NCBI RefSeq assembly: GCF_001866075.3 | Contig: NZ_CP063356.1 | Coordinates: 2,966,164 to 3,030,163 of the forward strand | Source: Anaerobacillus isosaccharinicus | GTDB lineage: Bacteria > Bacillota > Bacilli > Bacillales > Anaerobacillaceae | Length of the DNA: 64,000 nt | Direction: 5' to 3' | Shown here: positions 1 to 64,000 of the stretch, in pieces | How positions within the stretch are numbered: the stretch's first letter is position 1 | Layout of the letters: every line of letters starts with the position of its first letter | Made by a program: the position numbers and the translations under genes | The notes under the pieces: model-generated | Database searches by the model: none | Told to the model about the DNA's origin: nothing | The model's input: only the letters and a program-made list of their open reading frames with translations

Positions 1-595
1 AGATGTAGGTGGTGCAACGTCAAATATCGCTGCTATTGCCGAGGAGCAATCTGCTGCCACACAAGATATCACTTCAAGAATAAATGAAGTATTAAATCAT
101 GTCGACGAGATTAAAAATGTGACTGTTGAAACTGGTAGTACGATTTATGATGCAAGTTATAAAGTTAATGAGTTGAGGAAGGAAGTCTTAAAGTCAATCC
201 CTCGTTTGAGTGGAGAGAATTTATTACGAGTAATGAAGACGGAGTATGAAACATGGAAATGGTGGATTTATAACTCAATGATTGAGTTACACGACTTACA
301 ATCTGGGGATATCGCCAATCTTCAGGATAGTCGTTTAGCAACTTGGTTTAATATGATCAAAAATGATAAGATGATTAATTCTCAACCTACTTTCCAGACA
401 ATGGAGAAGTTGCATAATGATTGCTTTAAATTAGCTAAGGATGCACTAGAAAATGTTAGAAATGGTCGGTTATTACAGGTTAGTTCGATTGTTGATCAAT
501 TAGATTCAAAGATTGCCACCATTCATGAATGCCTTGATGAGTTAAGCATGGGTGTGGGAGAAAAGAAAACTGGTAAGAGGTATCATCAAAGTTAG
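1..595 (+). CDS. Methyl-accepting chemotaxis protein, C-terminal part, with CZB-like tail (partial)
   Basis: The reading frame is open from base 2, so the gene starts before the window. The first residues (SNIAAIAEEQSAATQDIT) are the distal part of the MCP cytoplasmic signalling helix. After about 60 residues comes a helical domain resembling the CZB (chemoreceptor zinc-binding) fold, with KTEYETWKWW, SRLATWF and KLHNDCFKLAKDA at the expected positions. By my alignment, three of the four usual zinc ligands (His, Cys, His, His) are replaced by Tyr, Ser and Phe; only the His of KLHND remains. Zinc binding is therefore doubtful. The stop is 22 nt before a GGDEF-EAL gene with its own ribosome binding site, so the two may be cotranscribed. 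Confidence 0.85.
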   Translation, partial: DVGGATSNIAAIAEEQSAATQDITSRINEVLNHVDEIKNVTVETGSTIYDASYKVNELRKEVLKSIPRLSGENLLRVMKTEYETWKWWIYNSMIELHDLQSGDIANLQDSRLATWFNMIKNDKMINSQPTFQTMEKLHNDCFKLAKDALENVRNGRLLQVSSIVDQLDSKIATIHECLDELSMGVGEKKTGKRYHQS

Positions 596-616
596 GAAAA
601 CATTTAGGAGGAACGT

Positions 617-2413
617 ATGAAAAATGAAACCCACAATCAACACGAGCATGTAGAGCCTTCTAATTTGTTATGTAATTTAAATGATTTTTTTCAACAATTT
701 GGAGTAGGAAATTGTCCCGATGGAGCCCTGAAATTAAAGCAAATTATTGATCGGTTTTGCTACATTTTAGGGCAATCGGTTAATATTTTTATTACTGAAC
801 CTAATGGAAAGATTATCTATTCAAAAGATCAGAGTATCTTGGTAGAAAAGCTTATTGACGAAGGATATTTGACTGACGGTCTGTTAAATATCAAATGGGA
901 GAATTCAGGGAAACGTCCTCAAGTAATTGAAAAAATGGTAGCTAGTGAAGAGATAGAATTATCTACTAGAGATGGAAAAGCGTATTTCTATCGTTCTTAT
1001 ACCTCACCAATTTTTAAAGATGAAGAAGAAATAAGTCACTTCATCATCATTTATCAAGATATTACGAATGTAAAAGAAGCTGAAATCAAGCTAAAAAGGA
1101 TGTACAACTGTGATCAGTTAACACAACTACCAAACAGACATTGCTTTGAAGAAGATATCTTACTGCAATTAGAGAGCTATAAAATGAGTCAGAATAAATT
1201 TGCTATATTTTTTCTAGATTTAGATCGATTTAAGTTTTTTAATGACTCACTTGGGCACACGGTCGGCGATGATTTAATCGTTAGCATTAGTGATAAACTA
1301 GTTAAGCTCGAAACTGATTCTATAGCTTTGTATCGTTTTGGTGGCGATGAATTTACATTTATACAAAAAAACATTACATCAGATAAGCAAATACATGACT
1401 TTGCTGCAAAAATAATAGACCTGTTTAAAAAACCATTCAGGGTGCACGAGAATGATCTAATGATCACTTCGAGTATCGGGATTAGTACTTATCCTGATTC
1501 TTCTACTAGCTTTAAAGAATTAATCGAATGCGCCGATACAGCTATGCACTATGCAAAAGAACGTGGGAAAGGTACCTATCAAATTTTTTCTGAAAATATG
1601 AATACATCTTACTCAGAAAAATTAAAAGTAGAAGCTCAACTTCGTATTGCATTAGAAAAAAGGGAATTTTTCTTAAACTATCAACCGCAAATTGATTTAA
1701 AAAGCAAAACAATAATCGGTGTTGAAGCGCTAATTCGCTGGATAAACCCTGAATTAGGATTTGTGCCACCAAATGAATTTATCCCGCTAGCGGAAGATAC
1801 AGGTTTAATTGATCAAATTGGAGAATGGGTTTTATTTACAGCTTGTCAGCAAATAAAGAAATGGCAAGATGAAAAAGGATTATTCATTCGCGTAGGTATT
1901 AATATTTCTCCAAAGCAATTTCAAAGACCTGACTTTGTTAGTAAAGTGGAGAGGGTTTTAGCAGAAACAGGCTTAGAAGCAAAGTATGTAGATTTAGAAA
2001 TTACAGAGAATGGTTTAATGCAAAATCGCTACGATTGTTTAAATACATTAGAGCGATTAAAGGAACTAGGTTTAAAAATATCAATTGATGATTTTGGGAC
2101 AGGTTATTCATCTTTAAGTTACCTAAAACGTTTTCCAATCGACACATTAAAAATTGATCAGTCCTTTGTAAGAGATTTAATGAATGATCATAATGACCAA
2201 GCCATTGTTACATCGATCATTAATTTAGCACATAATATGAAGTTGAACGTAATTGCTGAAGGCGTAGAAACAGTTGAAATTGTTAACTTTCTAAATGAGC
2301 ATCATTGCGATGAAATGCAAGGGTTCTTATACAGCAAACCTCTACCTTCAAGTGAATTTGAGGTATTCTTAACAAAACTTAAACAACACGAAACTAAATT
2401 AATATTGAAATAA
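617..2413 (+). CDS. PAS-GGDEF-EAL cyclic-di-GMP synthase/phosphodiesterase
   Basis: A soluble 598-residue protein with a PAS-like sensor (about 45-155), a GGDEF diguanylate cyclase domain (about 160-325) and an EAL phosphodiesterase domain (about 335-590). The GGDEF signature is intact (YRFGGDEF, near residue 240). The EAL domain keeps EALIRW, the NISPKQF Asn, LEITE, IDDFGTGYSS, LKIDQS, AEGVET and QGFLYSKPLP, so catalysis is expected. The inhibitory RxxD site before GGDEF is not seen (LETD at that place), so product inhibition at the I-site is unlikely. No membrane segments are seen. AGGAGG lies just upstream of the ATG. It probably shares a transcript with the preceding chemoreceptor. Which activity dominates cannot be read from sequence. 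Confidence 0.93.
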   Translation: MKNETHNQHEHVEPSNLLCNLNDFFQQFGVGNCPDGALKLKQIIDRFCYILGQSVNIFITEPNGKIIYSKDQSILVEKLIDEGYLTDGLLNIKWENSGKRPQVIEKMVASEEIELSTRDGKAYFYRSYTSPIFKDEEEISHFIIIYQDITNVKEAEIKLKRMYNCDQLTQLPNRHCFEEDILLQLESYKMSQNKFAIFFLDLDRFKFFNDSLGHTVGDDLIVSISDKLVKLETDSIALYRFGGDEFTFIQKNITSDKQIHDFAAKIIDLFKKPFRVHENDLMITSSIGISTYPDSSTSFKELIECADTAMHYAKERGKGTYQIFSENMNTSYSEKLKVEAQLRIALEKREFFLNYQPQIDLKSKTIIGVEALIRWINPELGFVPPNEFIPLAEDTGLIDQIGEWVLFTACQQIKKWQDEKGLFIRVGINISPKQFQRPDFVSKVERVLAETGLEAKYVDLEITENGLMQNRYDCLNTLERLKELGLKISIDDFGTGYSSLSYLKRFPIDTLKIDQSFVRDLMNDHNDQAIVTSIINLAHNMKLNVIAEGVETVEIVNFLNEHHCDEMQGFLYSKPLPSSEFEVFLTKLKQHETKLILK

Positions 2414-2445
2414 AAAATTACAATGTCCTAAAGCTAGTTTCACTA

Positions 2446-2474
2446 AGTCACTTCATTAAAAGTGGCTTTTTTTT
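2446..2474 (+). terminator. Rho-independent terminator after the GGDEF-EAL gene
   Basis: Stem AGTCACTT (2446-2453) pairs with AAGTGGCT (2460-2467), with one G-U pair, followed by a T run to 2474. Confidence 0.8.
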
Positions 2475-2580
2475 GTAAATATAGTGTAGTTTAAAAACTA
2501 AATTAACTGTTTTGTTATGTATTTTCTTTTATTGGAAAAAATAAACTAACAACAACAATTAAAAGAAGGACGGTGTCGTA

Positions 2581-2868
2581 ATGAAACGTGTATCGATCTA
2601 TATTGCAATTTTTCTTTTCGCGGCATGGATTGCAGCGCTTTTTCTAAACATTGATATTTATCGAAAAGCAAATATTGAATTAAGTATTTTTGGACCGATT
2701 ATTGATGCAATACTTATAGTGTTAATTGCTCTTTTAGTTTACGTTGGTGTTGCCTCATTTAAAGGCAAAAACGATAGGCCAAATGAATGGGTAAATAAAA
2801 GTTTGCTTTTATTAGGAATTGGTACCATATTTATGATATCATTCTTTTACGTAACAACCTTTCGATAA
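2581..2868 (+). CDS. Small membrane protein, three predicted membrane segments
   Basis: A 95-residue hydrophobic protein with membrane segments at about 5-23, 36-57 and 75-92. The loop between the second and third is basic and polar (KGKNDRPNEW). I do not recognise the family. Its ATG follows an AGAAGGACGG stretch that can serve as ribosome binding site. It is separated from the GGDEF-EAL gene by a terminator and sits 52 nt before the small ORF preceding yidC, with no terminator between, so it may start the transcript that ends after yidC. Confidence 0.6.
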   Translation: MKRVSIYIAIFLFAAWIAALFLNIDIYRKANIELSIFGPIIDAILIVLIALLVYVGVASFKGKNDRPNEWVNKSLLLLGIGTIFMISFFYVTTFR

Positions 2869-2920
2869 TAATAGAGTTACTACAGAACGAAAAACACTAT
2901 GAACAATAAGGAGGTGAGCA

Positions 2921-3265
2921 TTGGTGGAATTCCCTTTTGATCTATCAATTATTTGGCTTTCGTTATTACTTTCAATAGTACTTTTAATGGCGTTTATCTT
3001 TAGGTCTAGCTATCTGCCTTCTTTTAAACGTCAAAATAAACTAAAAGAATTAAATGGACTTATAAAAAAAGTAGAAATTCCAATTAGTTTTTTTACTGAA
3101 CGACTTCACATTGTTTTTCGGAAAATACCTACAAAAGAAATTGGAAATAATGTTTTAGACGAAGATCAACCTTATTCCTTCTCAGCAAAATTATATTTTA
3201 TAAACCTAGAGGAGGAATTTATTTATGAATTCAAAAATCCAATTGCTCACGTCAGCTATACCTAA
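2921..3265 (+). CDS. Small single-span membrane ORF overlapping yidC; candidate MifM-like arrest sensor
   Basis: A 114-residue protein (TTG at 2921 or GTG at 2924) after a strong AAGGAGGTGAG site. It has one membrane segment (about 8-28) with acidic residues before it and basic residues after it, which predicts N-out/C-in insertion. The C-terminal part has acidic patches DED (80-82) and LEEEF (96-100). The ORF overlaps the yidC start by 41 nt, and its codons 85-88 form one arm of a hairpin covering the yidC ribosome binding site. In Bacillus subtilis the small one-span protein MifM precedes yidC2 and, by translation arrest, opens such a hairpin when YidC activity is low. No clear MifM sequence match was seen; the role is inferred from layout and topology. 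Confidence 0.62.
   Translation: MVEFPFDLSIIWLSLLLSIVLLMAFIFRSSYLPSFKRQNKLKELNGLIKKVEIPISFFTERLHIVFRKIPTKEIGNNVLDEDQPYSFSAKLYFINLEEEFIYEFKNPIAHVSYT
3174..3218 (+). promoter_or_regulatory. Hairpin sequestering the yidC ribosome binding site
   Basis: ATTCCTTCTC (3174-3183) pairs over ten consecutive positions, with one G-U pair, with GAGGAGGAAT (3209-3218). The right arm contains the whole yidC Shine-Dalgarno; the loop is 25 nt. The left arm lies inside the upstream ORF, so a ribosome paused there would free the yidC site. Confidence 0.72.
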
Positions 3266-4025
3266 AAAGGCTTTTTTTTCTTTTTTACTGGTACTTTCTA
3301 TTTTTGCTTTAACAGGTTGTGGAATGGAAGCTTCACCAATAACCGCAGAAAGCCCGGGTTTCTTTAATCACTTTCTTGTGTATCCATTTTCATGGTTACT
3401 TATAAAAACAGCGGTATTATTTGGAAATAATTATGGGCTTTCCATTATCGCTGTAACTATTTTTATTCGACTCACGCTTCTCCCATTAATGATTAAGCAG
3501 TCGAAAAGCATGAAGGCATTACAGGGGATACAACCAAAACTTAATGTCTTAAAGGAGAAATATACAGCAACTGATGAAAAGACACAAAAAAAACTTCAAG
3601 AAGAAACTCTTAAATTGTTTCAATCAGAGGGTGTTAACCCACTAGGCAGTGGCTGTTTACCAGTCTTAATACAAATGCCAATTCTACTTGCTTTTTATTA
3701 TGCGATCAGTCGCACAGAGGAATTAGCAAGACATTCGTTCCTTTGGTTTGATCTAGGTGCACCTGATCCTTTTTATGTCTTACCAGTTTTAGCTGCATTA
3801 ATGACGTTTTTACAACTCAAAGTATCGGCAGCTACGCAACAAACTGCAAATAATCAGTTAGCTATTTTCAATAATATCATGCCAATTATGATTTTAGTAT
3901 TCGCGATAAATTTTCCATCTGCGCTATCACTTTACTGGGTGATTGGAGGCGTTTTTGGAATTGCTCAAACGTATTTTCTAAATCAAAATCGCTCTTCGAG
4001 TGTGCAAGAAGTTGTAAAAAATTAG
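3225..4025 (+). CDS. yidC: Membrane protein insertase YidC/OxaI/SpoIIIJ family, lipoprotein type
   Basis: A 266-residue insertase of the short Gram-positive type. It begins with a signal sequence ending in a lipobox (FALTGC, Cys near residue 32). The conserved core follows: YGLSIIAVTIFIRLTLLPLM including the membrane-embedded Arg, a cytoplasmic coiled hairpin (residues about 95-130), and further membrane segments ending near 255. It inserts and folds membrane proteins alone or with Sec. The start is fixed by AGAGGAGGAATT. The hairpin over that site and the overlapping upstream ORF suggest it is the inducible paralogue (YidC2/YqjG-like) rather than the constitutive one, which is inference; a second yidC would be elsewhere in the genome. 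Confidence 0.92.
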   Translation: MNSKIQLLTSAIPKKAFFSFLLVLSIFALTGCGMEASPITAESPGFFNHFLVYPFSWLLIKTAVLFGNNYGLSIIAVTIFIRLTLLPLMIKQSKSMKALQGIQPKLNVLKEKYTATDEKTQKKLQEETLKLFQSEGVNPLGSGCLPVLIQMPILLAFYYAISRTEELARHSFLWFDLGAPDPFYVLPVLAALMTFLQLKVSAATQQTANNQLAIFNNIMPIMILVFAINFPSALSLYWVIGGVFGIAQTYFLNQNRSSSVQEVVKN

Positions 4026-4039
4026 TTTAGATTTTTAAT

Positions 4040-4099
4040 GAGTTTTAAGTTTAGACGCGGAAGCTATTTTCGTTTCTTGTCCAACTTAAAACTCTTTTT
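4040..4099 (+). terminator. Terminator after yidC
   Basis: GAGTTTTAAGT (4040-4050) pairs with ACTTAAAACTC (4084-4094), followed by TTTTTA. The intervening loop has additional short pairing. Confidence 0.75.
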
Positions 4100-4353
4100 A
4101 CTTTAGTAAAGTAACTTAATTTTTAGGGAATAACACACAATTACACCTATAAGAGTTCCTGCTCAACTAAGTATGTAAATGTCAGACGACTTTTTTAGTC
4201 GCGCTGTTATCCAGTTTCTGCCTAGAAAGCTTGTTCATAAAAATGCCTGATAAATATTTACACACATAATTTAATACAATACACTTGGCGAATTGTTGAG
4301 AGTTTACTATAATAGAATTTGTGACAAAAATGTAAAAATAATAGGATGAGTGA
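4100..4353 (+). promoter_or_regulatory. Gene-free stretch holding the rhodanese-like gene promoter
   Basis: A sigma-A type promoter is visible: TTGGCG (4285-4290), 17-nt spacer, TATAAT (4308-4313). A small hairpin (GACGAC, T run, GTCGC) lies near 4183-4201. No gene was recognised in 4100-4340. Confidence 0.6.
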
Positions 4354-4692
4354 GTGCCAATGAATATAATATTAATCTCAACTTTAATTTTATGTTTATT
4401 TTATCTATATCAAAGATACTTTCCAATTTGGTATGTTCCTAATATGGATGGAGTAAATGTAAATTCTGGTAATCACATTGTTTATTTAGATGTTAGAGAC
4501 TATCAAGATGCATCACATAATCCAGTTCAAGGGGCTTTTAATTTGCCATATGCTTATTTAAAGCGGCATCACGATCAAATTTCTAGCTGTCAAGTAGTTG
4601 TAGTAGCTTCTGATCCTGTGCTTAAGAATTTAAGTATCCGTTTTTTGAAAGGGCATGGCTTTAAAGTTGTAGGATATCAATTAATTAAATAA
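4354..4692 (+). CDS. Membrane-anchored rhodanese-like protein lacking the catalytic cysteine
   Basis: About 110 residues: an N-terminal membrane anchor (about 3-21), then a rhodanese-type fold with YLDVRDYQDASHNPVQGAFNLPY, matching the usual DVR and H-I-x-G-A-x-N-x-P elements. The active-site loop, normally CxxGxRS, reads VVVVASDPVLKN, so the catalytic Cys is missing and sulfur transfer is unlikely. The start is GTG 4354 or ATG 4360; both fit the AGGATGAG site. It stands alone behind its own promoter, and the IS21 element begins 54 nt after its stop. It may be a binding or scaffold version of the fold. Confidence 0.75.
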   Translation: MPMNIILISTLILCLFYLYQRYFPIWYVPNMDGVNVNSGNHIVYLDVRDYQDASHNPVQGAFNLPYAYLKRHHDQISSCQVVVVASDPVLKNLSIRFLKGHGFKVVGYQLIK

Positions 4693-4905
4693 TGATCTAC
4701 GTAGTAGAATGGTTTTAAAAAAAGGAAAACAAAGACATTTGTCTTTTGATTACAGCCAACGAAATGTACCATCAGTGACATAGTTCTTACCATCGAATGA
4801 CAAAGAATGTACCAGTAAATGCCACGCTGTTTACCAGTTTGCCTTTTGTATAATTAGTGAGCACACCTTCGAGTGTGCCATTTTTTATATAGGAGGTATT
4901 TTTGT

Positions 4906-6456
4906 ATGATTCATTATCGAAAGATATTGGAATTGCACGATGAGGGGATCAGTCTTAGGGGCATTGCCGCCAGTACAGGTCACTCTCGCCAAAAAATAAC
5001 AGAGGTTATTTCCCTAGCCGAAAAGAAAGGATTAGATTGTCCATTAGAGGAAGAAATGACGGATAAGTGGATTGAGGAATTTCTTTTTCCAGAGAAGAGC
5101 TTGGAGGCTTCTGGTCGAAAACCATTGAACTTTGACTATATTCATGAAGAGTTGGCCAAACCTAATGTGACACTTTCGCTTCTGCATCATGAGTATGAAG
5201 CTGAATGTCGAGCCAGTCAAAAAATACCGTACTCATACCGTAGTTTTTTGCGGCACTATAGCAGGTACGCTGACAAGTACAAAGCTACATTGCGTATTCG
5301 CAGAAAACCAGGTGAAATAATGGAAGTTGACTGGGCAGGTTCCACATCTTTTATCATTGATAGAGATACTGGGGAGAAGGTTAAAGCCTATATTTTCGTT
5401 GCGACTTTGCCTTGTAGTCAATTCTCTTATGCGGAAGCAAGCTTATCAATGGATTCACAGTCATGGATTAATGCTCACAATAGTGCGTATAAGTATTTTG
5501 GAGGATCTACACAAATTGTTGTACCGGATAACCTAAAAACGAGTGTAACAAAACATACCACACGTGAATTGATTTTGAATCCTACCTACAGAGAAATGGC
5601 AGAATACTATAATACAGTCGTTATGCCTGCACGTGTTCGTACTCCGAAAGATAAAGCAAGTGTTGAAGGTTCCGTTGGTGTTATCTCTACATGGATTATA
5701 GCAGCATTAAGAAATACACATTGCTTTAGTATTGATGAATTGAACGAGGAAGTTTGGAAGAAATTAGATGAATTCAATCGCCGTCCCTTTACTCGAAAAA
5801 AAGGCTCTCGATTGTCAGCATTTGAAGAAGAGGAGAAATTTGCGCTTTCTCCTCTTCCAATCGCACATTTTAAAATGTCTGAATGGAAAAAAACAAAAGT
5901 ACGCCCTGACTATCATCTTTCTATCGAGAGCATGTTTTATTCTGTGCCGTACGAATATATTAATCGAGAAGTCGAGGTGAAACTTTCCGATAACCTCGTT
6001 GAAATCTTTTTTAATCATATGCGTGTGGCATCACATAAACGACTATACGGGAAGTTTGGACAATCTTCCACCCTTCGTGACCACATGCCTGATAATCATA
6101 AGTTATACGTGGATCAAACGCCAGAAACTGCAATAGAATGGGCTGAAAGTATTGGTGCATCAACCTTAAGCGTTATTCGCTATCTTTTAGATACTTCGCA
6201 AAATGAAAAACAAGCGTTACAGTCTATATTTTCTTTGAAAAAGTCTGAGCGTAATTACACAAAATATGAGATTGAGCGTGCTTGCAAAATGGTAGTTTCT
6301 ATGACTAAAAGACCTACGGTCAAAAGTATTCAAACGATCTTAAAGAACAACAAAAAAAGTGATGCCGAACAAGAATTGAAACGTCAAACAGATATTAGCA
6401 AAAATAATTATGGCTTCACACGTGGAGCTTCTTACTATGGAGGAACGGATAAATGA
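4906..6456 (+). CDS. istA: IS21 transposase IstA
   Basis: Starts at ATG 4906 behind AGGAGG (4891-4896), giving 516 residues. It has an N-terminal helix-turn-helix (LRGIAASTGHSRQKITEVI), then an rve/DDE integrase core with the acidic residues in MEVDWAG, VPDNLK and KASVEGSVG, and a C-terminal beta-rich domain (YSVPYEYINREVEVKLSD). It performs strand transfer together with the IstB ATPase. Its stop overlaps the istB start (ATGA), giving translational coupling. Confidence 0.95.
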   Translation: MIHYRKILELHDEGISLRGIAASTGHSRQKITEVISLAEKKGLDCPLEEEMTDKWIEEFLFPEKSLEASGRKPLNFDYIHEELAKPNVTLSLLHHEYEAECRASQKIPYSYRSFLRHYSRYADKYKATLRIRRKPGEIMEVDWAGSTSFIIDRDTGEKVKAYIFVATLPCSQFSYAEASLSMDSQSWINAHNSAYKYFGGSTQIVVPDNLKTSVTKHTTRELILNPTYREMAEYYNTVVMPARVRTPKDKASVEGSVGVISTWIIAALRNTHCFSIDELNEEVWKKLDEFNRRPFTRKKGSRLSAFEEEEKFALSPLPIAHFKMSEWKKTKVRPDYHLSIESMFYSVPYEYINREVEVKLSDNLVEIFFNHMRVASHKRLYGKFGQSSTLRDHMPDNHKLYVDQTPETAIEWAESIGASTLSVIRYLLDTSQNEKQALQSIFSLKKSERNYTKYEIERACKMVVSMTKRPTVKSIQTILKNNKKSDAEQELKRQTDISKNNYGFTRGASYYGGTDK

Positions 6457-7202
6457 TGAATGAGCAGACATTAACCAAACTACACGAATTGAAATTAAGT
6501 GGAATGGCGGAAGCCTATAAGGAACAATCAACTAATAAAGAGTTTCAAAAGTTGAGTTTCGAAGAACGCTTTAGTTTACTTGTCGATTTAGAACATTCCC
6601 GTCGTAAGAGTAATAAGCTTCAACGCTTGATCAATACAGCCACTTTTTTAAACTCAAATGCTTGTATCGAAGATATGGAATATCACGAAGACCGAAGATT
6701 AGATAAAAATTTGATATTAAAACTGGCCAGCGGTACCTATATCCATGACAGTCACAATATCATATTGAAAGGACCTACTGGTTCGGGAAAAACATTTTTA
6801 GCAACTGCCTTTGGAGTATCTGCTTGTCGACAATTCTATAATGTTAAATACATTCGCTTACCGGAATTATTAGATGAACTGTCTCTCGCAAAATTAGCTG
6901 CAGATGGAAGCTATCGAAAATTGATTAAAAAGTATACGAAAGTAGATCTACTCATCCTTGATGAATGGTTACTAACAGATTTATCAACGAATGAAGCAGC
7001 AATTCTATTAGAAATCACAGAATCTCGTCATAAGATAGCTTCGACTATTTTCTGTTCACAAATTGACCCTAGTGGTTGGCATATAAAATTGGGGAATGAA
7101 ACAATTGCGGAGGCTATTCTAGATCGTATTATCCATGATTCATATCAAATTCTAATAGACGGAGAAGTATCTATGCGTGAGCGTCATGGATTAGGTAGCT
7201 AA
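6453..7202 (+). CDS. istB: IS21 helper ATPase IstB
   Basis: A 249-residue DnaC-like AAA+ ATPase with Walker A GPTGSGKTF (about residues 107-115) and Walker B LLILDEW. The N-terminal helical region (LHELKLSGMAEAY) is typical of IstB. It assembles on target DNA and directs IstA. The start overlaps the istA stop by 4 nt. Confidence 0.95.
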   Translation: MMNEQTLTKLHELKLSGMAEAYKEQSTNKEFQKLSFEERFSLLVDLEHSRRKSNKLQRLINTATFLNSNACIEDMEYHEDRRLDKNLILKLASGTYIHDSHNIILKGPTGSGKTFLATAFGVSACRQFYNVKYIRLPELLDELSLAKLAADGSYRKLIKKYTKVDLLILDEWLLTDLSTNEAAILLEITESRHKIASTIFCSQIDPSGWHIKLGNETIAEAILDRIIHDSYQILIDGEVSMRERHGLGS

Positions 7203-7209
7203 GTTTAAT

Positions 7210-7416
7210 ATGGCCACTTTAACGAGAAAGGAACTACGTAAATTAGAAGAGTACTATTATTGGAGTGGTTACAATGACTGGTATCCATTTCCTAAAGAAC
7301 TAAAAGGAAAGCTTTTGAGTGTTTATGGAAAGGAGCCTTTACCTTATACCTGGACCGAACATGATATTTGGGAGGGTTCCAGAAAGATGATCATGGAGTA
7401 CTTCAAAAACAAATAA
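7210..7416 (+). CDS. Small third ORF inside IS21, unknown function
   Basis: A 68-residue protein rich in Tyr, Trp, Lys and Glu (EEYYYWSGYNDWYPFPKEL), beginning 7 nt after the istB stop and ending before the element's terminator and right end. It lies on the same strand and inside the inverted repeats, so it travels with the element. I do not recognise it, and no clear ribosome binding site precedes it. It might be an accessory or regulatory protein of this IS21 lineage, or a captured fragment. Confidence 0.55.
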   Translation: MATLTRKELRKLEEYYYWSGYNDWYPFPKELKGKLLSVYGKEPLPYTWTEHDIWEGSRKMIMEYFKNK

Positions 7417-7436
7417 ACTAATTGAACACAAAAGAA

Positions 7437-7480
7437 AAGTCCTACAAGATTATAAAACTATTAATCTGTAGGACTTTTTT
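7437..7480 (+). terminator. Terminator at the end of the IS21 operon
   Basis: AAGTCCTACA (7437-7446) pairs with TGTAGGACTT (7467-7476) with further inner pairing, followed by T residues. Confidence 0.8.
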
Positions 7481-7605
7481 ATTCAATGGTAAATACACTG
7501 GCGTTACATGGTAAAATCCTTGGCATTCGGTGGTAAAAAACATGGCGAGGGTGGTAAATTCGAGTGGCTGTAATCATCTTTTGCTTTCCTTTTTTTGTTG
7601 AAGAA

Positions 7606-7971
7606 TTATTTCCCCTTATTTCTCTTGGTTTTTGCATATAACTTCAACTCATTTATTAATAATTGCTTGTCTTCAGAAGTTCCTTGTTGCTTCAAACCGT
7701 AATGAAAACCATTCCCAACATTCTTTTTCCAAATTAAATCTGCAGAAAATCTGATTGGCTCAACATTAATTGTAAATTCTACGTAAAGTATTAATTTTTT
7801 CTCAGTTGGAAGGTCTACAGACGAAAAAAGTTTTAAACCACTAGGACTTAGATCAACTACTTGTCCTTCAAGAAAGTTACTTTCATTTGGTAAATCATTT
7901 ATTATTTTAAAGTCGCAAATCACTTTTTCAGTGAACTCGTAGCGCAATATTTCTTCTCTTCGATATTTCAT
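7606..7971 (-). CDS. PilZ-domain cyclic-di-GMP binding protein
   Basis: A 121-residue protein with the two PilZ signatures: an N-terminal RREEILR (RxxxR type, residues 4-10) and DLSPSG (D/NxSxxG type, about 42-47), followed by a beta-barrel-like pattern. It probably binds cyclic-di-GMP and acts through an unknown partner. It lies directly beside the IS21 right end, downstream of the fnr gene but separated from it by a terminator. With the GGDEF-EAL and EAL genes it makes three c-di-GMP components in the window. Confidence 0.85.
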   Translation of the reverse strand: MKYRREEILRYEFTEKVICDFKIINDLPNESNFLEGQVVDLSPSGLKLFSSVDLPTEKKLILYVEFTINVEPIRFSADLIWKKNVGNGFHYGLKQQGTSEDKQLLINELKLYAKTKRNKGK

Positions 7972-8061
7972 CTTTATCAGCCTCTCTAAATCAATTCGTT
8001 ACATATAACATATTTATAGTATAACAATTTAATAAAGAACTTGACATCTGATTTGATTAAA

Positions 8062-8093
8062 CAAAAAACAGGTATTCAAATTGAATATCTGTT
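8062..8093 (-). terminator. Terminator of the first fnr gene
   Basis: On the minus strand, AACAGATATTCAA pairs with TTGAATACCTGTT (one G-U pair), followed by TTTTTGTTT. Confidence 0.75.
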
Positions 8094-8109
8094 ACAAAAA
8101 TACTAAATT

Positions 8110-8817
8110 CTATATTGTACATTCTTCATTAGGACAATTTTCACAACGGAGCTCTTCTTGCAAAAATTCAATGTTATGAATAGTGATATATTTTGCATCT
8201 ATAGAAATAACCTTTTCGGTAACTAAAGCCTTTAATAAACGACTAATGCTTTCCCTTGTAGCACCAATATAGTTAGCCAATTCTTGGTTTGTTAGCTTTT
8301 TATCTATTAAGATACCTTCTTCTACTTTTTTACCGTGAGCATTACTTAGACGAATTAAGATTGAAAAAAGAGCACCTTTTTTACCGCAAAAAATTAAATC
8401 TCGGAACTGTGCAAGAAGTGAGTTACTATGTTTTGAAAACCACTTCATAAAAGCTAATGCAAAAGCACCTTTTTGACGACAAATCTCTTCAAGAACTATT
8501 CGCTCAAATCGAATTAATTTTGCATCCTTAATGACATCAGCATTACAAGTAGATCTAAGGTTATTATATAAACTTAACTCTCCGACAAAATCATCTTTTT
8601 GTTTTAGTTGAAAAAATAAAATTTTCCCTTCTACATTTGTCTTACTTAATCGCACTCTACCACTTTTAATCAAGTAAATATGTGTAGGTAAGTCTCCTTC
8701 TAAAAATAAAGAGTTCCCTTTTTTGACAGATATTTCTGTGCCTTGTTTTAAAAGAAAATCACGATCTACTTTACTTAATTCATCGAAGAATGTTTCTCTC
8801 TCTAGTTTATTATTCAT
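8110..8817 (-). CDS. fnr: Fnr-type oxygen-responsive transcriptional regulator
   Basis: A 235-residue Crp/Fnr protein with an N-terminal cyclic-nucleotide-type beta barrel (about 20-120), a dimerisation helix, and a C-terminal winged helix with recognition helix ATRESISRLLKAL. The last residues have CENCPNEEC, a Cx2Cx4C array. In Bacillus subtilis Fnr the C-terminal cysteines C227, C230 and C235 with the same spacing hold the [4Fe-4S] cluster, so this is most likely the true oxygen sensor. The start ATG follows GGGGGGAG. A paralogue lies 25 nt upstream on the same strand, so the two are probably cotranscribed. Confidence 0.9.
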   Translation of the reverse strand: MNNKLERETFFDELSKVDRDFLLKQGTEISVKKGNSLFLEGDLPTHIYLIKSGRVRLSKTNVEGKILFFQLKQKDDFVGELSLYNNLRSTCNADVIKDAKLIRFERIVLEEICRQKGAFALAFMKWFSKHSNSLLAQFRDLIFCGKKGALFSILIRLSNAHGKKVEEGILIDKKLTNQELANYIGATRESISRLLKALVTEKVISIDAKYITIHNIEFLQEELRCENCPNEECTI

Positions 8818-8842
8818 TCATTCTCCCCCCCAAGCAGAAAAA

Positions 8843-9553
8843 CTATTTAATACAACTCGTGCATGAGCATGCATCACAATTTAATTGTTCTCTAAAATAT
8901 TTTATATCATGGACAATGATAAAGCGATTGTTAATTGTGATTACGTTCATTTTTTCAAATTGCTCTAGAGCTTGCATAATCTCGCTCTCCAAAAGACCAA
9001 CATAATTTATTAAAGCTTTTATAGTGTTCCGTTTTTTTAGGTGAATTCCATTAGTTTTCTTAAGACCACCGGTTTGACAAAGCTGAATAAGACTAGAATA
9101 TATGGCACTCTTTTTTATACAAACAATGGCATCGCGGTATTGATTTAGTGAAAGATCACTATATTTTGTTAACCATTTCATAAATGAGACTGCAAGTTCA
9201 TTATTATTTATGAGTAAATATTCAAATGTATCCCTATGAAACTCAACCAGTAGTGTGTCTACGGTCACTTTTGCATCACTTAAATACTTTCCATTTGAAA
9301 AGATGGTTAACACACCAACTAAATCATTTTTTCCCTTTACTTTAAAACAGAGGGGATAGTTATTATCTGTCCGATTAAGTAGGTTAATTTCCCCACTTAT
9401 TATTAAATACACTTTTGTTGCGATTTCACCTTCATGAAAAAGCAAGTGCCCTTTTTTATAGACCTGCTTATTTCCATAGGTAAGGAGTAATTCTTGATAA
9501 TCAGAAGATAAGTCCTCGAAAAATGTTTTTTGCACCTTCTCTAATTGTTTCAT
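8843..9553 (-). CDS. Fnr paralogue with Cx2Cx4C tail and divergent recognition helix
   Basis: A 236-residue Crp/Fnr protein. ATG 9553 is preferred because AAAGAGG precedes it; an upstream TTG at 9574 is possible. The barrel and dimer helix align with the neighbouring Fnr, and the C-terminus has CDACSCTSC, which also contains Cx2Cx4C plus one extra Cys. The DNA-recognition helix is different: GLLESEIMQALEQF replaces GATRESISRLLKAL, losing the Arg and Ser that contact DNA in Fnr/Crp proteins. It may recognise a different site, or act through heterodimers with its neighbour. It looks like a tandem duplication that has diverged. Confidence 0.85.
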   Translation of the reverse strand: MKQLEKVQKTFFEDLSSDYQELLLTYGNKQVYKKGHLLFHEGEIATKVYLIISGEINLLNRTDNNYPLCFKVKGKNDLVGVLTIFSNGKYLSDAKVTVDTLLVEFHRDTFEYLLINNNELAVSFMKWLTKYSDLSLNQYRDAIVCIKKSAIYSSLIQLCQTGGLKKTNGIHLKKRNTIKALINYVGLLESEIMQALEQFEKMNVITINNRFIIVHDIKYFREQLNCDACSCTSCIK

Positions 9554-9677
9554 AGTTCTGGCTACCTCTTTCAAAGTAAATTTGAGATCAAGTCATTCTG
9601 GATTAGTGGCCAATTCTGTTATTAATAATTTAAAAATAGCACAGTCAGTACAAAAACTCTGTGGATAAATTGGGAAT

Positions 9678-9706
9678 TTTCATTTTATATCGCATTCATT
9701 TATAAT
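9678..9706 (+). promoter_or_regulatory. Possible promoter of the gntR-pcp pair
   Basis: TTTCAT (9678-9683), 17-nt spacer, TATAAT (9701-9706). The -10 box is good and the -35 box weak. Confidence 0.45.
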
Positions 9707-9753
9707 ATAAGAAACTATTCTTGTTTTTGTATTATAAAATGGGGGCTTGGGCA

Positions 9754-10485
9754 TTGAAAATTGTCAAAATAGAAAAAAAGAAACTATCAGAAGAAATTGC
9801 CGAAAAGCTTCGGCAAATGATTCAATCAGGAGAATTACAACATGGGGAAAAGTTAGATTCAGTTCCAAATCTTGCCGAACAATTTTCAGTTGGAAAAGCG
9901 GCAGTAAGAGAAGCGCTTAGTGCATTAAGTGCAGTGGGATTAATCGAAATAAAACAAGGATTAGGGACGTTTGTTAAACAACCTAATGAATTTACGCTTC
10001 CGTCATTAACATTGCAAGGGTTAGTGAACATCGATCAGATAAAAAAAATCTTTGAAATACGGCGCATTTTGGAGCTGGGAGCTGCAAGAGTAGCTGCTAC
10101 TAACAGGACTGAAGAAGACTTGTTAGGCTTAGAGACTATTTTAGATGAGATGAAACAAGGAATAAACGATAAAGAGATTGGTGAAGAAACAGATTGGAAA
10201 TTTCATATGTCAATCGCAAAGTCCTCTAATAATAATTACATAGTGGACATGTTAAATAGTATCTCAAGTACGATTAGAGCTACGATGTATGATTCGCGAA
10301 AACTTTGGTTATTTTCAAATAAAAAAACAGCAATACAACTTATCGAAGAGCATGAAGCTATTTTTTATGCCATTAAACAAAAAGATGAACAACTTGTTCA
10401 ACAATTAATGATGGAACATCTCGTTGGAGTAGAAAAGGGGTTAATTGAATTTTTAAATGCTAAAAAAGAAGGAGAAGTGAAATGA
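9754..10485 (+). CDS. GntR-family regulator, FadR subfamily (FCD domain)
   Basis: A winged-helix N-terminus (SVPNLAEQFSVGKAAVREALSALSAVGLIEIKQGLGTFV region, split here by position about 30-70) followed by an all-helical FCD ligand domain with the metal-type positions DWKFHMSI, EEHEAI and MEHLVG. The TTG at 9754 is preferred because a GGGGG stretch lies just before it and the product then starts like other family members; ATG 9739 is an alternative. It overlaps pcp by 4 nt, so it may regulate pyroglutamyl-peptide or related amino-acid use. The ligand cannot be read from sequence. Confidence 0.85.
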   Translation: MKIVKIEKKKLSEEIAEKLRQMIQSGELQHGEKLDSVPNLAEQFSVGKAAVREALSALSAVGLIEIKQGLGTFVKQPNEFTLPSLTLQGLVNIDQIKKIFEIRRILELGAARVAATNRTEEDLLGLETILDEMKQGINDKEIGEETDWKFHMSIAKSSNNNYIVDMLNSISSTIRATMYDSRKLWLFSNKKTAIQLIEEHEAIFYAIKQKDEQLVQQLMMEHLVGVEKGLIEFLNAKKEGEVK

Positions 10486-11096
10486 AAATTTTAGTAACAG
10501 GCTTCGAGCCTTTCGGTGGTATGGAAGTAAATCCGACATCTGCCCTTGTAAAATCTCTCCAAGAAGAAACTCTTGTAGGCTTTGAAATTCATAGCTGTAC
10601 TTTACCTGTCGTATATGACCATTGTGTGCAAACACTCATAACTAAAATAAATGAAGTTAATCCCGATGTGGTTATATGTTGTGGCTTAGCGTTTGGGAGA
10701 GGAAGTATTACAATAGAGCGAATAGGTATTAATGTAAAGGATACAGCAGGAGAGGGTCTTAAAGGAGATAATCAAGGCGAAAAACCTGTGGATGAAAAAA
10801 TAATTCCAGATGGCCCGGATGGTATTTTTTCCACAATTCCAATAAGAACAATGGTAAATGAATTAGTGAAAAATGGAATACCAGCAAAAGTCTCCAATAC
10901 TGCTGGCACATATATTTGTAACAATACTCTTTATGGAGTTTTAAATTTTATTTCCTTAAACAAACGTCAGATTAAAGCTGGTTTTGTACATTTTCCTGCC
11001 ACACCTGAGATGACTGTTGAAAAACCAAATGTACCGAGTATGTCTTTTGAGACACAACTAAATTCATTAAGGATAATTGTAAAATCACTAAAATGA
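10482..11096 (+). CDS. pcp: Pyroglutamyl-peptidase I
   Basis: A 204-residue cytosolic cysteine peptidase that removes N-terminal pyroglutamate. It begins with MKILVTGFEPFGG and NPTS, as in the family. Catalytic residues are visible: Glu in ITIERIG, Cys in AGTYICNN and His in GFVHFP. It is slightly shorter than the usual 210-215 residues. Its start overlaps the regulator's stop (ATGA). Confidence 0.95.
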   Translation: MKILVTGFEPFGGMEVNPTSALVKSLQEETLVGFEIHSCTLPVVYDHCVQTLITKINEVNPDVVICCGLAFGRGSITIERIGINVKDTAGEGLKGDNQGEKPVDEKIIPDGPDGIFSTIPIRTMVNELVKNGIPAKVSNTAGTYICNNTLYGVLNFISLNKRQIKAGFVHFPATPEMTVEKPNVPSMSFETQLNSLRIIVKSLK

Positions 11097-11102
11097 TAAA
11101 AT

Positions 11103-11153
11103 ATGGGTAATAGATGTTTTTCAGTTTTGGAAGCATCTGTTGCCTATTTTTTT
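11103..11153 (+). terminator. Terminator after pcp
   Basis: ATGGGTAATAGATG pairs, with G-U pairs, with CATCTGTTGCCTAT, followed by a T run. Confidence 0.75.
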
Positions 11154-11219
11154 GGATTTCAGGTTTAGCTTTTCTAATATAAGGGTATTATAAAATTAAT
11201 TATCTAAAAACTTTGAAAG

Positions 11220-11248
11220 TTGTAAATAAAGTGAAAACTAAGTATAAT
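11220..11248 (+). promoter_or_regulatory. Sigma-A promoter of the IDEAL-type gene
   Basis: TTGTAA (11220-11225), 17-nt spacer, TATAAT (11243-11248); the ribosome binding site follows at about 11254. Confidence 0.65.
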
Positions 11249-11269
11249 TATAAAAAGGGGGTTTTTTAT

Positions 11270-11569
11270 ATGGAAAAGTATGCAATCAACAAAAAAATGT
11301 TACGGAAACTAACTTTGATGAATAACCATAGAGAGCCTTCTCTAGAAATAATTGACTCCTTATTTGCACAAATGTTTCTAGAGGTATCTATTTACCGATT
11401 TCAAAAGTCTAGAGTTCAAGAAGAGATTGACAAAGCACTAGTAACTGGAAATAAAAAACATTTTATGATGCTAGTAGAAAAGTATAATGAATTAATAAGT
11501 AAATATAAAGATGGTATTCACGTATCGGAACAAGGTTTTGATTTTATGATCAGTCTAGATGAATATTAG
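11270..11569 (+). CDS. Small helical protein resembling the IDEAL domain family
   Basis: A 99-residue protein from ATG 11270 behind AAAGGGGG. The stretch RVQEEIDKALVTGNKKHFMMLVEKYNELI fits the IDEAL pattern (a short helix pair with I/LDxAL and F..L..xY..L) found in small Bacillus proteins and at the end of YpiB. The role of the domain is not well known. It has its own promoter and terminator, so it is a single-gene unit. Confidence 0.6.
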   Translation: MEKYAINKKMLRKLTLMNNHREPSLEIIDSLFAQMFLEVSIYRFQKSRVQEEIDKALVTGNKKHFMMLVEKYNELISKYKDGIHVSEQGFDFMISLDEY

Positions 11570-11628
11570 GACTGAATTACCACCCAATCAAGAATGTTAC
11601 CTTTGGGATGATAGGCTATTTTATAAAA

Positions 11629-11663
11629 AACTTTCGCCATAGTAATTGGCGAAAGTTTTTTTT
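11629..11663 (+). terminator. Strong terminator after the IDEAL-type gene
   Basis: AACTTTCGCCA (11629-11639) pairs perfectly with TGGCGAAAGTT (11647-11657), followed by T to 11663. Confidence 0.88.
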
Positions 11664-11819
11664 ATAACAAGAACATTAAAAAGTGAATTTGAAATTCTGT
11701 TCACGAAATATTCACATAACTACAGTAAAACGAGTGTCTTTATAAATGAAATGATTAACTACTGAAGAGGATTTTGCTAGTATTGATGTAAGACATACTT
11801 TACGGATAAGGACGAAGCG

Positions 11820-11960
11820 ATGTATTTAAGTTCATTATTATCGAAATATATTTCATTAGAAATGCAAATCGTACTAGAGGCATACGAGAATAAGGTTTTA
11901 TCTAACTTAGAAATCGATGAATTGTTACTTACACTTGAACTAAATCAAGATATCGAATAA
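11820..11960 (+). CDS. Small hypothetical protein, 46 residues
   Basis: ATG 11820 opens a 46-residue acidic, leucine-rich frame (MYLSSLLSKYISLEMQIVLE...) ending at TAA 11960. AAGGACG lies 7 nt upstream. It is predicted helical. It ends 52 nt before the STAS gene and could be the first gene of that unit. I do not recognise it. Confidence 0.45.
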   Translation: MYLSSLLSKYISLEMQIVLEAYENKVLSNLEIDELLLTLELNQDIE

Positions 11961-12012
11961 TTTTTTTTAGTAACTATGGTTAGAGGCAATAATAATTTTG
12001 GAGGAATTGACG

Positions 12013-12321
12013 ATGGAACTAGTAAGAAGTGGTGATAACAAAGTAACAATTAAGCCTGAAGGAAGAATTGATGTTGTGAATTCTCAAACATTAAAGCAAG
12101 AGTTACTAAATTTATTTAATGAAGGTATTAACGAGATCATAATTGACTTTTCAAAGATTACAAGTATTGATAGTTCTGGCTTAGGAAAATTGCTTTTATT
12201 TCAAAAAAAGTTAAAAGAACGTGGTGGAGAACTAAGTATTGTTAATGTAACAAATGATTATATTCAAAATATGTTTAAAATGATTCATTTAAACAAAGTA
12301 ATTAAAATCGAAAATATGTAA
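12013..12321 (+). CDS. STAS-domain anti-sigma factor antagonist
   Basis: A 102-residue SpoIIAA/RsbV-like protein from ATG 12013 behind GGAGGAA. It carries the conserved phospho-acceptor Ser region ITSIDSSGLGKLL and begins with VTIKPEGRIDVVNS, as in the family. It should be phosphorylated by a RsbW-type kinase and dephosphorylated by a PP2C phosphatase. Both activities are encoded in the next gene as one fusion, which makes that protein its likely partner. Confidence 0.9.
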   Translation: MELVRSGDNKVTIKPEGRIDVVNSQTLKQELLNLFNEGINEIIIDFSKITSIDSSGLGKLLLFQKKLKERGGELSIVNVTNDYIQNMFKMIHLNKVIKIENM

Positions 12322-12341
12322 TTTTTGAGGAGCATTATCAA

Positions 12342-14345
12342 ATGGATGCTGCAATAAGAGTTTTAATGGTTGGTAAAGATGAGGGAATGCTTTCTTTTAT
12401 CCAAAACTTAATAAAAGAGGATGCAACAATTTCTTGTTCTTTTATATCAAATATTGAGCTTGATAACCTTTATACAGATAGCCTTACTAATGCTTTTCAA
12501 AATTCAAAGACTGATATCATTATATTGTGTGATTCTATTCAACAATTTAGTATTCTTGAATTAATTAGGCTGTTTAAACAAAATGAAATTTTCAACCCAA
12601 TTATCGTTATTTCCAATCGAAATGAAACAAGCCTAGCTGTTGAAGTAATGAAAGCTGGAGGAGAAAATTTCTTAGTTCAAGAAAAATTAACGACATTAAC
12701 GTTAATTGACGCAATTTATAGCGCATTACAATCCCGCGATGAAAAACAACAACACGAAAAGATTCGACTAGAAAACCAAAAATTACTTAAGGCTATTGAA
12801 CAAAGTTCAGTTTCAATTGTGATCACTGATGCAAAAACGAATAAGATTGAATATGCTAATCCAATGTTTACGACGTTAACGGGCTATACATTCGGTGAAA
12901 TAAAAGGAAAATCACCAAGTTTATTAAAATCGGGAACAAAGACAAAGGAAGATTACAGAGAATTATGGGACACGATTTTAGCAGGGCGGACCTGGAGGGG
13001 GGAATTTATTAACCGCAAAAAAAATGGTGGTTTTTATTTTGTCTCTGCTGTAGTTAGCCCAATAAAGTTAAACAATGATGAAATAACTCATTATGTCGGA
13101 ATTCACCAAGATATTACGAAAAGAAAAGAAGCAGAGTTTCAAATGAAAAATTATGCAAAGAAGCTTGAAAAGAAAAGTAGAGAATTAGAAATTGCATACG
13201 AGGACATAGAAGCTAATATCCAACGGGCTAAGCAATTACATCGTCATTTTTTCCCTATTAGTCTTCCAATAATTGATCATATTCATTTAGAAGCTTTTTA
13301 TGAACCAGCACATAAGATAGGAAGCGATTATTACAACTTTATTAAGTTGAATCAACAGTTGATTTTCTACATTGTTGATATATCAGGTAGTGGCATCGCC
13401 GGAGCATTTATTAACGTCTTTATTCGCCAAAAAATCAATCGTTTTCTTTATGTTCATAATCAAACAGAGCACGTTTCTCCAAAGGAGTTACTTAACTTCC
13501 TAGCAAAACATTTTATTGAAGAGAGTTTTCCAGAGGAGTATTATGCTTGTCTTTATGTAGCAGTACTAAATATAAATTCCAATGAATTAACTTATAGCAA
13601 TGCAGGAATTCAAGTTCCGCCAATTTTAATTCACGAAGGTCAATTAGAAAATTTACAATTAGGTGGACTCCCAATTAGTGCTGCGATTCCAATGGAACTA
13701 CTTTCATTCGAAGAAGAAACCATCCGCATACTACCTGAGACGACACTCGTTATTACAACGGATGGCATTGTCGAGAGTTCAATGAATGGAGAAATGTTTG
13801 GAATCGAGCGGTTACAACAATTAGTACTTGAGAATGCTTATTTACCACCTAAGGAACTAAAGGAAGTAATCAATACTGTAATTGATCCAATGCTTCAAAA
13901 ACAAAAAAATAAAGATGATATTACTTACGTTATCGTACAACATAGTTGTGATCCGCTAGATAAAAGAGAATATGTTATTCAAAGTGATTGCTATGATGTT
14001 GAATGCGTTGTGAGTGAACTAACTCAATGGCTTGAACCGTATACTTCTGAAATAAATAGCTTATTAGTTGGTTTTAACGAAATGGTATACAATGCCATTG
14101 AGCACGGGAATAAATTTGAGGTTTCTAAAAAAATTAAAATTAACATTATGGTTAAGAAAACCCATCTTATGATTTCAATTGAAGATGAAGGTGATGGCTT
14201 TGATTGGAAGACCCGTATTAAACGAGAATTTGATCTTATGAATTTTGAAGAGCGTGGAAGAGGAATTATTTTTACAAAAGCATCATTTAACCATATTACT
14301 TATAATGAAAAAGGGAATCAAGTTTTTCTATATAGAAAAATATAA
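12342..14345 (+). CDS. Receiver-PAS-PP2C phosphatase-HATPase kinase fusion (partner switching)
   Basis: A 667-residue soluble protein. Order: a degenerate receiver (about 5-135), PAS with PAC (about 148-265), coiled coil (265-305), SpoIIE/RsbU PP2C phosphatase (about 310-527) and a GHKL/RsbW-like ATPase (about 545-667). The receiver lacks the acidic pair, the Lys (FLVQEK) and a properly spaced phospho-Asp. The PP2C keeps the metal-binding Asp residues in GSDYYN, VDISGSG, TTDGIVE and KDDITY. The ATPase keeps NEMVYNAIEHGN, EDEGDGFDW and GRGI. It thus joins phosphatase and kinase/anti-sigma functions in one chain, 20 nt after its likely substrate. The output sigma factor is not in the window. 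Confidence 0.88.
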   Translation: MDAAIRVLMVGKDEGMLSFIQNLIKEDATISCSFISNIELDNLYTDSLTNAFQNSKTDIIILCDSIQQFSILELIRLFKQNEIFNPIIVISNRNETSLAVEVMKAGGENFLVQEKLTTLTLIDAIYSALQSRDEKQQHEKIRLENQKLLKAIEQSSVSIVITDAKTNKIEYANPMFTTLTGYTFGEIKGKSPSLLKSGTKTKEDYRELWDTILAGRTWRGEFINRKKNGGFYFVSAVVSPIKLNNDEITHYVGIHQDITKRKEAEFQMKNYAKKLEKKSRELEIAYEDIEANIQRAKQLHRHFFPISLPIIDHIHLEAFYEPAHKIGSDYYNFIKLNQQLIFYIVDISGSGIAGAFINVFIRQKINRFLYVHNQTEHVSPKELLNFLAKHFIEESFPEEYYACLYVAVLNINSNELTYSNAGIQVPPILIHEGQLENLQLGGLPISAAIPMELLSFEEETIRILPETTLVITTDGIVESSMNGEMFGIERLQQLVLENAYLPPKELKEVINTVIDPMLQKQKNKDDITYVIVQHSCDPLDKREYVIQSDCYDVECVVSELTQWLEPYTSEINSLLVGFNEMVYNAIEHGNKFEVSKKIKINIMVKKTHLMISIEDEGDGFDWKTRIKREFDLMNFEERGRGIIFTKASFNHITYNEKGNQVFLYRKI

Positions 14346-14347
14346 CT

Positions 14348-14463
14348 GAGGCTGATCGAAAAGGTGTCTGCTCATAGTTTACGTAAGATGAGGGCAATGT
14401 TCACGCGCATTACCTACATAATAACGTTCATGGTGACAGACACTTTCTTTTTCGATCAGCCTC
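14348..14463. repeat. 116-bp long inverted element between convergent genes (REP/MITE-like, bidirectional terminator)
   Basis: Outer arms GAGGCTGATCGAAAA (14348-14362) and TTTTCGATCAGCCTC (14449-14463) are perfect complements. Inner arms GTGTCTG (14364-14370) and CAGACAC (14437-14443) extend the stem. The motif GGTGACAGACAC resembles dispersed palindromic elements I know from Bacillaceae genomes. It lies between two convergent genes and its A/T-rich outer arms could terminate both. Confidence 0.65.
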
Positions 14464-14481
14464 TATATTATTTATTCGATG

Positions 14482-16248
14482 TTATAACAGCTGCTTTAAT
14501 CCGTTAATACCATTGATTTCATCTGCGTGCCATGGCACAACTACACAATGGGTAGCAAGCTGACCATTTACTTTTTTGATCCACTGTTCCTCTGCATTAG
14601 CCCGGCCTTGAAGAATGGGATCTGTTGTTTTTGTTTTTTGGAAACTTTGATTAATAACCCACCATTCAGGTTCAATTTGAGCCCGTCTTAAATCATCTTG
14701 TAGTCGACTAGCTTCAAAGACAGGAGTAGCCTCTGGTAAGGTGACTAACACGACGTTTGTCATATCCTTGTTACGGAGTCTAGGTAATAATTTTTTCACT
14801 GAGTCAGGTATATCTCCATTGGAACGCTTCGTTACTTCTCGATGATACGATTCTGCAGCATCTAAAAGAAGCACAGTATGACCAGTAGGAGCAGTATCAA
14901 TCACTACAAAGGCATCTTCGGCTTTATCTACGATATTCGCAAAAGCACGAAACACAGCAATTTCCTCTGTACATGGTGAATTTAGCTCTTCTTTCAAGAA
15001 CGCAAAACCATCCTCATCAAGACTATCTTTCACTTTGTCTAATACTTCATTCTTATAAATCTCAACTTCTTTTTTCGGATCAATACGACTAACAGAAATA
15101 GTGCCTTCTGTATTTTCGTTATTTAAAACGATCCCTAGATGAGCCGCAGGATCAGTCGTTGTCAAATGAACTTTATGTCCTTTTTCAGCAAGAGCTACAG
15201 CAAGAGCCGCAGCAATCGTTGTTTTACCAACGCCACCTTTGCCCATGGTCATTATAACACCGTTATTTTTTTTAGCGAGTTCATTAACCAATGTTTGGAG
15301 ACCAGCAATTTTTTCAGCTGTTAACTCTTCATTCATTGAATTAACGGCTTCTAAAGTAGGTGTAAAAAAACTTCTTAATGCATTTAAGCCAGTTAAATTA
15401 AACGGAACTAGAGGAAGCTTAAAGGTCGGAATTGTTTTTAAGTAGGAAGACATTTCACTCAATGCTTTCAGCTGTCTTCCTTCTAGTTGTCTAGCCACTA
15501 AATCTTCGTTTGATGATGATTGAAAAACACCATTAATAATTAAAGTTTGGTTATTTATTTTTAGCTCAGCTAACTCAAGTGAAGCACGCTCAGCTTCTAG
15601 TAAAGAAGAATAATCTGGTCTTGAAACTAGTATGAGCGTTGTTTCGTCCCCATTAGCAAGTGCTTGTACAGTCGAACTATAGAGTTCTTTTTTTGCACCA
15701 AGACCAGAAAGTGGACCTAAGCAAGAGGCTCCTGTTGTGTTATCCTCAAGGAACGAAGACCAGGCACTTGGTAATTGTAACAATCTTAGTGTATGCCCTG
15801 TAGGAGCTGTATCAAAAATAATATGATCAAAAGCTGATGTTAGTTCCTTATTTGAAAGTAAATTTGTAAATTCATCAAAAGCAGCAATCTCTACTGTACA
15901 AGCACCAGATAACTGTTCCTCCATATTATCTATGGCTGCTTTTGGAAGCTTGTCACGGTAAGGTCCAATTACTTTCTCCCGATAATCTCTAGCAGCTTGT
16001 TCGGGATCCAAGTTAGAAGCAAAAAGATTAGGAACATCATGAATTGCAGTCGGTTTATTTGAAAGAGGGATACCAAATACATCTTCTAGATTCGATGCAG
16101 GATCAGTACTAACAATTAATACTCTCTTGCCGGAATCAGCAAGAGCGACAGCAGTTGCACATGCAGTAGAGGTTTTCCCTACGCCACCTTTACCAGTAAA
16201 GAAAAAATGCCTCGTTTCAGCTAACTTCGATGGGTGAAATAATTCCAT
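14482..16248 (-). CDS. arsA: Arsenite-stimulated ATPase ArsA
   Basis: A 588-residue two-halved P-loop ATPase. ATG 16248 is chosen because AGAGAGG lies 9 nt before it. Each half has a P-loop (GKGGVGKTS near residue 20; GKGGVGKTT in the second half) and the signal-transduction motif DTAPTGHT. Three cysteines that bind As(III)/Sb(III) are present in LSGACTVE, GASCLGPL and NSPCTEE. It energises arsenite efflux, here presumably through the Acr3 carrier encoded in the divergent operon. A heptamer-repeat region separates it from arsD. Confidence 0.95.
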   Translation of the reverse strand: MELFHPSKLAETRHFFFTGKGGVGKTSTACATAVALADSGKRVLIVSTDPASNLEDVFGIPLSNKPTAIHDVPNLFASNLDPEQAARDYREKVIGPYRDKLPKAAIDNMEEQLSGACTVEIAAFDEFTNLLSNKELTSAFDHIIFDTAPTGHTLRLLQLPSAWSSFLEDNTTGASCLGPLSGLGAKKELYSSTVQALANGDETTLILVSRPDYSSLLEAERASLELAELKINNQTLIINGVFQSSSNEDLVARQLEGRQLKALSEMSSYLKTIPTFKLPLVPFNLTGLNALRSFFTPTLEAVNSMNEELTAEKIAGLQTLVNELAKKNNGVIMTMGKGGVGKTTIAAALAVALAEKGHKVHLTTTDPAAHLGIVLNNENTEGTISVSRIDPKKEVEIYKNEVLDKVKDSLDEDGFAFLKEELNSPCTEEIAVFRAFANIVDKAEDAFVVIDTAPTGHTVLLLDAAESYHREVTKRSNGDIPDSVKKLLPRLRNKDMTNVVLVTLPEATPVFEASRLQDDLRRAQIEPEWWVINQSFQKTKTTDPILQGRANAEEQWIKKVNGQLATHCVVVPWHADEINGINGLKQLL

Positions 16249-16270
16249 ATATAACAACCTCTCTTTTAAT

Positions 16271-16440
16271 AATGTAGAATGTAAAATTTAAAATTCAAAA
16301 TTAGTGAAAGGTGGATAGTAAAAACTTATCGAGATTTATTTGGTGATAAATGTTAATTTTGAACGTTTATAGCCTATTTACTTGTAATAAAACTAATTCA
16401 CATTCTGCCTTCTACATTCTACATTCTACATTCTGCATTG
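16271..16440. repeat. Heptamer-repeat region between arsD and arsA
   Basis: AATGTAGAATGTA copies at 16271-16283 face a longer array of ATTCTAC/ATTCTGC units at 16397-16440, so the arms are inverted relative to each other. The region lies within the arsD-arsA transcript. Confidence 0.75.
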
Positions 16441-16443
16441 AAT

Positions 16444-16806
16444 TTAGTTTGTTTTTAAATCAATCGTTAATGATGACTTTTTTACTTCTAGTTCACTTAC
16501 ATCAATATTGAGCCAAGATGCTAATTCTGTTTTTGTTGGGTATTTGTGTGTTTTTAAAATTTTTCCATCAACGACAGTTGCAGGTAAGGCGTCAACTCCC
16601 TCAGCTTCTAATAAAAGACTAATTTCTGGATTTGATACATATGGTTCAGCATTCTGAGCTAAATTATGTCTAACTACGTCATAGCCTTTGTTTTGAAGCG
16701 TAGCAAAGTCTCTCGCTATTCTAGTCAATTCTGGATCTACGTCAGTTCCACAAACTCCGGTTGGGCAGCATAAAGCAGGGTCAAAAATTTCAATCTTTCT
16801 ACTCAA
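16444..16806 (-). CDS. arsD: Arsenite metallochaperone ArsD
   Basis: A 120-residue protein; TTG 16806 is preferred, 9 nt after AAGGAG, giving MSRKIEIFDPALCC, as is usual. The vicinal Cys pair and third Cys (FDPALCCPTGVCG) that carry As(III) to ArsA are intact. The DALPATVVDG region with its Pro matches the thioredoxin-like fold. It is divergent from arsR and upstream of arsA. Confidence 0.94.
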   Translation of the reverse strand: MSRKIEIFDPALCCPTGVCGTDVDPELTRIARDFATLQNKGYDVVRHNLAQNAEPYVSNPEISLLLEAEGVDALPATVVDGKILKTHKYPTKTELASWLNIDVSELEVKKSSLTIDLKTN

Positions 16807-16959
16807 TTTCAATCTCTCCTTCAAATAATATAGGTTTTAATAAAGTTAGATTTTCTTAAACTAAAGACAGATTTTAAATAAATGCCTTTATACTTTACCC
16901 AGATTCAAAGGATAAATATAAGAGAAAATCTTCTTTACATTAGTTTAACATATTATTCA

Positions 16960-16987
16960 TTGACATATAAGTATATAATTATATAAT
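16960..16987 (+). promoter_or_regulatory. arsR-acr3-arsC promoter with likely ArsR operator
   Basis: TTGACA (16960-16965), 16-nt spacer, TATAAT (16982-16987). The spacer is an AT-rich near-palindrome (ATATAAGTATATAATTATAT) of the kind bound by ArsR. The same intergenic region must also serve arsD on the other strand. Confidence 0.75.
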
Positions 16988-17015
16988 AAAAATAGTGTAA
17001 GGGAGGAATTACTAA

Positions 17016-17354
17016 ATGGAGAAAATAGCAATAGACAAAATGGCCACGATACTTAAATTGTTAGGTGATCAAACAAGACTTACGATGATCCTTTTACTAA
17101 AAGAAAGTGACTGCTGTGTTTGTGAGTTTGTAGAATTATTTAATATGAGCCAGCCATCGATTAGTCAACATGTAAGAAAATTAAAAGATGCTGGACTAGT
17201 AAATGAAACCCGAAGAGGCCAATGGATTTTCTACTCATTAAATAAAGAATCCACATTTTATGAGGTAATCCTTTCAATCACTGAACATCTTCCGACCCAA
17301 GAAGAAAAAATAATCCAATTAGAGAAACTAGGAAAGAAAATAAGCTGTGATTAG
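17016..17354 (+). CDS. arsR: Arsenical-responsive repressor ArsR
   Basis: A 112-residue ArsR/SmtB winged-helix repressor. Helix 3 carries CCVCEFVELF, with the CVC motif that binds As(III), followed by the recognition helix SQPSISQHVRKLKDAGLV. Arsenite binding should release it from the promoter just upstream. GGGAGG precedes the ATG. Confidence 0.95.
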   Translation: MEKIAIDKMATILKLLGDQTRLTMILLLKESDCCVCEFVELFNMSQPSISQHVRKLKDAGLVNETRRGQWIFYSLNKESTFYEVILSITEHLPTQEEKIIQLEKLGKKISCD

Positions 17355-17372
17355 TAAGGGAGAGTGAGAGAA

Positions 17373-18440
17373 ATGAGTAAAGAGAAAAAAGAAAAGCAAG
17401 GTATTGGTTTTTTTGAACGATATTTAACGGTTTGGGTAGCTATTTGTATTCTTGTTGGGCTTGCAGTAGGACAGTGGCTACCAGTAGTTCCGGAAACGTT
17501 GAGCAAGTTTGAGTATGCCAATGTGTCGATTCCTGTTGCAATTTTAATTTGGTTAATGATTTATCCAATGATGGCACAAATTGATTTTGCGAGCATTGTA
17601 AATGCTGGGAAAAAGCCAAAAGGATTAGTGATAACGTTAGTCGTTAACTGGATCATTAAGCCTTTTACAATGTTTTTCTTTGCGTGGGTCTTTTTTAAAG
17701 TGATTTTTTCTCCGTTTATATCTGGAGACCTCGCTACTGAATATATTGCCGGCGCAGTTTTATTAGGAGCGGCTCCTTGTACGGCAATGGTCTTTGTCTG
17801 GAGTTATTTAACTAGGGGAGACGCAAGTTATACACTTATTCAAGTCTCTGTTAATGATTTAATTTTAATTTTTGCTTATGGTCCTATTGTTATGTTCTTA
17901 CTTCGTATTAATAACGTCGTTGTTCCTTATGAAACAGTTATTTTGTCAGTCGTATTATTTATTGTTGTGCCATTAGCTGCAGGTTATCTGTCACGTGTCG
18001 TACTGATAAAAAATAAAGGCAAAGAATGGTTTGAAAAAGTTTACCTGAAACGAGCTGGTAAGTTTACGATGGTTGGATTATTACTTACCTTAATTATTAT
18101 TTTCTCTTTCCAAGGTGAAGTCATTTTAAATAACCCATTTCATATTGGTCTAATCGCAATTCCACTTATTTTTCAAACGTTAGTTATTTTTGTAATAGCA
18201 TATTTCTGGGCAAAAAAATGGCGTCTGGAGCACAGTGTTGCCGCACCGGCTGCCATGATTGGAACTAGTAATTTCTTTGAACTAGCTGTTGCTGTAGCGA
18301 TTGCGTTATTTGGATTAAATTCTGGAGCAACATTAGTAACGGTAGTAGGGGTTCTTGTTGAAGTTCCTTTAATGCTTTATTTAGTTAAAATTGCCAATAA
18401 TACACGACATTGGTTTCCAGAAGCTAAACTTGCAAAGTAA
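17373..18440 (+). CDS. acr3: Arsenite efflux carrier Acr3
   Basis: A membrane protein of about 355 residues with ten predicted spans. Family hallmarks are [15 protein letters not shown] with the functional Cys, and the early [23 protein letters not shown] 17373 suits the AAGGGAG site better than the upstream GTG. It exports arsenite by proton motive force, or with ArsA by ATP. It lies 18 nt after arsR. Confidence 0.95.
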
Positions 18441-18484
18441 TGTCGTTATTAATAAAAAACGAATTAAAAGGAGATTTTACTCAC

Positions 18485-18904
18485 ATGTCTAAAAAAACAA
18501 TTTACTTCCTATGTACAGGTAATTCTTGTAGGAGCCAAATGGCTGAAGGTTTTGGTCATCATTATTTAGGAGACGAATGGGATGTTTATTCTGCGGGAAT
18601 TGAAGCACATGGCGTAAATCCAAATGCTATAAAAGCAATGAATGAGGTTGGAGTTGACATTACAAAGCAAACCTCTGATATGATAGATCCAGAAATCTTA
18701 GCAAAGGCAGATTTAGTTGTCACTCTTTGTGGTCACGCAAACGATGTTTGTCCTGCGACACCTACAAATAAGGAACGAGTTCATTGGGGATTTGATGATC
18801 CTGCCAAAGCGGAAGGCACAGATGAAGAAAAATGGGCGTTTTTTCAAAGAGTTCGTGATGAGATTGCGGACCGAATTAAAACATTTAAAGAAACAGGTAA
18901 ATAG
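18485..18904 (+). CDS. arsC: Thioredoxin-coupled arsenate reductase
   Basis: 139 residues from ATG 18485 behind AAAGGAG. It has the low-molecular-weight phosphatase-like P-loop CTGNSCRSQ and the redox relay cysteines in [14 protein letters not shown], as in the Bacillus/Staphylococcus type. It reduces arsenate to arsenite, which Acr3 exports. It closes the arsR-acr3-arsC operon. Confidence 0.95.
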
Positions 18905-18905
18905 T

Positions 18906-18942
18906 AAAAAAGCCTTTAATCCATAGAGATTAAAGGCTTTTT
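18906..18942. terminator. Terminator between arsC and the convergent MOSC gene
   Basis: AAAAAGCCTTTAATC (18907-18921) pairs perfectly with GATTAAAGGCTTTTT (18928-18942). The symmetry allows use in both directions. Confidence 0.88.
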
Positions 18943-18977
18943 ACATCTTAATCATAAGACGCACGGCAGTATCTTTT

Positions 18978-19616
18978 TTATAATCTCTTTGAAAACGAGT
19001 TTCGCAAGTTTTCGGCTAGTTCTTGAAGCTGCACTAGTTTCTCTATCGCTTCTTTGTTTTCCTTATCGAGGTACTTAATTTCATTCACAAACGCTACTGT
19101 AATGTTATGGGATGGACGATCCAAGAAGGTCAACGAATCATTTAATGAAATCTTACCTGGATTAAGAACTCGAAGATAGTAGCCGGTATAACCAGTATTC
19201 GAAATTATTAATGGAAGAAGTTCTTTGTTAAATCGCTTTGCAAGTTTGTAACATGGCTGTCTAGGCTGACTAACTTGAACGATAGCCTCACCTATTTGAA
19301 ATACATCACCAATTAATACATCCTTCTCAGTTAAACCATGTACAGTGAAATTTTCTCCGAACGCACCTAGAGGAAGGGGGGTTTTTAGAGCCTCTTCCCA
19401 ATAAGAATAATGATCATAACTATACACACATATTGCTTTATCTGGTCCACCATGATTGATTAAATCTGCTTGTTCATCACCAAATAGATTTGAGTCAGTA
19501 ACTAATATTATTTCGTTTTCATGAATTGGACTTTTCAATAGACCGGTTTTTATCGTTTGATTAAGTACTTGCACTTTACCGATGTTTATCGATTTTAATG
19601 ATCCATGGTCTGGCAC
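18978..19616 (-). CDS. MOSC-domain protein, YiiM type
   Basis: A cytosolic protein of about 212 residues. GTG 19616 is favoured by the AGAGG just upstream; GTG 19625 overlaps that site. Features of the YiiM-type MOSC family are HGGPDKAICVYSYDHY, GAFGENFTVHGL and the conserved Cys in QPRQPCYKLAKRF, which is the predicted sulfur or molybdenum-cofactor ligand. Such proteins are linked to Moco-dependent reduction of N-hydroxylated compounds. It is transcribed towards arsC. Confidence 0.88.
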   Translation of the reverse strand: MPDHGSLKSINIGKVQVLNQTIKTGLLKSPIHENEIILVTDSNLFGDEQADLINHGGPDKAICVYSYDHYSYWEEALKTPLPLGAFGENFTVHGLTEKDVLIGDVFQIGEAIVQVSQPRQPCYKLAKRFNKELLPLIISNTGYTGYYLRVLNPGKISLNDSLTFLDRPSHNITVAFVNEIKYLDKENKEAIEKLVQLQELAENLRNSFSKRL

Positions 19617-19798
19617 AATGACCACCTCTTTACTAATGATGAAATAATTATATAACTAAATAATCCCATAGTATAAGAATTAACACTGTGATGCTTTTTA
19701 CAAAAACTAAAAAAATTTATAGATGTCATGATATTTGTACTTGAAAGAAAATGTTTGTCAGAAAAATTTGTATAATGGGACGACAACGAAGGAAACTA

Positions 19799-19827
19799 TT
19801 GACAATCAATGATTATTTTCGTAAAAT
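19799..19827 (+). promoter_or_regulatory. Promoter of the propionyl-CoA carboxylase operon
   Basis: TTGACA (19799-19804), 17-nt spacer, TAAAAT (19822-19827). The rest of the 19617-19928 gap holds no gene I could see, and no cobalamin riboswitch was recognised. Confidence 0.75.
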
Positions 19828-19840
19828 TCAGATAGGTAAT

Positions 19841-19858
19841 AGACTGACTAGTCGGTCG
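19841..19858. promoter_or_regulatory. Probable FadR-like operator downstream of the promoter
   Basis: GACTGACTAGTCGGTC (19842-19857) is a palindrome at 14 of 16 positions and shares the TGACTAGTC core with the known Bacillus FadR box. It begins about 14 nt after the -10 box, where a bound repressor would block transcription. The TetR gene in this operon is the likely ligand. Confidence 0.62.
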
Positions 19859-19928
19859 ACTTGTTCAGCTAGAAAAATGTGAGGCTCTTACCCAAAATGT
19901 TAACCATTTTATGAGATGAGGTGAAAGG

Positions 19929-21272
19929 ATGTTTAAAAAAGTCTTAATTGCCAATCGGGGCGAAATAGCCGTTAGAATTATCCGAGCCTGTCAGGAACTA
20001 GGAATAGCAACTGTTGCGGTTTATTCTCAAGCAGACAAAGACGCATTACATGTCCAGTTAGCAGATGAAGCCTATTGTATTGGGCCTCACCTTTCTAAAG
20101 AAAGTTATTTAAAGCAAGTAAATTTATTAAGTGTAGCAACAATTACTGGAGTAGATGCAATTCACCCTGGTTATGGCTTCTTAGCAGAAAACGCTGATTT
20201 TGCTGAGATGTGTGGTGATTCAAATGTTACCTTTATCGGGCCTTCCCCCCAAGCTATTCGTAAAATGGGTGCGAAAGCTGTTGCAAGAGATACGATGAAA
20301 GCAGCGGGCGTTCCAATTGTTCCAGGAACAGATGGAATTATTGATAATGTGGAAGAAGCTCTTATCACCGCTCGTGAAATTGGGTTTCCTGTCATTGTAA
20401 AAGCAACTGCAGGCGGAGGAGGCAAAGGAATGCGCGTTGCCCAAACCGAGGATCAATTACAAAAAGCGGTTTCGATGGCTCAACAAGAAGCAGAAACCGC
20501 GTTTGGAAATGCTGGTGTTTACTTAGAGAAATATGTTGAAGAACCACGTCATGTTGAAATTCAAGTTTTAGGAGATACACAAGGAAATGTTATTCATCTA
20601 GGAGAACGGGATTGCTCCATTCAGAGACGTCACCAAAAATTAATCGAAGAAGCGCCATCACCTGCTTTAGATGAAGATTTACGTGTAAGAATGGGTGAAG
20701 CAGCATTAAAGGCTGCAAAGGCTGTCAATTATACAGGTGCTGGGACAGTAGAATTTTTACTAGATAAACATAAAAACTTCTATTTTATGGAAATGAATAC
20801 ACGAATTCAAGTAGAACACCCTGTGACTGAAATGGTTACTGGTGTTGATTTAATAAAAGAACAAATAATGGTAGCGGCCGGTTACCCCCTCTCGATCTCT
20901 CAAGAAGATATTGTGATTAATGGATGGTCGATTGAATGCCGTATTAATGCGGAAAATCCAGCTAAAAATTTTATGCCATCTCCTGGGAAGATAGAAAGCT
21001 ATCACCCACCAGGCGGATTTGGCGTTCGAGTTGATAGCGCTGCATATCAAGGGTATGCGATACCACCATTTTATGACTCAATGATTGCTAAATTAATCGT
21101 CCATGGGAAAACAAGGGAAGAAGCCATTGCTAGAATGAAACGAGCTTTAAATGAGTTTTTAATTACTGGTGTCGAAACTACGATCCCTTTCCATATTGCC
21201 TTACTCGAACATGAAGACTTTATTAAAGGAAATTTTAATACGAAGTTTTTAGAAGTTAATAAAATTATTTAA
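19929..21272 (+). CDS. Acyl-CoA carboxylase biotin carboxylase subunit
   Basis: A 447-residue biotin carboxylase with N-terminal [27 protein letters not shown], the glycine-rich ATP-grasp loop ([12 protein letters not shown]), the [20 protein letters not shown] region and [14 protein letters not shown]. It carboxylates biotin on the carrier protein using ATP and bicarbonate. Context (pccB and methylmalonyl-CoA mutase) indicates propionyl-CoA carboxylase rather than the fatty-acid ACC, though accC-type subunits can be shared. First gene of the operon. Confidence 0.94.
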
Positions 21273-21340
21273 TTTTGCAATTCAAACTAGAATTTATGAT
21301 GCTAAAAACCGTAAAATCAAAAAAGAGTGGAGGCGACGTT

Positions 21341-21958
21341 GTGACAGATAAACCTACTAAAGAGAAAATAACAGATGTAGCGCTCCAACTTTTTGAGCAA
21401 AACGGATACCATGCAGTGACAGTTGATAAAATTGTGAAATTAAGTGGAACGAGTAAAGGAACATTTTATCATTACTTCAAATCCAAAGATGAGCTATTAT
21501 ACAATGTCCACGATTACTTTATAACCTATGTACTTGATAAAGCTACTGAAGCCTATGAAATGTGGAAAACACCGACTGAACGGCTTAATGCAATCATTAA
21601 ATCGTTTGTTATGATGTTCGACATGTATCGGCCGCATGTTACTGTGTTTTATCAAGAAAGTTTATACTTAGCACCAGAATACTTTTTCGAAATAAAACAA
21701 AAACGCGATCAGTATAAGGAAATGATGTTCAAAGTTGTCCAAGAAGGAATTGATCTAGGAGAATTTCGAAAAGAGCTTCCGGTACCGATTACGTCAATGG
21801 CTATATTCGGTATGATCAACTGGACCTATAAGTGGTATAAGACTGATGGGAAATACTCTATTGTAGATATTGCAAATATTTATGCAGACTTTGTTCTTCA
21901 TTCAATTTTGACGAAGGATGCATTAAAAACATACGAGCATCTATTAAATAATGACTAA
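21341..21958 (+). CDS. TetR-family regulator (FadR-like) within the carboxylase operon
   Basis: 205 residues from GTG 21341 behind AGTGGAGG. The N-terminal helix-turn-helix is clear (VDKIVKLSGTSKGTFYHYFKSKDELL), followed by a helical ligand domain ending in a FadR-like TetR_C region. It likely senses an acyl-CoA and represses at the palindrome near 19850, which would make the operon autoregulated. The longer frame from 21275 has no ribosome binding site. Confidence 0.88.
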   Translation: MTDKPTKEKITDVALQLFEQNGYHAVTVDKIVKLSGTSKGTFYHYFKSKDELLYNVHDYFITYVLDKATEAYEMWKTPTERLNAIIKSFVMMFDMYRPHVTVFYQESLYLAPEYFFEIKQKRDQYKEMMFKVVQEGIDLGEFRKELPVPITSMAIFGMINWTYKWYKTDGKYSIVDIANIYADFVLHSILTKDALKTYEHLLNND

Positions 21959-21976
21959 GCCTAGGAGGGTATAAAA

Positions 21977-22483
21977 ATGTTTAAAGTAAATGATCTAAGG
22001 GAATTAATTCGTGCTGTTGACCGTTCAAATATCGATGAGTTAATTGTAAAAGGTGAAAATAATGAGAAGGTCGTTATTCGGAAAAAGGGTGCAGTAGTTA
22101 CTACGAGCGAAACAGTGGAAGCGATATCGCCTGCACCTGTTGCCCAAAGTACTCTACCTGTAGCACCACCGCCATCGCCACCAGTTCCACAAGAAGTAAA
22201 AAACGAGGAGCCAATTTCTACTCCAGTACCAGCAGTTGAAGAAAACTTGCATAAAATTACGTCACCAATGGTAGGAACATTTTATGCTGCTGCCTCACCA
22301 GATTCGCCTCCGTATGTGAAAAAAGGTGATCAAGTAAAAAATGATTCCGTCGTTTGTATCGTCGAAGCGATGAAATTAATGAATGAGCTTGAAGCAGAAG
22401 TGAATGGCGAAATTGTAGAAGTTCTAGTAGAAAATGGACAATTAGTAGAATACGGTCAACCACTTTTCCTAGTAAGAGTTTAA
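21977..22483 (+). CDS. Biotin carboxyl carrier protein
   Basis: 168 residues: an N-terminal helical segment, a Pro/Ala/Val-rich linker (about 50-88) and a biotinyl domain with SPMVGTFY and the biotinylation motif EAMKLMNE. It shuttles carboxybiotin between the carboxylase and the carboxyltransferase. It is built like an AccB protein but lies between the tetR gene and pccB, 18 nt after the former. Confidence 0.94.
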
Positions 22484-22539
22484 AAAGCTTCGAAGCATTA
22501 CTCACTTAACTCTAACTTTAAAAGGAGGTTGACTTACAG

Positions 22540-24096
22540 ATGGATATGTTTGACAAAATTGAAGAAATGGAAGAACGACGTTGGACAGTAAAGAACGGTG
22601 GTGGTGACACGAGAATTGAGGCTCAACACAATCGCGGTAAAAAAACTGCCCGGGAAAGAATTGATCTACTTGTTGATGAAGGGACATTTGTTGAAATTAA
22701 TCCCTTTATTGAAAATAGAGGATTAGCCCTAACATCAGGAAATTCCGACGCCCCTGGTGAAGGGGTAGTCACAGGGTATGGTAAAGTCGATGGTCGGATC
22801 GTCTTTATCTTTTCACAAGATTTCACAGTATTTGGTGGAGCTTTAGGAGAAATGCATGCAACAAAAATTGCAAAAATCATGGACTTAGCCGCTGAAAATG
22901 GTGCGCCAATTATTGGTTTAAATGACTCAGGTGGTGCAAGGATTCAAGAGGGGGTTCTCTCTTTAGACGGTTATGGTCATATTTTTTATAGAAATTCGAT
23001 TTTCTCAGGAGTTATTCCACAAATTTCTGTTATTATGGGGCCTTGTGCAGGAGGAGCTGTTTATTCACCTGCAATTACAGATTTTGTTTTCATGGTCGAA
23101 AAAACAAGTCAAATGTTTATTACAGGGCCAAAAGTTATTAAAAGTGTAACAGGCGCAGACATAGACACTGAAGATTTAGGTGGGGCAAAAGTTCATTCAA
23201 CGGTAAGTGGGAATGCTCACTTTACGGCACCTACAGAAGAAGAAGTGTTAGAAGAAGTTAGAAGGTTAATTAGTTTTTTACCGCAAAACAACGAAGAAAA
23301 AGCACCACAAAAACGACCAGAAGTAGAAAAGCCAATTGACGAACGTATTGATGAGTTAATTGATATTGTGCCTATTGATGGTACAAAGGTGTATGATGTT
23401 CGAAAAGTAATTGCTGCAATTATCGACGATCGAAATTTTATGGAGGTTCAACCTTCTTTTGCAAAAAATATCGTTGTTGGATTTGCTAGACTTAATGGAG
23501 AAACGGTAGGAATTGTAGCAAATCAACCAAAGTTTATGGCTGGTGGCCTTGATATTAATTCCTCAGATAAATGCTCAAGATTTATTCGTTTCTGTGATTG
23601 CTTTAACATTCCATTAATTACGTTTGAAGATGTAAGCGGTTTTATCCCTGGAATTAATCAAGAGCATGGTGGCATTATTCGCCACGGTGCAAAAATTTTG
23701 TACGCATACTCAGAAGCTACAGTTCCGAGAATTACCGTTATTACAAGAAAAGCATTCGGCGGAGCGTATGTTGCATTAAATAGTAAAGCGATAGGAGCAG
23801 ATTTAGTATTTGCATGGCCAAACTCCGAAGTTGCAGTAATGGGCCCTGAGGGAGCGGCAAATATCATATTTGCAAAGGAAATTGCAGAAAGTGAAAATCC
23901 AGAAGCAACTAGGCAAGCAAAAATACAAGAGTATCGTGATAAATTTGCCAACCCTTATGTTGCTGCATCTAACGGAATGATTGATGATGTGATTGATCCT
24001 CGAGATACAAGAAAATGTTTAATTAGTGCCCTTGAAATGTTGAGAAATAAAAAGAAGAAACTACCAAAGAAAAAACATGGAAATATCCCACTATAA
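22540..24096 (+). CDS. pccB: Propionyl-CoA carboxylase carboxyltransferase (beta) subunit
   Basis: A 518-residue carboxyltransferase with both crotonase-like halves on one chain. Features are TARERIDLLVDEGTF, the oxyanion motifs GLNDSGGARIQEGV with GPCAGGAVYSP in the first half, and EDVSGFIPG with RKAFGGAYVA in the second. It transfers CO2 from biotin to propionyl-CoA, giving (S)-methylmalonyl-CoA. The fused length argues against AccA/AccD. AAAGGAGG precedes the ATG. Confidence 0.93.
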   Translation: MDMFDKIEEMEERRWTVKNGGGDTRIEAQHNRGKKTARERIDLLVDEGTFVEINPFIENRGLALTSGNSDAPGEGVVTGYGKVDGRIVFIFSQDFTVFGGALGEMHATKIAKIMDLAAENGAPIIGLNDSGGARIQEGVLSLDGYGHIFYRNSIFSGVIPQISVIMGPCAGGAVYSPAITDFVFMVEKTSQMFITGPKVIKSVTGADIDTEDLGGAKVHSTVSGNAHFTAPTEEEVLEEVRRLISFLPQNNEEKAPQKRPEVEKPIDERIDELIDIVPIDGTKVYDVRKVIAAIIDDRNFMEVQPSFAKNIVVGFARLNGETVGIVANQPKFMAGGLDINSSDKCSRFIRFCDCFNIPLITFEDVSGFIPGINQEHGGIIRHGAKILYAYSEATVPRITVITRKAFGGAYVALNSKAIGADLVFAWPNSEVAVMGPEGAANIIFAKEIAESENPEATRQAKIQEYRDKFANPYVAASNGMIDDVIDPRDTRKCLISALEMLRNKKKKLPKKKHGNIPL

Positions 24097-24158
24097 GTGC
24101 TTGTTCGTAAAGGAGTCGACGGGTATCACTTTTTGAACATCCTCTATAAAAAAACAAA

Positions 24159-24193
24159 TTAGTGCTCCTGAGACCTTATCCCAGGAGCACTAA
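24159..24193 (+). repeat. Inverted repeat after pccB, without T run
   Basis: TTAGTGCTCCTG (24159-24170) pairs with CAGGAGCACTAA (24182-24193), a perfect 12-bp stem with an 11-nt loop, followed by CCAAATT rather than T residues. A second small hairpin (CTTAGA/TCTAAG, about 24207-24226) follows. It could attenuate readthrough or protect the upstream mRNA end. Confidence 0.6.
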
Positions 24194-24261
24194 CCAAATT
24201 GCTAGTCTTAGAGGTGGCAGTCTAAGAGTTACAGATAGTTCATCATTGAGCTATCTTCAGA

Positions 24262-24294
24262 ACTCTACACTCTACACTCTACACTCTAAACTTT
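24262..24294 (+). repeat. Heptamer array ahead of mutA
   Basis: Four tandem units of ACTCTAC/ACTCTAA, a variant of the ATTCTAC heptamer seen elsewhere in the window, ending 16 nt before the mutA start. Confidence 0.7.
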
Positions 24295-24309
24295 AGGTAG
24301 GTGACCATT

Positions 24310-26397
24310 ATGAGTTCCGAGGAAAGCAATGAAAATATACTTAAAGAAATATGTGATTATCCAATCCCCACTTATTCTAAATGGAAAATAGCTGTTGAAA
24401 AATCGTTAAAAGGTGCTCCTTTTTCAAAGCTCTTAACCAAAACATATGAAGACATTGTTCTCCAACCGATGTATCAACAGAGGGATATCGAACATTTGCC
24501 GTTTACAAAGACGGTGCCAGGTGAGTTTCCTTTTGTGAGAGGAAAAGCTCATACAGGAGAGGAAAAGAGTTGGTTAGTCGCTCAAGAGATGAATCACCCT
24601 CTTTGCGAAACATTAAACGAATGGTTAAAAAATGACTTACAAAAAGGTGTAAATGCAATAAACATCGTAATAAATGAAAATCTAAAAGTAGGTGCAGACA
24701 CTAGTAACGTAAATACAGTAGGGGCCGCAATCTATTCTTTAGAAGATGTTGAAACAATTTTTAAAGATATTGATGTAACTAATCTTCCTTTTATGATGCA
24801 GTGTGGTGCGAATGTATCGATCGTTAGTTTATTCGCATCATTTTTCAAGAAAAATAATCTTCCGCTTACAAAATTAAAAGGCTGTATCGGCGTTGATCCA
24901 TTAGCGATGTTAATAAAGGAAGGCTCATTACCAAACGATATGGATTGTTACTTAGATCAAATGGCTGAAATCATAAGATGGAAAGATGAAAATGGTCTAG
25001 AATTGAAAACGATTTTTATCGATGGAAGTCCTTATCATAATAGTGGAGCAAATGGGGTACAAGAGCTTGCATTTATGGTAGCAACGGCTGTTTATTATAT
25101 CCGTGAACTACAAAATCGTGGATTAACCATTGATCAAATTGCTCCATCTATTTGTTTCTCAATGTCAATTGGATCAAACCTTTTTATGGAGCTTTCAAAG
25201 GTCCGTAGTACAAGATTGCTATGGTCGAATATTATCGATGCTTTTGGTGGCAATAAAGAAAGTCAACAGTTAACTGTTCATGCAAGAACTTCACAATGGA
25301 CGAAAACTGTCTATGATCCGTATGTCAATATGCTACGTTCAACAGTAGAAGCATTCACAGCTGCAGTTAGTGGTGTTGATAGCTTACATGTGAGTTCTTT
25401 TGACGAAGCATTTACATTACCTAATGATTTCTCTAGAAGAACAGCTAGAAATATTCATTTTATTATCCAAGAAGAAGCACTTATAACTAAAACGATGGAT
25501 CCAGCAGGTGGTTCTTGGTATGTTGAACATCTGACAAATGAAATTGCTGATAAGAGCTGGGAACTATTTCAACAAATTGAAGGATCGGGTGGTATGTTTG
25601 AGGCGATCAATAAAGGGATCCCACAACAGCAAGTAAAAGAAACATCGGCGAAGAAAAAAGTAGACATCGAAAAGCGTAAACTCATCTTTGTTGGATCAAC
25701 CATGTATCCAAATAGTGATGAGTCCTATAAAAAGTTGAATGATGAGTCATTAAAGAAAGTTGTTATAGAACGAATTCAATCAGTGAAAGAGAAAAAAGCG
25801 GTTCAGATTGCTGTTCGTCACGACACCTTAATGAGTGACCTAATCGACGCGTGGGAAACAGGTGCTTCAGTAGACGAGATTATTGGATCCTTAGGAAACA
25901 GTAATGCTATCACCGTTGAAAGGCTAGAAGAATATCGGGCAACAGAAGCATTTGAATTACTCCGTCAACTAAGTGATGAGAAGAAACGGGAAAAAAGACC
26001 ATTCAACGTATTTTTAACAAGTATTGGCGCTCTTTCACATCATAAACAACGCTCTGATTTTATTGCTAGTTTCTTTGAAACGGGTGGATTTACGATTATC
26101 AAAAACAATGGATTCGTAACGAATGAAGATGCAATAAAAGCGACAATTAGTACTGAAGCAAAGATTGCTGTTATCTGTGGAAAAAATGAAAGCTATGCAG
26201 AACAAGCGTTACAAATCATTACAGAAGTAAAGCGTGAGCGACCTGATATTCGCTTATTTATAGCCGGGAAGCAAGAGGCAGAGCTTGAGAAACAATTATT
26301 AGACTCAGGGTTGGATGGCTTTATTCACGTTGGCACAAATTGCTATCAATTGTTAAAAGAACTACAAGGTGAAAAGGAGGGTATGGTTAATGAATAA
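24310..26397 (+). CDS. mutA: Methylmalonyl-CoA mutase small (beta) subunit
   Basis: About 695 residues from ATG 24310 (GTG 24301 is nearer the TAGGTAGG site than usual). It has the mutase barrel pattern and [14 protein letters not shown], which is shared with the catalytic subunit. The C-terminal domain lacks the DxHxxG cobalamin ligand motif, as expected for the non-catalytic partner. It forms a heterodimer with MutB, whose gene overlaps its end. Confidence 0.93.
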
Positions 26398-28534
26398 TCC
26401 TGATTTTACAAAGATTGCATTTAAAAAGGGATCAACTAATACTGAACAACAAAAACCTACTCCTTCAAGACAACTAGCATTTCGGACATTAGAGCAAATT
26501 TATGTTAAACCTCTTTATTCAAATGAAGATACAGAAGGAATGGAGCATCTTGATTATGTTTCTGGAATTCCTCCATTTTTACGTGGACCATACCCTGCGA
26601 TGTATAAATCAAGGCCTTGGACCGTTCGACAATACGCGGGCTTTTCTACGGCCGAAGAAAGCAATGCATTTTACCGCCGGAATTTAGCTGCGGGACAAAA
26701 AGGGCTTTCAATCGCCTTTGATTTAGCCACGCATCGTGGATATGACTCAGATCATCCCCGTGTTGTAGGCGATGTAGGAAAAGCTGGTGTAGCAGTTGAT
26801 TCAATTTTAGACATGAAAATTTTATTTGACGGGATCCCCCTTGATAAAATGAGTGTTTCCATGACAATGAATGGTGCTGTTTTACCTGTTTTGGCTTTTT
26901 ACATTGTTGCTGCAGAAGAACAAGGGGTTAGTCAAGATCAGTTAACAGGGACGATTCAAAATGATATTTTAAAAGAGTACATGGTAAGAAATACGTACAT
27001 TTACCCTCCAAAACCTTCGATGAAGGCAATTGCTGATATTTTTGAATATACATCTAAGCACATGCCAAAATTTAATAGTATCAGTATTTCTGGCTATCAT
27101 ATGCAAGAAGCAGGGGCAACGGCGGATATAGAACTCGGCTACACGTTAGCAGACGGACTTGAATATGTGCGAACTGGCATGGAAGCAGGTCTTGATATCG
27201 ATGCATTTGCACCTAGACTTTCTTTTTTCTGGGCAATTGGAATGAACTATTTCATGGAAGTGGCCAAAATGAGAGCCGCACGACTCTTATGGGCAAAGCT
27301 TCTAAAGCAATTTAACCCGAAAAGTGAGAAGTCACTAGCACTAAGAACCCACTCCCAAACATCAGGGTGGAGTTTAACAGAGCAAGATCCATTTAATAAT
27401 GTGGCTAGAACATGCCTTGAAGCACTAGCTGCAACTTTAGGTCATACCCAATCTCTGCACACAAATGCCTTAGATGAAGCGATTGCTTTACCTACAGATT
27501 TCTCAGCACGTATTGCCCGAAATACCCAGCTATTTTTGCAAGATGAGACAGGGATTTGTAATGTGCTAGACCCTTGGGGTGGCTCTTATTATGTAGAGTC
27601 GTTAACGAAAGAGTTAGCAGAAAAAGCATGGGGTCACATTCAAGAAGTAGAAAAGTTAGGGGGTATGGCAAAGGCGATTGAAACTGGCTTACCGAAAATG
27701 CGAATTGAAGAAGCGGCAGCAAGGCGCCAAGCTCATATCGATTCGAAAAAGGAAACGATTATCGGTGTGAATAAATATCGCCTTGATCAAGAAGATCCAA
27801 TTGAAATTTTAAATATAGATAATAGCGCAGTAAGAGAAGCTCAAATTAAGAGGCTAGAGGAACTAAGAAACAACCGCGATGAAGAGAAGGTGAATGGTGC
27901 CCTTCAAGCGATTACGACTGCAGCAGAAACAGGAGAAGGAAACCTACTAGCACTTGCTATAGAAGCAGCCAGGGCCAGAGCAAGCTTAGGAGAAATATCT
28001 GACGCCTACGAAAAGGTTGTTGGGAGACATAAGGCGGTGATCCGATCTATTAGTGGAGTATATCGAGCAGAATTTGCTGAAGAAGAACAAATTGATTTAG
28101 TTAGAAAAAAGGCAGATGAGTTTGCGGAAAACGAAGGAAGACGACCAAGAATTATGATAACAAAGCTTGGCCAAGATGGTCACGACCGTGGCGCGAAGGT
28201 CATTGCAACTGCTTTTGCCGATCTAGGCTTTGATGTTGATATCGGACCTTTATTCCAAACTCCAGAAGAAGCAGCAATTCAAGCTGTAGAAAATGATGTT
28301 CATGTTATTGGAATGAGTTCTCTTGCAGCAGGTCATAGAACCCTACTACCTGAAATAGTGAAAGAACTTAAAAAACTTGGACGGGAAGATATCCTAGTAA
28401 TTATCGGTGGTGTTATCCCTTCTCAAGATTATGAATTTCTATATGAACAAGGTGCTGCAGCAATTTTCGGACCAGGAACAGTTATCCCAGTCGCAGCTCT
28501 AAAAGTTTTAGAAAAAATCACCGAACAAATTTAA
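26390..28534 (+). CDS. mutB: Methylmalonyl-CoA mutase large (alpha, catalytic) subunit
   Basis: 714 residues from ATG 26390, 8 nt after AGGAGGG. The N-terminal barrel shows [18 protein letters not shown] and [18 protein letters not shown], and the C-terminal cobalamin domain has the His ligand motif [12 protein letters not shown] (near residue 595). It converts (R)-methylmalonyl-CoA to succinyl-CoA with adenosylcobalamin. It overlaps mutA by 8 nt. No methylmalonyl-CoA epimerase gene is seen in the window. Confidence 0.96.
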
Positions 28535-28652
28535 TGTAGAATTAAGAATGTAGAGTGTAGAATTTAGAATTAGCTTTTGCCAAGCTTCGAAGCTGTTCTA
28601 AAAATAATTTTACATTCTACATTTTACATTCTACATTTTACATTCTACATTT
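28535..28652. repeat. Inverted heptamer arrays between mutB and meaB
   Basis: Imperfect TAGAATG/TAGAGTG units at about 28536-28571 face six units of ACATTCTAC/ACATTTT at about 28609-28652. The two arms can pair and form a long hairpin around AGCTTCGAAGCT. The region is inside the operon. Confidence 0.75.
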
Positions 28653-28670
28653 TAAAAAGGGGAGATTTAC

Positions 28671-29687
28671 ATGGATAAAGAAGGGAATGCTCCCAGACGT
28701 AAGAGAGTATTAGAGGCTGATGATTTTGTGAAAGGTGTATTAGAAAACAATAGGGCGATTTTGGCTCAGACAATTACCCTGGTTGAAAGTAATGCTGAGA
28801 AACACTTTTATTTGGCTCAAAAAGTAATCAGTGAATTATTACCTTACACAGGAAAGTCGATCCGGATCGGGATTACCGGTGTACCTGGTGCGGGGAAAAG
28901 TACGTTGATTGAAGCTTTTGGAAGCTACTTATGTGATTTAGGACATAGAGTGGCAGTTCTTGCAGTTGACCCGAGTAGTCAGATCTCTAAAGGGAGCATT
29001 CTTGGTGATAAAACAAGGATGGAGCAATTAGGGAGAAATAAAAATGCTTTTGTCAGGCCAACTCCTGCAGGAGGAACACTCGGGGGTGTAGCCAGAAAGA
29101 GTCGAGAAACAATGCTCGTTTGTGAGGCAGCAGGGTATGACGTCATTATTGTAGAGACTGTTGGTGTAGGACAAAGCGAAATAACTGTTAGGTCGATGGT
29201 TGACCTATTTATTGTTTTAATGTTAACAGGTGCTGGCGATGAGCTCCAAGGAATGAAAAAAGGAATTTTAGAGTTGGCAGACGCTATTTTTATAAATAAA
29301 GCTGATGGAAATAACAAGTTGAAAGCTTTAACTACTAAGGAAGAATACAATCAAATTCTTCATTACATCCCACCTGCCACAAAAGGATGGGAAACAAAGG
29401 CATATACTTGCTCAGCATTAAATGGAGAAGGAATAGATACTATTTGGGATGTTGTTGGTAACTATGTTGAACATACAAAAAGGAACGATACATTTTATGT
29501 ACGTAGACAAGAACAATTGTTTTTATGGCTACGTGAAACGCTCCAATCTCAGCTTTTAAACCGTTTTTACGACCACCCTAACATAAAAAATACCTTGCCC
29601 GATTATAAACAACAAATCGAAGAAGGTAGAATGACAGTTACTATAGCCGCACAAAAGCTGTTAGAAGAATACGATAAACATAAATAA
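28671..29687 (+). CDS. meaB: Methylmalonyl-CoA mutase-associated GTPase MeaB
   Basis: A 338-residue G3E GTPase with P-loop GVPGAGKST (about residues 68-76), DPSSQ switch, ETVGVGQSE and NKADG. It loads and protects adenosylcobalamin in MutB. AAGGGGAG precedes the ATG. Its position after mutAB supports the assignment over the older name ArgK. Confidence 0.94.
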   Translation: MDKEGNAPRRKRVLEADDFVKGVLENNRAILAQTITLVESNAEKHFYLAQKVISELLPYTGKSIRIGITGVPGAGKSTLIEAFGSYLCDLGHRVAVLAVDPSSQISKGSILGDKTRMEQLGRNKNAFVRPTPAGGTLGGVARKSRETMLVCEAAGYDVIIVETVGVGQSEITVRSMVDLFIVLMLTGAGDELQGMKKGILELADAIFINKADGNNKLKALTTKEEYNQILHYIPPATKGWETKAYTCSALNGEGIDTIWDVVGNYVEHTKRNDTFYVRRQEQLFLWLRETLQSQLLNRFYDHPNIKNTLPDYKQQIEEGRMTVTIAAQKLLEEYDKHK

Positions 29688-29727
29688 GATGACTGATCGG
29701 TGTTCTCCCCCTTTAGTCGTCTTTTTT
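29686..29727 (+). terminator. Terminator after meaB
   Basis: AAGATGACT (29686-29694) pairs with AGTCGTCTT (29715-29723, one G-U pair), followed by T to 29727. Confidence 0.75.
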
Positions 29728-30085
29728 GTATAAACAAACTAGTATGAAAAACCACTTTTGACTTAAGGGATAACAATGCAGAAATAGCTAGTTGGTAGAA
29801 AAATTTATAGTAGATGTTTACTAGAGAGCCTAATCGGTTTTATTTAAAGTTTGTTATATGGACAATAATTAAAAATATATATATCATAAAAGTCATATAC
29901 ATGAGTAAATTTCATAATTACCAAAACGAGCTTATCAAACTACATAAAGTCGATAATACGGAATAATGAAATTCATTAACATATTTGTACGAAACCACGT
30001 TTTAAGAGACTTAAGAATAAATTGTAGTCTAATTTATAGAAATATCAAATCTATTAATTAATACAATGAGCTTGGAGTTGAGGAT
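29728..30085. other. AT-rich gene-free stretch
   Basis: About 360 bases with stops in all frames and a strong A/T bias. It must contain the promoter for the EAL gene, but no convincing -35/-10 pair was found. No RNA structure was recognised. Confidence 0.4.
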
Positions 30086-31147
30086 ATGGAAAATTGTCAA
30101 AAGTGTTCAAGAGCAATTGATATTTATGACCAAGGAATTCTTGAGTTGCAATCTATACAACCGATTATTACCGCGATTAAAAATAGGCTCTCTACTTTAA
30201 AAATCCCCAATGAAAGTACTAACATTCAAGTTAAATTTCAGTACTCAACAGTAGAGGATTTGATTTTATTTCTGCAAGAAATTGAAGAATTATTTAATAG
30301 CGAAACGAAAAATAAATTGCTTTGTCAGGCAAAGTCACCTGAAGTTGATGTTGAAGGGGTCACGATCCCATTCACTGAATTAGTTGAACGGGTGAAGAAT
30401 AGAGACCTATTGAATGTCATCAATGACCAACTTTTTACTAGCTTTCTTCAACCAGTTGTCTCTCTAGAAACGTTAGGGGTATACGGTTACGAGTTTTTAC
30501 TGAGGCCAGACTCCGACCAGATAACGTTTAATCCTGGAGAATTATTTTCGTTTTCCAAAAGAGCTGGTCTACAGTCATTGCTCGACGGCCAGGCTAGACT
30601 TTCCTCTATCGAAACAAGTTCAAAGTTGCTACAAAAAGGTATAAAGAGATTTATAAATTTTTTACCATCATCAATCTATGACCCAAATCATTGTTTAAAA
30701 AGTACATTTTCTGCTGTTGAAAAGTATGAAGTAGATCCTAAGGATTTAGTTTTTGAGGTTGTTGAAACAGAAAAAATTAAGGACGTGGGACATTTAAAAA
30801 ACATTTTTGACGTGTATAAAAAGCATGGAATGAAAGTTGCTTTAGATGACTTAGGTGCTGGATATGCGACACTAGAAGTTTTAAAGGAATTAAGGCCGAA
30901 TTTCGCAAAAATTGATCGTTCCATCATTGATTTCTGTGACAGAGATACGGATAAACAGGGGAAAATTAGTAATATTGTTGAAATTGCTAATGATTATAAT
31001 ATTATCCTTCTTGCTGAGGGAATTGAACGAAAAGAGGAAGCACAATTTTGTAAAAGTATTGGAATTCCACTAGCTCAAGGTTACTTTTTTGCCCGTCCAG
31101 CACCAGTTCCTTTAAGCGATTCGAGACTTACAAATTTAAGCCTATAA
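30086..31147 (+). CDS. EAL-domain cyclic-di-GMP phosphodiesterase
   Basis: A 353-residue soluble protein. The first ~100 residues form an unassigned helical region beginning with CQKC. The EAL domain follows (about 105-345) with EFLLRP in place of EALLR, RFINFLP (Asn), FEVVETE, LDDLGAGYA, FAKIDRS, LAEGIE and QGYFFARPAP. All metal and catalytic acid positions appear retained, so phosphodiesterase activity is likely. There is no GGDEF partner. It ends at a bidirectional terminator shared with the convergent lipoprotein gene. Confidence 0.88.
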   Translation: MENCQKCSRAIDIYDQGILELQSIQPIITAIKNRLSTLKIPNESTNIQVKFQYSTVEDLILFLQEIEELFNSETKNKLLCQAKSPEVDVEGVTIPFTELVERVKNRDLLNVINDQLFTSFLQPVVSLETLGVYGYEFLLRPDSDQITFNPGELFSFSKRAGLQSLLDGQARLSSIETSSKLLQKGIKRFINFLPSSIYDPNHCLKSTFSAVEKYEVDPKDLVFEVVETEKIKDVGHLKNIFDVYKKHGMKVALDDLGAGYATLEVLKELRPNFAKIDRSIIDFCDRDTDKQGKISNIVEIANDYNIILLAEGIERKEEAQFCKSIGIPLAQGYFFARPAPVPLSDSRLTNLSL

Positions 31148-31187
31148 AAAAAGGCTTCGCTTCAGAAGTCGCGATAGCCTTTGTTTT
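31145..31187. terminator. Bidirectional terminator between the EAL and PCYCGC-type genes
   Basis: AAAGGCTTCGC pairs with GCGATAGCCTTT (one bulge). A run of T follows on each strand. Confidence 0.75.
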
Positions 31188-31643
31188 TTAATGCCCAGGC
31201 GGGTAAGGTGTTGGTGTTGGTTCAGCGTATTTTGAGTATTCTTCATCAATATATTCTCGAATTTCTACAACTGATAAGCCTTCTTCATGTAGTTTTTGCA
31301 CATCCAGTGCAATTTCGATACAAATCCCTCAGCCAACGCCGTGCTGATCATAGACAATCAGTTCATCGGTACTTTCTGTATTAGAGATGAAGCAATCTTT
31401 GACATTGTTGTGGTTAAATGGATCAATGTAACAATTGCAATAACAAGGGATATATTCTAGGATTCCTTCTTCTGCATCTACAGCATATTCATAAGCAGCC
31501 ATTGCACCAGGGTAATTTGCATTTAAGACATAATCAGGGAAATTATATGGATTAGCATCTTCTTGCGAACTATTGCACCCTACTAATATAAGTAGGAGGA
31601 ATGCTGCTAGAAAGAAAGACTTCTTTTTAAATAGTATTTCCAT
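31188..31643 (-). CDS. PCYCGC-type lipoprotein with in-frame UGA; candidate selenoprotein
   Basis: From ATG 31643 (after GAGGGTGG) the frame runs 104 codons, meets TGA (31331-31329), then stays open 46 more codons to TAA 31188. It encodes a lipoprotein signal (LLLILVGC), PCYCNC (PCYCGC family motif), DCFIS, and YDQHGVG-UGA-GICIEIALDV, ending in EPTPTPYPPGH. In relatives as I recall them the residue at the UGA is Cys, followed by xxC, so decoding as Sec gives a UxxC redox motif. A hairpin 22 nt downstream fits a bacterial SECIS. The alternative is a nonsense mutation of a TGC or TGT codon. The protein would face the outside of the membrane; the family's function is not well established. Confidence 0.68.
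31296..31312 (-). promoter_or_regulatory. Candidate bacterial SECIS hairpin downstream of the UGA
   Basis: On the minus strand TTGCAC (31312-31307) pairs perfectly with GTGCAA (31301-31296), enclosing loop TGGAT. The loop begins 22 nt after the UGA, and G is its second base. Known bacterial SECIS elements have a short stem, a small loop with a G in the first two positions and 16-37 nt spacing. Confidence 0.55.
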
Positions 31644-31893
31644 CCATTCCACCCTCGTTTCTATAAGTATTTTTATAAGTTTATTATATAATGAATTGAC
31701 CATTGAAATAGTATTTTTTATCACAATTCACGATATCATCAAACATGCTAAAAATCATGTGATATTATGTGAAACAATGGGTGGGCGATTAATAACGAGT
31801 GACGAGTAAATTCAATAGCAGCATCAAGTCTAGTGCCGCGACGATTTAAGGATTTAGAATTTTGATTACCAAATAATTATTAGGAGGTTATCT

Positions 31894-32787
31894 ATGAATC
31901 AGCTTGAGATTTTACAGTGGTTCACACAATTGCAACATCCATTTTTAACTGAGTTTGCAAGAATTTTTACTTTTTTAGGGGATGAAGAATTTTACTTTTT
32001 AATTCTACCTCTTGTTTATTGGTGTATTTCCAAAACAACAGGTTTTCGGCTATTTTACATTTTCATTTTTTCAATGTACGTAAATTCATTTATGAAAATT
32101 TATTTTGCAGTAGAAAGACCGATCGGAGCAGAAGGGGTTAACAATTTGTTTCTCGATTCGGCAAAGGTTGGAAGTCATTATCCATTTGATTCCTTTCCAA
32201 GTGGTCATGCTCAAGGATCAATGACTCTCTGGGGTTATCTTGCATACAAGAGTAGATCAATGGCTTTTATTATATGTAGTGCTATTTTAATTTTACTTAT
32301 TTCTATTTCAAGGCTATATTCTGGTTTACATTGGCCAACTGATATCATTATAGGGATATGCTTAGGGTTAGGAATAATAATCGCTGCGATCTTTATGGAT
32401 AAATTTATCTCGAGCTTAGGAGTTGGCTTTCAGTGGTTATTAGTGATTATTGCACCTTTTATTATGTTACTCATCTTCCCAGAGGCAGAAGGATTTAAAT
32501 TTGCAGGGATATTATTAGGGGCAGGAATTGGTTATCTACTTGAAGGAAAATTAGTCAATATGAAGATAAGTAGTAGCCTTATTAGAAAAGTTGTAGCATT
32601 TGCGGTTGGAATTGCAGGAATGTTTGCAATTCAAGTTGGTTTGAAAGAAGTGTTCCCCCAGGAGTATATTTTCGATTTTATTCGTTACGGTCTCATTGGC
32701 GTCTGGGGATTATTATTGGCACCAATCGTATTTGTTGCCCTTCGTATTTATGAAAAAGACGATAAACAACATTTTTTCAAAGTATAG
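31894..32787 (+). CDS. PAP2-family membrane phosphatase
   Basis: A 297-residue protein with about seven or eight membrane spans. The three phosphatase motifs are visible: KIYFAVERP, PSGH (in FPSGHAQG) and SRLYSGLHWPTD. It probably dephosphorylates a lipid phosphate such as undecaprenyl pyrophosphate or phosphatidylglycerol phosphate; the substrate is not decided by sequence. The start follows TAGGAGG. Its natural terminator is split by the IS66 insertion. Confidence 0.9.
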   Translation: MNQLEILQWFTQLQHPFLTEFARIFTFLGDEEFYFLILPLVYWCISKTTGFRLFYIFIFSMYVNSFMKIYFAVERPIGAEGVNNLFLDSAKVGSHYPFDSFPSGHAQGSMTLWGYLAYKSRSMAFIICSAILILLISISRLYSGLHWPTDIIIGICLGLGIIIAAIFMDKFISSLGVGFQWLLVIIAPFIMLLIFPEAEGFKFAGILLGAGIGYLLEGKLVNMKISSSLIRKVVAFAVGIAGMFAIQVGLKEVFPQEYIFDFIRYGLIGVWGLLLAPIVFVALRIYEKDDKQHFFKV

Positions 32788-32800
32788 TATAATGTAAAGG

Positions 32801-32818
32801 AAAAAGCATCGGCGAACC
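32801..32818. terminator. Left half of a bidirectional terminator split by IS66
   Basis: AAAAAGCATCGG (32801-32812) and CGAA form the left arm and loop; the right arm CCGATGCTTTTT lies at 35274-35285 beyond the element. Removing IS66 and one target copy restores a perfect 12-bp hairpin with a CGAA tetraloop and T runs on both strands, between the convergent PAP2 and ccdA genes. Confidence 0.85.
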
Positions 32819-32901
32819 GTAAGCGTCAAATACTCCACACCTTCTAATAATTACCGTGTTTTGTGATAATCACATTAACATCAATTGTTAGGAGGTTTTT
32901 T

Positions 32902-33225
32902 ATGTCAGTAGATGAACGTAAACAAATGTGGGAAGATCGCATCGACGCCTACAGATCCAGTGGAGTGCCAAGTGTCAAAGCTTGGTGTGAACAAAATCAA
33001 GTAGGTGTTCAAAGTATGTATAGCTGGATGAAAAGATTGGAAACTGAGCCGACTCACGTCGCTTATCCTCTTACACAATGGGTTGCCATTGATTCATCCA
33101 ACTCGATTGAAGAAACAGCTACTTTAACAGTTAAGGTAGGCGATGTTTCAATCGAAATTAAAGAAGGCTTCAGCCATTCACTTTTAAATGAAGTACTTCA
33201 GGTTCTTCAATCCCATGTTAAGTAA
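32902..33225 (+). CDS. IS66 accessory protein TnpA (helix-turn-helix)
   Basis: 107 residues from ATG 32902 behind AGGAGG. The N-terminal part (RKQMWEDRIDAYRSSGVPSVKAWCEQNQVGVQSMYSWMKR, described here as residues about 5-45) is the helix-turn-helix typical of IS66 first ORFs. It overlaps the next ORF by 11 nt, suggesting coupling. Confidence 0.88.
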   Translation: MSVDERKQMWEDRIDAYRSSGVPSVKAWCEQNQVGVQSMYSWMKRLETEPTHVAYPLTQWVAIDSSNSIEETATLTVKVGDVSIEIKEGFSHSLLNEVLQVLQSHVK

Positions 33226-33571
33226 AACACCTATTCAACGAGTCTATTTAGCGGCGGGTGCAACAGATCTGAGAAAGTCGATTGATGGTTTGGCAGCGAT
33301 TGTTCAAATGAGTTTCCAATTGGATCCTTTCTCTTCCAATCTATTTGTGTTCTGTAATCGCAAACGAGATAAACTAAAGATCCTTCATTGGGATCATAAT
33401 GGGTTTTGGTTATATTATCGCCGACTGGAAAAAGGCGTTTTTCAATGGCCAGATGAACAAACTACTAAGCCGCTATCGATCAGTCCTCGCCAATTCAACT
33501 GGCTCTTGGATGGACTTCCACTTGAACAAAAACAAGCCCATCCAAAAATGAGTGCAAAATTTATCATATAG
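33215..33571 (+). CDS. IS66 accessory protein TnpB (Orf2)
   Basis: 118 residues from ATG 33215, inside the end of TnpA. It has the characteristic IS66 Orf2 pattern: [36 protein letters not shown] and [12 protein letters not shown]. It is needed for transposition, but its biochemical role is unclear. Its stop lies in the left arm of a hairpin preceding tnpC. Confidence 0.93.
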
Positions 33572-33605
33572 AGAGAATTGATCAACCACGACACCTCTCT
33601 ATATG
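33565..33605 (+). repeat. Hairpin between tnpB and tnpC of IS66
   Basis: CATATAGAGAG (33565-33575) pairs perfectly with CTCTCTATATG (33595-33605). It overlaps the tnpB stop codon and ends 13 nt before the tnpC start, so it may adjust transposase expression. Confidence 0.6.
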
Positions 33606-33618
33606 TTATTCTATTTAT

Positions 33619-35214
33619 ATGAGAAAAACGACGAATGAACTACTAGATACAATTGAAGAACTCGCAGCGAAAAATGCGGATTTGGAAAAACAAAAAGAAG
33701 TCCTAGAGGCAAAAATCAAATGGTTGGAAGAGCAATTCCGACTAAGCCAACAAAAGAAATTCGGGGCTTCGAGTGAAAAAACAAATCCGGATCAAATCGA
33801 ACTTCCTCTTTTTAATGAAGCTGAAATCACAGCGGATGTAAAAATGGAAGAACCTACACTTGAAACGATTACTTATAATCGAAAGAAGCATGTAGGACAA
33901 CGAGATGCGAAGCTTGAAAACTTGCCTACGGAAACGATCCATTATCGTTTATCCGAAGAAGAGCAGGTCTGTTTGTGTTGCGGTGAAACTGTACATGAAA
34001 TGAGTACGCAAACAAGACGTGAGCTAAAAATTATTCCTGCTCAAGTAACAGTCGTTGAACATGTTCGACATATATACAGTTGCCGTCAATGTGAACGCGA
34101 AGGAATAGAAACGCCGGTTGTCACAGCTAAAATGCCTGCGGCAGTCTTTCCAAAAAGTCTCGCTTCTCCTTCTGCAATGGCATATATCATGAATCAAAAA
34201 TACGTAGAAGGAATGCCGTTGTACCGAATCGAAAAACAATTTGAACGGCTGGGTGTCTTTCTATCACGCCAAACGATTGCCAATTGGGTAATATATGGTG
34301 CAACAAAGTGGCTCTCACCGTTATACAATCGCCTGCATGAGTTACTGCTTCATCTTGACCGTCTGCACGCAGATGAAACAACCGTTCAAGTTTTAGCAGA
34401 ACCTGATAAATTAGCAACTTCCAAATCCTATATGTGGTTGTATCGATCTGGTCGGGATGTTTCACCGATTGTCTTATATGACTATCAAACTTCTCGCCAT
34501 AGTAAACACCCGAAAGCCTTTCTAAAAGGATTTGCGGGCTATCTTCATGTCGATGGTTATGCAGGTTACCATGATATGAAGGATGTGGAGTTAGTTGGCT
34601 GTTGGGCGCATTCACGCCGTAAATACGACGAAACGCTCAAATCTTTGCCTGCAAGTGTAGATAAATCTACGAGTCTCGCAGCTGAAGGTCTTCACTTCTG
34701 TACGCAATTATTTAAAATTGAAAAACAGATAGAAGAGGAATTTGAAAATTGTAGTCCTGAACAGCGAAAAGAAGAACGTCAAAAACGTAGTCAACCTGTG
34801 TTGGACGCTTATTTGGCATGGCTAAAATCCAAACGCCCTCAAGTTCCACCTAAAAGCAAATTAGGCGATGCCATAAATTATAGTTTAAACCAATGGTCAA
34901 AACTCATTGTCTTTATGAAAGACGGGCGACTTGAACTCGATAATAATAGAGCAGAACGTTCAATTAAACCATTCGTTATGGGAAGAAAAGCATGGTTGTT
35001 TGCCCAATCGATGAAAGGAGCAACCGCCAGTGCGGTCATCTACAGCATTGTCGAAACTGCCAAAGAGAATCAATTAAATCCATTAAATTATTTAACTTAT
35101 CTTTTTGAACACTTACCACAAATAGACCTAGATGATCAGGAAGCACTTGACCAATTCCTTCCGTGGTCAAAGTCCATTCCAAATGAATGCAGGATCCCTG
35201 CTAAACTTAAATAA
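33619..35214 (+). CDS. IS66 transposase TnpC
   Basis: 531 residues: an N-terminal leucine-rich coiled coil (about 5-45), a zinc-finger region with CLCCGE and YSCRQCE, then the DDE catalytic core with acidic residues in [18 protein letters not shown] and [12 protein letters not shown], and the IS66 C-terminal segment. All parts are present, so the element could be active. Confidence 0.95.
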
Positions 35215-35288
35215 AGAATACACTAATGCCCACCTGAAAAACTAGGTGGGCATTATTTGACGCTTACGGCGAACCGATGCTTTTTCTT

Positions 35289-35975
35289 TTAGAAAGCTGG
35301 TGTAATATATGCCATATTCCCTGTAATAAGTAATAGCCCTAAAATAATTAAGAGAACACCACTTATGATCGAAATAATCCGCATATGTTTTTTTAGTGAG
35401 TTAAGGAATTGAAAGCCTAATGTACTTAAAATCCCGATAAGTAAAAATGGTAGTCCTAAACCTAAACCATAAACGAAAAGTAATCGCCCACCTCGCCACA
35501 TTGTATCGGAATCAGCAGCCATAATTAAGATTGAACTGAGCATCGGCCCAATACAAGGGGTCCACCCGAATCCAAAAGCGAGTCCCATTAATGCAACACT
35601 CCATAAGCTGTTCTTCTTTTTAAATAGGAAGTCTAAACGAAGCTCTTTATTTAAAAATTGGAATTTTAACAATCCTAATAAGTGGAGTCCAAACAAAATA
35701 ACAATGAACCCAAATAGTTTAGAGAAGTTTTGAGAATAACTGAGTGCTGCCGAACCAATTGTTGAGGCTGTCATTCCAAGTAAGATTAACGGGATAATTA
35801 ATCCTAAAATAAACATACTAATTCGAACAAGAATTTGTGTGCGATGGTGTCGGTTATCTTTTAATTCAGTAACGGATAGGCCAGTAATAACAGCTAAATA
35901 GCTTGGAATTAAAGGCAAAATACATGCAGATGTAAAAGACAATATTCCTGCAGTAAAAGCGAGAAGATAATCCAT
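35289..35975 (-). CDS. ccdA: CcdA-type thiol-disulfide membrane transporter
   Basis: A 228-residue DsbD/CcdA-family protein with six membrane segments. The two redox cysteines are in SFTSACILPLIPSYL (SAC where SPC is usual) and GWTPCIGP. It carries reducing power from cytoplasmic thioredoxin to an extracytoplasmic thioredoxin-like partner. The adjacent upstream gene encodes such a partner, ending 2 nt before this start, so they act as a pair, possibly in cytochrome c or other thiol-protein maturation. Confidence 0.93.
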   Translation of the reverse strand: MDYLLAFTAGILSFTSACILPLIPSYLAVITGLSVTELKDNRHHRTQILVRISMFILGLIIPLILLGMTASTIGSAALSYSQNFSKLFGFIVILFGLHLLGLLKFQFLNKELRLDFLFKKKNSLWSVALMGLAFGFGWTPCIGPMLSSILIMAADSDTMWRGGRLLFVYGLGLGLPFLLIGILSTLGFQFLNSLKKHMRIISIISGVLLIILGLLLITGNMAYITPAF

Positions 35976-35977
35976 AA

Positions 35978-36496
35978 CTACTCTCCTTTGTTATGGAACT
36001 TATTGAATGCATCATCATAACGCTGCAAAAGTTCTTCAGCATCTAAAATAATGTAAGGATAAGCTCCTAAGTTATTTCCTTCCTCATCAAGGAAAACATA
36101 GGTCGGAGAGACAGTTGCTCCGTAATGATTAGCAATACTACGATCTAAGTCTAAGCCATACAAATGAGTTGCTTTATATTCGTTTTCAAACTTATCTTGA
36201 ATTTCACTCCGCTTCCCATAAAATATAATCGTAATGACCTCAATGTCATCTTGTTCTTTCGCAAATTGTTGAATAAATGGCATTGAAAAACTACAACATT
36301 CACAAGGAACAGCTACGAATTGCAGAATGGTTTTCTTTTTGCCAATATATTGATCTAGCATAATAGGCTCTTCACCATTGAATCTCTCTAATGTGACAAT
36401 ATCTGGATTTTTATCTACGGCAAAAAAACCATAGAGGGTATAACCAATTCCACCTAAAATGAATAAAATAAGTACAATGGATATTTTGTTAATCAT
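35978..36496 (-). CDS. Membrane-anchored TlpA/ResA-like thiol-disulfide protein with CECC site
   Basis: 172 residues: an N-terminal anchor (about 5-26), then a thioredoxin fold facing outside. The usual WCxPC active site is replaced by PCECC, so the CxxC spacing is kept (C-E-C-C) with an extra internal Cys. The cis-Pro loop SPTYVF is present. It is the likely electron acceptor of the neighbouring CcdA. The extra Cys could allow metal binding, as in Sco-like proteins. AGGAGG precedes the ATG. Confidence 0.85.
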   Translation of the reverse strand: MINKISIVLILFILGGIGYTLYGFFAVDKNPDIVTLERFNGEEPIMLDQYIGKKKTILQFVAVPCECCSFSMPFIQQFAKEQDDIEVITIIFYGKRSEIQDKFENEYKATHLYGLDLDRSIANHYGATVSPTYVFLDEEGNNLGAYPYIILDAEELLQRYDDAFNKFHNKGE

Positions 36497-36630
36497 TTAC
36501 ATACCTCCTATACCTCAGTTAATTAAAATGATAAAATAGATTTGTAGTTTTTTAAAAGGACTTTTGACCTATCAAAGATAGCATACATACTATTCATTTT
36601 CAATCATACTAGAAATGAGGGGACTTAAGG

Positions 36631-37059
36631 TTGAAAAAGTTTAACTTATTTATGACACTTTTCATCATCGTTATGTTAGTAACTGCTTGTACAAGCACTA
36701 CAGCGCCAAATAGTGGGATAGAAGTTATGTTTTTGAATGATGGACAAGTAATTTCTACAGAAGGTTTCCACACTTATTCGGTTCAGCTAACAAATAAAGA
36801 TGGAGAAGCAATTGATGCACAGGAAGTATACATCTATATCAATATGGAAATGATGAATCACCCAATCGAGGGAACAATGCAAAAAGGGGACACAGGTCTA
36901 TATGAGGTAGATCTTCCTTTAGCTATGGCTGGTGATTGGTATGTGAATGTATCGGTAACAATTGATGGAAACAAATACGAGTTTACAGATTTCTCTATTA
37001 TTGCCGAAGGTCCTAAACAAATGGAATATATGAAAGGGTACCATGCCGACAATCAATAA
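36631..37059 (+). CDS. YtkA-like lipoprotein
   Basis: 142 residues from TTG 36631. A lipoprotein signal (LVTACTS, Cys near 20) is followed by a beta-rich YtkA/FixH-like domain with HTYSVQLTNKDGEAI, MMNHPIEGTMQKGDTGLYEVDLPLAMAGDWYV (read as residues about 70-105). Such domains occur near cytochrome oxidase and copper-handling genes. It is divergent from the ccdA pair and may share its biological setting. Confidence 0.82.
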   Translation: MKKFNLFMTLFIIVMLVTACTSTTAPNSGIEVMFLNDGQVISTEGFHTYSVQLTNKDGEAIDAQEVYIYINMEMMNHPIEGTMQKGDTGLYEVDLPLAMAGDWYVNVSVTIDGNKYEFTDFSIIAEGPKQMEYMKGYHADNQ

Positions 37060-37078
37060 ATGAAGGGGGAAGTATTAG

Positions 37079-37819
37079 ATGAGATTAGAGGGAAAAGTAG
37101 CTATCGTTACTGGTGGCGGAAGTGGAATTGGGAGAGAAACAGTTCTTAGATTTGTAAGTGAAGGTGCAAAAGTCATGATCGCCGATATCGATTATATTGG
37201 TGGAGAAGAAACTTTAACGATGGTTGAGGCAAAAGGTGGCGACGCACTATTTCAACAAGTAGAAGTTTCTAAAAAGCAAAGTGTTGACGATATGGTCAAT
37301 ACTACGATAAATATTTTTGGGAAAGTTGATATTTTAATAAATAATGCAGGCGTTACAAACGATAAAATGCTAGGCGCAATGACACCAAGAGATTGGTACA
37401 GTGTTGTTGATGTAAACTTAACAGGGGTTTTATTTTGTACCCAAGCTGTCATGCCATATATGATAGAACAAGGTGGCGGGACAATTATTAACGCTTCTTC
37501 AATTGCTGGTATTTATGGCAATATAGGTCAAACAAATTACGCAGCTACAAAGGCTGGGATTATTGGCATGACAAAAACATGGGCAAAAGAATTAGGTAGC
37601 AAAGGAATAACGGTAAATGCGGTAGCACCCGGTGTTATTGAAACAAATATGATTAGTTCTATACCAGCAGAAGTTGGTAACAAAATGAAAGAAATGATCC
37701 CACTCAAGCGACTAGGTAAACCAGAAGATGTGGCAAATGCTTATCTTTTCTTAGCTTCTGATGAAGCAAATTTTATTAATGGAACGGTTCTCCATGTAGA
37801 TGGCGGAATGGTTATTTAA
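37079..37819 (+). CDS. Short-chain dehydrogenase/reductase, FabG-like
   Basis: A 246-residue classical SDR with cofactor motif TGGGSGIG (about 12-19), NNAG, catalytic Ser in NASSIAG and YAATK with the catalytic Tyr and Lys. NADPH preference is not clear: the acidic IADID after strand 2 suggests NAD(H). It resembles 3-oxoacyl-ACP or acetoacetyl-CoA reductases. It is not in a fatty-acid gene cluster; it lies 19 nt after the YtkA-like gene. Confidence 0.88.
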   Translation: MRLEGKVAIVTGGGSGIGRETVLRFVSEGAKVMIADIDYIGGEETLTMVEAKGGDALFQQVEVSKKQSVDDMVNTTINIFGKVDILINNAGVTNDKMLGAMTPRDWYSVVDVNLTGVLFCTQAVMPYMIEQGGGTIINASSIAGIYGNIGQTNYAATKAGIIGMTKTWAKELGSKGITVNAVAPGVIETNMISSIPAEVGNKMKEMIPLKRLGKPEDVANAYLFLASDEANFINGTVLHVDGGMVI

Positions 37820-37914
37820 AGTAAGGAGTAAGGAAGACTTAAAAGTTTGAGTTCACCTCAGTAATGATCCTATTTTTTATGGGTTGATAAATCCTGAAAG
37901 ATAGGAAGTGGGGT

Positions 37915-37940
37915 GACTCTATCACTTTTGAGTCTTTTTT
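37915..37940 (+). terminator. Terminator after the fabG-like gene
   Basis: GACTC (37915-37919) pairs with GAGTC (37930-37934), with a run of T to 37940. Confidence 0.65.
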
Positions 37941-38057
37941 ATTAAATTTTTGGATGAAAATTAATAAAAATGTGATTAATACCATAGATAATTCGCCAAA
38001 TTCTGATAAAATATTAACATATATGATGATCATATGAGATTAAATCTTTTTACATAT

Positions 38058-38071
38058 TGAAAGCGTTCTAA
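38058..38071 (+). promoter_or_regulatory. Possible catabolite-responsive (cre) site
   Basis: TGAAAGCGTTCTAA matches the CcpA cre core (TGAAANCGNTN) and lies 19 nt before the transducer ATG. Only partial agreement with the full consensus. Confidence 0.35.
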
Positions 38072-38089
38072 TATGGGGGGGCATAAAAA

Positions 38090-38965
38090 ATGAAAAATTT
38101 ATTAACAGATGAGTTTGCGCAACATATATGTCAAATAGTGAGTGAAGAAACAGGTTATCGCTTAATTTTTGTTAATAAAGAAGGAACGATTTTTGCAGCT
38201 TATGATCGTGAACGGATTGGTGATCATCATTCCGTAGGGAAAAAGGTCATGGACGGAGTTATTGCTGAAGGGGTTGTTACAAAAGAACAAGCTGAAAAAC
38301 TTAAAGAGAAAATGGGGGATAGTGCACCACGACCCGGTATTAATTTGCCGGTTATTTATAAAGGAGAGCGTTTAGCAAATTTAGGGGTTGGTGGAGATCC
38401 TGATGCAATTCGGCCAATCTTAGGTTTAACACGAAGAACGATTTCTCTTTACTTGGAGAATAAAGAAACCTTAGATCATTTAACAAGCACAATCGAATCG
38501 ATTAATGGAAATTTACAAGAGATGTTACAAAAAACAGAAGAAGTTACGACAGGTGCAAGGGAAGTAGAAAAATCAACAGTTAAAACGCAAGATACGACAG
38601 AAGCCTCTATTGAAAAGGTAAAAAGCATGGCTGAAGTTATCAATATTATTAAACAGGTGAGTAGCCAAAGTAAAATACTTGGATTAAATGCAGGTATAGA
38701 AGCTGCTAGAGTCGGACAAGCTGGGCTAGGCTTTGCTGTAGTTGCAAAGGAAATACGAAAACTTGCAACTGAAAGTGAGAGTTCAATTAGCCATGTTAGT
38801 GGAATTTTAGAAGAAATACAGGGGATATTTCAAACAATCCAAGAACAGGTAGAGACCAATACAGCCATTATCGAGGAACAAACAAGCTCAATGTTTGAAA
38901 TGGAGCATTTAATAGGTGTCGTTGAGAAAGCGATGACCGATTTAGTAGCGTACGCGAAGAAGTAG
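38090..38965 (+). CDS. Soluble chemotaxis-type transducer with sugar-diacid sensor domain
   Basis: A 291-residue protein with no membrane segments. The first ~125 residues resemble the CdaR-type putative sugar-diacid recognition domain (LTDEFAQHICQIVSEETGYR, GINLPVIYKGERLANLGVGGDP). The rest is a short MCP signalling hairpin with SQSKILGLNAGIEAARVGQAGLGFAVVAKEIRKLA. The tip differs from the usual [18 protein letters not shown], so CheA/CheW coupling may be altered. The layout resembles the short soluble transducer YfmS of Bacillus subtilis. Strong GGGGGG site upstream. Confidence 0.82.
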   Translation: MKNLLTDEFAQHICQIVSEETGYRLIFVNKEGTIFAAYDRERIGDHHSVGKKVMDGVIAEGVVTKEQAEKLKEKMGDSAPRPGINLPVIYKGERLANLGVGGDPDAIRPILGLTRRTISLYLENKETLDHLTSTIESINGNLQEMLQKTEEVTTGAREVEKSTVKTQDTTEASIEKVKSMAEVINIIKQVSSQSKILGLNAGIEAARVGQAGLGFAVVAKEIRKLATESESSISHVSGILEEIQGIFQTIQEQVETNTAIIEEQTSSMFEMEHLIGVVEKAMTDLVAYAKK

Positions 38966-38966
38966 T

Positions 38967-39067
38967 GTAGAATGTAGAATGTAGAATGTAGAATGTAGAA
39001 TGTAGAATGTAGAATGTAACGTTTTAGCACTTTAAAGCGTTATCCATTCCTTTTACATTCTACATTT
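38967..39067. repeat. Seven-copy GTAGAAT array with a short inverted partner
   Basis: Seven perfect tandem GTAGAAT units (38967-39015) begin two bases after the transducer stop codon. A short complementary copy, TTACATTCTACATT, lies at 39053-39066, so the transcript can fold back. Confidence 0.9.
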
Positions 39068-39176
39068 TGTTTTCAAATCAAAAATAAAGTTCTATTTCCT
39101 CCCCGTTTATCTAAACTTATAAAGGAGACTTTGTCCTAGAAGGGCAAGCTTAGCTGTTTAGATGGAGGGGAAAGAA

Positions 39177-40442
39177 ATGAAAAAAGTATTTTTTTCAGTG
39201 CTAATCATTTATTTACTGTATGCAGTTACGATGTCATCGTATTTATTTCTAGTTGATACACCATTGCCTGAGGCGTATATCGGAACCGAAGCAGACCCTA
39301 ATACGTTTATGAATGAGGAACAACTGATTCTTTCAACAGATTTTTCAAAGTGGAGAAATGTGCTTTATTTTGTCCATACACCTTTCGAATGGCTAATTTA
39401 TTTATTCGTCATATGCTTTGGAATTAGCCAATTTTTTGCAAGATGGTCAAAACAATTGATTAAGTTCAAGTTTTTTCAGACCGCTTTATACGTCATTCTT
39501 TTATCTTGTCTAAGCTTCCTAATAACGTTTCCGATAAAATATGTTGCCTACTCAATTAGTAAACAGTATGGCATTTCAATTCAAACGTTTGAGAGCTGGA
39601 TGAAGGATAATTTAATTGGTTTTTGGATTGAAGCGCTTCTTTTAACGGTTGTTGTTTATGTGATCATGTACTTGATTTCAAAAAGTCCAAAAAGATGGTG
39701 GCTATATACGTGGCTTCTATCTATTCCATTTACTTTATTTTTAATGTTTATACAACCTGTAGTAATCGACCCTCTCTATAATGAGTTTTACCCAATTCAA
39801 GATAAAGAGTTGGAAGAGGAAATTTTGCAATTAGCAAATCAAGTAGATATCCCAGCTGACCGTGTATACGAAGTAAAAATGTCGGAAAAGACAAATGCCT
39901 TAAATGCGTATGTCACGGGGATCGGTAGTAATTTACGTATTGTTTTATGGGATACTACCCTAATGAGCCTAAGTAAAGAAGAAGTATTATTTGTAATGGC
40001 TCATGAAATGGGTCACTACGATTTAAATCATCTCAAACAATTATTGATTGGCATGATTGCCCTGTCTTTTGTAGGTTTATTTATTACGAGTAAGCTTTAT
40101 CAATTCACAATTAATAATGTTGGTAAACAATTAAATTTAAAGCGTAATGAGATGGCAGCAATACCAATCATATTATTAATATTATCTTTATTAAGCTTTA
40201 CTACGAGTCCTATGTCAAATGCAATATCAAGAGCCTATGAATATCAAGCAGACCGTTACGCAATTGATCTGACAGATGAGCCAGATGCAGCAGTTGCTAC
40301 CTTCCACAAATTATCGGTAGAAGGGTTAGCAGATGTAAACCCACCAACGATTGTAAAGCTCTTTAGATACACTCACCCGCCGATGGTGGAGAGAATTACT
40401 CATATAAGAGAATATCGTAATGAGATTGATAAAACTAAATAA
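39177..40442 (+). CDS. M48-family Ste24-type membrane zinc metalloprotease
   Basis: About 421 residues from ATG 39177 behind GGAGGGG. It has several N-terminal membrane segments, the zinc motif HEMGH (near residue 275), a further pair of spans and the third ligand region AYEYQADRYA. The NALNAYVTG motif before HExxH is typical of Ste24/CAAX-prenyl-protease-like proteins. It corresponds to Bacillus YhfN-type proteins. It probably acts in membrane protein quality control. Confidence 0.9.
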   Translation: MKKVFFSVLIIYLLYAVTMSSYLFLVDTPLPEAYIGTEADPNTFMNEEQLILSTDFSKWRNVLYFVHTPFEWLIYLFVICFGISQFFARWSKQLIKFKFFQTALYVILLSCLSFLITFPIKYVAYSISKQYGISIQTFESWMKDNLIGFWIEALLLTVVVYVIMYLISKSPKRWWLYTWLLSIPFTLFLMFIQPVVIDPLYNEFYPIQDKELEEEILQLANQVDIPADRVYEVKMSEKTNALNAYVTGIGSNLRIVLWDTTLMSLSKEEVLFVMAHEMGHYDLNHLKQLLIGMIALSFVGLFITSKLYQFTINNVGKQLNLKRNEMAAIPIILLILSLLSFTTSPMSNAISRAYEYQADRYAIDLTDEPDAAVATFHKLSVEGLADVNPPTIVKLFRYTHPPMVERITHIREYRNEIDKTK

Positions 40443-40455
40443 ATTGGAGAATGTC

Positions 40456-40495
40456 CAAAAGTGCCAGCTCTTTTATAGAGTTTGGCACTTTCTTT
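40456..40495. terminator. Terminator between the protease and EamA genes
   Basis: AAAGTGCCA (40458-40466) pairs with TGGCACTTT (40483-40491), with inner CTC/GAG pairing. It can serve both convergent genes. Confidence 0.75.
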
Positions 40496-41354
40496 CGTTT
40501 GTTTCGAGAACTTTTTTTGGTTTTTCTTGGACAAAGAGAACAGCTAATAAAATACTAATAATACCGATCAACTGCCAAGTCGTTAATAAATCACCAAATA
40601 GGAAAATTCCGATACACGTTGCAACTACGGGTTCGATTGTCGCTGAAATTGAAGCTCTACTCGTTTCTACTTTCTCTAATCCTTTTGTGTATAGCAAGTA
40701 AGCTAAAACAGTGGGGAACAATCCAAGGCTAATTCCATAACTCCAAAATGGGATTGCTGTCAGTAAATTTTCATTCTGCCAAAGGCCACTTACAGGTAGA
40801 AGAGCTACACTAGCAAAGATAAACGTATAGGCAGTTACAGTTTGTGAATCATACTTGGCTAAAGCATATTTACCAAAAATACTATAAAGCGCATAACCAA
40901 GCCCAGAGCCTAAACCAACGACAACACCGAACAAACTGATCTTTGACTGATCTAGGGGGAATAAACCAATAACAAGAGTGCAGCCCATTAATGTTAAGAA
41001 TAATGCCAGTAGTTTTCGATTTGTGAGCCATTCTTTAAATAGTATCCTTGAAATGATCGTTACAAAGGCTGGACCAGTATAAAGAAGAACAGCTGCAACA
41101 GAAAGGGAAGTCTCTTGAATGGCAGTGAAAAAGCACCAATTAAAAAAAACAATTGAAAAAATTCCTGTTCCGATGAAATATTTATAATCTTGTTTTTGAA
41201 TTTTTAATAAAGAAGGGTTTTTTATTAGTAAAATAACTAGCAAAATTATTGCAGCGAATGTCACCCTTACAGTTACGACTTGTAATGGAGTTAATCCATA
41301 TTCATATAATCCTTGAACAAAAAAGCCAATTGTCCCCCATAACGCTGCTCCCAT
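40473..41354 (-). CDS. EamA/DMT-family transporter, N-terminus frameshifted at an A7 tract
   Basis: A membrane protein with ten predicted spans in two EamA repeats, beginning in frame with MGAALWGTIGFFVQG. No ribosome binding site precedes this ATG. Just upstream, in another frame, ATG 41385 follows AAAGGA and runs into a seven-A tract (T run 41375-41381 on the plus strand). With six A the product would start MEKTAYIFIVMGAALWG, which looks like a complete first span. So the gene is either frameshifted, rescued by slippage, or affected by a sequencing error. Likely a metabolite or drug exporter. It sits next to the IS110 element. Confidence 0.8.
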   Translation of the reverse strand: MGAALWGTIGFFVQGLYEYGLTPLQVVTVRVTFAAIILLVILLIKNPSLLKIQKQDYKYFIGTGIFSIVFFNWCFFTAIQETSLSVAAVLLYTGPAFVTIISRILFKEWLTNRKLLALFLTLMGCTLVIGLFPLDQSKISLFGVVVGLGSGLGYALYSIFGKYALAKYDSQTVTAYTFIFASVALLPVSGLWQNENLLTAIPFWSYGISLGLFPTVLAYLLYTKGLEKVETSRASISATIEPVVATCIGIFLFGDLLTTWQLIGIISILLAVLFVQEKPKKVLETNERKCQTL

Positions 41355-41410
41355 AACAATAAATATGTAAGCTGTTTTTTTCCATATTTATATCCATTCC
41401 TTTCGCTTCG

Positions 41411-41688
41411 CTCAAGGCACAAAACGTAATGAAACAGGTTTGCCTCGAGCATTATTTTGGCAAATATAGAGCCATAGGGATACCAATTAACTACAAATCA
41501 CGCGGAGGTGAGTGGGCTGCTTCAGTAGTGGAGTGACCGCATATTTATATGTGTAGATTGCCTTTCCAAGCACAAATAAGTGTGACTTAGAGCACGCAGA
41601 CTTATCTTTGTATAAACATTACTCGTTTATTGCTGGGCAATCAGTCAATGTTGTCTATCCCTACAATTCTTGTAAAGGAGTTTTCCCT
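41411..41688 (+). ncRNA. Candidate bridge RNA region of IS110
   Basis: The noncoding left end contains a hairpin, CTCAAGGCA (41411-41419) with TGCCTCGAG (41441-41449), and a larger stem-loop closed by GCGG (about 41502) and CCGC (about 41537) with G-rich internal segments. In IS110-group elements the region before the transposase encodes the RNA that pairs with target and donor DNA. The guide loops were not assigned. Confidence 0.45.
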
Positions 41689-42930
41689 ATGGCTTTAAAA
41701 ATTGTTTACCCTATTTGTTGTGGTATTGATGTCCACAAAACGTTTGTAGTAGCTTGTATTGCTTCTACCGCCAAAGGCGTGACATCTTACAAACGCCATC
41801 GCTTTTCAACCTATACCAAAGGGTTAATGGAGCTGTCACAATGGCTTTGTGAAAATGAATGCAAAGATGTTTGTATGGAATCGACCGGGAAATACTGGAT
41901 TCCTGTGTTTAATATACTAGAAGATTCCTGTAACATCACATTAGCACATCCAAAATACGTCAAGGCAATCCGTGGTAAAAAGACGGATAAAAAAGATGCA
42001 AAATGGATCGCTGATTTATTTAAGCATGACCTTGTAGCTGGAAGCTTTATGCCACCACTGGAGATTAGGCAACTTCGTGACCTTATGCGTTATCGCTTCA
42101 AGCTCACTAATTTTATGTCTAGTGAGAAAAATCGTCTTCAAAACAGTTTAACCGTGTCTAACATTCAACTAAGCAATATTGTTTCGGATACCTTCGGCAA
42201 AAGCTCCATGAACATTATTGAAAAGTTATTACACAATCCATTAGACACTTCGTTTGATTTAGAACCTTTAGTTCATGGCTCCATGAAACATAAACTTCCT
42301 GAATTGGAGCTCGCTATTGATGGATACATAACTCCTGAACAGGCTGAAAAATTAAAGGTCATTAAACAACATTATGAAGACCTTGGGTCGCGTAAAGCTG
42401 ACCTAGAAAAAATTATTCTTTCTCTTGCCGCGTCCTACACAGAAGAAATCAATTTAATCTTAACTGTTCCGTCTTTTAAAAACATCTTTTCTGCCATTGC
42501 CGTGGTATCTGAAATAGGTGTCAATATGGACGTGTTTCTGACAGCTAAGCATCTGTGCTCCTGGGCAGGACTTACACCCACAAATAATGAGAGTGCCGGT
42601 AAGAAAAAGTCAGTAAGAATTTCGAGAGCTGGATGTTACATAAAACCACTTTTAGTGCAATGTGCTACCTCTGTAGTTAAAAGTGAAAAGCACCCAGAAA
42701 TTCGAAACCGTTACTTAAAACTTAAAAGACGCCGTGGTCACAAACGAGCAATTATTGCGATTGCACGAATGCTTTTAACAGCTATCTACAATATTCTCAA
42801 AAAGAAAGAAGCATATAACGCTGAATTATATATAAAATCCGATGTTTTTCCAGTAACCCGTGAAATCACGGTAGAACAAGCGATTTTACTAGCTAAAAAT
42901 CATGGTTACCATGTGCTAGCTGCACCTTGA
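41689..42930 (+). CDS. IS110-family transposase (DEDD recombinase)
   Basis: 413 residues from ATG 41689 behind AAAGGAG. The RuvC-like N-terminal domain shows GIDVHK, CMESTGKYW and KTDKKDAKWIADL. The C-terminal Tnp20 domain has CSWAGLTPTNNESAGKKKSVRIS with the conserved Ser region. A longer frame from 41608 has no ribosome binding site. The gene is intact. Confidence 0.94.
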   Translation: MALKIVYPICCGIDVHKTFVVACIASTAKGVTSYKRHRFSTYTKGLMELSQWLCENECKDVCMESTGKYWIPVFNILEDSCNITLAHPKYVKAIRGKKTDKKDAKWIADLFKHDLVAGSFMPPLEIRQLRDLMRYRFKLTNFMSSEKNRLQNSLTVSNIQLSNIVSDTFGKSSMNIIEKLLHNPLDTSFDLEPLVHGSMKHKLPELELAIDGYITPEQAEKLKVIKQHYEDLGSRKADLEKIILSLAASYTEEINLILTVPSFKNIFSAIAVVSEIGVNMDVFLTAKHLCSWAGLTPTNNESAGKKKSVRISRAGCYIKPLLVQCATSVVKSEKHPEIRNRYLKLKRRRGHKRAIIAIARMLLTAIYNILKKKEAYNAELYIKSDVFPVTREITVEQAILLAKNHGYHVLAAP

Positions 42931-43060
42931 TCAACCCCAAATGAATATTTTTTAAAAATCACTATTTGGTGGTTTATTTGTCATGCTCTTTTTTTGGAAT
43001 GGTGGTTACACAAGTTATTTCAGACTTCACCTCTTACTAAATGTACCATAGAACGATATA

Positions 43061-43092
43061 AAAAAAAACAGATCGTAATTGATCTGTTTTTT
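43061..43092. terminator. Terminator of the radical SAM gene
   Basis: AAAAAACAGATC pairs with GATCTGTTTTTT (43081-43092) around GTAATT. It is symmetric and follows the minus-strand gene. Confidence 0.85.
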
Positions 43093-43099
43093 AGTCAAT

Positions 43100-44857
43100 C
43101 TAATTTACAATTTTATTTAAATCTTTCAGTAAATATGGTCGACTCTTAAGTTCCTTTGGATCAAAATAAGTGATAAGCAAAGAAGGGTGTTGTTTCACTT
43201 CTTTTGTATTGAAGTATAGCTCCAAATCAAATGGAATGACTTCAATCATCGTATGCTTAAAAAGATCTTTTACTGTAAGTTCAAGCTCATGAAAGTCACC
43301 TGAAACAAGTTGGTTATTTTCAGCAACAAACTCAAGAAATTTTGTTTGCTTTTCTTTTGTTAAGGTAAAGTTCCACCATGTTTTTCGTGGTTTATGTTTA
43401 TGATTTAAGAAGAAATCGTAAATCATAAATCCTTTGATAAGTTCGAGATTTGCCGTTTCACGTGCTTTTAGGAATTGCTCGAGGCGAAGGAATAATTCTT
43501 CTAGCTGGTGACCGATTTTCGACCATCCTTGGTCGTCCCAGAAGTCTCCAAACTCTTGGAAAAAATCGTAGGGAGATTCAAATTCAGTATCAATTAGATA
43601 TTCAATCGTATGATCCATACGATGGTCATTCCAATATTTCTCTAAGATATCTTCGACTCGTTTAATTCGAATAATCTCAGAAAAAGAAAGGATGTCATTC
43701 TTTAAAATTTCATAAGGTGAGTTGTCCATATAGACATATCCATATTGTTCTGCCTGGCTTCGTAAGCCTGTCCCGCGAAGCATTTTTAAAAATCCTAATT
43801 GAAGTTCCTCAGGCCGCATCTCAAATACATCATTAAACGTCTTTTTAAATGAATCATAATTTTCCTCAGGCAGTCCAGCAATTAAGTCGAGATGCTGATC
43901 AATCTTGCCTCCTTCTTTAATCATTCGAACTGTTCTAGATAGTTTTTCAAAATTTTGTTTTCGCATGACAAGCTCATTTGTTGCATCGTTTGTAGATTGG
44001 ACGCCAATTTCAAATCGAAAGACACCTGGTGGTGCGTGAGTGTTAAGGAATTCTAAAACTTCAGGCCGCATAATATCAGCAGTGATTTCAAACTGGAACA
44101 CACAGCCTTGATGATGATCAATCAGAAATTGAAAGATTTCTAGTGCATAGTTGCGTCTAATATTAAAGGTCCGGTCGATAAATTTAATCAATTTAGCACC
44201 ATTATCTATTAAGTAAAGTAAATCTGACTTTACTCTTTCAATATCAAAATAACGGACACCTACCTCAACAGAAGATAAACAAAAAGAGCAACTAAAAGGA
44301 CAGCCACGACTAGTTTCAAAATAAACAATTCGTTTATTTAAATCTTTTTTATCTTCTTGAAACCTATAGGCTGTTGGAATCGTATTTAATTTTAGATTAG
44401 GTCTTGGCGGATTTACAATAATCTCCTTACCTTTACGGTAACTAGTACCAAAAACGAGATGATACTTTTGTTCACCGGCAATTTCATCTAACAAATGTTT
44501 AAAAGTTTCTTCACCTTCGTTAAATACAACGAAATCTACTTCAGGAACTTTTTCCATCCAATATGGGATATCAAAAGATACTTCAGGACCACCTAAAACA
44601 ATGTTCAGTTCTGGTTTTACCTTTTTTAGCATTTTTACGATTTCAATTGTTTTTTCGATGTTCCAGATGTAGCAACTAAAGCCGATAACATCAGCATTTT
44701 TATCATAGAGATCCGTCACGATATTAAGAGATGGATCCTTAATCGTATATTCTCTTATTTCCACATTATAATCAGCTTCTGTATATGCTTTTAAGAGCCG
44801 AAGGGAAAGGGCCGTATGAATATATTTAGCATTTAAAGTTGTTAGTACAATTTTCAA
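43100..44857 (-). CDS. B12-binding radical SAM protein (DUF4080 type)
   Basis: 585 residues from TTG 44857 behind GAGGG. An N-terminal cobalamin-binding Rossmann domain (VLTTLNAKYIHTALSLRLL, GFSCYIWN, GGPEVS) is followed by a radical SAM core with RGCPFSCSFC (CxxxCxxC for the 4Fe-4S cluster) and GVQSTN, and a C-terminal helical extension of about 200 residues. Such proteins methylate or rearrange unactivated carbon or phosphorus centres; the substrate is unknown. It depends on cobalamin, like the mutase in this window. Confidence 0.9.
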   Translation of the reverse strand: MKIVLTTLNAKYIHTALSLRLLKAYTEADYNVEIREYTIKDPSLNIVTDLYDKNADVIGFSCYIWNIEKTIEIVKMLKKVKPELNIVLGGPEVSFDIPYWMEKVPEVDFVVFNEGEETFKHLLDEIAGEQKYHLVFGTSYRKGKEIIVNPPRPNLKLNTIPTAYRFQEDKKDLNKRIVYFETSRGCPFSCSFCLSSVEVGVRYFDIERVKSDLLYLIDNGAKLIKFIDRTFNIRRNYALEIFQFLIDHHQGCVFQFEITADIMRPEVLEFLNTHAPPGVFRFEIGVQSTNDATNELVMRKQNFEKLSRTVRMIKEGGKIDQHLDLIAGLPEENYDSFKKTFNDVFEMRPEELQLGFLKMLRGTGLRSQAEQYGYVYMDNSPYEILKNDILSFSEIIRIKRVEDILEKYWNDHRMDHTIEYLIDTEFESPYDFFQEFGDFWDDQGWSKIGHQLEELFLRLEQFLKARETANLELIKGFMIYDFFLNHKHKPRKTWWNFTLTKEKQTKFLEFVAENNQLVSGDFHELELTVKDLFKHTMIEVIPFDLELYFNTKEVKQHPSLLITYFDPKELKSRPYLLKDLNKIVN

Positions 44858-45020
44858 AAATAATCCCTCAATTCGTTAATAATAACACAATCGTATTTTA
44901 ACATAAAAATGAAAATTATTTGTCTAATATCATCATAACCATGAAAGGGAGGTGTTAACAAAAAGGTTTTTAAGTTTTTGGAGCGAATATCTTAAACATA
45001 GCGGATAGAGGAGTAAAGTA

Positions 45021-45224
45021 ATGAAAAGGATAAAGGCGCTTTTGCTATTTTTAATGGTTTTATTCCAAATATTAACGTTTATTTATTTTTTTATTAACGT
45101 TGTTACTGCCTTTTATTTAATTGCTTTTAATGTTTTATGTTTTATTTTGTTAATGGTTATAGTAATCATGGAAAGAGTAAAAGAGAAAAGAGAGGAAGAT
45201 GACGATGATTATAGCAACTACTGA
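45021..45224 (+). CDS. Small two-span membrane protein preceding ybjQ
   Basis: 67 residues: two hydrophobic segments (about 5-27 and 31-50) and a charged C-terminal tail (KEKREEDDDD). Its end overlaps the ybjQ-type gene by 20 nt, and the ybjQ ribosome binding site lies in its coding sequence, so the pair is likely translated in a coupled way. Family not recognised. Confidence 0.65.
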   Translation: MKRIKALLLFLMVLFQILTFIYFFINVVTAFYLIAFNVLCFILLMVIVIMERVKEKREEDDDDYSNY

Positions 45225-45519
45225 AAATGTACCAGGGAAAAAAGTTGTGGCTTACAAAGGATTTGTGAAAGGAAGTACGATCCAAGCAAAGCATATTGGT
45301 AGTGATATATTGGCTGGTCTGAAAAATATTGTTGGTGGCGAAATCAAGGAGTATTCTGAGATGATGGACAAAGCCAGAAAAGTAGCGATTAGCCGAATGG
45401 TAAAGGATGCAGAAGGTCTAGGCGCTAACGCGATTATAGCAGTACGATTACAAACTTCTGGTGTTATGAATGGTGCAGCAGAAATTGTTGCTTACGGCAC
45501 AGCCGTAACTGTTGAGTAG
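45205..45519 (+). CDS. YbjQ/UPF0145-family protein
   Basis: About 104 residues from ATG 45205 (ATG 45199 is also in frame). Typical elements are VVAYKGFVKGSTI, GGEIKEYSEMM, AISRMVKDAEGLGANAIIAVR and YGTAVTV. The family forms pentamers and has been proposed to bind heavy metals; function is not settled. The TAG stop is the first three bases of a 12-copy heptamer array. Confidence 0.88.
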   Translation: MIIATTENVPGKKVVAYKGFVKGSTIQAKHIGSDILAGLKNIVGGEIKEYSEMMDKARKVAISRMVKDAEGLGANAIIAVRLQTSGVMNGAAEIVAYGTAVTVE

Positions 45520-45600
45520 AATGTAGAATGTAGAATGTAGAATGTAGAATGTAGAATGTAGAATGTAGAATGTAGAATGTAGAATGTAGAATGTAGAATG
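45517..45600. repeat. Twelve-copy TAGAATG array
   Basis: Twelve perfect tandem TAGAATG units (84 bp). The first TAG is the stop codon of the ybjQ-type gene. This is the longest array in the window. Confidence 0.95.
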
Positions 45601-45601
45601 T

Positions 45602-45630
45602 AGACCTTTGTGAAGTATTCACAAAGGTCT
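45602..45630. terminator. Perfect hairpin between ybjQ and the acetyltransferase gene
   Basis: AGACCTTTGTGAA (45602-45614) and TTCACAAAGGTCT (45618-45630) form a 13-bp stem with a 3-nt loop. The T run is short (TTTC), so termination strength is uncertain. The two flanking genes are convergent. Confidence 0.65.
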
Positions 45631-45650
45631 TTCATAATTCATAATTCAAT

Positions 45651-46214
45651 CTAATTCTCAAAATCTAAAAACTTCCCCATTATAATTAAGTCTTCGTAAT
45701 TTCCATTTGACACCTTCACCTGTCTTTTTTGGCGTCCTTCTTCTATGAACCCGAGTGAGCTGTAGAGGGCAATTGCCCTTCTATTTGAAGCCAATACTTC
45801 TAAGCAAAGTTTTTCTAGTAGGGGGTTGTAATCAGCCCACTGTATTAAAGTCGTCAATAAAGCTCTACCGACCCCTTTTCCTCGCCAGTTTTTATCGACA
45901 ACCATTCCAACCGAGCCGTGGTGAGCGTACTTTAGAAACACTCCTCTTTGAAATGTTAATAAACCGATAATTTTATGTTTATACTCAGCTAAAATCATCA
46001 CATTACCTTGGTCAGCTTTATATAAATGGATAAATTCGCGTTGTTGATCTTCTGTTATTATATACTCCTCAGCGGATGTAACTAAGGTATCATTTTCCTT
46101 AATAACATCATAGCTTAGTTGTAAAACGGAGCCTGCATCCATAGGGTGGGCAGAACGGAGTAATATTCTTGTTCCGTCACGAGAGTAATATTCGTAAGGA
46201 ATAATAGTCCCCAT
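45651..46214 (-). CDS. GNAT-family N-acetyltransferase
   Basis: About 187 residues from ATG 46214 (GTG 46223 possible). The acetyl-CoA binding motif is clear: GMVVDKNWRGKGVGRALLTTLIQWA, followed by LEVLASNRRAIALYSSLGFIEEGRQ. Substrate unknown; it resembles ribosomal or small-molecule acetyltransferases of the RimI/PhnO type. Confidence 0.88.
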   Translation of the reverse strand: MGTIIPYEYYSRDGTRILLRSAHPMDAGSVLQLSYDVIKENDTLVTSAEEYIITEDQQREFIHLYKADQGNVMILAEYKHKIIGLLTFQRGVFLKYAHHGSVGMVVDKNWRGKGVGRALLTTLIQWADYNPLLEKLCLEVLASNRRAIALYSSLGFIEEGRQKRQVKVSNGNYEDLIIMGKFLDFEN

Positions 46215-46400
46215 ATTAATCACTCATTTCATATTATTTCTTTAGCAATATATGAAAAAGGAGTGAAATGTGCTACATATTATGGACTTACAACGGAAAA
46301 AGCGGTTGCTAATAAGAGGTTTTATTAATAGTCAATTAAACGGTTGAAATATGGGAGTATGCCCAATTTGTACGATTACCTAAAAACCCATTTCGTTTTT

Positions 46401-46426
46401 ATCACAAGACATCCCCCTATTTCATA
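46401..46426 (+). promoter_or_regulatory. Possible mother-cell sporulation promoter of the repeat protein
   Basis: ATCACA (46401-46406), 16-nt spacer, CATA (46423-46426, then AGATTG) resembles the sigma-K pattern (AC, then CATAnnnT). It lies about 60 nt before the repeat-protein gene. The match is short and could be chance. Confidence 0.35.
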
Positions 46427-46483
46427 AGATTGATAGTGTCGATTAAACAAGTACCTAGCTTAAAATGAGGAAGGGGTAAACGA

Positions 46484-46990
46484 ATGTCTTGCGGATGTAA
46501 CAGCAATAAACAGATGCCATTAGGTATGCCACAGCATATGTGGGTGCAGCAACCTGGAATGATGCCACAGCATATGGGGGTGCAGCAACCTGGAATGATG
46601 CCACAGCATATAGGGGTGCAGCAACCTGGAATGATGCCACAGCATATGGGAATGCAGCAACCTGGAATGATGCCCCAGCATATGGGAACGCAGCAGCCAG
46701 GAATGATGCCTCAGCAAATGGGAATGCACCAACCAGGAATACCCCAGCAAATGGGAATGCACCAACTTGGAATGATGCCCCAGCAAATGGGAATGCAGCA
46801 GCCAGGAATGATGCCCCAGCATATGGGAACGCAGCAGCCAGGAATGATGCCACAACAAATGGGATTGCAGCAGCCTGAAATGCAAACGCAGCATACTGGA
46901 ATGCAGGCCACTGGTCAAGATATGATGGATTTTGATGAAGATCTAGAAGAACTTCATATGAATTGGAATAATCAATTTCCTATTAGATAA
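46484..46990 (+). CDS. Met/Gln/His-rich protein built of 12-residue repeats
   Basis: 168 residues: a Cys-containing start (MSCGCNSN), about ten tandem copies of a 12-residue unit like GMMPQHMGVQQP (residues about 14-143), and an acidic tail (DFDEDLEELHMNW). One unit is shortened by a residue. There is no signal peptide or membrane segment. GAGGAAGGGG precedes the ATG. Met, His and Gln spacing could bind copper(I) or other soft metals, or form a cross-linked structural layer such as a spore coat; neither is shown. I do not recognise a named family. Confidence 0.82.
   Translation: MSCGCNSNKQMPLGMPQHMWVQQPGMMPQHMGVQQPGMMPQHIGVQQPGMMPQHMGMQQPGMMPQHMGTQQPGMMPQQMGMHQPGIPQQMGMHQLGMMPQQMGMQQPGMMPQHMGTQQPGMMPQQMGLQQPEMQTQHTGMQATGQDMMDFDEDLEELHMNWNNQFPIR
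46520..46880 (+). repeat. 36-bp coding tandem repeats
   Basis: About ten 36-bp units (one of 33 bp) encode the 12-residue repeats. Units at about 46540-46690 are nearly identical, which indicates recent expansion. The antisense frames are also open, as expected from the base composition of the unit. Confidence 0.9.
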
Positions 46991-47130
46991 ATGTATAATA
47001 TTGGGGAATTTTGAACCGTGTATTATTCATATAATTCACATTCTGGCTAGAAAAACAAACAGATATTTAAATTGAAATAAGATCAATAGTTTGTACAAAG
47101 TGTGATAAATAAGCGTTACAAGCATATAAA

Positions 47131-47175
47131 AAGGATCTTGGTTTAGGAGTGAAGCCGTGCCTTAACCAAGATCTT
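47131..47175 (-). terminator. Terminator of the MATE gene
   Basis: On the minus strand AAGATCTTGGTT pairs with AACCAAGATCCTT, followed by TTTTATA. Confidence 0.75.
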
Positions 47176-47187
47176 AATTTATTCTTT

Positions 47188-48558
47188 TTAAGAAGCTTCT
47201 GTCTCTTTTTGAACAAAGGACATTTTTTTCCACTTTTTTGATTTCCATCTTCTAAGCATTAACAAGCCTCTCAGCCATTCATCAACAATAAAGGCAATCC
47301 AAACACCGATTAAACCTAATCCGAAAACAATTCCAAGAAGATAGGACAATGTAACAGCTACCCCCCACATTGATAAAATCCCAATATACACAGGAAATTT
47401 AACATCTCCAGCCGCACGGAGAGAGTTAATGACGACAAGGTTGAAGGCCCTACCAGGTTCAAGAATAATTGTTAACAGTATAAGGATACTTCCAAGTGTA
47501 ATAATTTCAGGGTTATCAGTAAAAATTCCAAGTAATGGTTTGCTAAAAAATGAGAATAGTATAGCCATTCCTAACGAAACTAGTATTGCAATTTTCAAGC
47601 TTTTTAAGCAACGTTTGTAAGCTTCATCTAATTTTTCTGCCCCTACGTATTGACCTATCAATATTTGTGTTCCTTGGCCGATAGCGATAGAGAAAAGTAA
47701 AATAAACATCATTAAATTTTGCGTGTAAACTTTTGTAGTTAAAGCAATTGTCCCCATTGATGCAATGAAATAAGTAATCGCAACTTGTGAAGTATTGTAG
47801 GATAAATGTTCTCCAGCCGATGGAATCCCTATTTTTAAAAGCTTTTTAATTTCTTGTTTTGGAAATGTCTTTAAGAATGAAAATGGTAAACTGCCTTTAA
47901 TTCGATAATGTAGGATCATAAACATGGCAATTAAACCAATAAAACGACTAATTGTCGTTGAAATGGCAACACCAGTTACACCTAAAACTGGAAACCCAAA
48001 AGGTCCAAAGATAACAAAGTAGTTTCCGATCACATTAAGTAAATTCATTCCAACTGTTACGTACATCGCGTCTTTTGTAAAGCCATGGCTACGAACGATG
48101 GCAGCAATCGTCATAATTAATGCTTGAATAAAGGCAAATCCACCAACAATCCGTAAATATAGCAGTGAAGATTCCATTAATTCAGGAGGTAGGTTCATTG
48201 CTTTTAATATTGATGGTGCGAATATGAATAAAATGAAGCTTAACAATAATCCAAACAGCAAGTTTGCAGCTATTGAAACAACGGATATTTTATTCGCATC
48301 TTGTTCTTGTTTCGCTCCAATATACTGGGCTATTAAAATACTAGTACCAGTCGCAATAAAACCGAACATAACGATGATTACATTTAGAAGTTGATTAGCT
48401 ACACCCACTGAGGCAACTGCATTATCATCATATTGGCTAAGCATGAGAGTGTCAGCATTTCCCATTAACATGTGTAGAAAGATTTCAATGAATATAGGCC
48501 AAGTTAACGCAAAAAGCGTTAATTTTACAGCTTTTTTATTATCTTTCGTATTTTTCAC
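47188..48558 (-). CDS. MATE-family multidrug/sodium antiporter
   Basis: 456 residues with twelve predicted spans and the two-fold MATE pattern (TWPIFIEIFLHMLMGNADTLMLS at the start, IGIPSAGEHLSYNTSQVAI at the second half). It exports organic cations using Na+ or H+. It is divergent from an AraC-family gene 153 nt away, which may control it. Confidence 0.92.
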   Translation of the reverse strand: MKNTKDNKKAVKLTLFALTWPIFIEIFLHMLMGNADTLMLSQYDDNAVASVGVANQLLNVIIVMFGFIATGTSILIAQYIGAKQEQDANKISVVSIAANLLFGLLLSFILFIFAPSILKAMNLPPELMESSLLYLRIVGGFAFIQALIMTIAAIVRSHGFTKDAMYVTVGMNLLNVIGNYFVIFGPFGFPVLGVTGVAISTTISRFIGLIAMFMILHYRIKGSLPFSFLKTFPKQEIKKLLKIGIPSAGEHLSYNTSQVAITYFIASMGTIALTTKVYTQNLMMFILLFSIAIGQGTQILIGQYVGAEKLDEAYKRCLKSLKIAILVSLGMAILFSFFSKPLLGIFTDNPEIITLGSILILLTIILEPGRAFNLVVINSLRAAGDVKFPVYIGILSMWGVAVTLSYLLGIVFGLGLIGVWIAFIVDEWLRGLLMLRRWKSKKWKKMSFVQKETEAS

Positions 48559-48711
48559 CAGTTTCTCACCTCTTTTTTACCATAATTATCAATTAAACTT
48601 GGACAAAGACGAATTTTACAGTATCCTAATTGTAAAGGTTTCAGATAGTAATTTAAAGGCAAAATAACGATAATAAATGGACTTTTACGACTTTAGAGGA
48701 GTGAGAATAGT

Positions 48712-49584
48712 TTGGATATTATATCTTTTGAGGTGCCCCCATTTCCTACATATATTAATGGGGGAGAAGATTGCTTTAGAAAAGGAAAGAAGCATATGAA
48801 ACGAAATTTTTCAGTCTTTGACATTTTACTAGTAAAAAAAGGTGTCATTTATATGTGTGAAAATGACGTTAAATATGATGTGGTTGAAGGGAATTACTTA
48901 ATTCTAACTCCGGGCTTAGAACATTTTAGTTATAAACCATGTAGTGTAGATACCTATTATTATTGGCTTCATTTTAATATCGAGGGTACATATCAATTAA
49001 AGAAAATGAGTGAGATAAATTGGGGAATGATCGTTAAACAAGAGCGAACATATACTGAACCCGCAAGGCATACGCTTCATCTTCCTAGATTTGGTCAGAT
49101 TGTGAATAAGGAATTCATTTACCAGGAATTAGACAAACTTTTAATAATTAATGAAACAAACAGACCAGAAAAAAGATTAATGGAACAGATTATCTTTCAA
49201 CAATTAATTCTTCAACTTCAATCAGATTCAATTAGAATTCCCACTAGCGCTGAACTAGTAACAAAACAAACAATTAATTATATTCAACAACATTATAAAC
49301 AGGAAACGTTAAAAATGACTGATATATCAAAGGAGCTATTATTCCACGCTGATTATATTACACGTTGCATGCAAAAAACTGTAGGTGTAACACCAATACA
49401 GTATTTAACTTCATACCGGCTCCAAGTTGCTAAACAATTTTTGTCTACCACAAATGAAAAGTTAGAATCGATTTCAAAACAAGTCGGTATTCACGATAGC
49501 ACCTATTTTTCAAGAGTATTTAAAAAAGTAGAGGGGATATCTCCAATTGAATATCGAAGGCTCGCAAATCGAGAAGGAAAATAA
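48712..49584 (+). CDS. AraC-family transcriptional regulator
   Basis: 290 residues from TTG 48712 behind AGAGGAGTG. The N-terminal part is a cupin-like sensing domain (about 25-100). The C-terminal ~100 residues hold two helix-turn-helix units: MTDISKELLFHADYITRCMQKTVGVTPIQYL and ISKQVGIHDSTYFSRVFKKVEGISPIEYR. It may regulate the divergent MATE gene or sugar genes downstream; the layout does not decide. Confidence 0.88.
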   Translation: MDIISFEVPPFPTYINGGEDCFRKGKKHMKRNFSVFDILLVKKGVIYMCENDVKYDVVEGNYLILTPGLEHFSYKPCSVDTYYYWLHFNIEGTYQLKKMSEINWGMIVKQERTYTEPARHTLHLPRFGQIVNKEFIYQELDKLLIINETNRPEKRLMEQIIFQQLILQLQSDSIRIPTSAELVTKQTINYIQQHYKQETLKMTDISKELLFHADYITRCMQKTVGVTPIQYLTSYRLQVAKQFLSTTNEKLESISKQVGIHDSTYFSRVFKKVEGISPIEYRRLANREGK

Positions 49585-49634
49585 CCGAATACGGTACTTT
49601 AGCCCCATCTTTTAGAAGGTTCACTAAAAAGATG

Positions 49635-49663
49635 TTGGAACAAATTGTTTTTTTGAGTAAAAT
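49635..49663 (+). promoter_or_regulatory. Promoter of the chemoreceptor gene
   Basis: TTGGAA (49635-49640), 17-nt spacer, TAAAAT (49658-49663). The predicted start of transcription lies just before the operator at 49679. Confidence 0.6.
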
Positions 49664-49678
49664 AGTTTTAGGACTTAA

Positions 49679-49690
49679 GCAACCGTTTGC
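49679..49690. promoter_or_regulatory. LacI/MalR-type operator before the chemoreceptor
   Basis: GCAACCGTTTGC is a near-palindrome around a central CG, as in LacI-family sites. The same 11-base core GCAACCGTTTG occurs before the maltodextrin operon at 51575. Confidence 0.6.
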
Positions 49691-49720
49691 GCAATTTTGA
49701 TTCATTTTGGAGGGGATGGC

Positions 49721-51460
49721 ATGAAAGAAAACCGTAGTAAAGTAAAAGTCATACATAAGTTATTTTTATTAATTTTTCTTCTAATATTTGTAATTGTCGG
49801 TTCAGGTGGCTTTATTTATTTTTTTAATGCAAAGGTGACGAGCCAATTTCATGATGTGAAAAAAATTGATAGCGTACAAGAAGATTATCATCTTTATATT
49901 AACTTAATGAACTCCATCGCTATCACTAACTATCAGCTAATTACAACTGGTTATTCCAAAGCAAATGTAGCAACAGTTAATGAAAAATTAGTAGAAGCAA
50001 ATGAACAATTTGTAAAGATTTCCCCGTACTTCCAAAGTAAAGACGACCTTTCTAACTACCTTCCTCGGTTAGAAGAAGTTCTCATTTCTTATAATGACAT
50101 TGCTGAGACTTATTTTTCTAAAATGTTCGTTGGAGAAGAACTTGAAAGGATAAAAACGAGAATAGCGCCTGTTGTCTCTAGAAACGAACAAACCACTGCA
50201 AATGTACATAAAAGAATTATTGCTTATTTTAATGAAGAAAAACTCGCATCTGAACATGAATTTTTCACTACATTAGAACAAAGTAATGCGACTTTGCTAA
50301 CAAGCATTGTTATCACCATAGCATTTTCACTTATATCGGTAATTCTTTTTGGAAGAAATATTAATAATGGTGTCAGTACAATCGTGAAAAGGATTGAAGC
50401 CTTTAAACGAGGAGATTATTTATACAGAGAAAAATCAACCCGTAAAGATGAATTTGGTTATATTGATTTTTCCCTAGTAGAGCTGGGGGAAAATGTTTAT
50501 CATACGATTTCAAAAAATGAGGAGATTGCAGACCAAGTATTAAAGTCTACTAAGGAATTGATGGTCTACTCTCAAAATAATGTTGCAACATCAACGACTA
50601 TTAAGCATTTTATTCGTGATATTCATTCACAAGTAGCTGGGCAAGTCGATCATACAAATGCAGTCTCTTCTGTTACTGAAGAAGTTTCGGCAAGTACAGA
50701 TGAAATAGCAGTTGCTGCAGAAATTATCCAAACAAATATGGAACGCATGAATCAAGAGGCAAACGATGGCATGCTAGTCGTTTCGAAATTAAATCATTCG
50801 GTAAATGAAGTTTCAAAAGAAATGGATGGCCTTATTCCCGTTGTGAATGCAGTTGTGGAAAGGTTAGACCATATTTCGAAGTTTTTAACCGGAATTGATG
50901 AGATTACAAGCCAAACAAATTTACTTGCTTTAAATGCTTCAATTGAAGCAGCTCGTGCTGGTGAAAAAGGAAAAGGTTTTGCTGTAGTTGCGAATGAAAT
51001 CAGAAAACTTTCAACACAGACAAATGATTTTTCACAAAAAACAAAAAACGTTATACTATTGATTCAAGAAGACACAAGTAATGTAGCAGAGAAATTTCAA
51101 GCGTTTCATAAACTCTTTTCTGAAGCTGAAAGTGTGGCCAATTCTATAACGGTTACCTTTAATGAAATCTCCACAAATACAAGTAACTTGAATAAACAAA
51201 ATGCTGAAATAACAACTGCTATCGAAGGGATTTCTGGCGGGATTAATGAAGTGGCTCATTCAATTTGTGGACTTGCGGAAACAACATCGACTTTGTCGTC
51301 TCAAACAGAGACTATCCTGCAAGATATTTCAATTCAAGATCTTAATACAATTGAAATGGACGAATTAGTGCAACGACTGCAAGCTACTGCAAACGACTTA
51401 ATGGTGACGATTGCACTCTTGAGTAATGAAAAGAGTAGTAATCGTGACAAAAATATGTAA
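49721..51460 (+). CDS. Membrane methyl-accepting chemotaxis protein
   Basis: 579 residues from ATG 49721 behind GGAGGGG. A first membrane segment (about 12-35), an extracellular helical sensor of about 155 residues (four-helix type), a second span (about 192-215), a HAMP region, and the signalling domain with [36 protein letters not shown]. The tip is canonical, so it should couple to CheA/CheW. Its upstream operator matches that of the maltodextrin operon, which suggests it senses or is induced with those sugars. Confidence 0.92.
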
Positions 51461-51822
51461 GATAAGAAAAAATACTTGAAATATAAAGAAGGCATAGTAT
51501 AATGAAGTTAACGATAAACAATGCAAGCGATTTCATAGGTTTCTGAGCTGCTTGCTTTTCTTTTTGAAATTTGCGCAACCGTTTGTCTTTGTTTATTGAT
51601 GTAAAATGAAACGCCTTACATATTGTCGTTATTTCCAAAATACTTAATTAGTTAGAAACAAATGAGATTAGCTCCAAGAAAATTAGTATAGGAATTTAAT
51701 TTTATCACAAATTAATCCTAGGCTAATGCTTATGGAAGTGTCTCGTTTAATAATGACATGATTAGTAAGCGGTTCATTTCACATACTTAAAAACCTTACA
51801 TTATAAAAGGGGGAAAAAGAAG
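51461..51822 (+). promoter_or_regulatory. Long regulatory region of the maltodextrin operon
   Basis: It holds a promoter TTGAAA (51476-51481), 16 nt, TATAAT (51498-51503). A terminator-like hairpin follows, GCAAGC (51523-51528) with GCTTGC (51550-51555) then TTTTCTTTTT, and then the operator at 51575. A second -10-like TAAAAT lies at 51602-51607. The last 200 bases hold no gene I could see. Confidence 0.55.
51575..51586. promoter_or_regulatory. LacI/MalR-type operator of the maltodextrin operon
   Basis: GCAACCGTTTGT within TTGCGCAACCGTTTGTC; shares eleven bases with the site at 49679. The likely ligand is the LacI-family protein encoded at the end of the operon. Confidence 0.65.
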
Positions 51823-53115
51823 ATGTTTAAAAAGTCAACAATACTTACATTGGTACTAATGCTAATGCTTTCTTTAGCGCTAGTAGCTTGTGGACCTCAG
51901 CGTGATGCTGATCCAGAGCCGACTCCAGCAGAGCCGGGAGAAACTACTACTGATGAAACAACGGATGCAGATCAACCTGCTAAGCCAGAGAGCTTAACAA
52001 TGTGGGTTAACGACGAGGAAAGTCAAATCCAGGCTTACGAAGAAATCGCTGCTAAGTATGAAGCTGAAAGAGGGATTACTGTTGTTGTCACTCCTTTCTC
52101 TATGTTAGATCAAGTTGATGCGCTTTCTCTAGATGGACCTGCTGGTCTTGGACCAGACCTTTTCTTCCATCCGCATGACAGAGTGGGTTCTATCCACTTA
52201 CAAGGTCTTGCTGCTGAGTTAGAAGTAACAGAAGAGCAATTAGCTGGGTATCCTGAGGGAGCTGTTCAAGCTCTTAGCTATGAAGGTTTCCAATATGGAA
52301 TCCCTGCAGTAATTGAAACTTATGGTTTATTCTACAATACTGATTTAATTCCAGAAGCTCCAGAAACAATGGATGAACTACTTGAAATTGCTAAAGGTTT
52401 AACAAATTCAGCAAATGATGAATATGGTTTCTTAATGGAAGCAACGAATTTCTACTTCACATACCCATTCTTAGCTGGTCCTGGTGGCTATGTATTTGGT
52501 CGTGATGCAGATGGTGGTTATAACATCGAAGATATCGGTTTAGGGAACGAAGGTGCTGTACAAGGTGGACAATTAATCCAATCTTGGTTTGCTGATGGAC
52601 TTATCCCACGTGGTATTACAGGTGACATCATGAACGGACTATTTAGAGAAGGGAAAGTAGGAGCTGTAGTTACTGGTCCTTGGAGTATTCCTGACTATGT
52701 TGCAGATCTAGGTGATAAATTAAAAGTAACTACTTTACCAACAATCGATGGTAACAACTTAAACTCTTTCTCAGGTGTTAAAGGTTGGTTCGTTTCTGAA
52801 TATAGTGAAAACAAATATTGGGCAACTGACTTAGCTTTATTCATCACAAATGCAACAAACGGTGAACATTACTTTAATGTTGCTGGTGAGATTCCAGCTC
52901 GTACTGATGTAACAATTGATGATGAGTTAAGAAATGGGATTTTAGCACAAGCTGAATTCGCTGAGCCAATGCCAAACGTACCTGAAATGTCTCAAGTTTG
53001 GGAACCAATGGCTGATGCATTAGAATTTATTTCAGCTGGTGATGATGTAGCTGAAGTTTTACAAGAGGCAGTAGATCAAATTGCAGAACAAATTGCATTA
53101 ACTGCTGGTAACTAA
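51823..53115 (+). CDS. Maltodextrin ABC transporter, substrate-binding lipoprotein
   Basis: 430 residues with a lipoprotein signal (ALVACGP, Cys near 23), an acidic Pro/Thr/Glu linker, and a MalE-like fold: LTMWVNDEE, GPDLFFHPHDRVG, YGIPAVIETYGLFYN and VVTGPWSIPDY. It binds maltose or longer maltodextrins outside the cell and delivers them to the two permeases that follow. Strong AAAGGGGG site. Confidence 0.92.
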   Translation: MFKKSTILTLVLMLMLSLALVACGPQRDADPEPTPAEPGETTTDETTDADQPAKPESLTMWVNDEESQIQAYEEIAAKYEAERGITVVVTPFSMLDQVDALSLDGPAGLGPDLFFHPHDRVGSIHLQGLAAELEVTEEQLAGYPEGAVQALSYEGFQYGIPAVIETYGLFYNTDLIPEAPETMDELLEIAKGLTNSANDEYGFLMEATNFYFTYPFLAGPGGYVFGRDADGGYNIEDIGLGNEGAVQGGQLIQSWFADGLIPRGITGDIMNGLFREGKVGAVVTGPWSIPDYVADLGDKLKVTTLPTIDGNNLNSFSGVKGWFVSEYSENKYWATDLALFITNATNGEHYFNVAGEIPARTDVTIDDELRNGILAQAEFAEPMPNVPEMSQVWEPMADALEFISAGDDVAEVLQEAVDQIAEQIALTAGN

Positions 53116-53180
53116 TTAGTTTTATGGGCGGGAAAGGGTTACCTTTTTCGCCTCACTTATTCATGCAGGAGGAAGCTGAC

Positions 53181-54491
53181 ATGTCGTCTAAAAACGAACA
53201 GCAAAATCAAGAAAACAAGAAGTCTAACAGTCATAATCCGACTTTAGCTACCCTGTTATCCATCATACCAGGAATAGGACAGCTATATAACCGAAGATAC
53301 ATTAAAGGTTCAATCCTTTTTATTCTCTTTGCTGCTTTCATAATTGCCTTTTATGACTTTATAAATATCGGTTATTGGGGCTTAATTACATTAGGGGAAA
53401 TTCCTCGAATTGATGACTCAAGGGTACTTTTAAGTCAGGGGATAATTTCACTCATTTTGACAGCCTTTGCTTTAACGTTCTATGTTGTAAATATCATTGA
53501 CGCTCGTAAGGACGCAAAGAGAATACAAGAAGGTTGGACGATCCCATCAATGAAAGAGGCATTTCGTAATGCCTGGGATAATGGATTTCCGTACCTATTA
53601 ATTGGACCAGGTCTTTTCCTATTAGTTTTCGTTGTAATTTTTCCATTACTTTATATGGTGTTTATTGCCTTTACAAACTATAGTCTCTACAACTCCCCAC
53701 CAAGATTTCTATTGAGTTGGGTAGGGTTTGAGAATTTTACAGCCCTAATTACAATGCCAATTTGGCGCAAAACGTTTTTTACAGTTCTATCTTGGACTCT
53801 TATTTGGACAGCACTTGCAACAACACTACAAATTGCCTTAGCCATGTTCTTAGCAATTCTAGTAAATGATCCAAGGGTTAAATTCAAACGATTAATTCGT
53901 ACTGTCTTAATATTACCTTGGGCAGTCCCAGCTTTCGTGACAATTATCATTTTTACAGCTTTATTTAATGATAATTTCGGGGCGATTAATCGAGATATCA
54001 TTATCCCACTATTAGGTTCTGGAATACCATGGTTAACAGATCCATTTTGGACAAAAACAGCTTTAATTATGATTCAAACTTGGTTAGGCTTCCCATTTGT
54101 TTTTGCCTTATTTACTGGAGTACTTCAAAGTATTTCTTCAGACTGGTATGAAGCTGCTGATATTGATGGAGCAAACCGTTGGCAAAAGTTTACGAATATT
54201 ACTTTTCCACATCTAATGTTTGCTACAGCACCACTTTTAATAATGCAATATGCTGGTAACTTCAACAACTTCAACATTATCTACTTATTTAACCAAGGGG
54301 GACCAGCTGTACGTGGTCAAAATGCCGGAGGAACAGATATTTTAATTTCTTGGGTTTACAAATTAACATTTGAAACGAGCAACTTTAATATGGCTGCTGC
54401 AATTTCAATTATTCTAGGTCTAATTGTTGCAACATTTGCCTTCTTCCAATTTAGAAAAACAAAGTCGTTTAAAGAGGAGGGGAACTACTAA
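53181..54491 (+). CDS. Maltodextrin ABC transporter permease, MalF-like
   Basis: 436 residues from ATG 53181 behind AGGAGGA. A cytoplasmic Asn/Lys/Gln-rich head, N-terminal extra spans as in MalF, then a binding-protein-dependent permease core with the EAA loop YEAADIDGANRWQKFTNITFPHL. It pairs with the MalG-like permease, whose start touches its stop. No ATPase gene is nearby; a shared MsmX-type ATPase is likely. Confidence 0.92.
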   Translation: MSSKNEQQNQENKKSNSHNPTLATLLSIIPGIGQLYNRRYIKGSILFILFAAFIIAFYDFINIGYWGLITLGEIPRIDDSRVLLSQGIISLILTAFALTFYVVNIIDARKDAKRIQEGWTIPSMKEAFRNAWDNGFPYLLIGPGLFLLVFVVIFPLLYMVFIAFTNYSLYNSPPRFLLSWVGFENFTALITMPIWRKTFFTVLSWTLIWTALATTLQIALAMFLAILVNDPRVKFKRLIRTVLILPWAVPAFVTIIIFTALFNDNFGAINRDIIIPLLGSGIPWLTDPFWTKTALIMIQTWLGFPFVFALFTGVLQSISSDWYEAADIDGANRWQKFTNITFPHLMFATAPLLIMQYAGNFNNFNIIYLFNQGGPAVRGQNAGGTDILISWVYKLTFETSNFNMAAAISIILGLIVATFAFFQFRKTKSFKEEGNY

Positions 54492-55339
54492 TGGCTATGA
54501 CAAAAAAGACAAAAAACGTCCTAGAATTAACGGCTATCTATGCGATTATTGCAGTAATGTTTGTTGTTATTTTCTATCCACTTCTTTGGGCATTTGGACT
54601 TTCCTTAAATCCTGGTACTAGCCTTTATGGTGCAAAAATGATTCCAGAAAATTGGTCGTTTGTCCATTATGAATGGTTATTTTTTGATCCGAGAAGTAAT
54701 TATCTAACATGGTACAAGAATACATTAATCGTTGCTTTTGCTACATCTCTTGCTTCAACGTTTTTCGTATCACTTGTCGCTTATGCATTTTCACGATACC
54801 GTTTCGTAGGTCGAAAAAATGGATTATATGCATTCTTACTACTCCAAATGTTTCCTGGACTTATGGCGATGGTTGCATTATACATCATCCTTAATATCGT
54901 TGGGCTTTTAGACAACTTACTAGGTTTAATTTTAATTTACGTTGGTGGGTCTATTCCAATGAACGCCTTCCTAGTAAAAGGCTATTTCGATACAATACCG
55001 AGAGAACTAGACGAAAGTGCAAAAATTGATGGAGCAGGTCATTTTAGGATCTTTTTCCAAATTATGCTTCCGCTTGCAAAACCAATTCTTGCTGTAGTAG
55101 CGCTATTTAATTTCATGGCACCATTTATGGACTTTATCTTACCGAGGATCATACTGAGGAGTCCTGACAATTTTACGTTAGCACTTGGATTGTTTAATTT
55201 CGTAAATGATCAATTTGCTAACAACTTTACGCGGTTCGCTGCTGGAGCAATGTTAGTTGCAATTCCAATTGCGCTCATTTTCTTAATGTTACAACGTTAT
55301 TTAATATCTGGTTTAACATCAGGAGCAACAAAGGGATAA
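54491..55339 (+). CDS. Maltodextrin ABC transporter permease, MalG-like
   Basis: 282 residues, six membrane segments, with the EAA loop DESAKIDGAGHFRIFFQIMLPLAKP. GAGGAGGGG precedes the ATG, which overlaps the upstream stop by one base. Forms the translocation pore with the MalF-like subunit. Confidence 0.93.
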   Translation: MAMTKKTKNVLELTAIYAIIAVMFVVIFYPLLWAFGLSLNPGTSLYGAKMIPENWSFVHYEWLFFDPRSNYLTWYKNTLIVAFATSLASTFFVSLVAYAFSRYRFVGRKNGLYAFLLLQMFPGLMAMVALYIILNIVGLLDNLLGLILIYVGGSIPMNAFLVKGYFDTIPRELDESAKIDGAGHFRIFFQIMLPLAKPILAVVALFNFMAPFMDFILPRIILRSPDNFTLALGLFNFVNDQFANNFTRFAAGAMLVAIPIALIFLMLQRYLISGLTSGATKG

Positions 55340-55359
55340 ATACATCCACTCGTGGACTA

Positions 55360-55418
55360 AAAAAGGTACGGCTAAGGAGTCTCGTGTTATTTTTCCTTAA
55401 CCCGTATCTTTTTCTTTT
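55360..55418 (+). terminator. Hairpin with T run between the permease and glucosidase genes
   Basis: AAAAGGTACGGCTAAGGA pairs, with mismatches, with TCCTTAACCCGTATCTTTTT. It may partly end transcription and lower the level of the downstream genes. Confidence 0.65.
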
Positions 55419-55469
55419 GCAAACAAAAACTAATAAAATAAACCATGTGTTTTTATAGGAGGATTAAAG

Positions 55470-57848
55470 ATGCAAGATACAAGCTTTGCTATTCACCCAG
55501 GTACAAAAAAAGAATTAATTGGAGAAAACTTTAAAGATATAGGTACATTACTGTCTTTTACCATAAAAGAGGATGTCGTTTCTTTCATTACTGAAAACAG
55601 CTTTGTTAGTTTAGTTTTTTATAATGATTACACTGTAAGGGTAACAATGAATCAAAAACAACAACCTTCTTTATCTTCAAGCTTTGCAGTCATTAGTAAC
55701 CGAGCAGGTATAACTCCAGAGATAAGTGATCATGACCATGAAGTTGTAATTAAGAGCAAAGAACTTCTTGTGAAGGTGACAAAAGCACCATTTCGTATTG
55801 CAATTTATGATAAAAGTGGAAAGGCAGTTGTTACGGAAAGTAAAAAAGGGATGGCTTTTAATGAAAATGGTGAAGTCATTTGCTTTAAGAATATGGAAGA
55901 CAATGATCACTTCTATGGATTCGGAGAAAAAACTGGTTTTCTTGATAAACGAGGCGAGAAAATGGAAATGTGGAACACTGATGTTTATGCTCCACATAAC
56001 CCTGAGACAGACGCCCTCTATCAATCAATTCCATTTTTTATTACGTTAAGAGAAGGGCGGTCCCATGGAATTTTCTTTGATAATACGTGGAAGACTCATT
56101 TTGATTTAAAATCAGAACTAGATACGTATTCATTTAAAGCTGAAGGGGGCCAACTAGATTATTATGTGTTTTCTGGGCCAACTTTAAAAGAAGTATTAGG
56201 ACAATATACAAAGCTTACTGGCACAATGCCAATCCCGCCAAAGTGGGCACTAGGATATCACCAATCCCGCTATAGCTATGAAACTGAAGAAGAAGTTAGG
56301 CAGCTTGTAAATGATTTTCTTCAAAAGAAAATCCCTGTCGATGCAATCTACTTAGATATTCATTATATGAATGGGTACCGCGTATTTACGTTTGACCAAG
56401 ATCGCTTCCCAACACCGAAAGCATTAATTGATGATTTGAATAAAGCTGGAATAAAAATTGTTCCGATCGTTGATCCAGGTGTAAAAGAAGATCCAGAATA
56501 TCCTATTTATCAAGAAGGAGTCCGTGAAAATCATTTTTGTAAGTATCTAGAGGGGAATATATATTTTGGTGATGTATGGCCAGGCAATAGTGCGTTCCCA
56601 GACTTTACAAGTACAAAGGTACGTAAATGGTGGGGGGAAAAGCATAAGTTTTATGCGGATTTAGGAATCCATGGTATCTGGAATGACATGAATGAGCCAG
56701 CTATCTTCAATGACACTAAAACAATGGATGTCAAAGTGATGCACGATAACGATGGAGAGCCGAGAACACATCGCGAGCTTCATAATGTATATGGCTTTTT
56801 AATGGGTGAGGCAACCTATGAAGGAATGAAACAGCAATTAAATGGAAAGCGAGCTTTTCTTTTAACAAGGGCTGGATATGCTGGAGTTCAGCGGTACGCT
56901 TCTGTTTGGACTGGAGATAATCGCAGTTTTTGGGAGCACTTACAATTGGCTTTGCCAATGTGTATGAACTTAGGGATGTCAGGAGTTGCCTTTTGTGGAC
57001 CAGATGTTGGTGGTTTTGCTCACGATACATCAGGAGAGTTACTAGTACGATGGACACAGTTTGGTACATTTACTCCATATTTCCGTAATCATAGCGCAAT
57101 TAATACAGTTCGCCAAGAACCATGGTCATTTGGTGATGAGGTAGAGAAGCTAACGAAAAAATATATTGAACAACGATATGTGTGGTTACCCCATCTTTAC
57201 ACGTTATTCCGTGAAGCTAACCAAACGGGTGTACCAGTCATGAGACCACTTGTTTTAGAATTCCCAACAGATGAGAATACGTTTAATTTATCTGATCAAT
57301 TTATGATTGGTGACAGAGTTATTGTTGCACCAGTTTTAACTCCTACGACAAAACATCGGGTAGTCTATTTACCTGAAGGTAATTGGATTAATTACTGGAC
57401 AGATGAGCGACTCGCTGGAAATAAGCATCATTTAGTCGAAGCTCCGTTAAATATTTTACTGATCTTTATTAAAGAAGGATCAATTATACCCCATGGTACA
57501 GTGAAACAATCGACAGCTACTCCAGAGACTGAGATGACGTACCATATTTACTTAAGGGAAACAGGAACAGCTTCTTACAGACTATATGAAGATGATGGTC
57601 AAACATTCGGTTATGAAAATGGGGAAACATTTGAGCAAGAAATTACTGCTGAAAAAAATATAGATTCAATCACCATTTCATTAAAAGAATCAAACGGAAG
57701 CTATGATCCAACTTGGAGTAAAGAAACGTTTGTATTACATGATTGCAGAGAAGATATCGAAATTATTATTAATGGTGAAGAAATTGAAAAAACATCGCGT
57801 AATTTCGATAATTCATCAAAAGCAATAACAGTTACCATTGAAAGGTAA
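55470..57848 (+). CDS. GH31-family alpha-glucosidase
   Basis: 792 residues, cytosolic, no signal peptide. The N-terminal beta-sandwich is followed by the catalytic barrel with YHQSRYSYETEEEVR, the nucleophile region GIWNDMNEP (near residue 402), and the acid/base region SVWTGDNRSFWEHL (near 480), then C-terminal beta domains. It removes terminal alpha-linked glucose from imported maltodextrins. AGGAGG precedes the ATG. Confidence 0.93.
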   Translation: MQDTSFAIHPGTKKELIGENFKDIGTLLSFTIKEDVVSFITENSFVSLVFYNDYTVRVTMNQKQQPSLSSSFAVISNRAGITPEISDHDHEVVIKSKELLVKVTKAPFRIAIYDKSGKAVVTESKKGMAFNENGEVICFKNMEDNDHFYGFGEKTGFLDKRGEKMEMWNTDVYAPHNPETDALYQSIPFFITLREGRSHGIFFDNTWKTHFDLKSELDTYSFKAEGGQLDYYVFSGPTLKEVLGQYTKLTGTMPIPPKWALGYHQSRYSYETEEEVRQLVNDFLQKKIPVDAIYLDIHYMNGYRVFTFDQDRFPTPKALIDDLNKAGIKIVPIVDPGVKEDPEYPIYQEGVRENHFCKYLEGNIYFGDVWPGNSAFPDFTSTKVRKWWGEKHKFYADLGIHGIWNDMNEPAIFNDTKTMDVKVMHDNDGEPRTHRELHNVYGFLMGEATYEGMKQQLNGKRAFLLTRAGYAGVQRYASVWTGDNRSFWEHLQLALPMCMNLGMSGVAFCGPDVGGFAHDTSGELLVRWTQFGTFTPYFRNHSAINTVRQEPWSFGDEVEKLTKKYIEQRYVWLPHLYTLFREANQTGVPVMRPLVLEFPTDENTFNLSDQFMIGDRVIVAPVLTPTTKHRVVYLPEGNWINYWTDERLAGNKHHLVEAPLNILLIFIKEGSIIPHGTVKQSTATPETEMTYHIYLRETGTASYRLYEDDGQTFGYENGETFEQEITAEKNIDSITISLKESNGSYDPTWSKETFVLHDCREDIEIIINGEEIEKTSRNFDNSSKAITVTIER

Positions 57849-57926
57849 AAAAATACATTGTTAACCTTTGCAATTATAGCTAAACTAAAAATAAGAAAAG
57901 AATATAGCAAGAAATGAGGGGGAACT

Positions 57927-58964
57927 ATGGCGGTAACAATTAAGGATGTTGCAAAGTTAGCAAATGTTGCGCCTTCCACCGTGTCTCGAGTGATTGCTAA
58001 TAGTCCGAGAATTAGTCAAAAAACAAAAGATAAAGTACGGGAGGCAATGGAGAAGCTAGGCTACCATCCTAATTTTAATGCAAGAAGCTTAGCAAATAAA
58101 AGTACAAATACAATTGGAATTGTCATGCCTAGCTCGGCCAATAAGGCATTTCAAAATCCTTTTTTTCCTGAAGTTATGCGAGGGATTAGTTCAAAAGCAC
58201 ATCAGGAAGGGTTTGGCCTATATTTATCAACGGGGCAAACAGAAGATGAAATTTTTGAAGAAGTTGTTCATATGGTTCAAGGTGGGAGAGTAGATGGAAT
58301 TATTCTTCTCTATTCTCGAATAAATGACCGAATTATGCCGTATTTACAATTACAAAATTTTCCTTTCGTTCTAATTGGACGCCCATATGGTGACGATTTT
58401 CAAGGTATCACATATGTCAATAATGATAATTTTAAAGCAGCAAAAACAGTGACCGAATATTTAATTTTACTTGGTCATCAACATATTGCTTTTGTCGGTG
58501 GTGAGCTTGATTTCGTTGTTACCGTAGACCATAAAAAAGGATATGAGCTTGCATTACAAAATGCAAATATCCCAATTAGAGATGAGTATGTTGTTTTTCA
58601 TCAAGAACTACAGGAAGGTGGACAAGATGCGATTATTGAGCTCATGAGCTTATCGCAACCACCAACAGCTCTAGTTGTTTCAGATGATATTATGACATTT
58701 GGCGTGATGAGAATGTTGAGCGAAATGGCGATTAGAGTTCCAGAAGATATCTCAATTATTAGTTTTAACAATGTGTTAATTTCAGAGCTATCTTCACCAC
58801 CAATGACTACCGTCGATATTAACATTTTTGGCTTAGGGTTTGAGGCAACAAATTTAGTTATTGAGAGAATTAAACAACCTTCAATGGAGCCTAAAAATGT
58901 CATTATTCCACATAAGTTAGTGAAGCGACAGACCTGTAAAAAAGTGATCTATCAAAATAATTAA
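57927..58964 (+). CDS. LacI-family regulator, MalR-like
   Basis: 345 residues with N-terminal helix-turn-helix and hinge (TIKDVAKLANVAPSTVSRVIANSPRIS, then NFNARSLA) and a periplasmic-binding-protein-like sensor domain. It ends the maltodextrin operon and is the best candidate to bind the GCAACCGTTTG operators before this operon and the chemoreceptor. Confidence 0.92.
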   Translation: MAVTIKDVAKLANVAPSTVSRVIANSPRISQKTKDKVREAMEKLGYHPNFNARSLANKSTNTIGIVMPSSANKAFQNPFFPEVMRGISSKAHQEGFGLYLSTGQTEDEIFEEVVHMVQGGRVDGIILLYSRINDRIMPYLQLQNFPFVLIGRPYGDDFQGITYVNNDNFKAAKTVTEYLILLGHQHIAFVGGELDFVVTVDHKKGYELALQNANIPIRDEYVVFHQELQEGGQDAIIELMSLSQPPTALVVSDDIMTFGVMRMLSEMAIRVPEDISIISFNNVLISELSSPPMTTVDINIFGLGFEATNLVIERIKQPSMEPKNVIIPHKLVKRQTCKKVIYQNN

Positions 58965-58973
58965 TACCGGGAG

Positions 58974-59013
58974 AGAATGGCATTTTATAATTAATTGCCA
59001 TTCTTTCTTTTTA
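58974..59013 (+). terminator. Terminator of the maltodextrin operon
   Basis: AGAATGGCA (58974-58982) pairs perfectly with TGCCATTCT (58996-59004), followed by TTCTTTTT. Confidence 0.85.
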
Positions 59014-59116
59014 ATAGTACGCACTTTTTGTAGTATATTGTAAAAAATCCCAGAGACTTGTGGTATACTTAATTATGTTTATTTAGCTTATTTTTTCAAA
59101 GAGGTAGGTGTAAATC

Positions 59117-60202
59117 TTGTCCCAATATAAATGGTTTCGATATGGAATAGGAATTATTATGCTATTTTTAATTCTTTATTTAGGAACACTAGTTCAATTT
59201 ATCTTTCGTCCCATCGTTGTTTTTGTAGAAACGTTATTTGTTCCTTTTTTACTAGCAGGTGTTTTGTATTATTTATTTCGCCCAATTGTAAATCTTTTAG
59301 ATAAGAAAAAAGTTCCAAAAACTTTAGCAATTATCTTAATTTACTTATCGGTAGTTGGACTAATATCTCTACTAATCCTATTAGTTGGACCAATTTTACA
59401 AAGACAGGTTAATAGTCTAGTTAATAATTTTCCCTATTTAATTAATGAAATTCGGGCATTGTTCATTCAGTTACAAGAAAATGAATGGTTTAATCGTTTC
59501 CAAGCAACAGAAACATTATCTTTAAATAAAATTTCAGAAAATATGACTCAATACATAAATCAAGCCTTTAATGTTATTAGTACGAATATTTCTGGGTTGA
59601 TTGGGTTTGTTGCAAACGTAGTAATTATTTTTATCATTATTCCGTTTATTCTTTTTTACATGTTAAAAGAAGGAGAAAAAGCCCCTAATCAAGTTCTCAA
59701 GTTGTTACCTGAAAAGCAGCGAATTGAAGGAAGAAAAATACTAAGTGATATGGATGTTAAACTTAGTTCATATATTCAGGGTCAAATACTTGTAAGCTTA
59801 TGTGTAGGGATACTCATGTATGCTGGATTTTTAATCGTAGGAATTGAATACTCGTTAATTCTAGCTCTAATTGCGATGTTTACGAATGTAATTCCTTTTG
59901 TGGGTCCATGGATTGGGACGGTGCCAGCACTTATTGTAGCTATAATTCATTCACCATTAATGGTGGCTAAAGTATTAATCGTCATTGTTGTTGTTCAACA
60001 ATTTGAAAGTAATTTTATTTCTCCTCAAATTATGGGGAAGAAGCTTGCTGTTCATCCCCTTACTATTATATTATTATTAATTGTTGCAGGTAGATTTGCT
60101 GGAATTGTAGGAATGCTACTCGCTGTGCCAACCTATGCTGTTTGCAAAGTGTTCATCAGTCATACGTATCGATTATTAAAACTTAGAAATAAGATTGAGT
60201 AA
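59117..60202 (+). CDS. AI-2E/PerM-family transporter
   Basis: 361 residues from TTG 59117 behind GAGGTAGGTG. Eight predicted spans with a large loop; family elements are FNVISTNISGLIGFVANVV, FILFYMLKEG, and the C-terminal NVIPFVGPWIGTVPA with LAVHPLTIILLLIVAGRFAGIVGMLLAVP (residues about 310-340). Members include AI-2 exporters and Na+/H+ antiporters; the substrate here is unknown. Confidence 0.88.
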   Translation: MSQYKWFRYGIGIIMLFLILYLGTLVQFIFRPIVVFVETLFVPFLLAGVLYYLFRPIVNLLDKKKVPKTLAIILIYLSVVGLISLLILLVGPILQRQVNSLVNNFPYLINEIRALFIQLQENEWFNRFQATETLSLNKISENMTQYINQAFNVISTNISGLIGFVANVVIIFIIIPFILFYMLKEGEKAPNQVLKLLPEKQRIEGRKILSDMDVKLSSYIQGQILVSLCVGILMYAGFLIVGIEYSLILALIAMFTNVIPFVGPWIGTVPALIVAIIHSPLMVAKVLIVIVVVQQFESNFISPQIMGKKLAVHPLTIILLLIVAGRFAGIVGMLLAVPTYAVCKVFISHTYRLLKLRNKIE

Positions 60203-60208
60203 CAAAAA

Positions 60209-60241
60209 CAGGGAGTGCCTAGAAATAGGTACTCCCTTTAT
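60209..60241 (+). terminator. Terminator after the AI-2E transporter gene
   Basis: GGGAGTGCCT (60211-60220) pairs with AGGTACTCCC (60227-60236, one G-U pair), followed by TTTATA. Confidence 0.75.
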
Positions 60242-60370
60242 AGGCTTTATCAAGTTGGGATAGTTGACTCAACTTAACTTTAGTTAACTAGATGTAATGT
60301 CTAGTCAGGTATTTTGAAATTCATTTACGTGAATATTAATAGGAGAGTATACAAGAAGGGGTGTAAAGTT

Positions 60371-61327
60371 ATGAATATTGCTATTTTGACTTCAGGTGGA
60401 GATAGTCAAGGCATGAACAGTGCAATTCGCGCAATAACTAGAACAGCAATTGTAAGAGGACATAAAGTGTTCGGTGTTAAAAAGGGATACCAAGGGTTAA
60501 TGGAAGGTTTGTTTACACCTTTAGATCTTCGAGATGTAGGAGACATTCTTCATCGGGGTGGAACATTTCTACAATCAGCGAGATCACAAGAGTTTAGAGA
60601 GCCTAGCGGTCAGGAAAAAGCCATTGCTAAATTAAAAGAAGCAAATATTGAACATTTAGTTGTCATTGGTGGAGATGGAAGCTATCACGGCGCATTGGCA
60701 TTATTTGGAAGAGGTGTAAAGACTTATTGTCTTCCAGGGACCATTGACAATGATATAGCTTATACAGATTATACAATTGGATTTGATACAACCGTAAACC
60801 TTGTTGTCAGTTTGATCAATAATGTCCGTGATACTTCAACTAGTCACGAAAGAACGAGTATCATTGAAGTTATGGGAAGAGGTTCAGGTAATATTGCGTT
60901 ACATGCTGGCGTAGCTAGTGGCGCTGACGTTATCATAGTTCCAGAAGTGGAATGGAATTTAGAAGATGTATGTAATGAAATAAGTGAAGGCTTCAATAGA
61001 GGAAAAAAACATGGGATTGTTGTCGTTGCTGAAGGTGCGGCAAGTGGAGAAGCAGTAGCAGAAGAAATTGAAAAGAGAACTGGACTTGAGGCTAGAAGCA
61101 CTAAATTAGGTTATGTTCAACGTGGTGGAAGTCCTTCTTCCTTTGACCGGATTTTTACGAGCAGAATGGGCGATAAGGTAATAGAATGTATGGAAAATGG
61201 GATCTCTGGGGTAGCAATAGGTATAGAAGGAAAAGAAATCACCTATCATCCGATTCATGAAGTATTAAGTAAAAAGGCTGATTTTGACTTTAAGCTTTAT
61301 GAAATTGCAAAAAACCTTTCTAGGTAG
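60371..61327 (+). CDS. 6-phosphofructokinase
   Basis: 318 residues from ATG 60371 behind AAGGGG. Phosphofructokinase motifs are GGDSQGMN (PGMN is usual), RGGTFLQSAR, VVIGGDGSYHGA (the Gly after GGD indicates ATP rather than pyrophosphate as donor) and the catalytic PGTIDND. Length equals the bacterial ATP enzyme. It stands alone rather than beside pyk and accA, so it may be a second isozyme rather than the main pfkA. Confidence 0.9.
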   Translation: MNIAILTSGGDSQGMNSAIRAITRTAIVRGHKVFGVKKGYQGLMEGLFTPLDLRDVGDILHRGGTFLQSARSQEFREPSGQEKAIAKLKEANIEHLVVIGGDGSYHGALALFGRGVKTYCLPGTIDNDIAYTDYTIGFDTTVNLVVSLINNVRDTSTSHERTSIIEVMGRGSGNIALHAGVASGADVIIVPEVEWNLEDVCNEISEGFNRGKKHGIVVVAEGAASGEAVAEEIEKRTGLEARSTKLGYVQRGGSPSSFDRIFTSRMGDKVIECMENGISGVAIGIEGKEITYHPIHEVLSKKADFDFKLYEIAKNLSR

Positions 61328-61417
61328 CAAAGTCAGATTTATTGAATTTATACTTTTTATTATGTAAAGTTAATTAAGTGAGATGGTTGAAGTAGTTGTT
61401 GAGAGTGAGGTGCGCTT

Positions 61418-61786
61418 ATGGCGTTTATGCGTGATGGGATAAAACAGATCGAAGTAAATGAACTTAAAGAAATTTTAAAAGCGAAACCAAAAGATGTTGT
61501 TGTCATAGATGTTAGGGAAAGGGAGGAGTATGATGATTTTCATATTCCAGGAATCCCATTGATTCCAATGCAAACAATTCCAAATATACTTGATGATTTA
61601 AAACCAGATAAAGAGTATATTTTTGTTTGCCGTAGTGGGAATCGGAGTCATAATGTTGCTCGTTTTCTAAAAGAAAATGGGATAGACGATGCGCATAATT
61701 TTTCTGGTGGAATGCTCACTTGGGATGATGAAGTTCGAACAGGGTTAGAAAATGTGATTACAGATATCTCGAAGCTATATGAATAA
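61418..61786 (+). CDS. Rhodanese-domain protein with intact active site
   Basis: 122 residues, cytosolic. VVVIDVREREEYDDFHIPG and the active-site loop FVCRSGNRSHN with catalytic Cys are complete, in contrast to the rhodanese-like protein near the window start. It is likely a single-domain sulfurtransferase. GAGGTGCGCTT precedes the ATG. Confidence 0.92.
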   Translation: MAFMRDGIKQIEVNELKEILKAKPKDVVVIDVREREEYDDFHIPGIPLIPMQTIPNILDDLKPDKEYIFVCRSGNRSHNVARFLKENGIDDAHNFSGGMLTWDDEVRTGLENVITDISKLYE

Positions 61787-61789
61787 GAA

Positions 61790-61829
61790 AAATGGGGCGT
61801 AACTTTAATTAAGTTAGCCCCGTTTTTTT
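61790..61829. terminator. Terminator between the rhodanese gene and a small minus-strand gene
   Basis: AATGGGGC with AACT pairs with AAGTT and GCCCCGTT, followed by T. Symmetric, serving convergent genes. Confidence 0.8.
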
Positions 61830-61962
61830 AAAGGTGATTTGTTTTCTTTGAGTACTGTCTTTCGCCACGGTCTTCTGCGTTTTTCTCCCTTTGTACGTTT
61901 TTCATGTGACGTTTGGCATTGTTATCTTGTTTCTTTTTATCGTCATCTTTAGTATGAGGCAT
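61828..61962 (-). CDS. Small charged protein, 44 residues (DUF3941-like)
   Basis: ATG 61962 follows a strong AAAGGAG site. The product is very hydrophilic (MPHTKDDDKKKQDNNAKRH...) and ends RQYSKKTNHL, which resembles the short Bacillus DUF3941 proteins as I recall them. Function unknown. Confidence 0.65.
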   Translation of the reverse strand: MPHTKDDDKKKQDNNAKRHMKNVQREKNAEDRGERQYSKKTNHL

Positions 61963-62270
61963 AATAATATCTCCTTTCGTACGTTCTCCTAATATTATTT
62001 CCTTGATGAAATGTTGTATGTATGTTATTGAACTTAATAATTCGATATTATCACCATTAGGATACTCTAAGTTGCTGAGTGCTGAGTAAAATACGCCCGC
62101 AACTACTTAGAGTTTGATGTGGCTCATTTTTTGGTAATTATGAAATTCACTCATGAAGAAAATCAATATGAAGTAAAAATTGGGTCTAATAATATTGAAA
62201 AGTTCTAGATAAATGTTCTTACTCCTCAATTTTGGGGAATAGTAACAAATAATGAAAGGGGAAATAGATC
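61963..62270. other. Gene-free stretch with one large hairpin
   Basis: CTCTAAG and TTGC (62065-62075) pair with GCAA and CTTAGAG (62099-62112), leaving a 3-base bulge and a 23-nt loop. It may be an RNA structure ahead of the YitT gene or a protein site. No gene was recognised on either strand. Confidence 0.45.
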
Positions 62271-63092
62271 TTGGAAACATTAAAAAATATGATAATATAT
62301 ATATTTGGCTGTTTATTATTGGCCATATCATTAAACTTTTTTCTCATACCAGCAAATGTATTCGCCAGTGGTTTTACGGGTATTGCTCAGATTTTAGCTA
62401 CCTTAACGCCTATTTCTACAGGGATTTCTTTATTTATTTTGAACATACCAGTTGCTATACTAGGTTGGTTAAAAATAGGGAAGAGATTTACTGTTTTTAG
62501 TTTTATTAATGTAGCGATTTCTACTTTTTTTCTCGAAATCATTCCTATTGTTCAAATTTCTGAGGACATTTTATTAAATTCAGTTTTCGGTGGAGTAATT
62601 ATGGCTATTGGAGCAGGGCTTATTCTGAAGTATGGTTCTTCCACTGGTGGTGTAGATATTATTGCTTTAGTATTAGCAAGATATAGCGAACGGCCACTTG
62701 GTACATATTTCTTCTTAATAAATAGTGTAATCGTTTTAACAGCAGGATTTATTTTTGATTGGGAAAAGGCTTTGTATACACTCGTAACTTTATATGTTGG
62801 CTCAAGAATTATCGATGCTATTCATACTCGTCATGTGAAATTAACTGCAATGATTGTGACAACGAAACCTGATGAATTGCAAGAGGCTATTCATGAACAG
62901 CTGACAAGGGGGATTACAAGACTTCCCGCAAAGGGTGGCTATTCAAAACAAGACAAAGAGATGCTGATGATTGTTATTACGAGATATGAACTCTATAATT
63001 TAAAACAGATCATTGCAAAAGTTGATGACAAGGCATTTACAAATATCATTGAGACAGCTGGAATATACGGCTTGTTTCGGAAAGACAGTTAA
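62271..63092 (+). CDS. YitT-family membrane protein (DUF161/DUF2179)
   Basis: 273 residues from TTG 62271 behind AAAGGGG. About five or six spans in the first 190 residues (LLAISLNFFLIPANVFASGFTGIAQI, YGSSTGGVDIIALVLAR) and a C-terminal cytosolic DUF2179 domain (RGITRLPAKGGYSKQDKEMLMIVITRYE). Function is not established for the family. Confidence 0.9.
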   Translation: METLKNMIIYIFGCLLLAISLNFFLIPANVFASGFTGIAQILATLTPISTGISLFILNIPVAILGWLKIGKRFTVFSFINVAISTFFLEIIPIVQISEDILLNSVFGGVIMAIGAGLILKYGSSTGGVDIIALVLARYSERPLGTYFFLINSVIVLTAGFIFDWEKALYTLVTLYVGSRIIDAIHTRHVKLTAMIVTTKPDELQEAIHEQLTRGITRLPAKGGYSKQDKEMLMIVITRYELYNLKQIIAKVDDKAFTNIIETAGIYGLFRKDS

Positions 63093-63172
63093 TAGTCAAG
63101 AGTTGTAGTTATGTGACCTTTTTCGATGGGCTTTTAACCATAAAAAATCGATCCTGACGAGGTGAGAGAGTT

Positions 63173-63640
63173 TTGTTAAAGCTAGTCTCAATAATATGTG
63201 CGTTAATTATTTTCATTACTGGTTGTGGAACGAACATTGAAAGCATAGATTATTTTTATGGTGATGATACAACGACAAATTTTAGAGCTACTTTTAGCGT
63301 TAGGGAAGTGGGGGATGATATGCAATTTGAACTTTCATTAACGAATGAAGGAAACGAAAAAGCACTCATACAATTTCCATCGGGTCAACAGTTTGAGATT
63401 ATCGTTAAAGATGAAGAGAATCAGGTTGTCTACCGCTTTAGTGAAGGAAGAATGTTTACGATGGCAATTGTAATGAAAGAAATTGAGCCTGGGGAAACAT
63501 TAGTATGGGTTGATGAGTGGAAAGAAGCAAAGCAAGGAATGTATACCGTTATAGGTGAACTTCAAATTATGTCAATTAACAATGAAACTGTTGATCGTAA
63601 CCAATTTCGAATAGATAAAAAGGTCAGTTATGAAAAATAG
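63173..63640 (+). CDS. BsuPI-domain lipoprotein
   Basis: 155 residues from TTG 63173 behind GAGGTGAGAG. A lipoprotein signal (FITGCGT, Cys near 18) is followed by a beta-rich domain of the BsuPI type (intracellular proteinase inhibitor), with FPSGQQFEIIVKD, VVYRFSEGRMFT, EPGETLVW and GMYTVIGEL. Here it would sit on the outer face of the membrane. Whether it inhibits a protease is unknown. Confidence 0.82.
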   Translation: MLKLVSIICALIIFITGCGTNIESIDYFYGDDTTTNFRATFSVREVGDDMQFELSLTNEGNEKALIQFPSGQQFEIIVKDEENQVVYRFSEGRMFTMAIVMKEIEPGETLVWVDEWKEAKQGMYTVIGELQIMSINNETVDRNQFRIDKKVSYEK

Positions 63641-63668
63641 GTGGGAGCAATTCCCACCTATTTTTCAT
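63636..63668. terminator. Bidirectional terminator after the BsuPI-type gene
   Basis: AATAGGTGGGA pairs with TCCCACCTATT around a short loop, with A/T runs on both sides. Confidence 0.88.
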
Positions 63669-63828
63669 CTTCTAAATCCTTATTCACCCGAGTGCTTATA
63701 GCTTCTAAAAATGAAATCCATTCCTTACTTAAATTCGTTTTTTCTAAAGTAGGAGTTTTCATCTTTGGAAGCTCTTTTTCCATTTGCCAATAATGATTAA
63801 AAGGTTCAGGTAATTGTTCTTCAGCCAT
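63658..63828 (-). CDS. Small hypothetical protein, 56 residues
   Basis: ATG 63828 follows AAGGGG. The product (MAEEQLPEPFNHYWQMEKEL...) is acidic and hydrophilic with no membrane segment. It starts 23 nt after the stop of the SNF2-type helicase gene and is probably its operon partner. Family not recognised. Confidence 0.65.
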   Translation of the reverse strand: MAEEQLPEPFNHYWQMEKELPKMKTPTLEKTNLSKEWISFLEAISTRVNKDLEDEK

Positions 63829-63851
63829 AAGGGTACCCCTTCCATCTTTAG

Positions 63852-64000
63852 CTAAGACAAACTTGAAATTCTTAATTTTAAGAATTGTTCTAGCTCATTA
63901 GTCGTAAGTTCGGAAAGTTTATTTTCATTTGCATTTAGAATTTGATCGGAAAGAGCCTGTTTTTTTTCAAGCATTTGGTGGATTTTTTCCTCTAATGTTC
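63852..64000 (-). CDS. SNF2-family helicase, C-terminal end (partial)
   Basis: The frame is open to the window edge and ends at TAG 63854-63852. The 48 visible residues (LEEKIHQMLEKKQALSDQIL, later LSELTTNELEQFLKL) match the end of bacterial SNF2/RapA-type helicases, where T-x-EEKI follows the last helicase motif. Only the tail is in the window. Confidence 0.75.
   Translation of the reverse strand, partial: TLEEKIHQMLEKKQALSDQILNANENKLSELTTNELEQFLKLRISSLS

Follow-up and report, generated by a model that had tools for sequence, protein, structure and literature searches.

A selenocysteine (Sec) variant of the PF13798 family is already known as the UxxC selenoprotein OS_HP4. A table in the retrieved part of PMC13188914 lists a "CYCXC family protein (hypothetical protein OS_HP4), PF13798, UxxC", with OS_HP4 credited to the study of a deltaproteobacterial symbiont by Zhang and Gladyshev in 2007 and with UxxU entered for a different family. 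The retrieved part of PMC9312934 likewise gives OS_HP4 as UxxC. The family is unnamed in the excerpt obtained of PMC5029168, OS_HP1 and OS_HP2 are named and OS_HP4 is absent in that of PMC2398784, and no mention of the family was found in the main text of PMC12013277. Among forms with ordinary cysteine, the Parageobacillus thermoglucosidasius member is described in the available portion of PMC13068155 as having a PCYCGC motif and, beyond it, four conserved Cys that include the lipobox Cys, with an Fe3+ binding-protein neighbor at its locus. No earlier report from Bacilli was found by title or abstract in a search whose reach did not extend to supplements and most subscription papers.

The window analyzed here is a stretch of 64,000 nucleotides from the genome of Anaerobacillus isosaccharinicus. 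On its minus strand, from position 31643 down to 31188, an ORF runs exactly from ATG to TAA and encodes a complete PCYCGC-family lipoprotein of 151 amino acids when UGA-105 is taken as Sec. A likely ribosome-binding site, GAGGGTGG, lies 5 nt before the ATG (31649..31656, minus strand), and the signal peptide with its lipobox (LVGC, Cys23) occupies 31575..31643 on the same strand; both were located by eye and the letters checked. Alignment placed a PCYCNC motif, one letter from the family form PCYCGC (N for G), at residues 66-71 (31431..31448, minus strand). The in-frame UGA is codon 105 (31329..31331, minus strand), the predicted Sec of UGIC, and its UxxC partner is Cys108 (TGT, 31320..31322, minus strand). 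The Cys set consists of all three Cys of PCYCNC, Cys84, U105, Cys108 and the lipobox Cys23. Downstream of the UGA a SECIS-type hairpin, TTGCAC-TGGAT-GTGCAA, was recognized by fold rule and comparison at 31296..31312 on the minus strand. An inverted repeat resembling a terminator, AAAGGCT...AGCCTTT, with runs of T in both directions, was seen by eye at 31146..31189, between the lipoprotein gene and a convergent EAL-domain gene.

With the TGA taken as Cys, the PF13798 profile matched residues 43-148 at 95.9 bits, above its curated cut-off of 25 bits. The NF041379 profile "CYCXC family (seleno)protein" matched at 60.8 bits (profile 15-89 of 90), below the NCBI cut-off of 90. Like OS_HP4 and NF041379, the protein has one predicted UxxC selenocysteine and a CYCxC motif and belongs to the same Pfam family by the listing in the retrieved part of PMC13188914; it differs in occurring in Bacilli, not in a deltaproteobacterial symbiont as credited there, and in scoring under the NF041379 cut-off. 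It shares the lipobox, the PCYCGC motif and further conserved Cys with the Bacillales Cys lipoproteins, as far as the portion of PMC13068155 describes them, whereas in the Cys lipoproteins examined the site is a Cys codon and the hairpin is lacking. When U was written as C, position 105 aligned with an invariant Cys, the first of CxxC, in the members aligned. The sequence-only reading of this DNA, which did not state the strand, was right in its description of the locus: a lipoprotein frame interrupted by one TGA and then open for 46 codons to TAA, a TGA at the first Cys of CxxC, and a 6-bp hairpin with loop UGGAU, 22 nt away and with G at loop position 2. It also foresaw that ORF callers would truncate the product at residue 104, and table-11 calling indeed ends the gene at 31329.

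The genome of the window, a single contig of 5.23 Mb that is 100% complete, contains the decoding genes that the sequence-only reading had proposed to look for. Using the models TIGR00474, TIGR00475 and TIGR00476, selA, selB and selD were found in one stretch with 554, 357 and 408 bits, each above its NCBIfam cut-off, and selD itself carries an in-frame TGA, in GGUGCK. Two tRNA-Sec genes with anticodon TCA were predicted by ARAGORN, both scoring 58.6 bits against RF01852. Furthermore, among the formate dehydrogenase-like loci found in the genome, three each have one in-frame TGA directly before a His, the usual Sec site. The tRNA-Sec genes, at C1:3587722-3587814 and C1:3725088-3725180, are 137 kb apart, in copies of a 291-bp repeat that are 95% identical. 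One adjoins a tyrosine recombinase gene (locus L018, 6944-7927; Phage_integrase, 122.9 bits) and the other a short ORF similar to part of that gene; the repeat and the recombinase gene together suggest integration at selC.

The window hairpin has six Watson-Crick pairs, its loop starts 22 nt after the UGA with G at loop position 2, and it agrees with the three bSECIS constraints given in the retrieved part of PMC13188914. It could in principle be a mere by-product of the amino acid sequence (IARDA or IALDV) with no signal function, and 2-7% of trials did yield a strict hairpin when single Sec sequences were synonymously recoded. With the lipoprotein gene of the window, 20,000 trials gave the strict form in 1.7%, and 2,000 trials gave a looser 6-bp form in 6.9%. 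Taken alone, this hairpin is therefore only modestly unlikely, and it is the comparison among sequences that carries it beyond chance. Under a strict rule (stem of at least 5 bp, 5-nt NG[GU]NN loop, start 21 or 22 nt after UGA, one-G-U rule), a hairpin was found at 20/20 Sec loci of a first sample of Bacilli, one locus per genome, against 0.97 expected under synonymous recoding. Nine of ten further Sec loci also passed, the stem of L199 failing the one-G-U rule with two G-U pairs, which gives 29/30 when pooled. Throughout the 20 loci of the first sample, the four loop-nearest stem pairs were Watson-Crick, and each of these pairs occurred as two to four types. Within a single register, represented by 17 loci, 95.1% of cells were paired compared to 76.4% in shuffles, and the covariation score was 0.545 compared to 0.173 in shuffles and at most 0.127 upon sliding; two other measures on these 17 loci were indistinct from shuffles. 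The loop is UGGAU at 22 nt in the genus of the window (4 genomes), G433, G056 and G071, and CGUGA or CGGGA at 21 nt in the remaining Bacilli Sec loci.

Cys loci, in contrast, had no hairpin: none in 12 from the first sample, none in 53 scored in a second set, some of them the same loci, and none in 78 among 79 scored named loci. No site was found in 15 stop-free loci when this second set was scored (L078-L082, L084, L086-L091 and L196-L198). Of the 80 named loci, L124 was treated separately, and the single Sec form among the 79 scored, from a Bacillota MAG (L125), had TGA and a perfect 7-bp hairpin. Cys forms are over-represented among the named loci, since a TGA lowers the tblastn score and records close to the genome of the window may be left out. 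In one genome with a Cys at the site, G057, the IARDA residues are kept and the stem is lost. Together with the excess over expectation and the stem pairs that change together, this makes a by-product of coding very improbable as the source of the hairpin.

The distribution of the TGA form was determined in 398 evenly drawn Bacilli genomes, the window's own included. PF13798 was present in 162 of these and selB (E 1e-70 or better) in 85. After low-scoring and second family copies had been re-run, the TGA coincided with the first CxxC cysteine in 20 genomes, all with selB, while 24 of the remaining 142 family-bearing genomes had selB and 118 did not; the weak fragments of G316 and G142 and the stop-free second copy of G222 were left out of this site count. 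When order-level relatives were sampled next, TGA was at the site in 9 of 26 new family-bearing genomes, again all with selB. With both samples pooled, every genome with TGA at the site was selB-positive (29/29 Bacilli), corresponding to 29/60 selB-bearing genomes versus 0/128 family-bearing genomes without a selB match (Fisher p 1e-17, genomes not corrected for relatedness). In this pooling G316, whose match is below the cut-off with several stops and the site uncovered, counted as a selB-bearing genome without TGA at the site. One genome, G413, carries both a stop-free, higher-scoring paralogue (L174) and a Sec form (L206).

The sequence-only reading had kept a nonsense mutation or sequencing error, truncating an ordinary Cys-form gene, as a live option. 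Decayed copies with a stray TGA do exist in the family: G222 has one in the signal region and G294 in a fragment. Both copies are degraded, have Cys at the site and lack a selB match in their genomes, whereas the TGA of the window recurs at the same codon in 29 Bacilli genomes, each of which has selB, and is followed by a conserved and covarying hairpin. Among six other genomes of the genus the gene was found in three, all with TGA and hairpin; the three in which it was not found include the two least complete (80% and 62%). Close relatives uniformly with TGC or TGT and no hairpin, the pattern that had been named as damaging to the Sec reading, were thus not encountered (3/3 carriers with TGA and hairpin). 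Furthermore, dN was below dS after the UGA in all six same-genus pairs (32 codons), with dN/dS of 0.09-0.28 in four pairs and 0.45 and 0.52 in the other two. After this comparison a truncating mutation or error is highly unlikely. Equally remote is a selenium-free reading in which the UGA is a regulated stop, or is decoded as a different residue (Trp, for instance), so that a short and a long lipoprotein are made: a 104-residue product would retain the lipobox and the PCYCNC motif, but selB accompanies the TGA in all 29 genomes, the position is an invariant Cys when U is aligned as C, and a SECIS-type hairpin is present.

From these comparisons, UGA-105 of the PCYCGC lipoprotein is almost certainly decoded as selenocysteine. 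The view of the gene as a selenoprotein variant of a family usually annotated with Cys thus gained support from the sel genes, the co-occurrence with selB and the covarying hairpin; the variant is less novel than supposed there, since OS_HP4 of PF13798 is already entered as UxxC in the table of PMC13188914. As far as our searches reach, what is new is the spread of the Sec form in Bacilli, tentatively a fold like that of CcmH, and, at loci beyond the window, UxxU forms in which two UGAs are followed by a single hairpin.

A family tree of 57 rows required four changes between the Sec and Cys labels. A topology that unites the Bacillota Sec forms, plus the Cys row G057, in one clade was not rejected (p-AU 0.155), and the Sec form may have had one origin or several. 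The nearest relative of the Cys form of G057 (L058) is the Sec form of G072 (L056), with support of 99/98, and no selB match was found in the G057 genome, which is 86% complete. G057 therefore likely represents a Sec-to-Cys change.

At L124, from a MAG titled Thermoleophilia, TGA occurs at both Cys of CxxC (UPLU). The family was present in 20 of 299 genomes of this class, and selB was present in the one genome tested (G442). With sites of identical first 50 nt counted once and three family matches without a locus left unscored, 31 distinct sites comprised 11 UxxU, 12 UxxC and 8 CxxC. By a hairpin rule widened after the data were seen (NG[GU]NN loop, start 21, 22 or 26 nt), hairpins were found in 11/11, 10/12 and 0/8 of these, compared to 1.6, 1.2 and 0 expected. 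In all 11 UxxU sites the distance from UGA to loop start is 26 nt for the first UGA and hence 17 nt for the second, and both values fall within the published range of 16-37 nt. The hairpin varies and stays paired across the UxxU loci (L124, L250, L252, L253, L259, L260, L263-L265, L267, L269 and L272).

The top structural matches of the lipoprotein were to the CcmH N-terminal domain (2hl7, 2kw0), with weak scores. The matches show a similar helical hairpin with a GKSxxEI...Y tail; a difference is the greater distance of CxxC from the hairpin. PF03918 (CcmH) did not match the window protein and matched 1/28 family members (E 0.03), a match of little weight because single members reach equal or higher scores with several unrelated families. 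Two thioredoxin matches with E of about 0.5, from a search of solved structures by sequence, were taken as chance, and no strong relative was obtained from Pfam, Foldseek or VIA. A CcmH-like role is conceivable, and we lean somewhat against it. Opinion is nearly balanced, tipping slightly to the negative, on a broader picture in which PCYCGC proteins would be CcmH-like surface redox lipoproteins that gained Sec in several lineages with hairpin registers of 21, 22 or 26 nt, one hairpin serving two UGAs nine bases apart in the UxxU forms of Thermoleophilia.

No conserved neighbor was detected within about 6 kb on each side of 19 Sec loci; the lipoprotein gene excepted, gene clusters occurred in at most four genomes. 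Of the loci looked at, only the same-genus G398 shares the window arrangement, while G401 and G433 differ by eye. An IS66 element (32863-35214; transposase, 330.5 bits) lies between a PAP2-family gene and a DsbD_TM/CcdA-like gene in the window and is lacking at the matching place in G398 (L210). At 35289-36496 on the minus strand, the window encodes a DsbD_TM/CcdA-like membrane protein and a Redoxin-family protein with PCECC, and both genes are near the lipoprotein gene in G398 too. This pair is a possible candidate for electron supply to the lipoprotein.

If the established bacterial Sec pathway applies, Sec-tRNA-Sec would be made by SelA and SelD, and SelB would bind the hairpin and deliver this tRNA at UGA-105. 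The Sec-containing protein would then be exported and lipidated as an extracytoplasmic lipoprotein. With less certainty, Sec105 and Cys108 may be redox partners where a helix begins, at its N-terminus, and the protein may work at the surface as a thiol-disulfide (or metal-thiol) oxidoreductase whose helical fold resembles that of CcmH.

A selenoprotein family that has received very little description is thereby extended to many Bacilli, in which standard ORF calling would cut the protein at residue 104 and remove the UxxC pair. The UxxU forms with one hairpin would provide a direct test case for one SECIS serving two UGAs, and the alignment of Sec with Cys points to residue 105 as the likely redox-active residue of this lipoprotein family.
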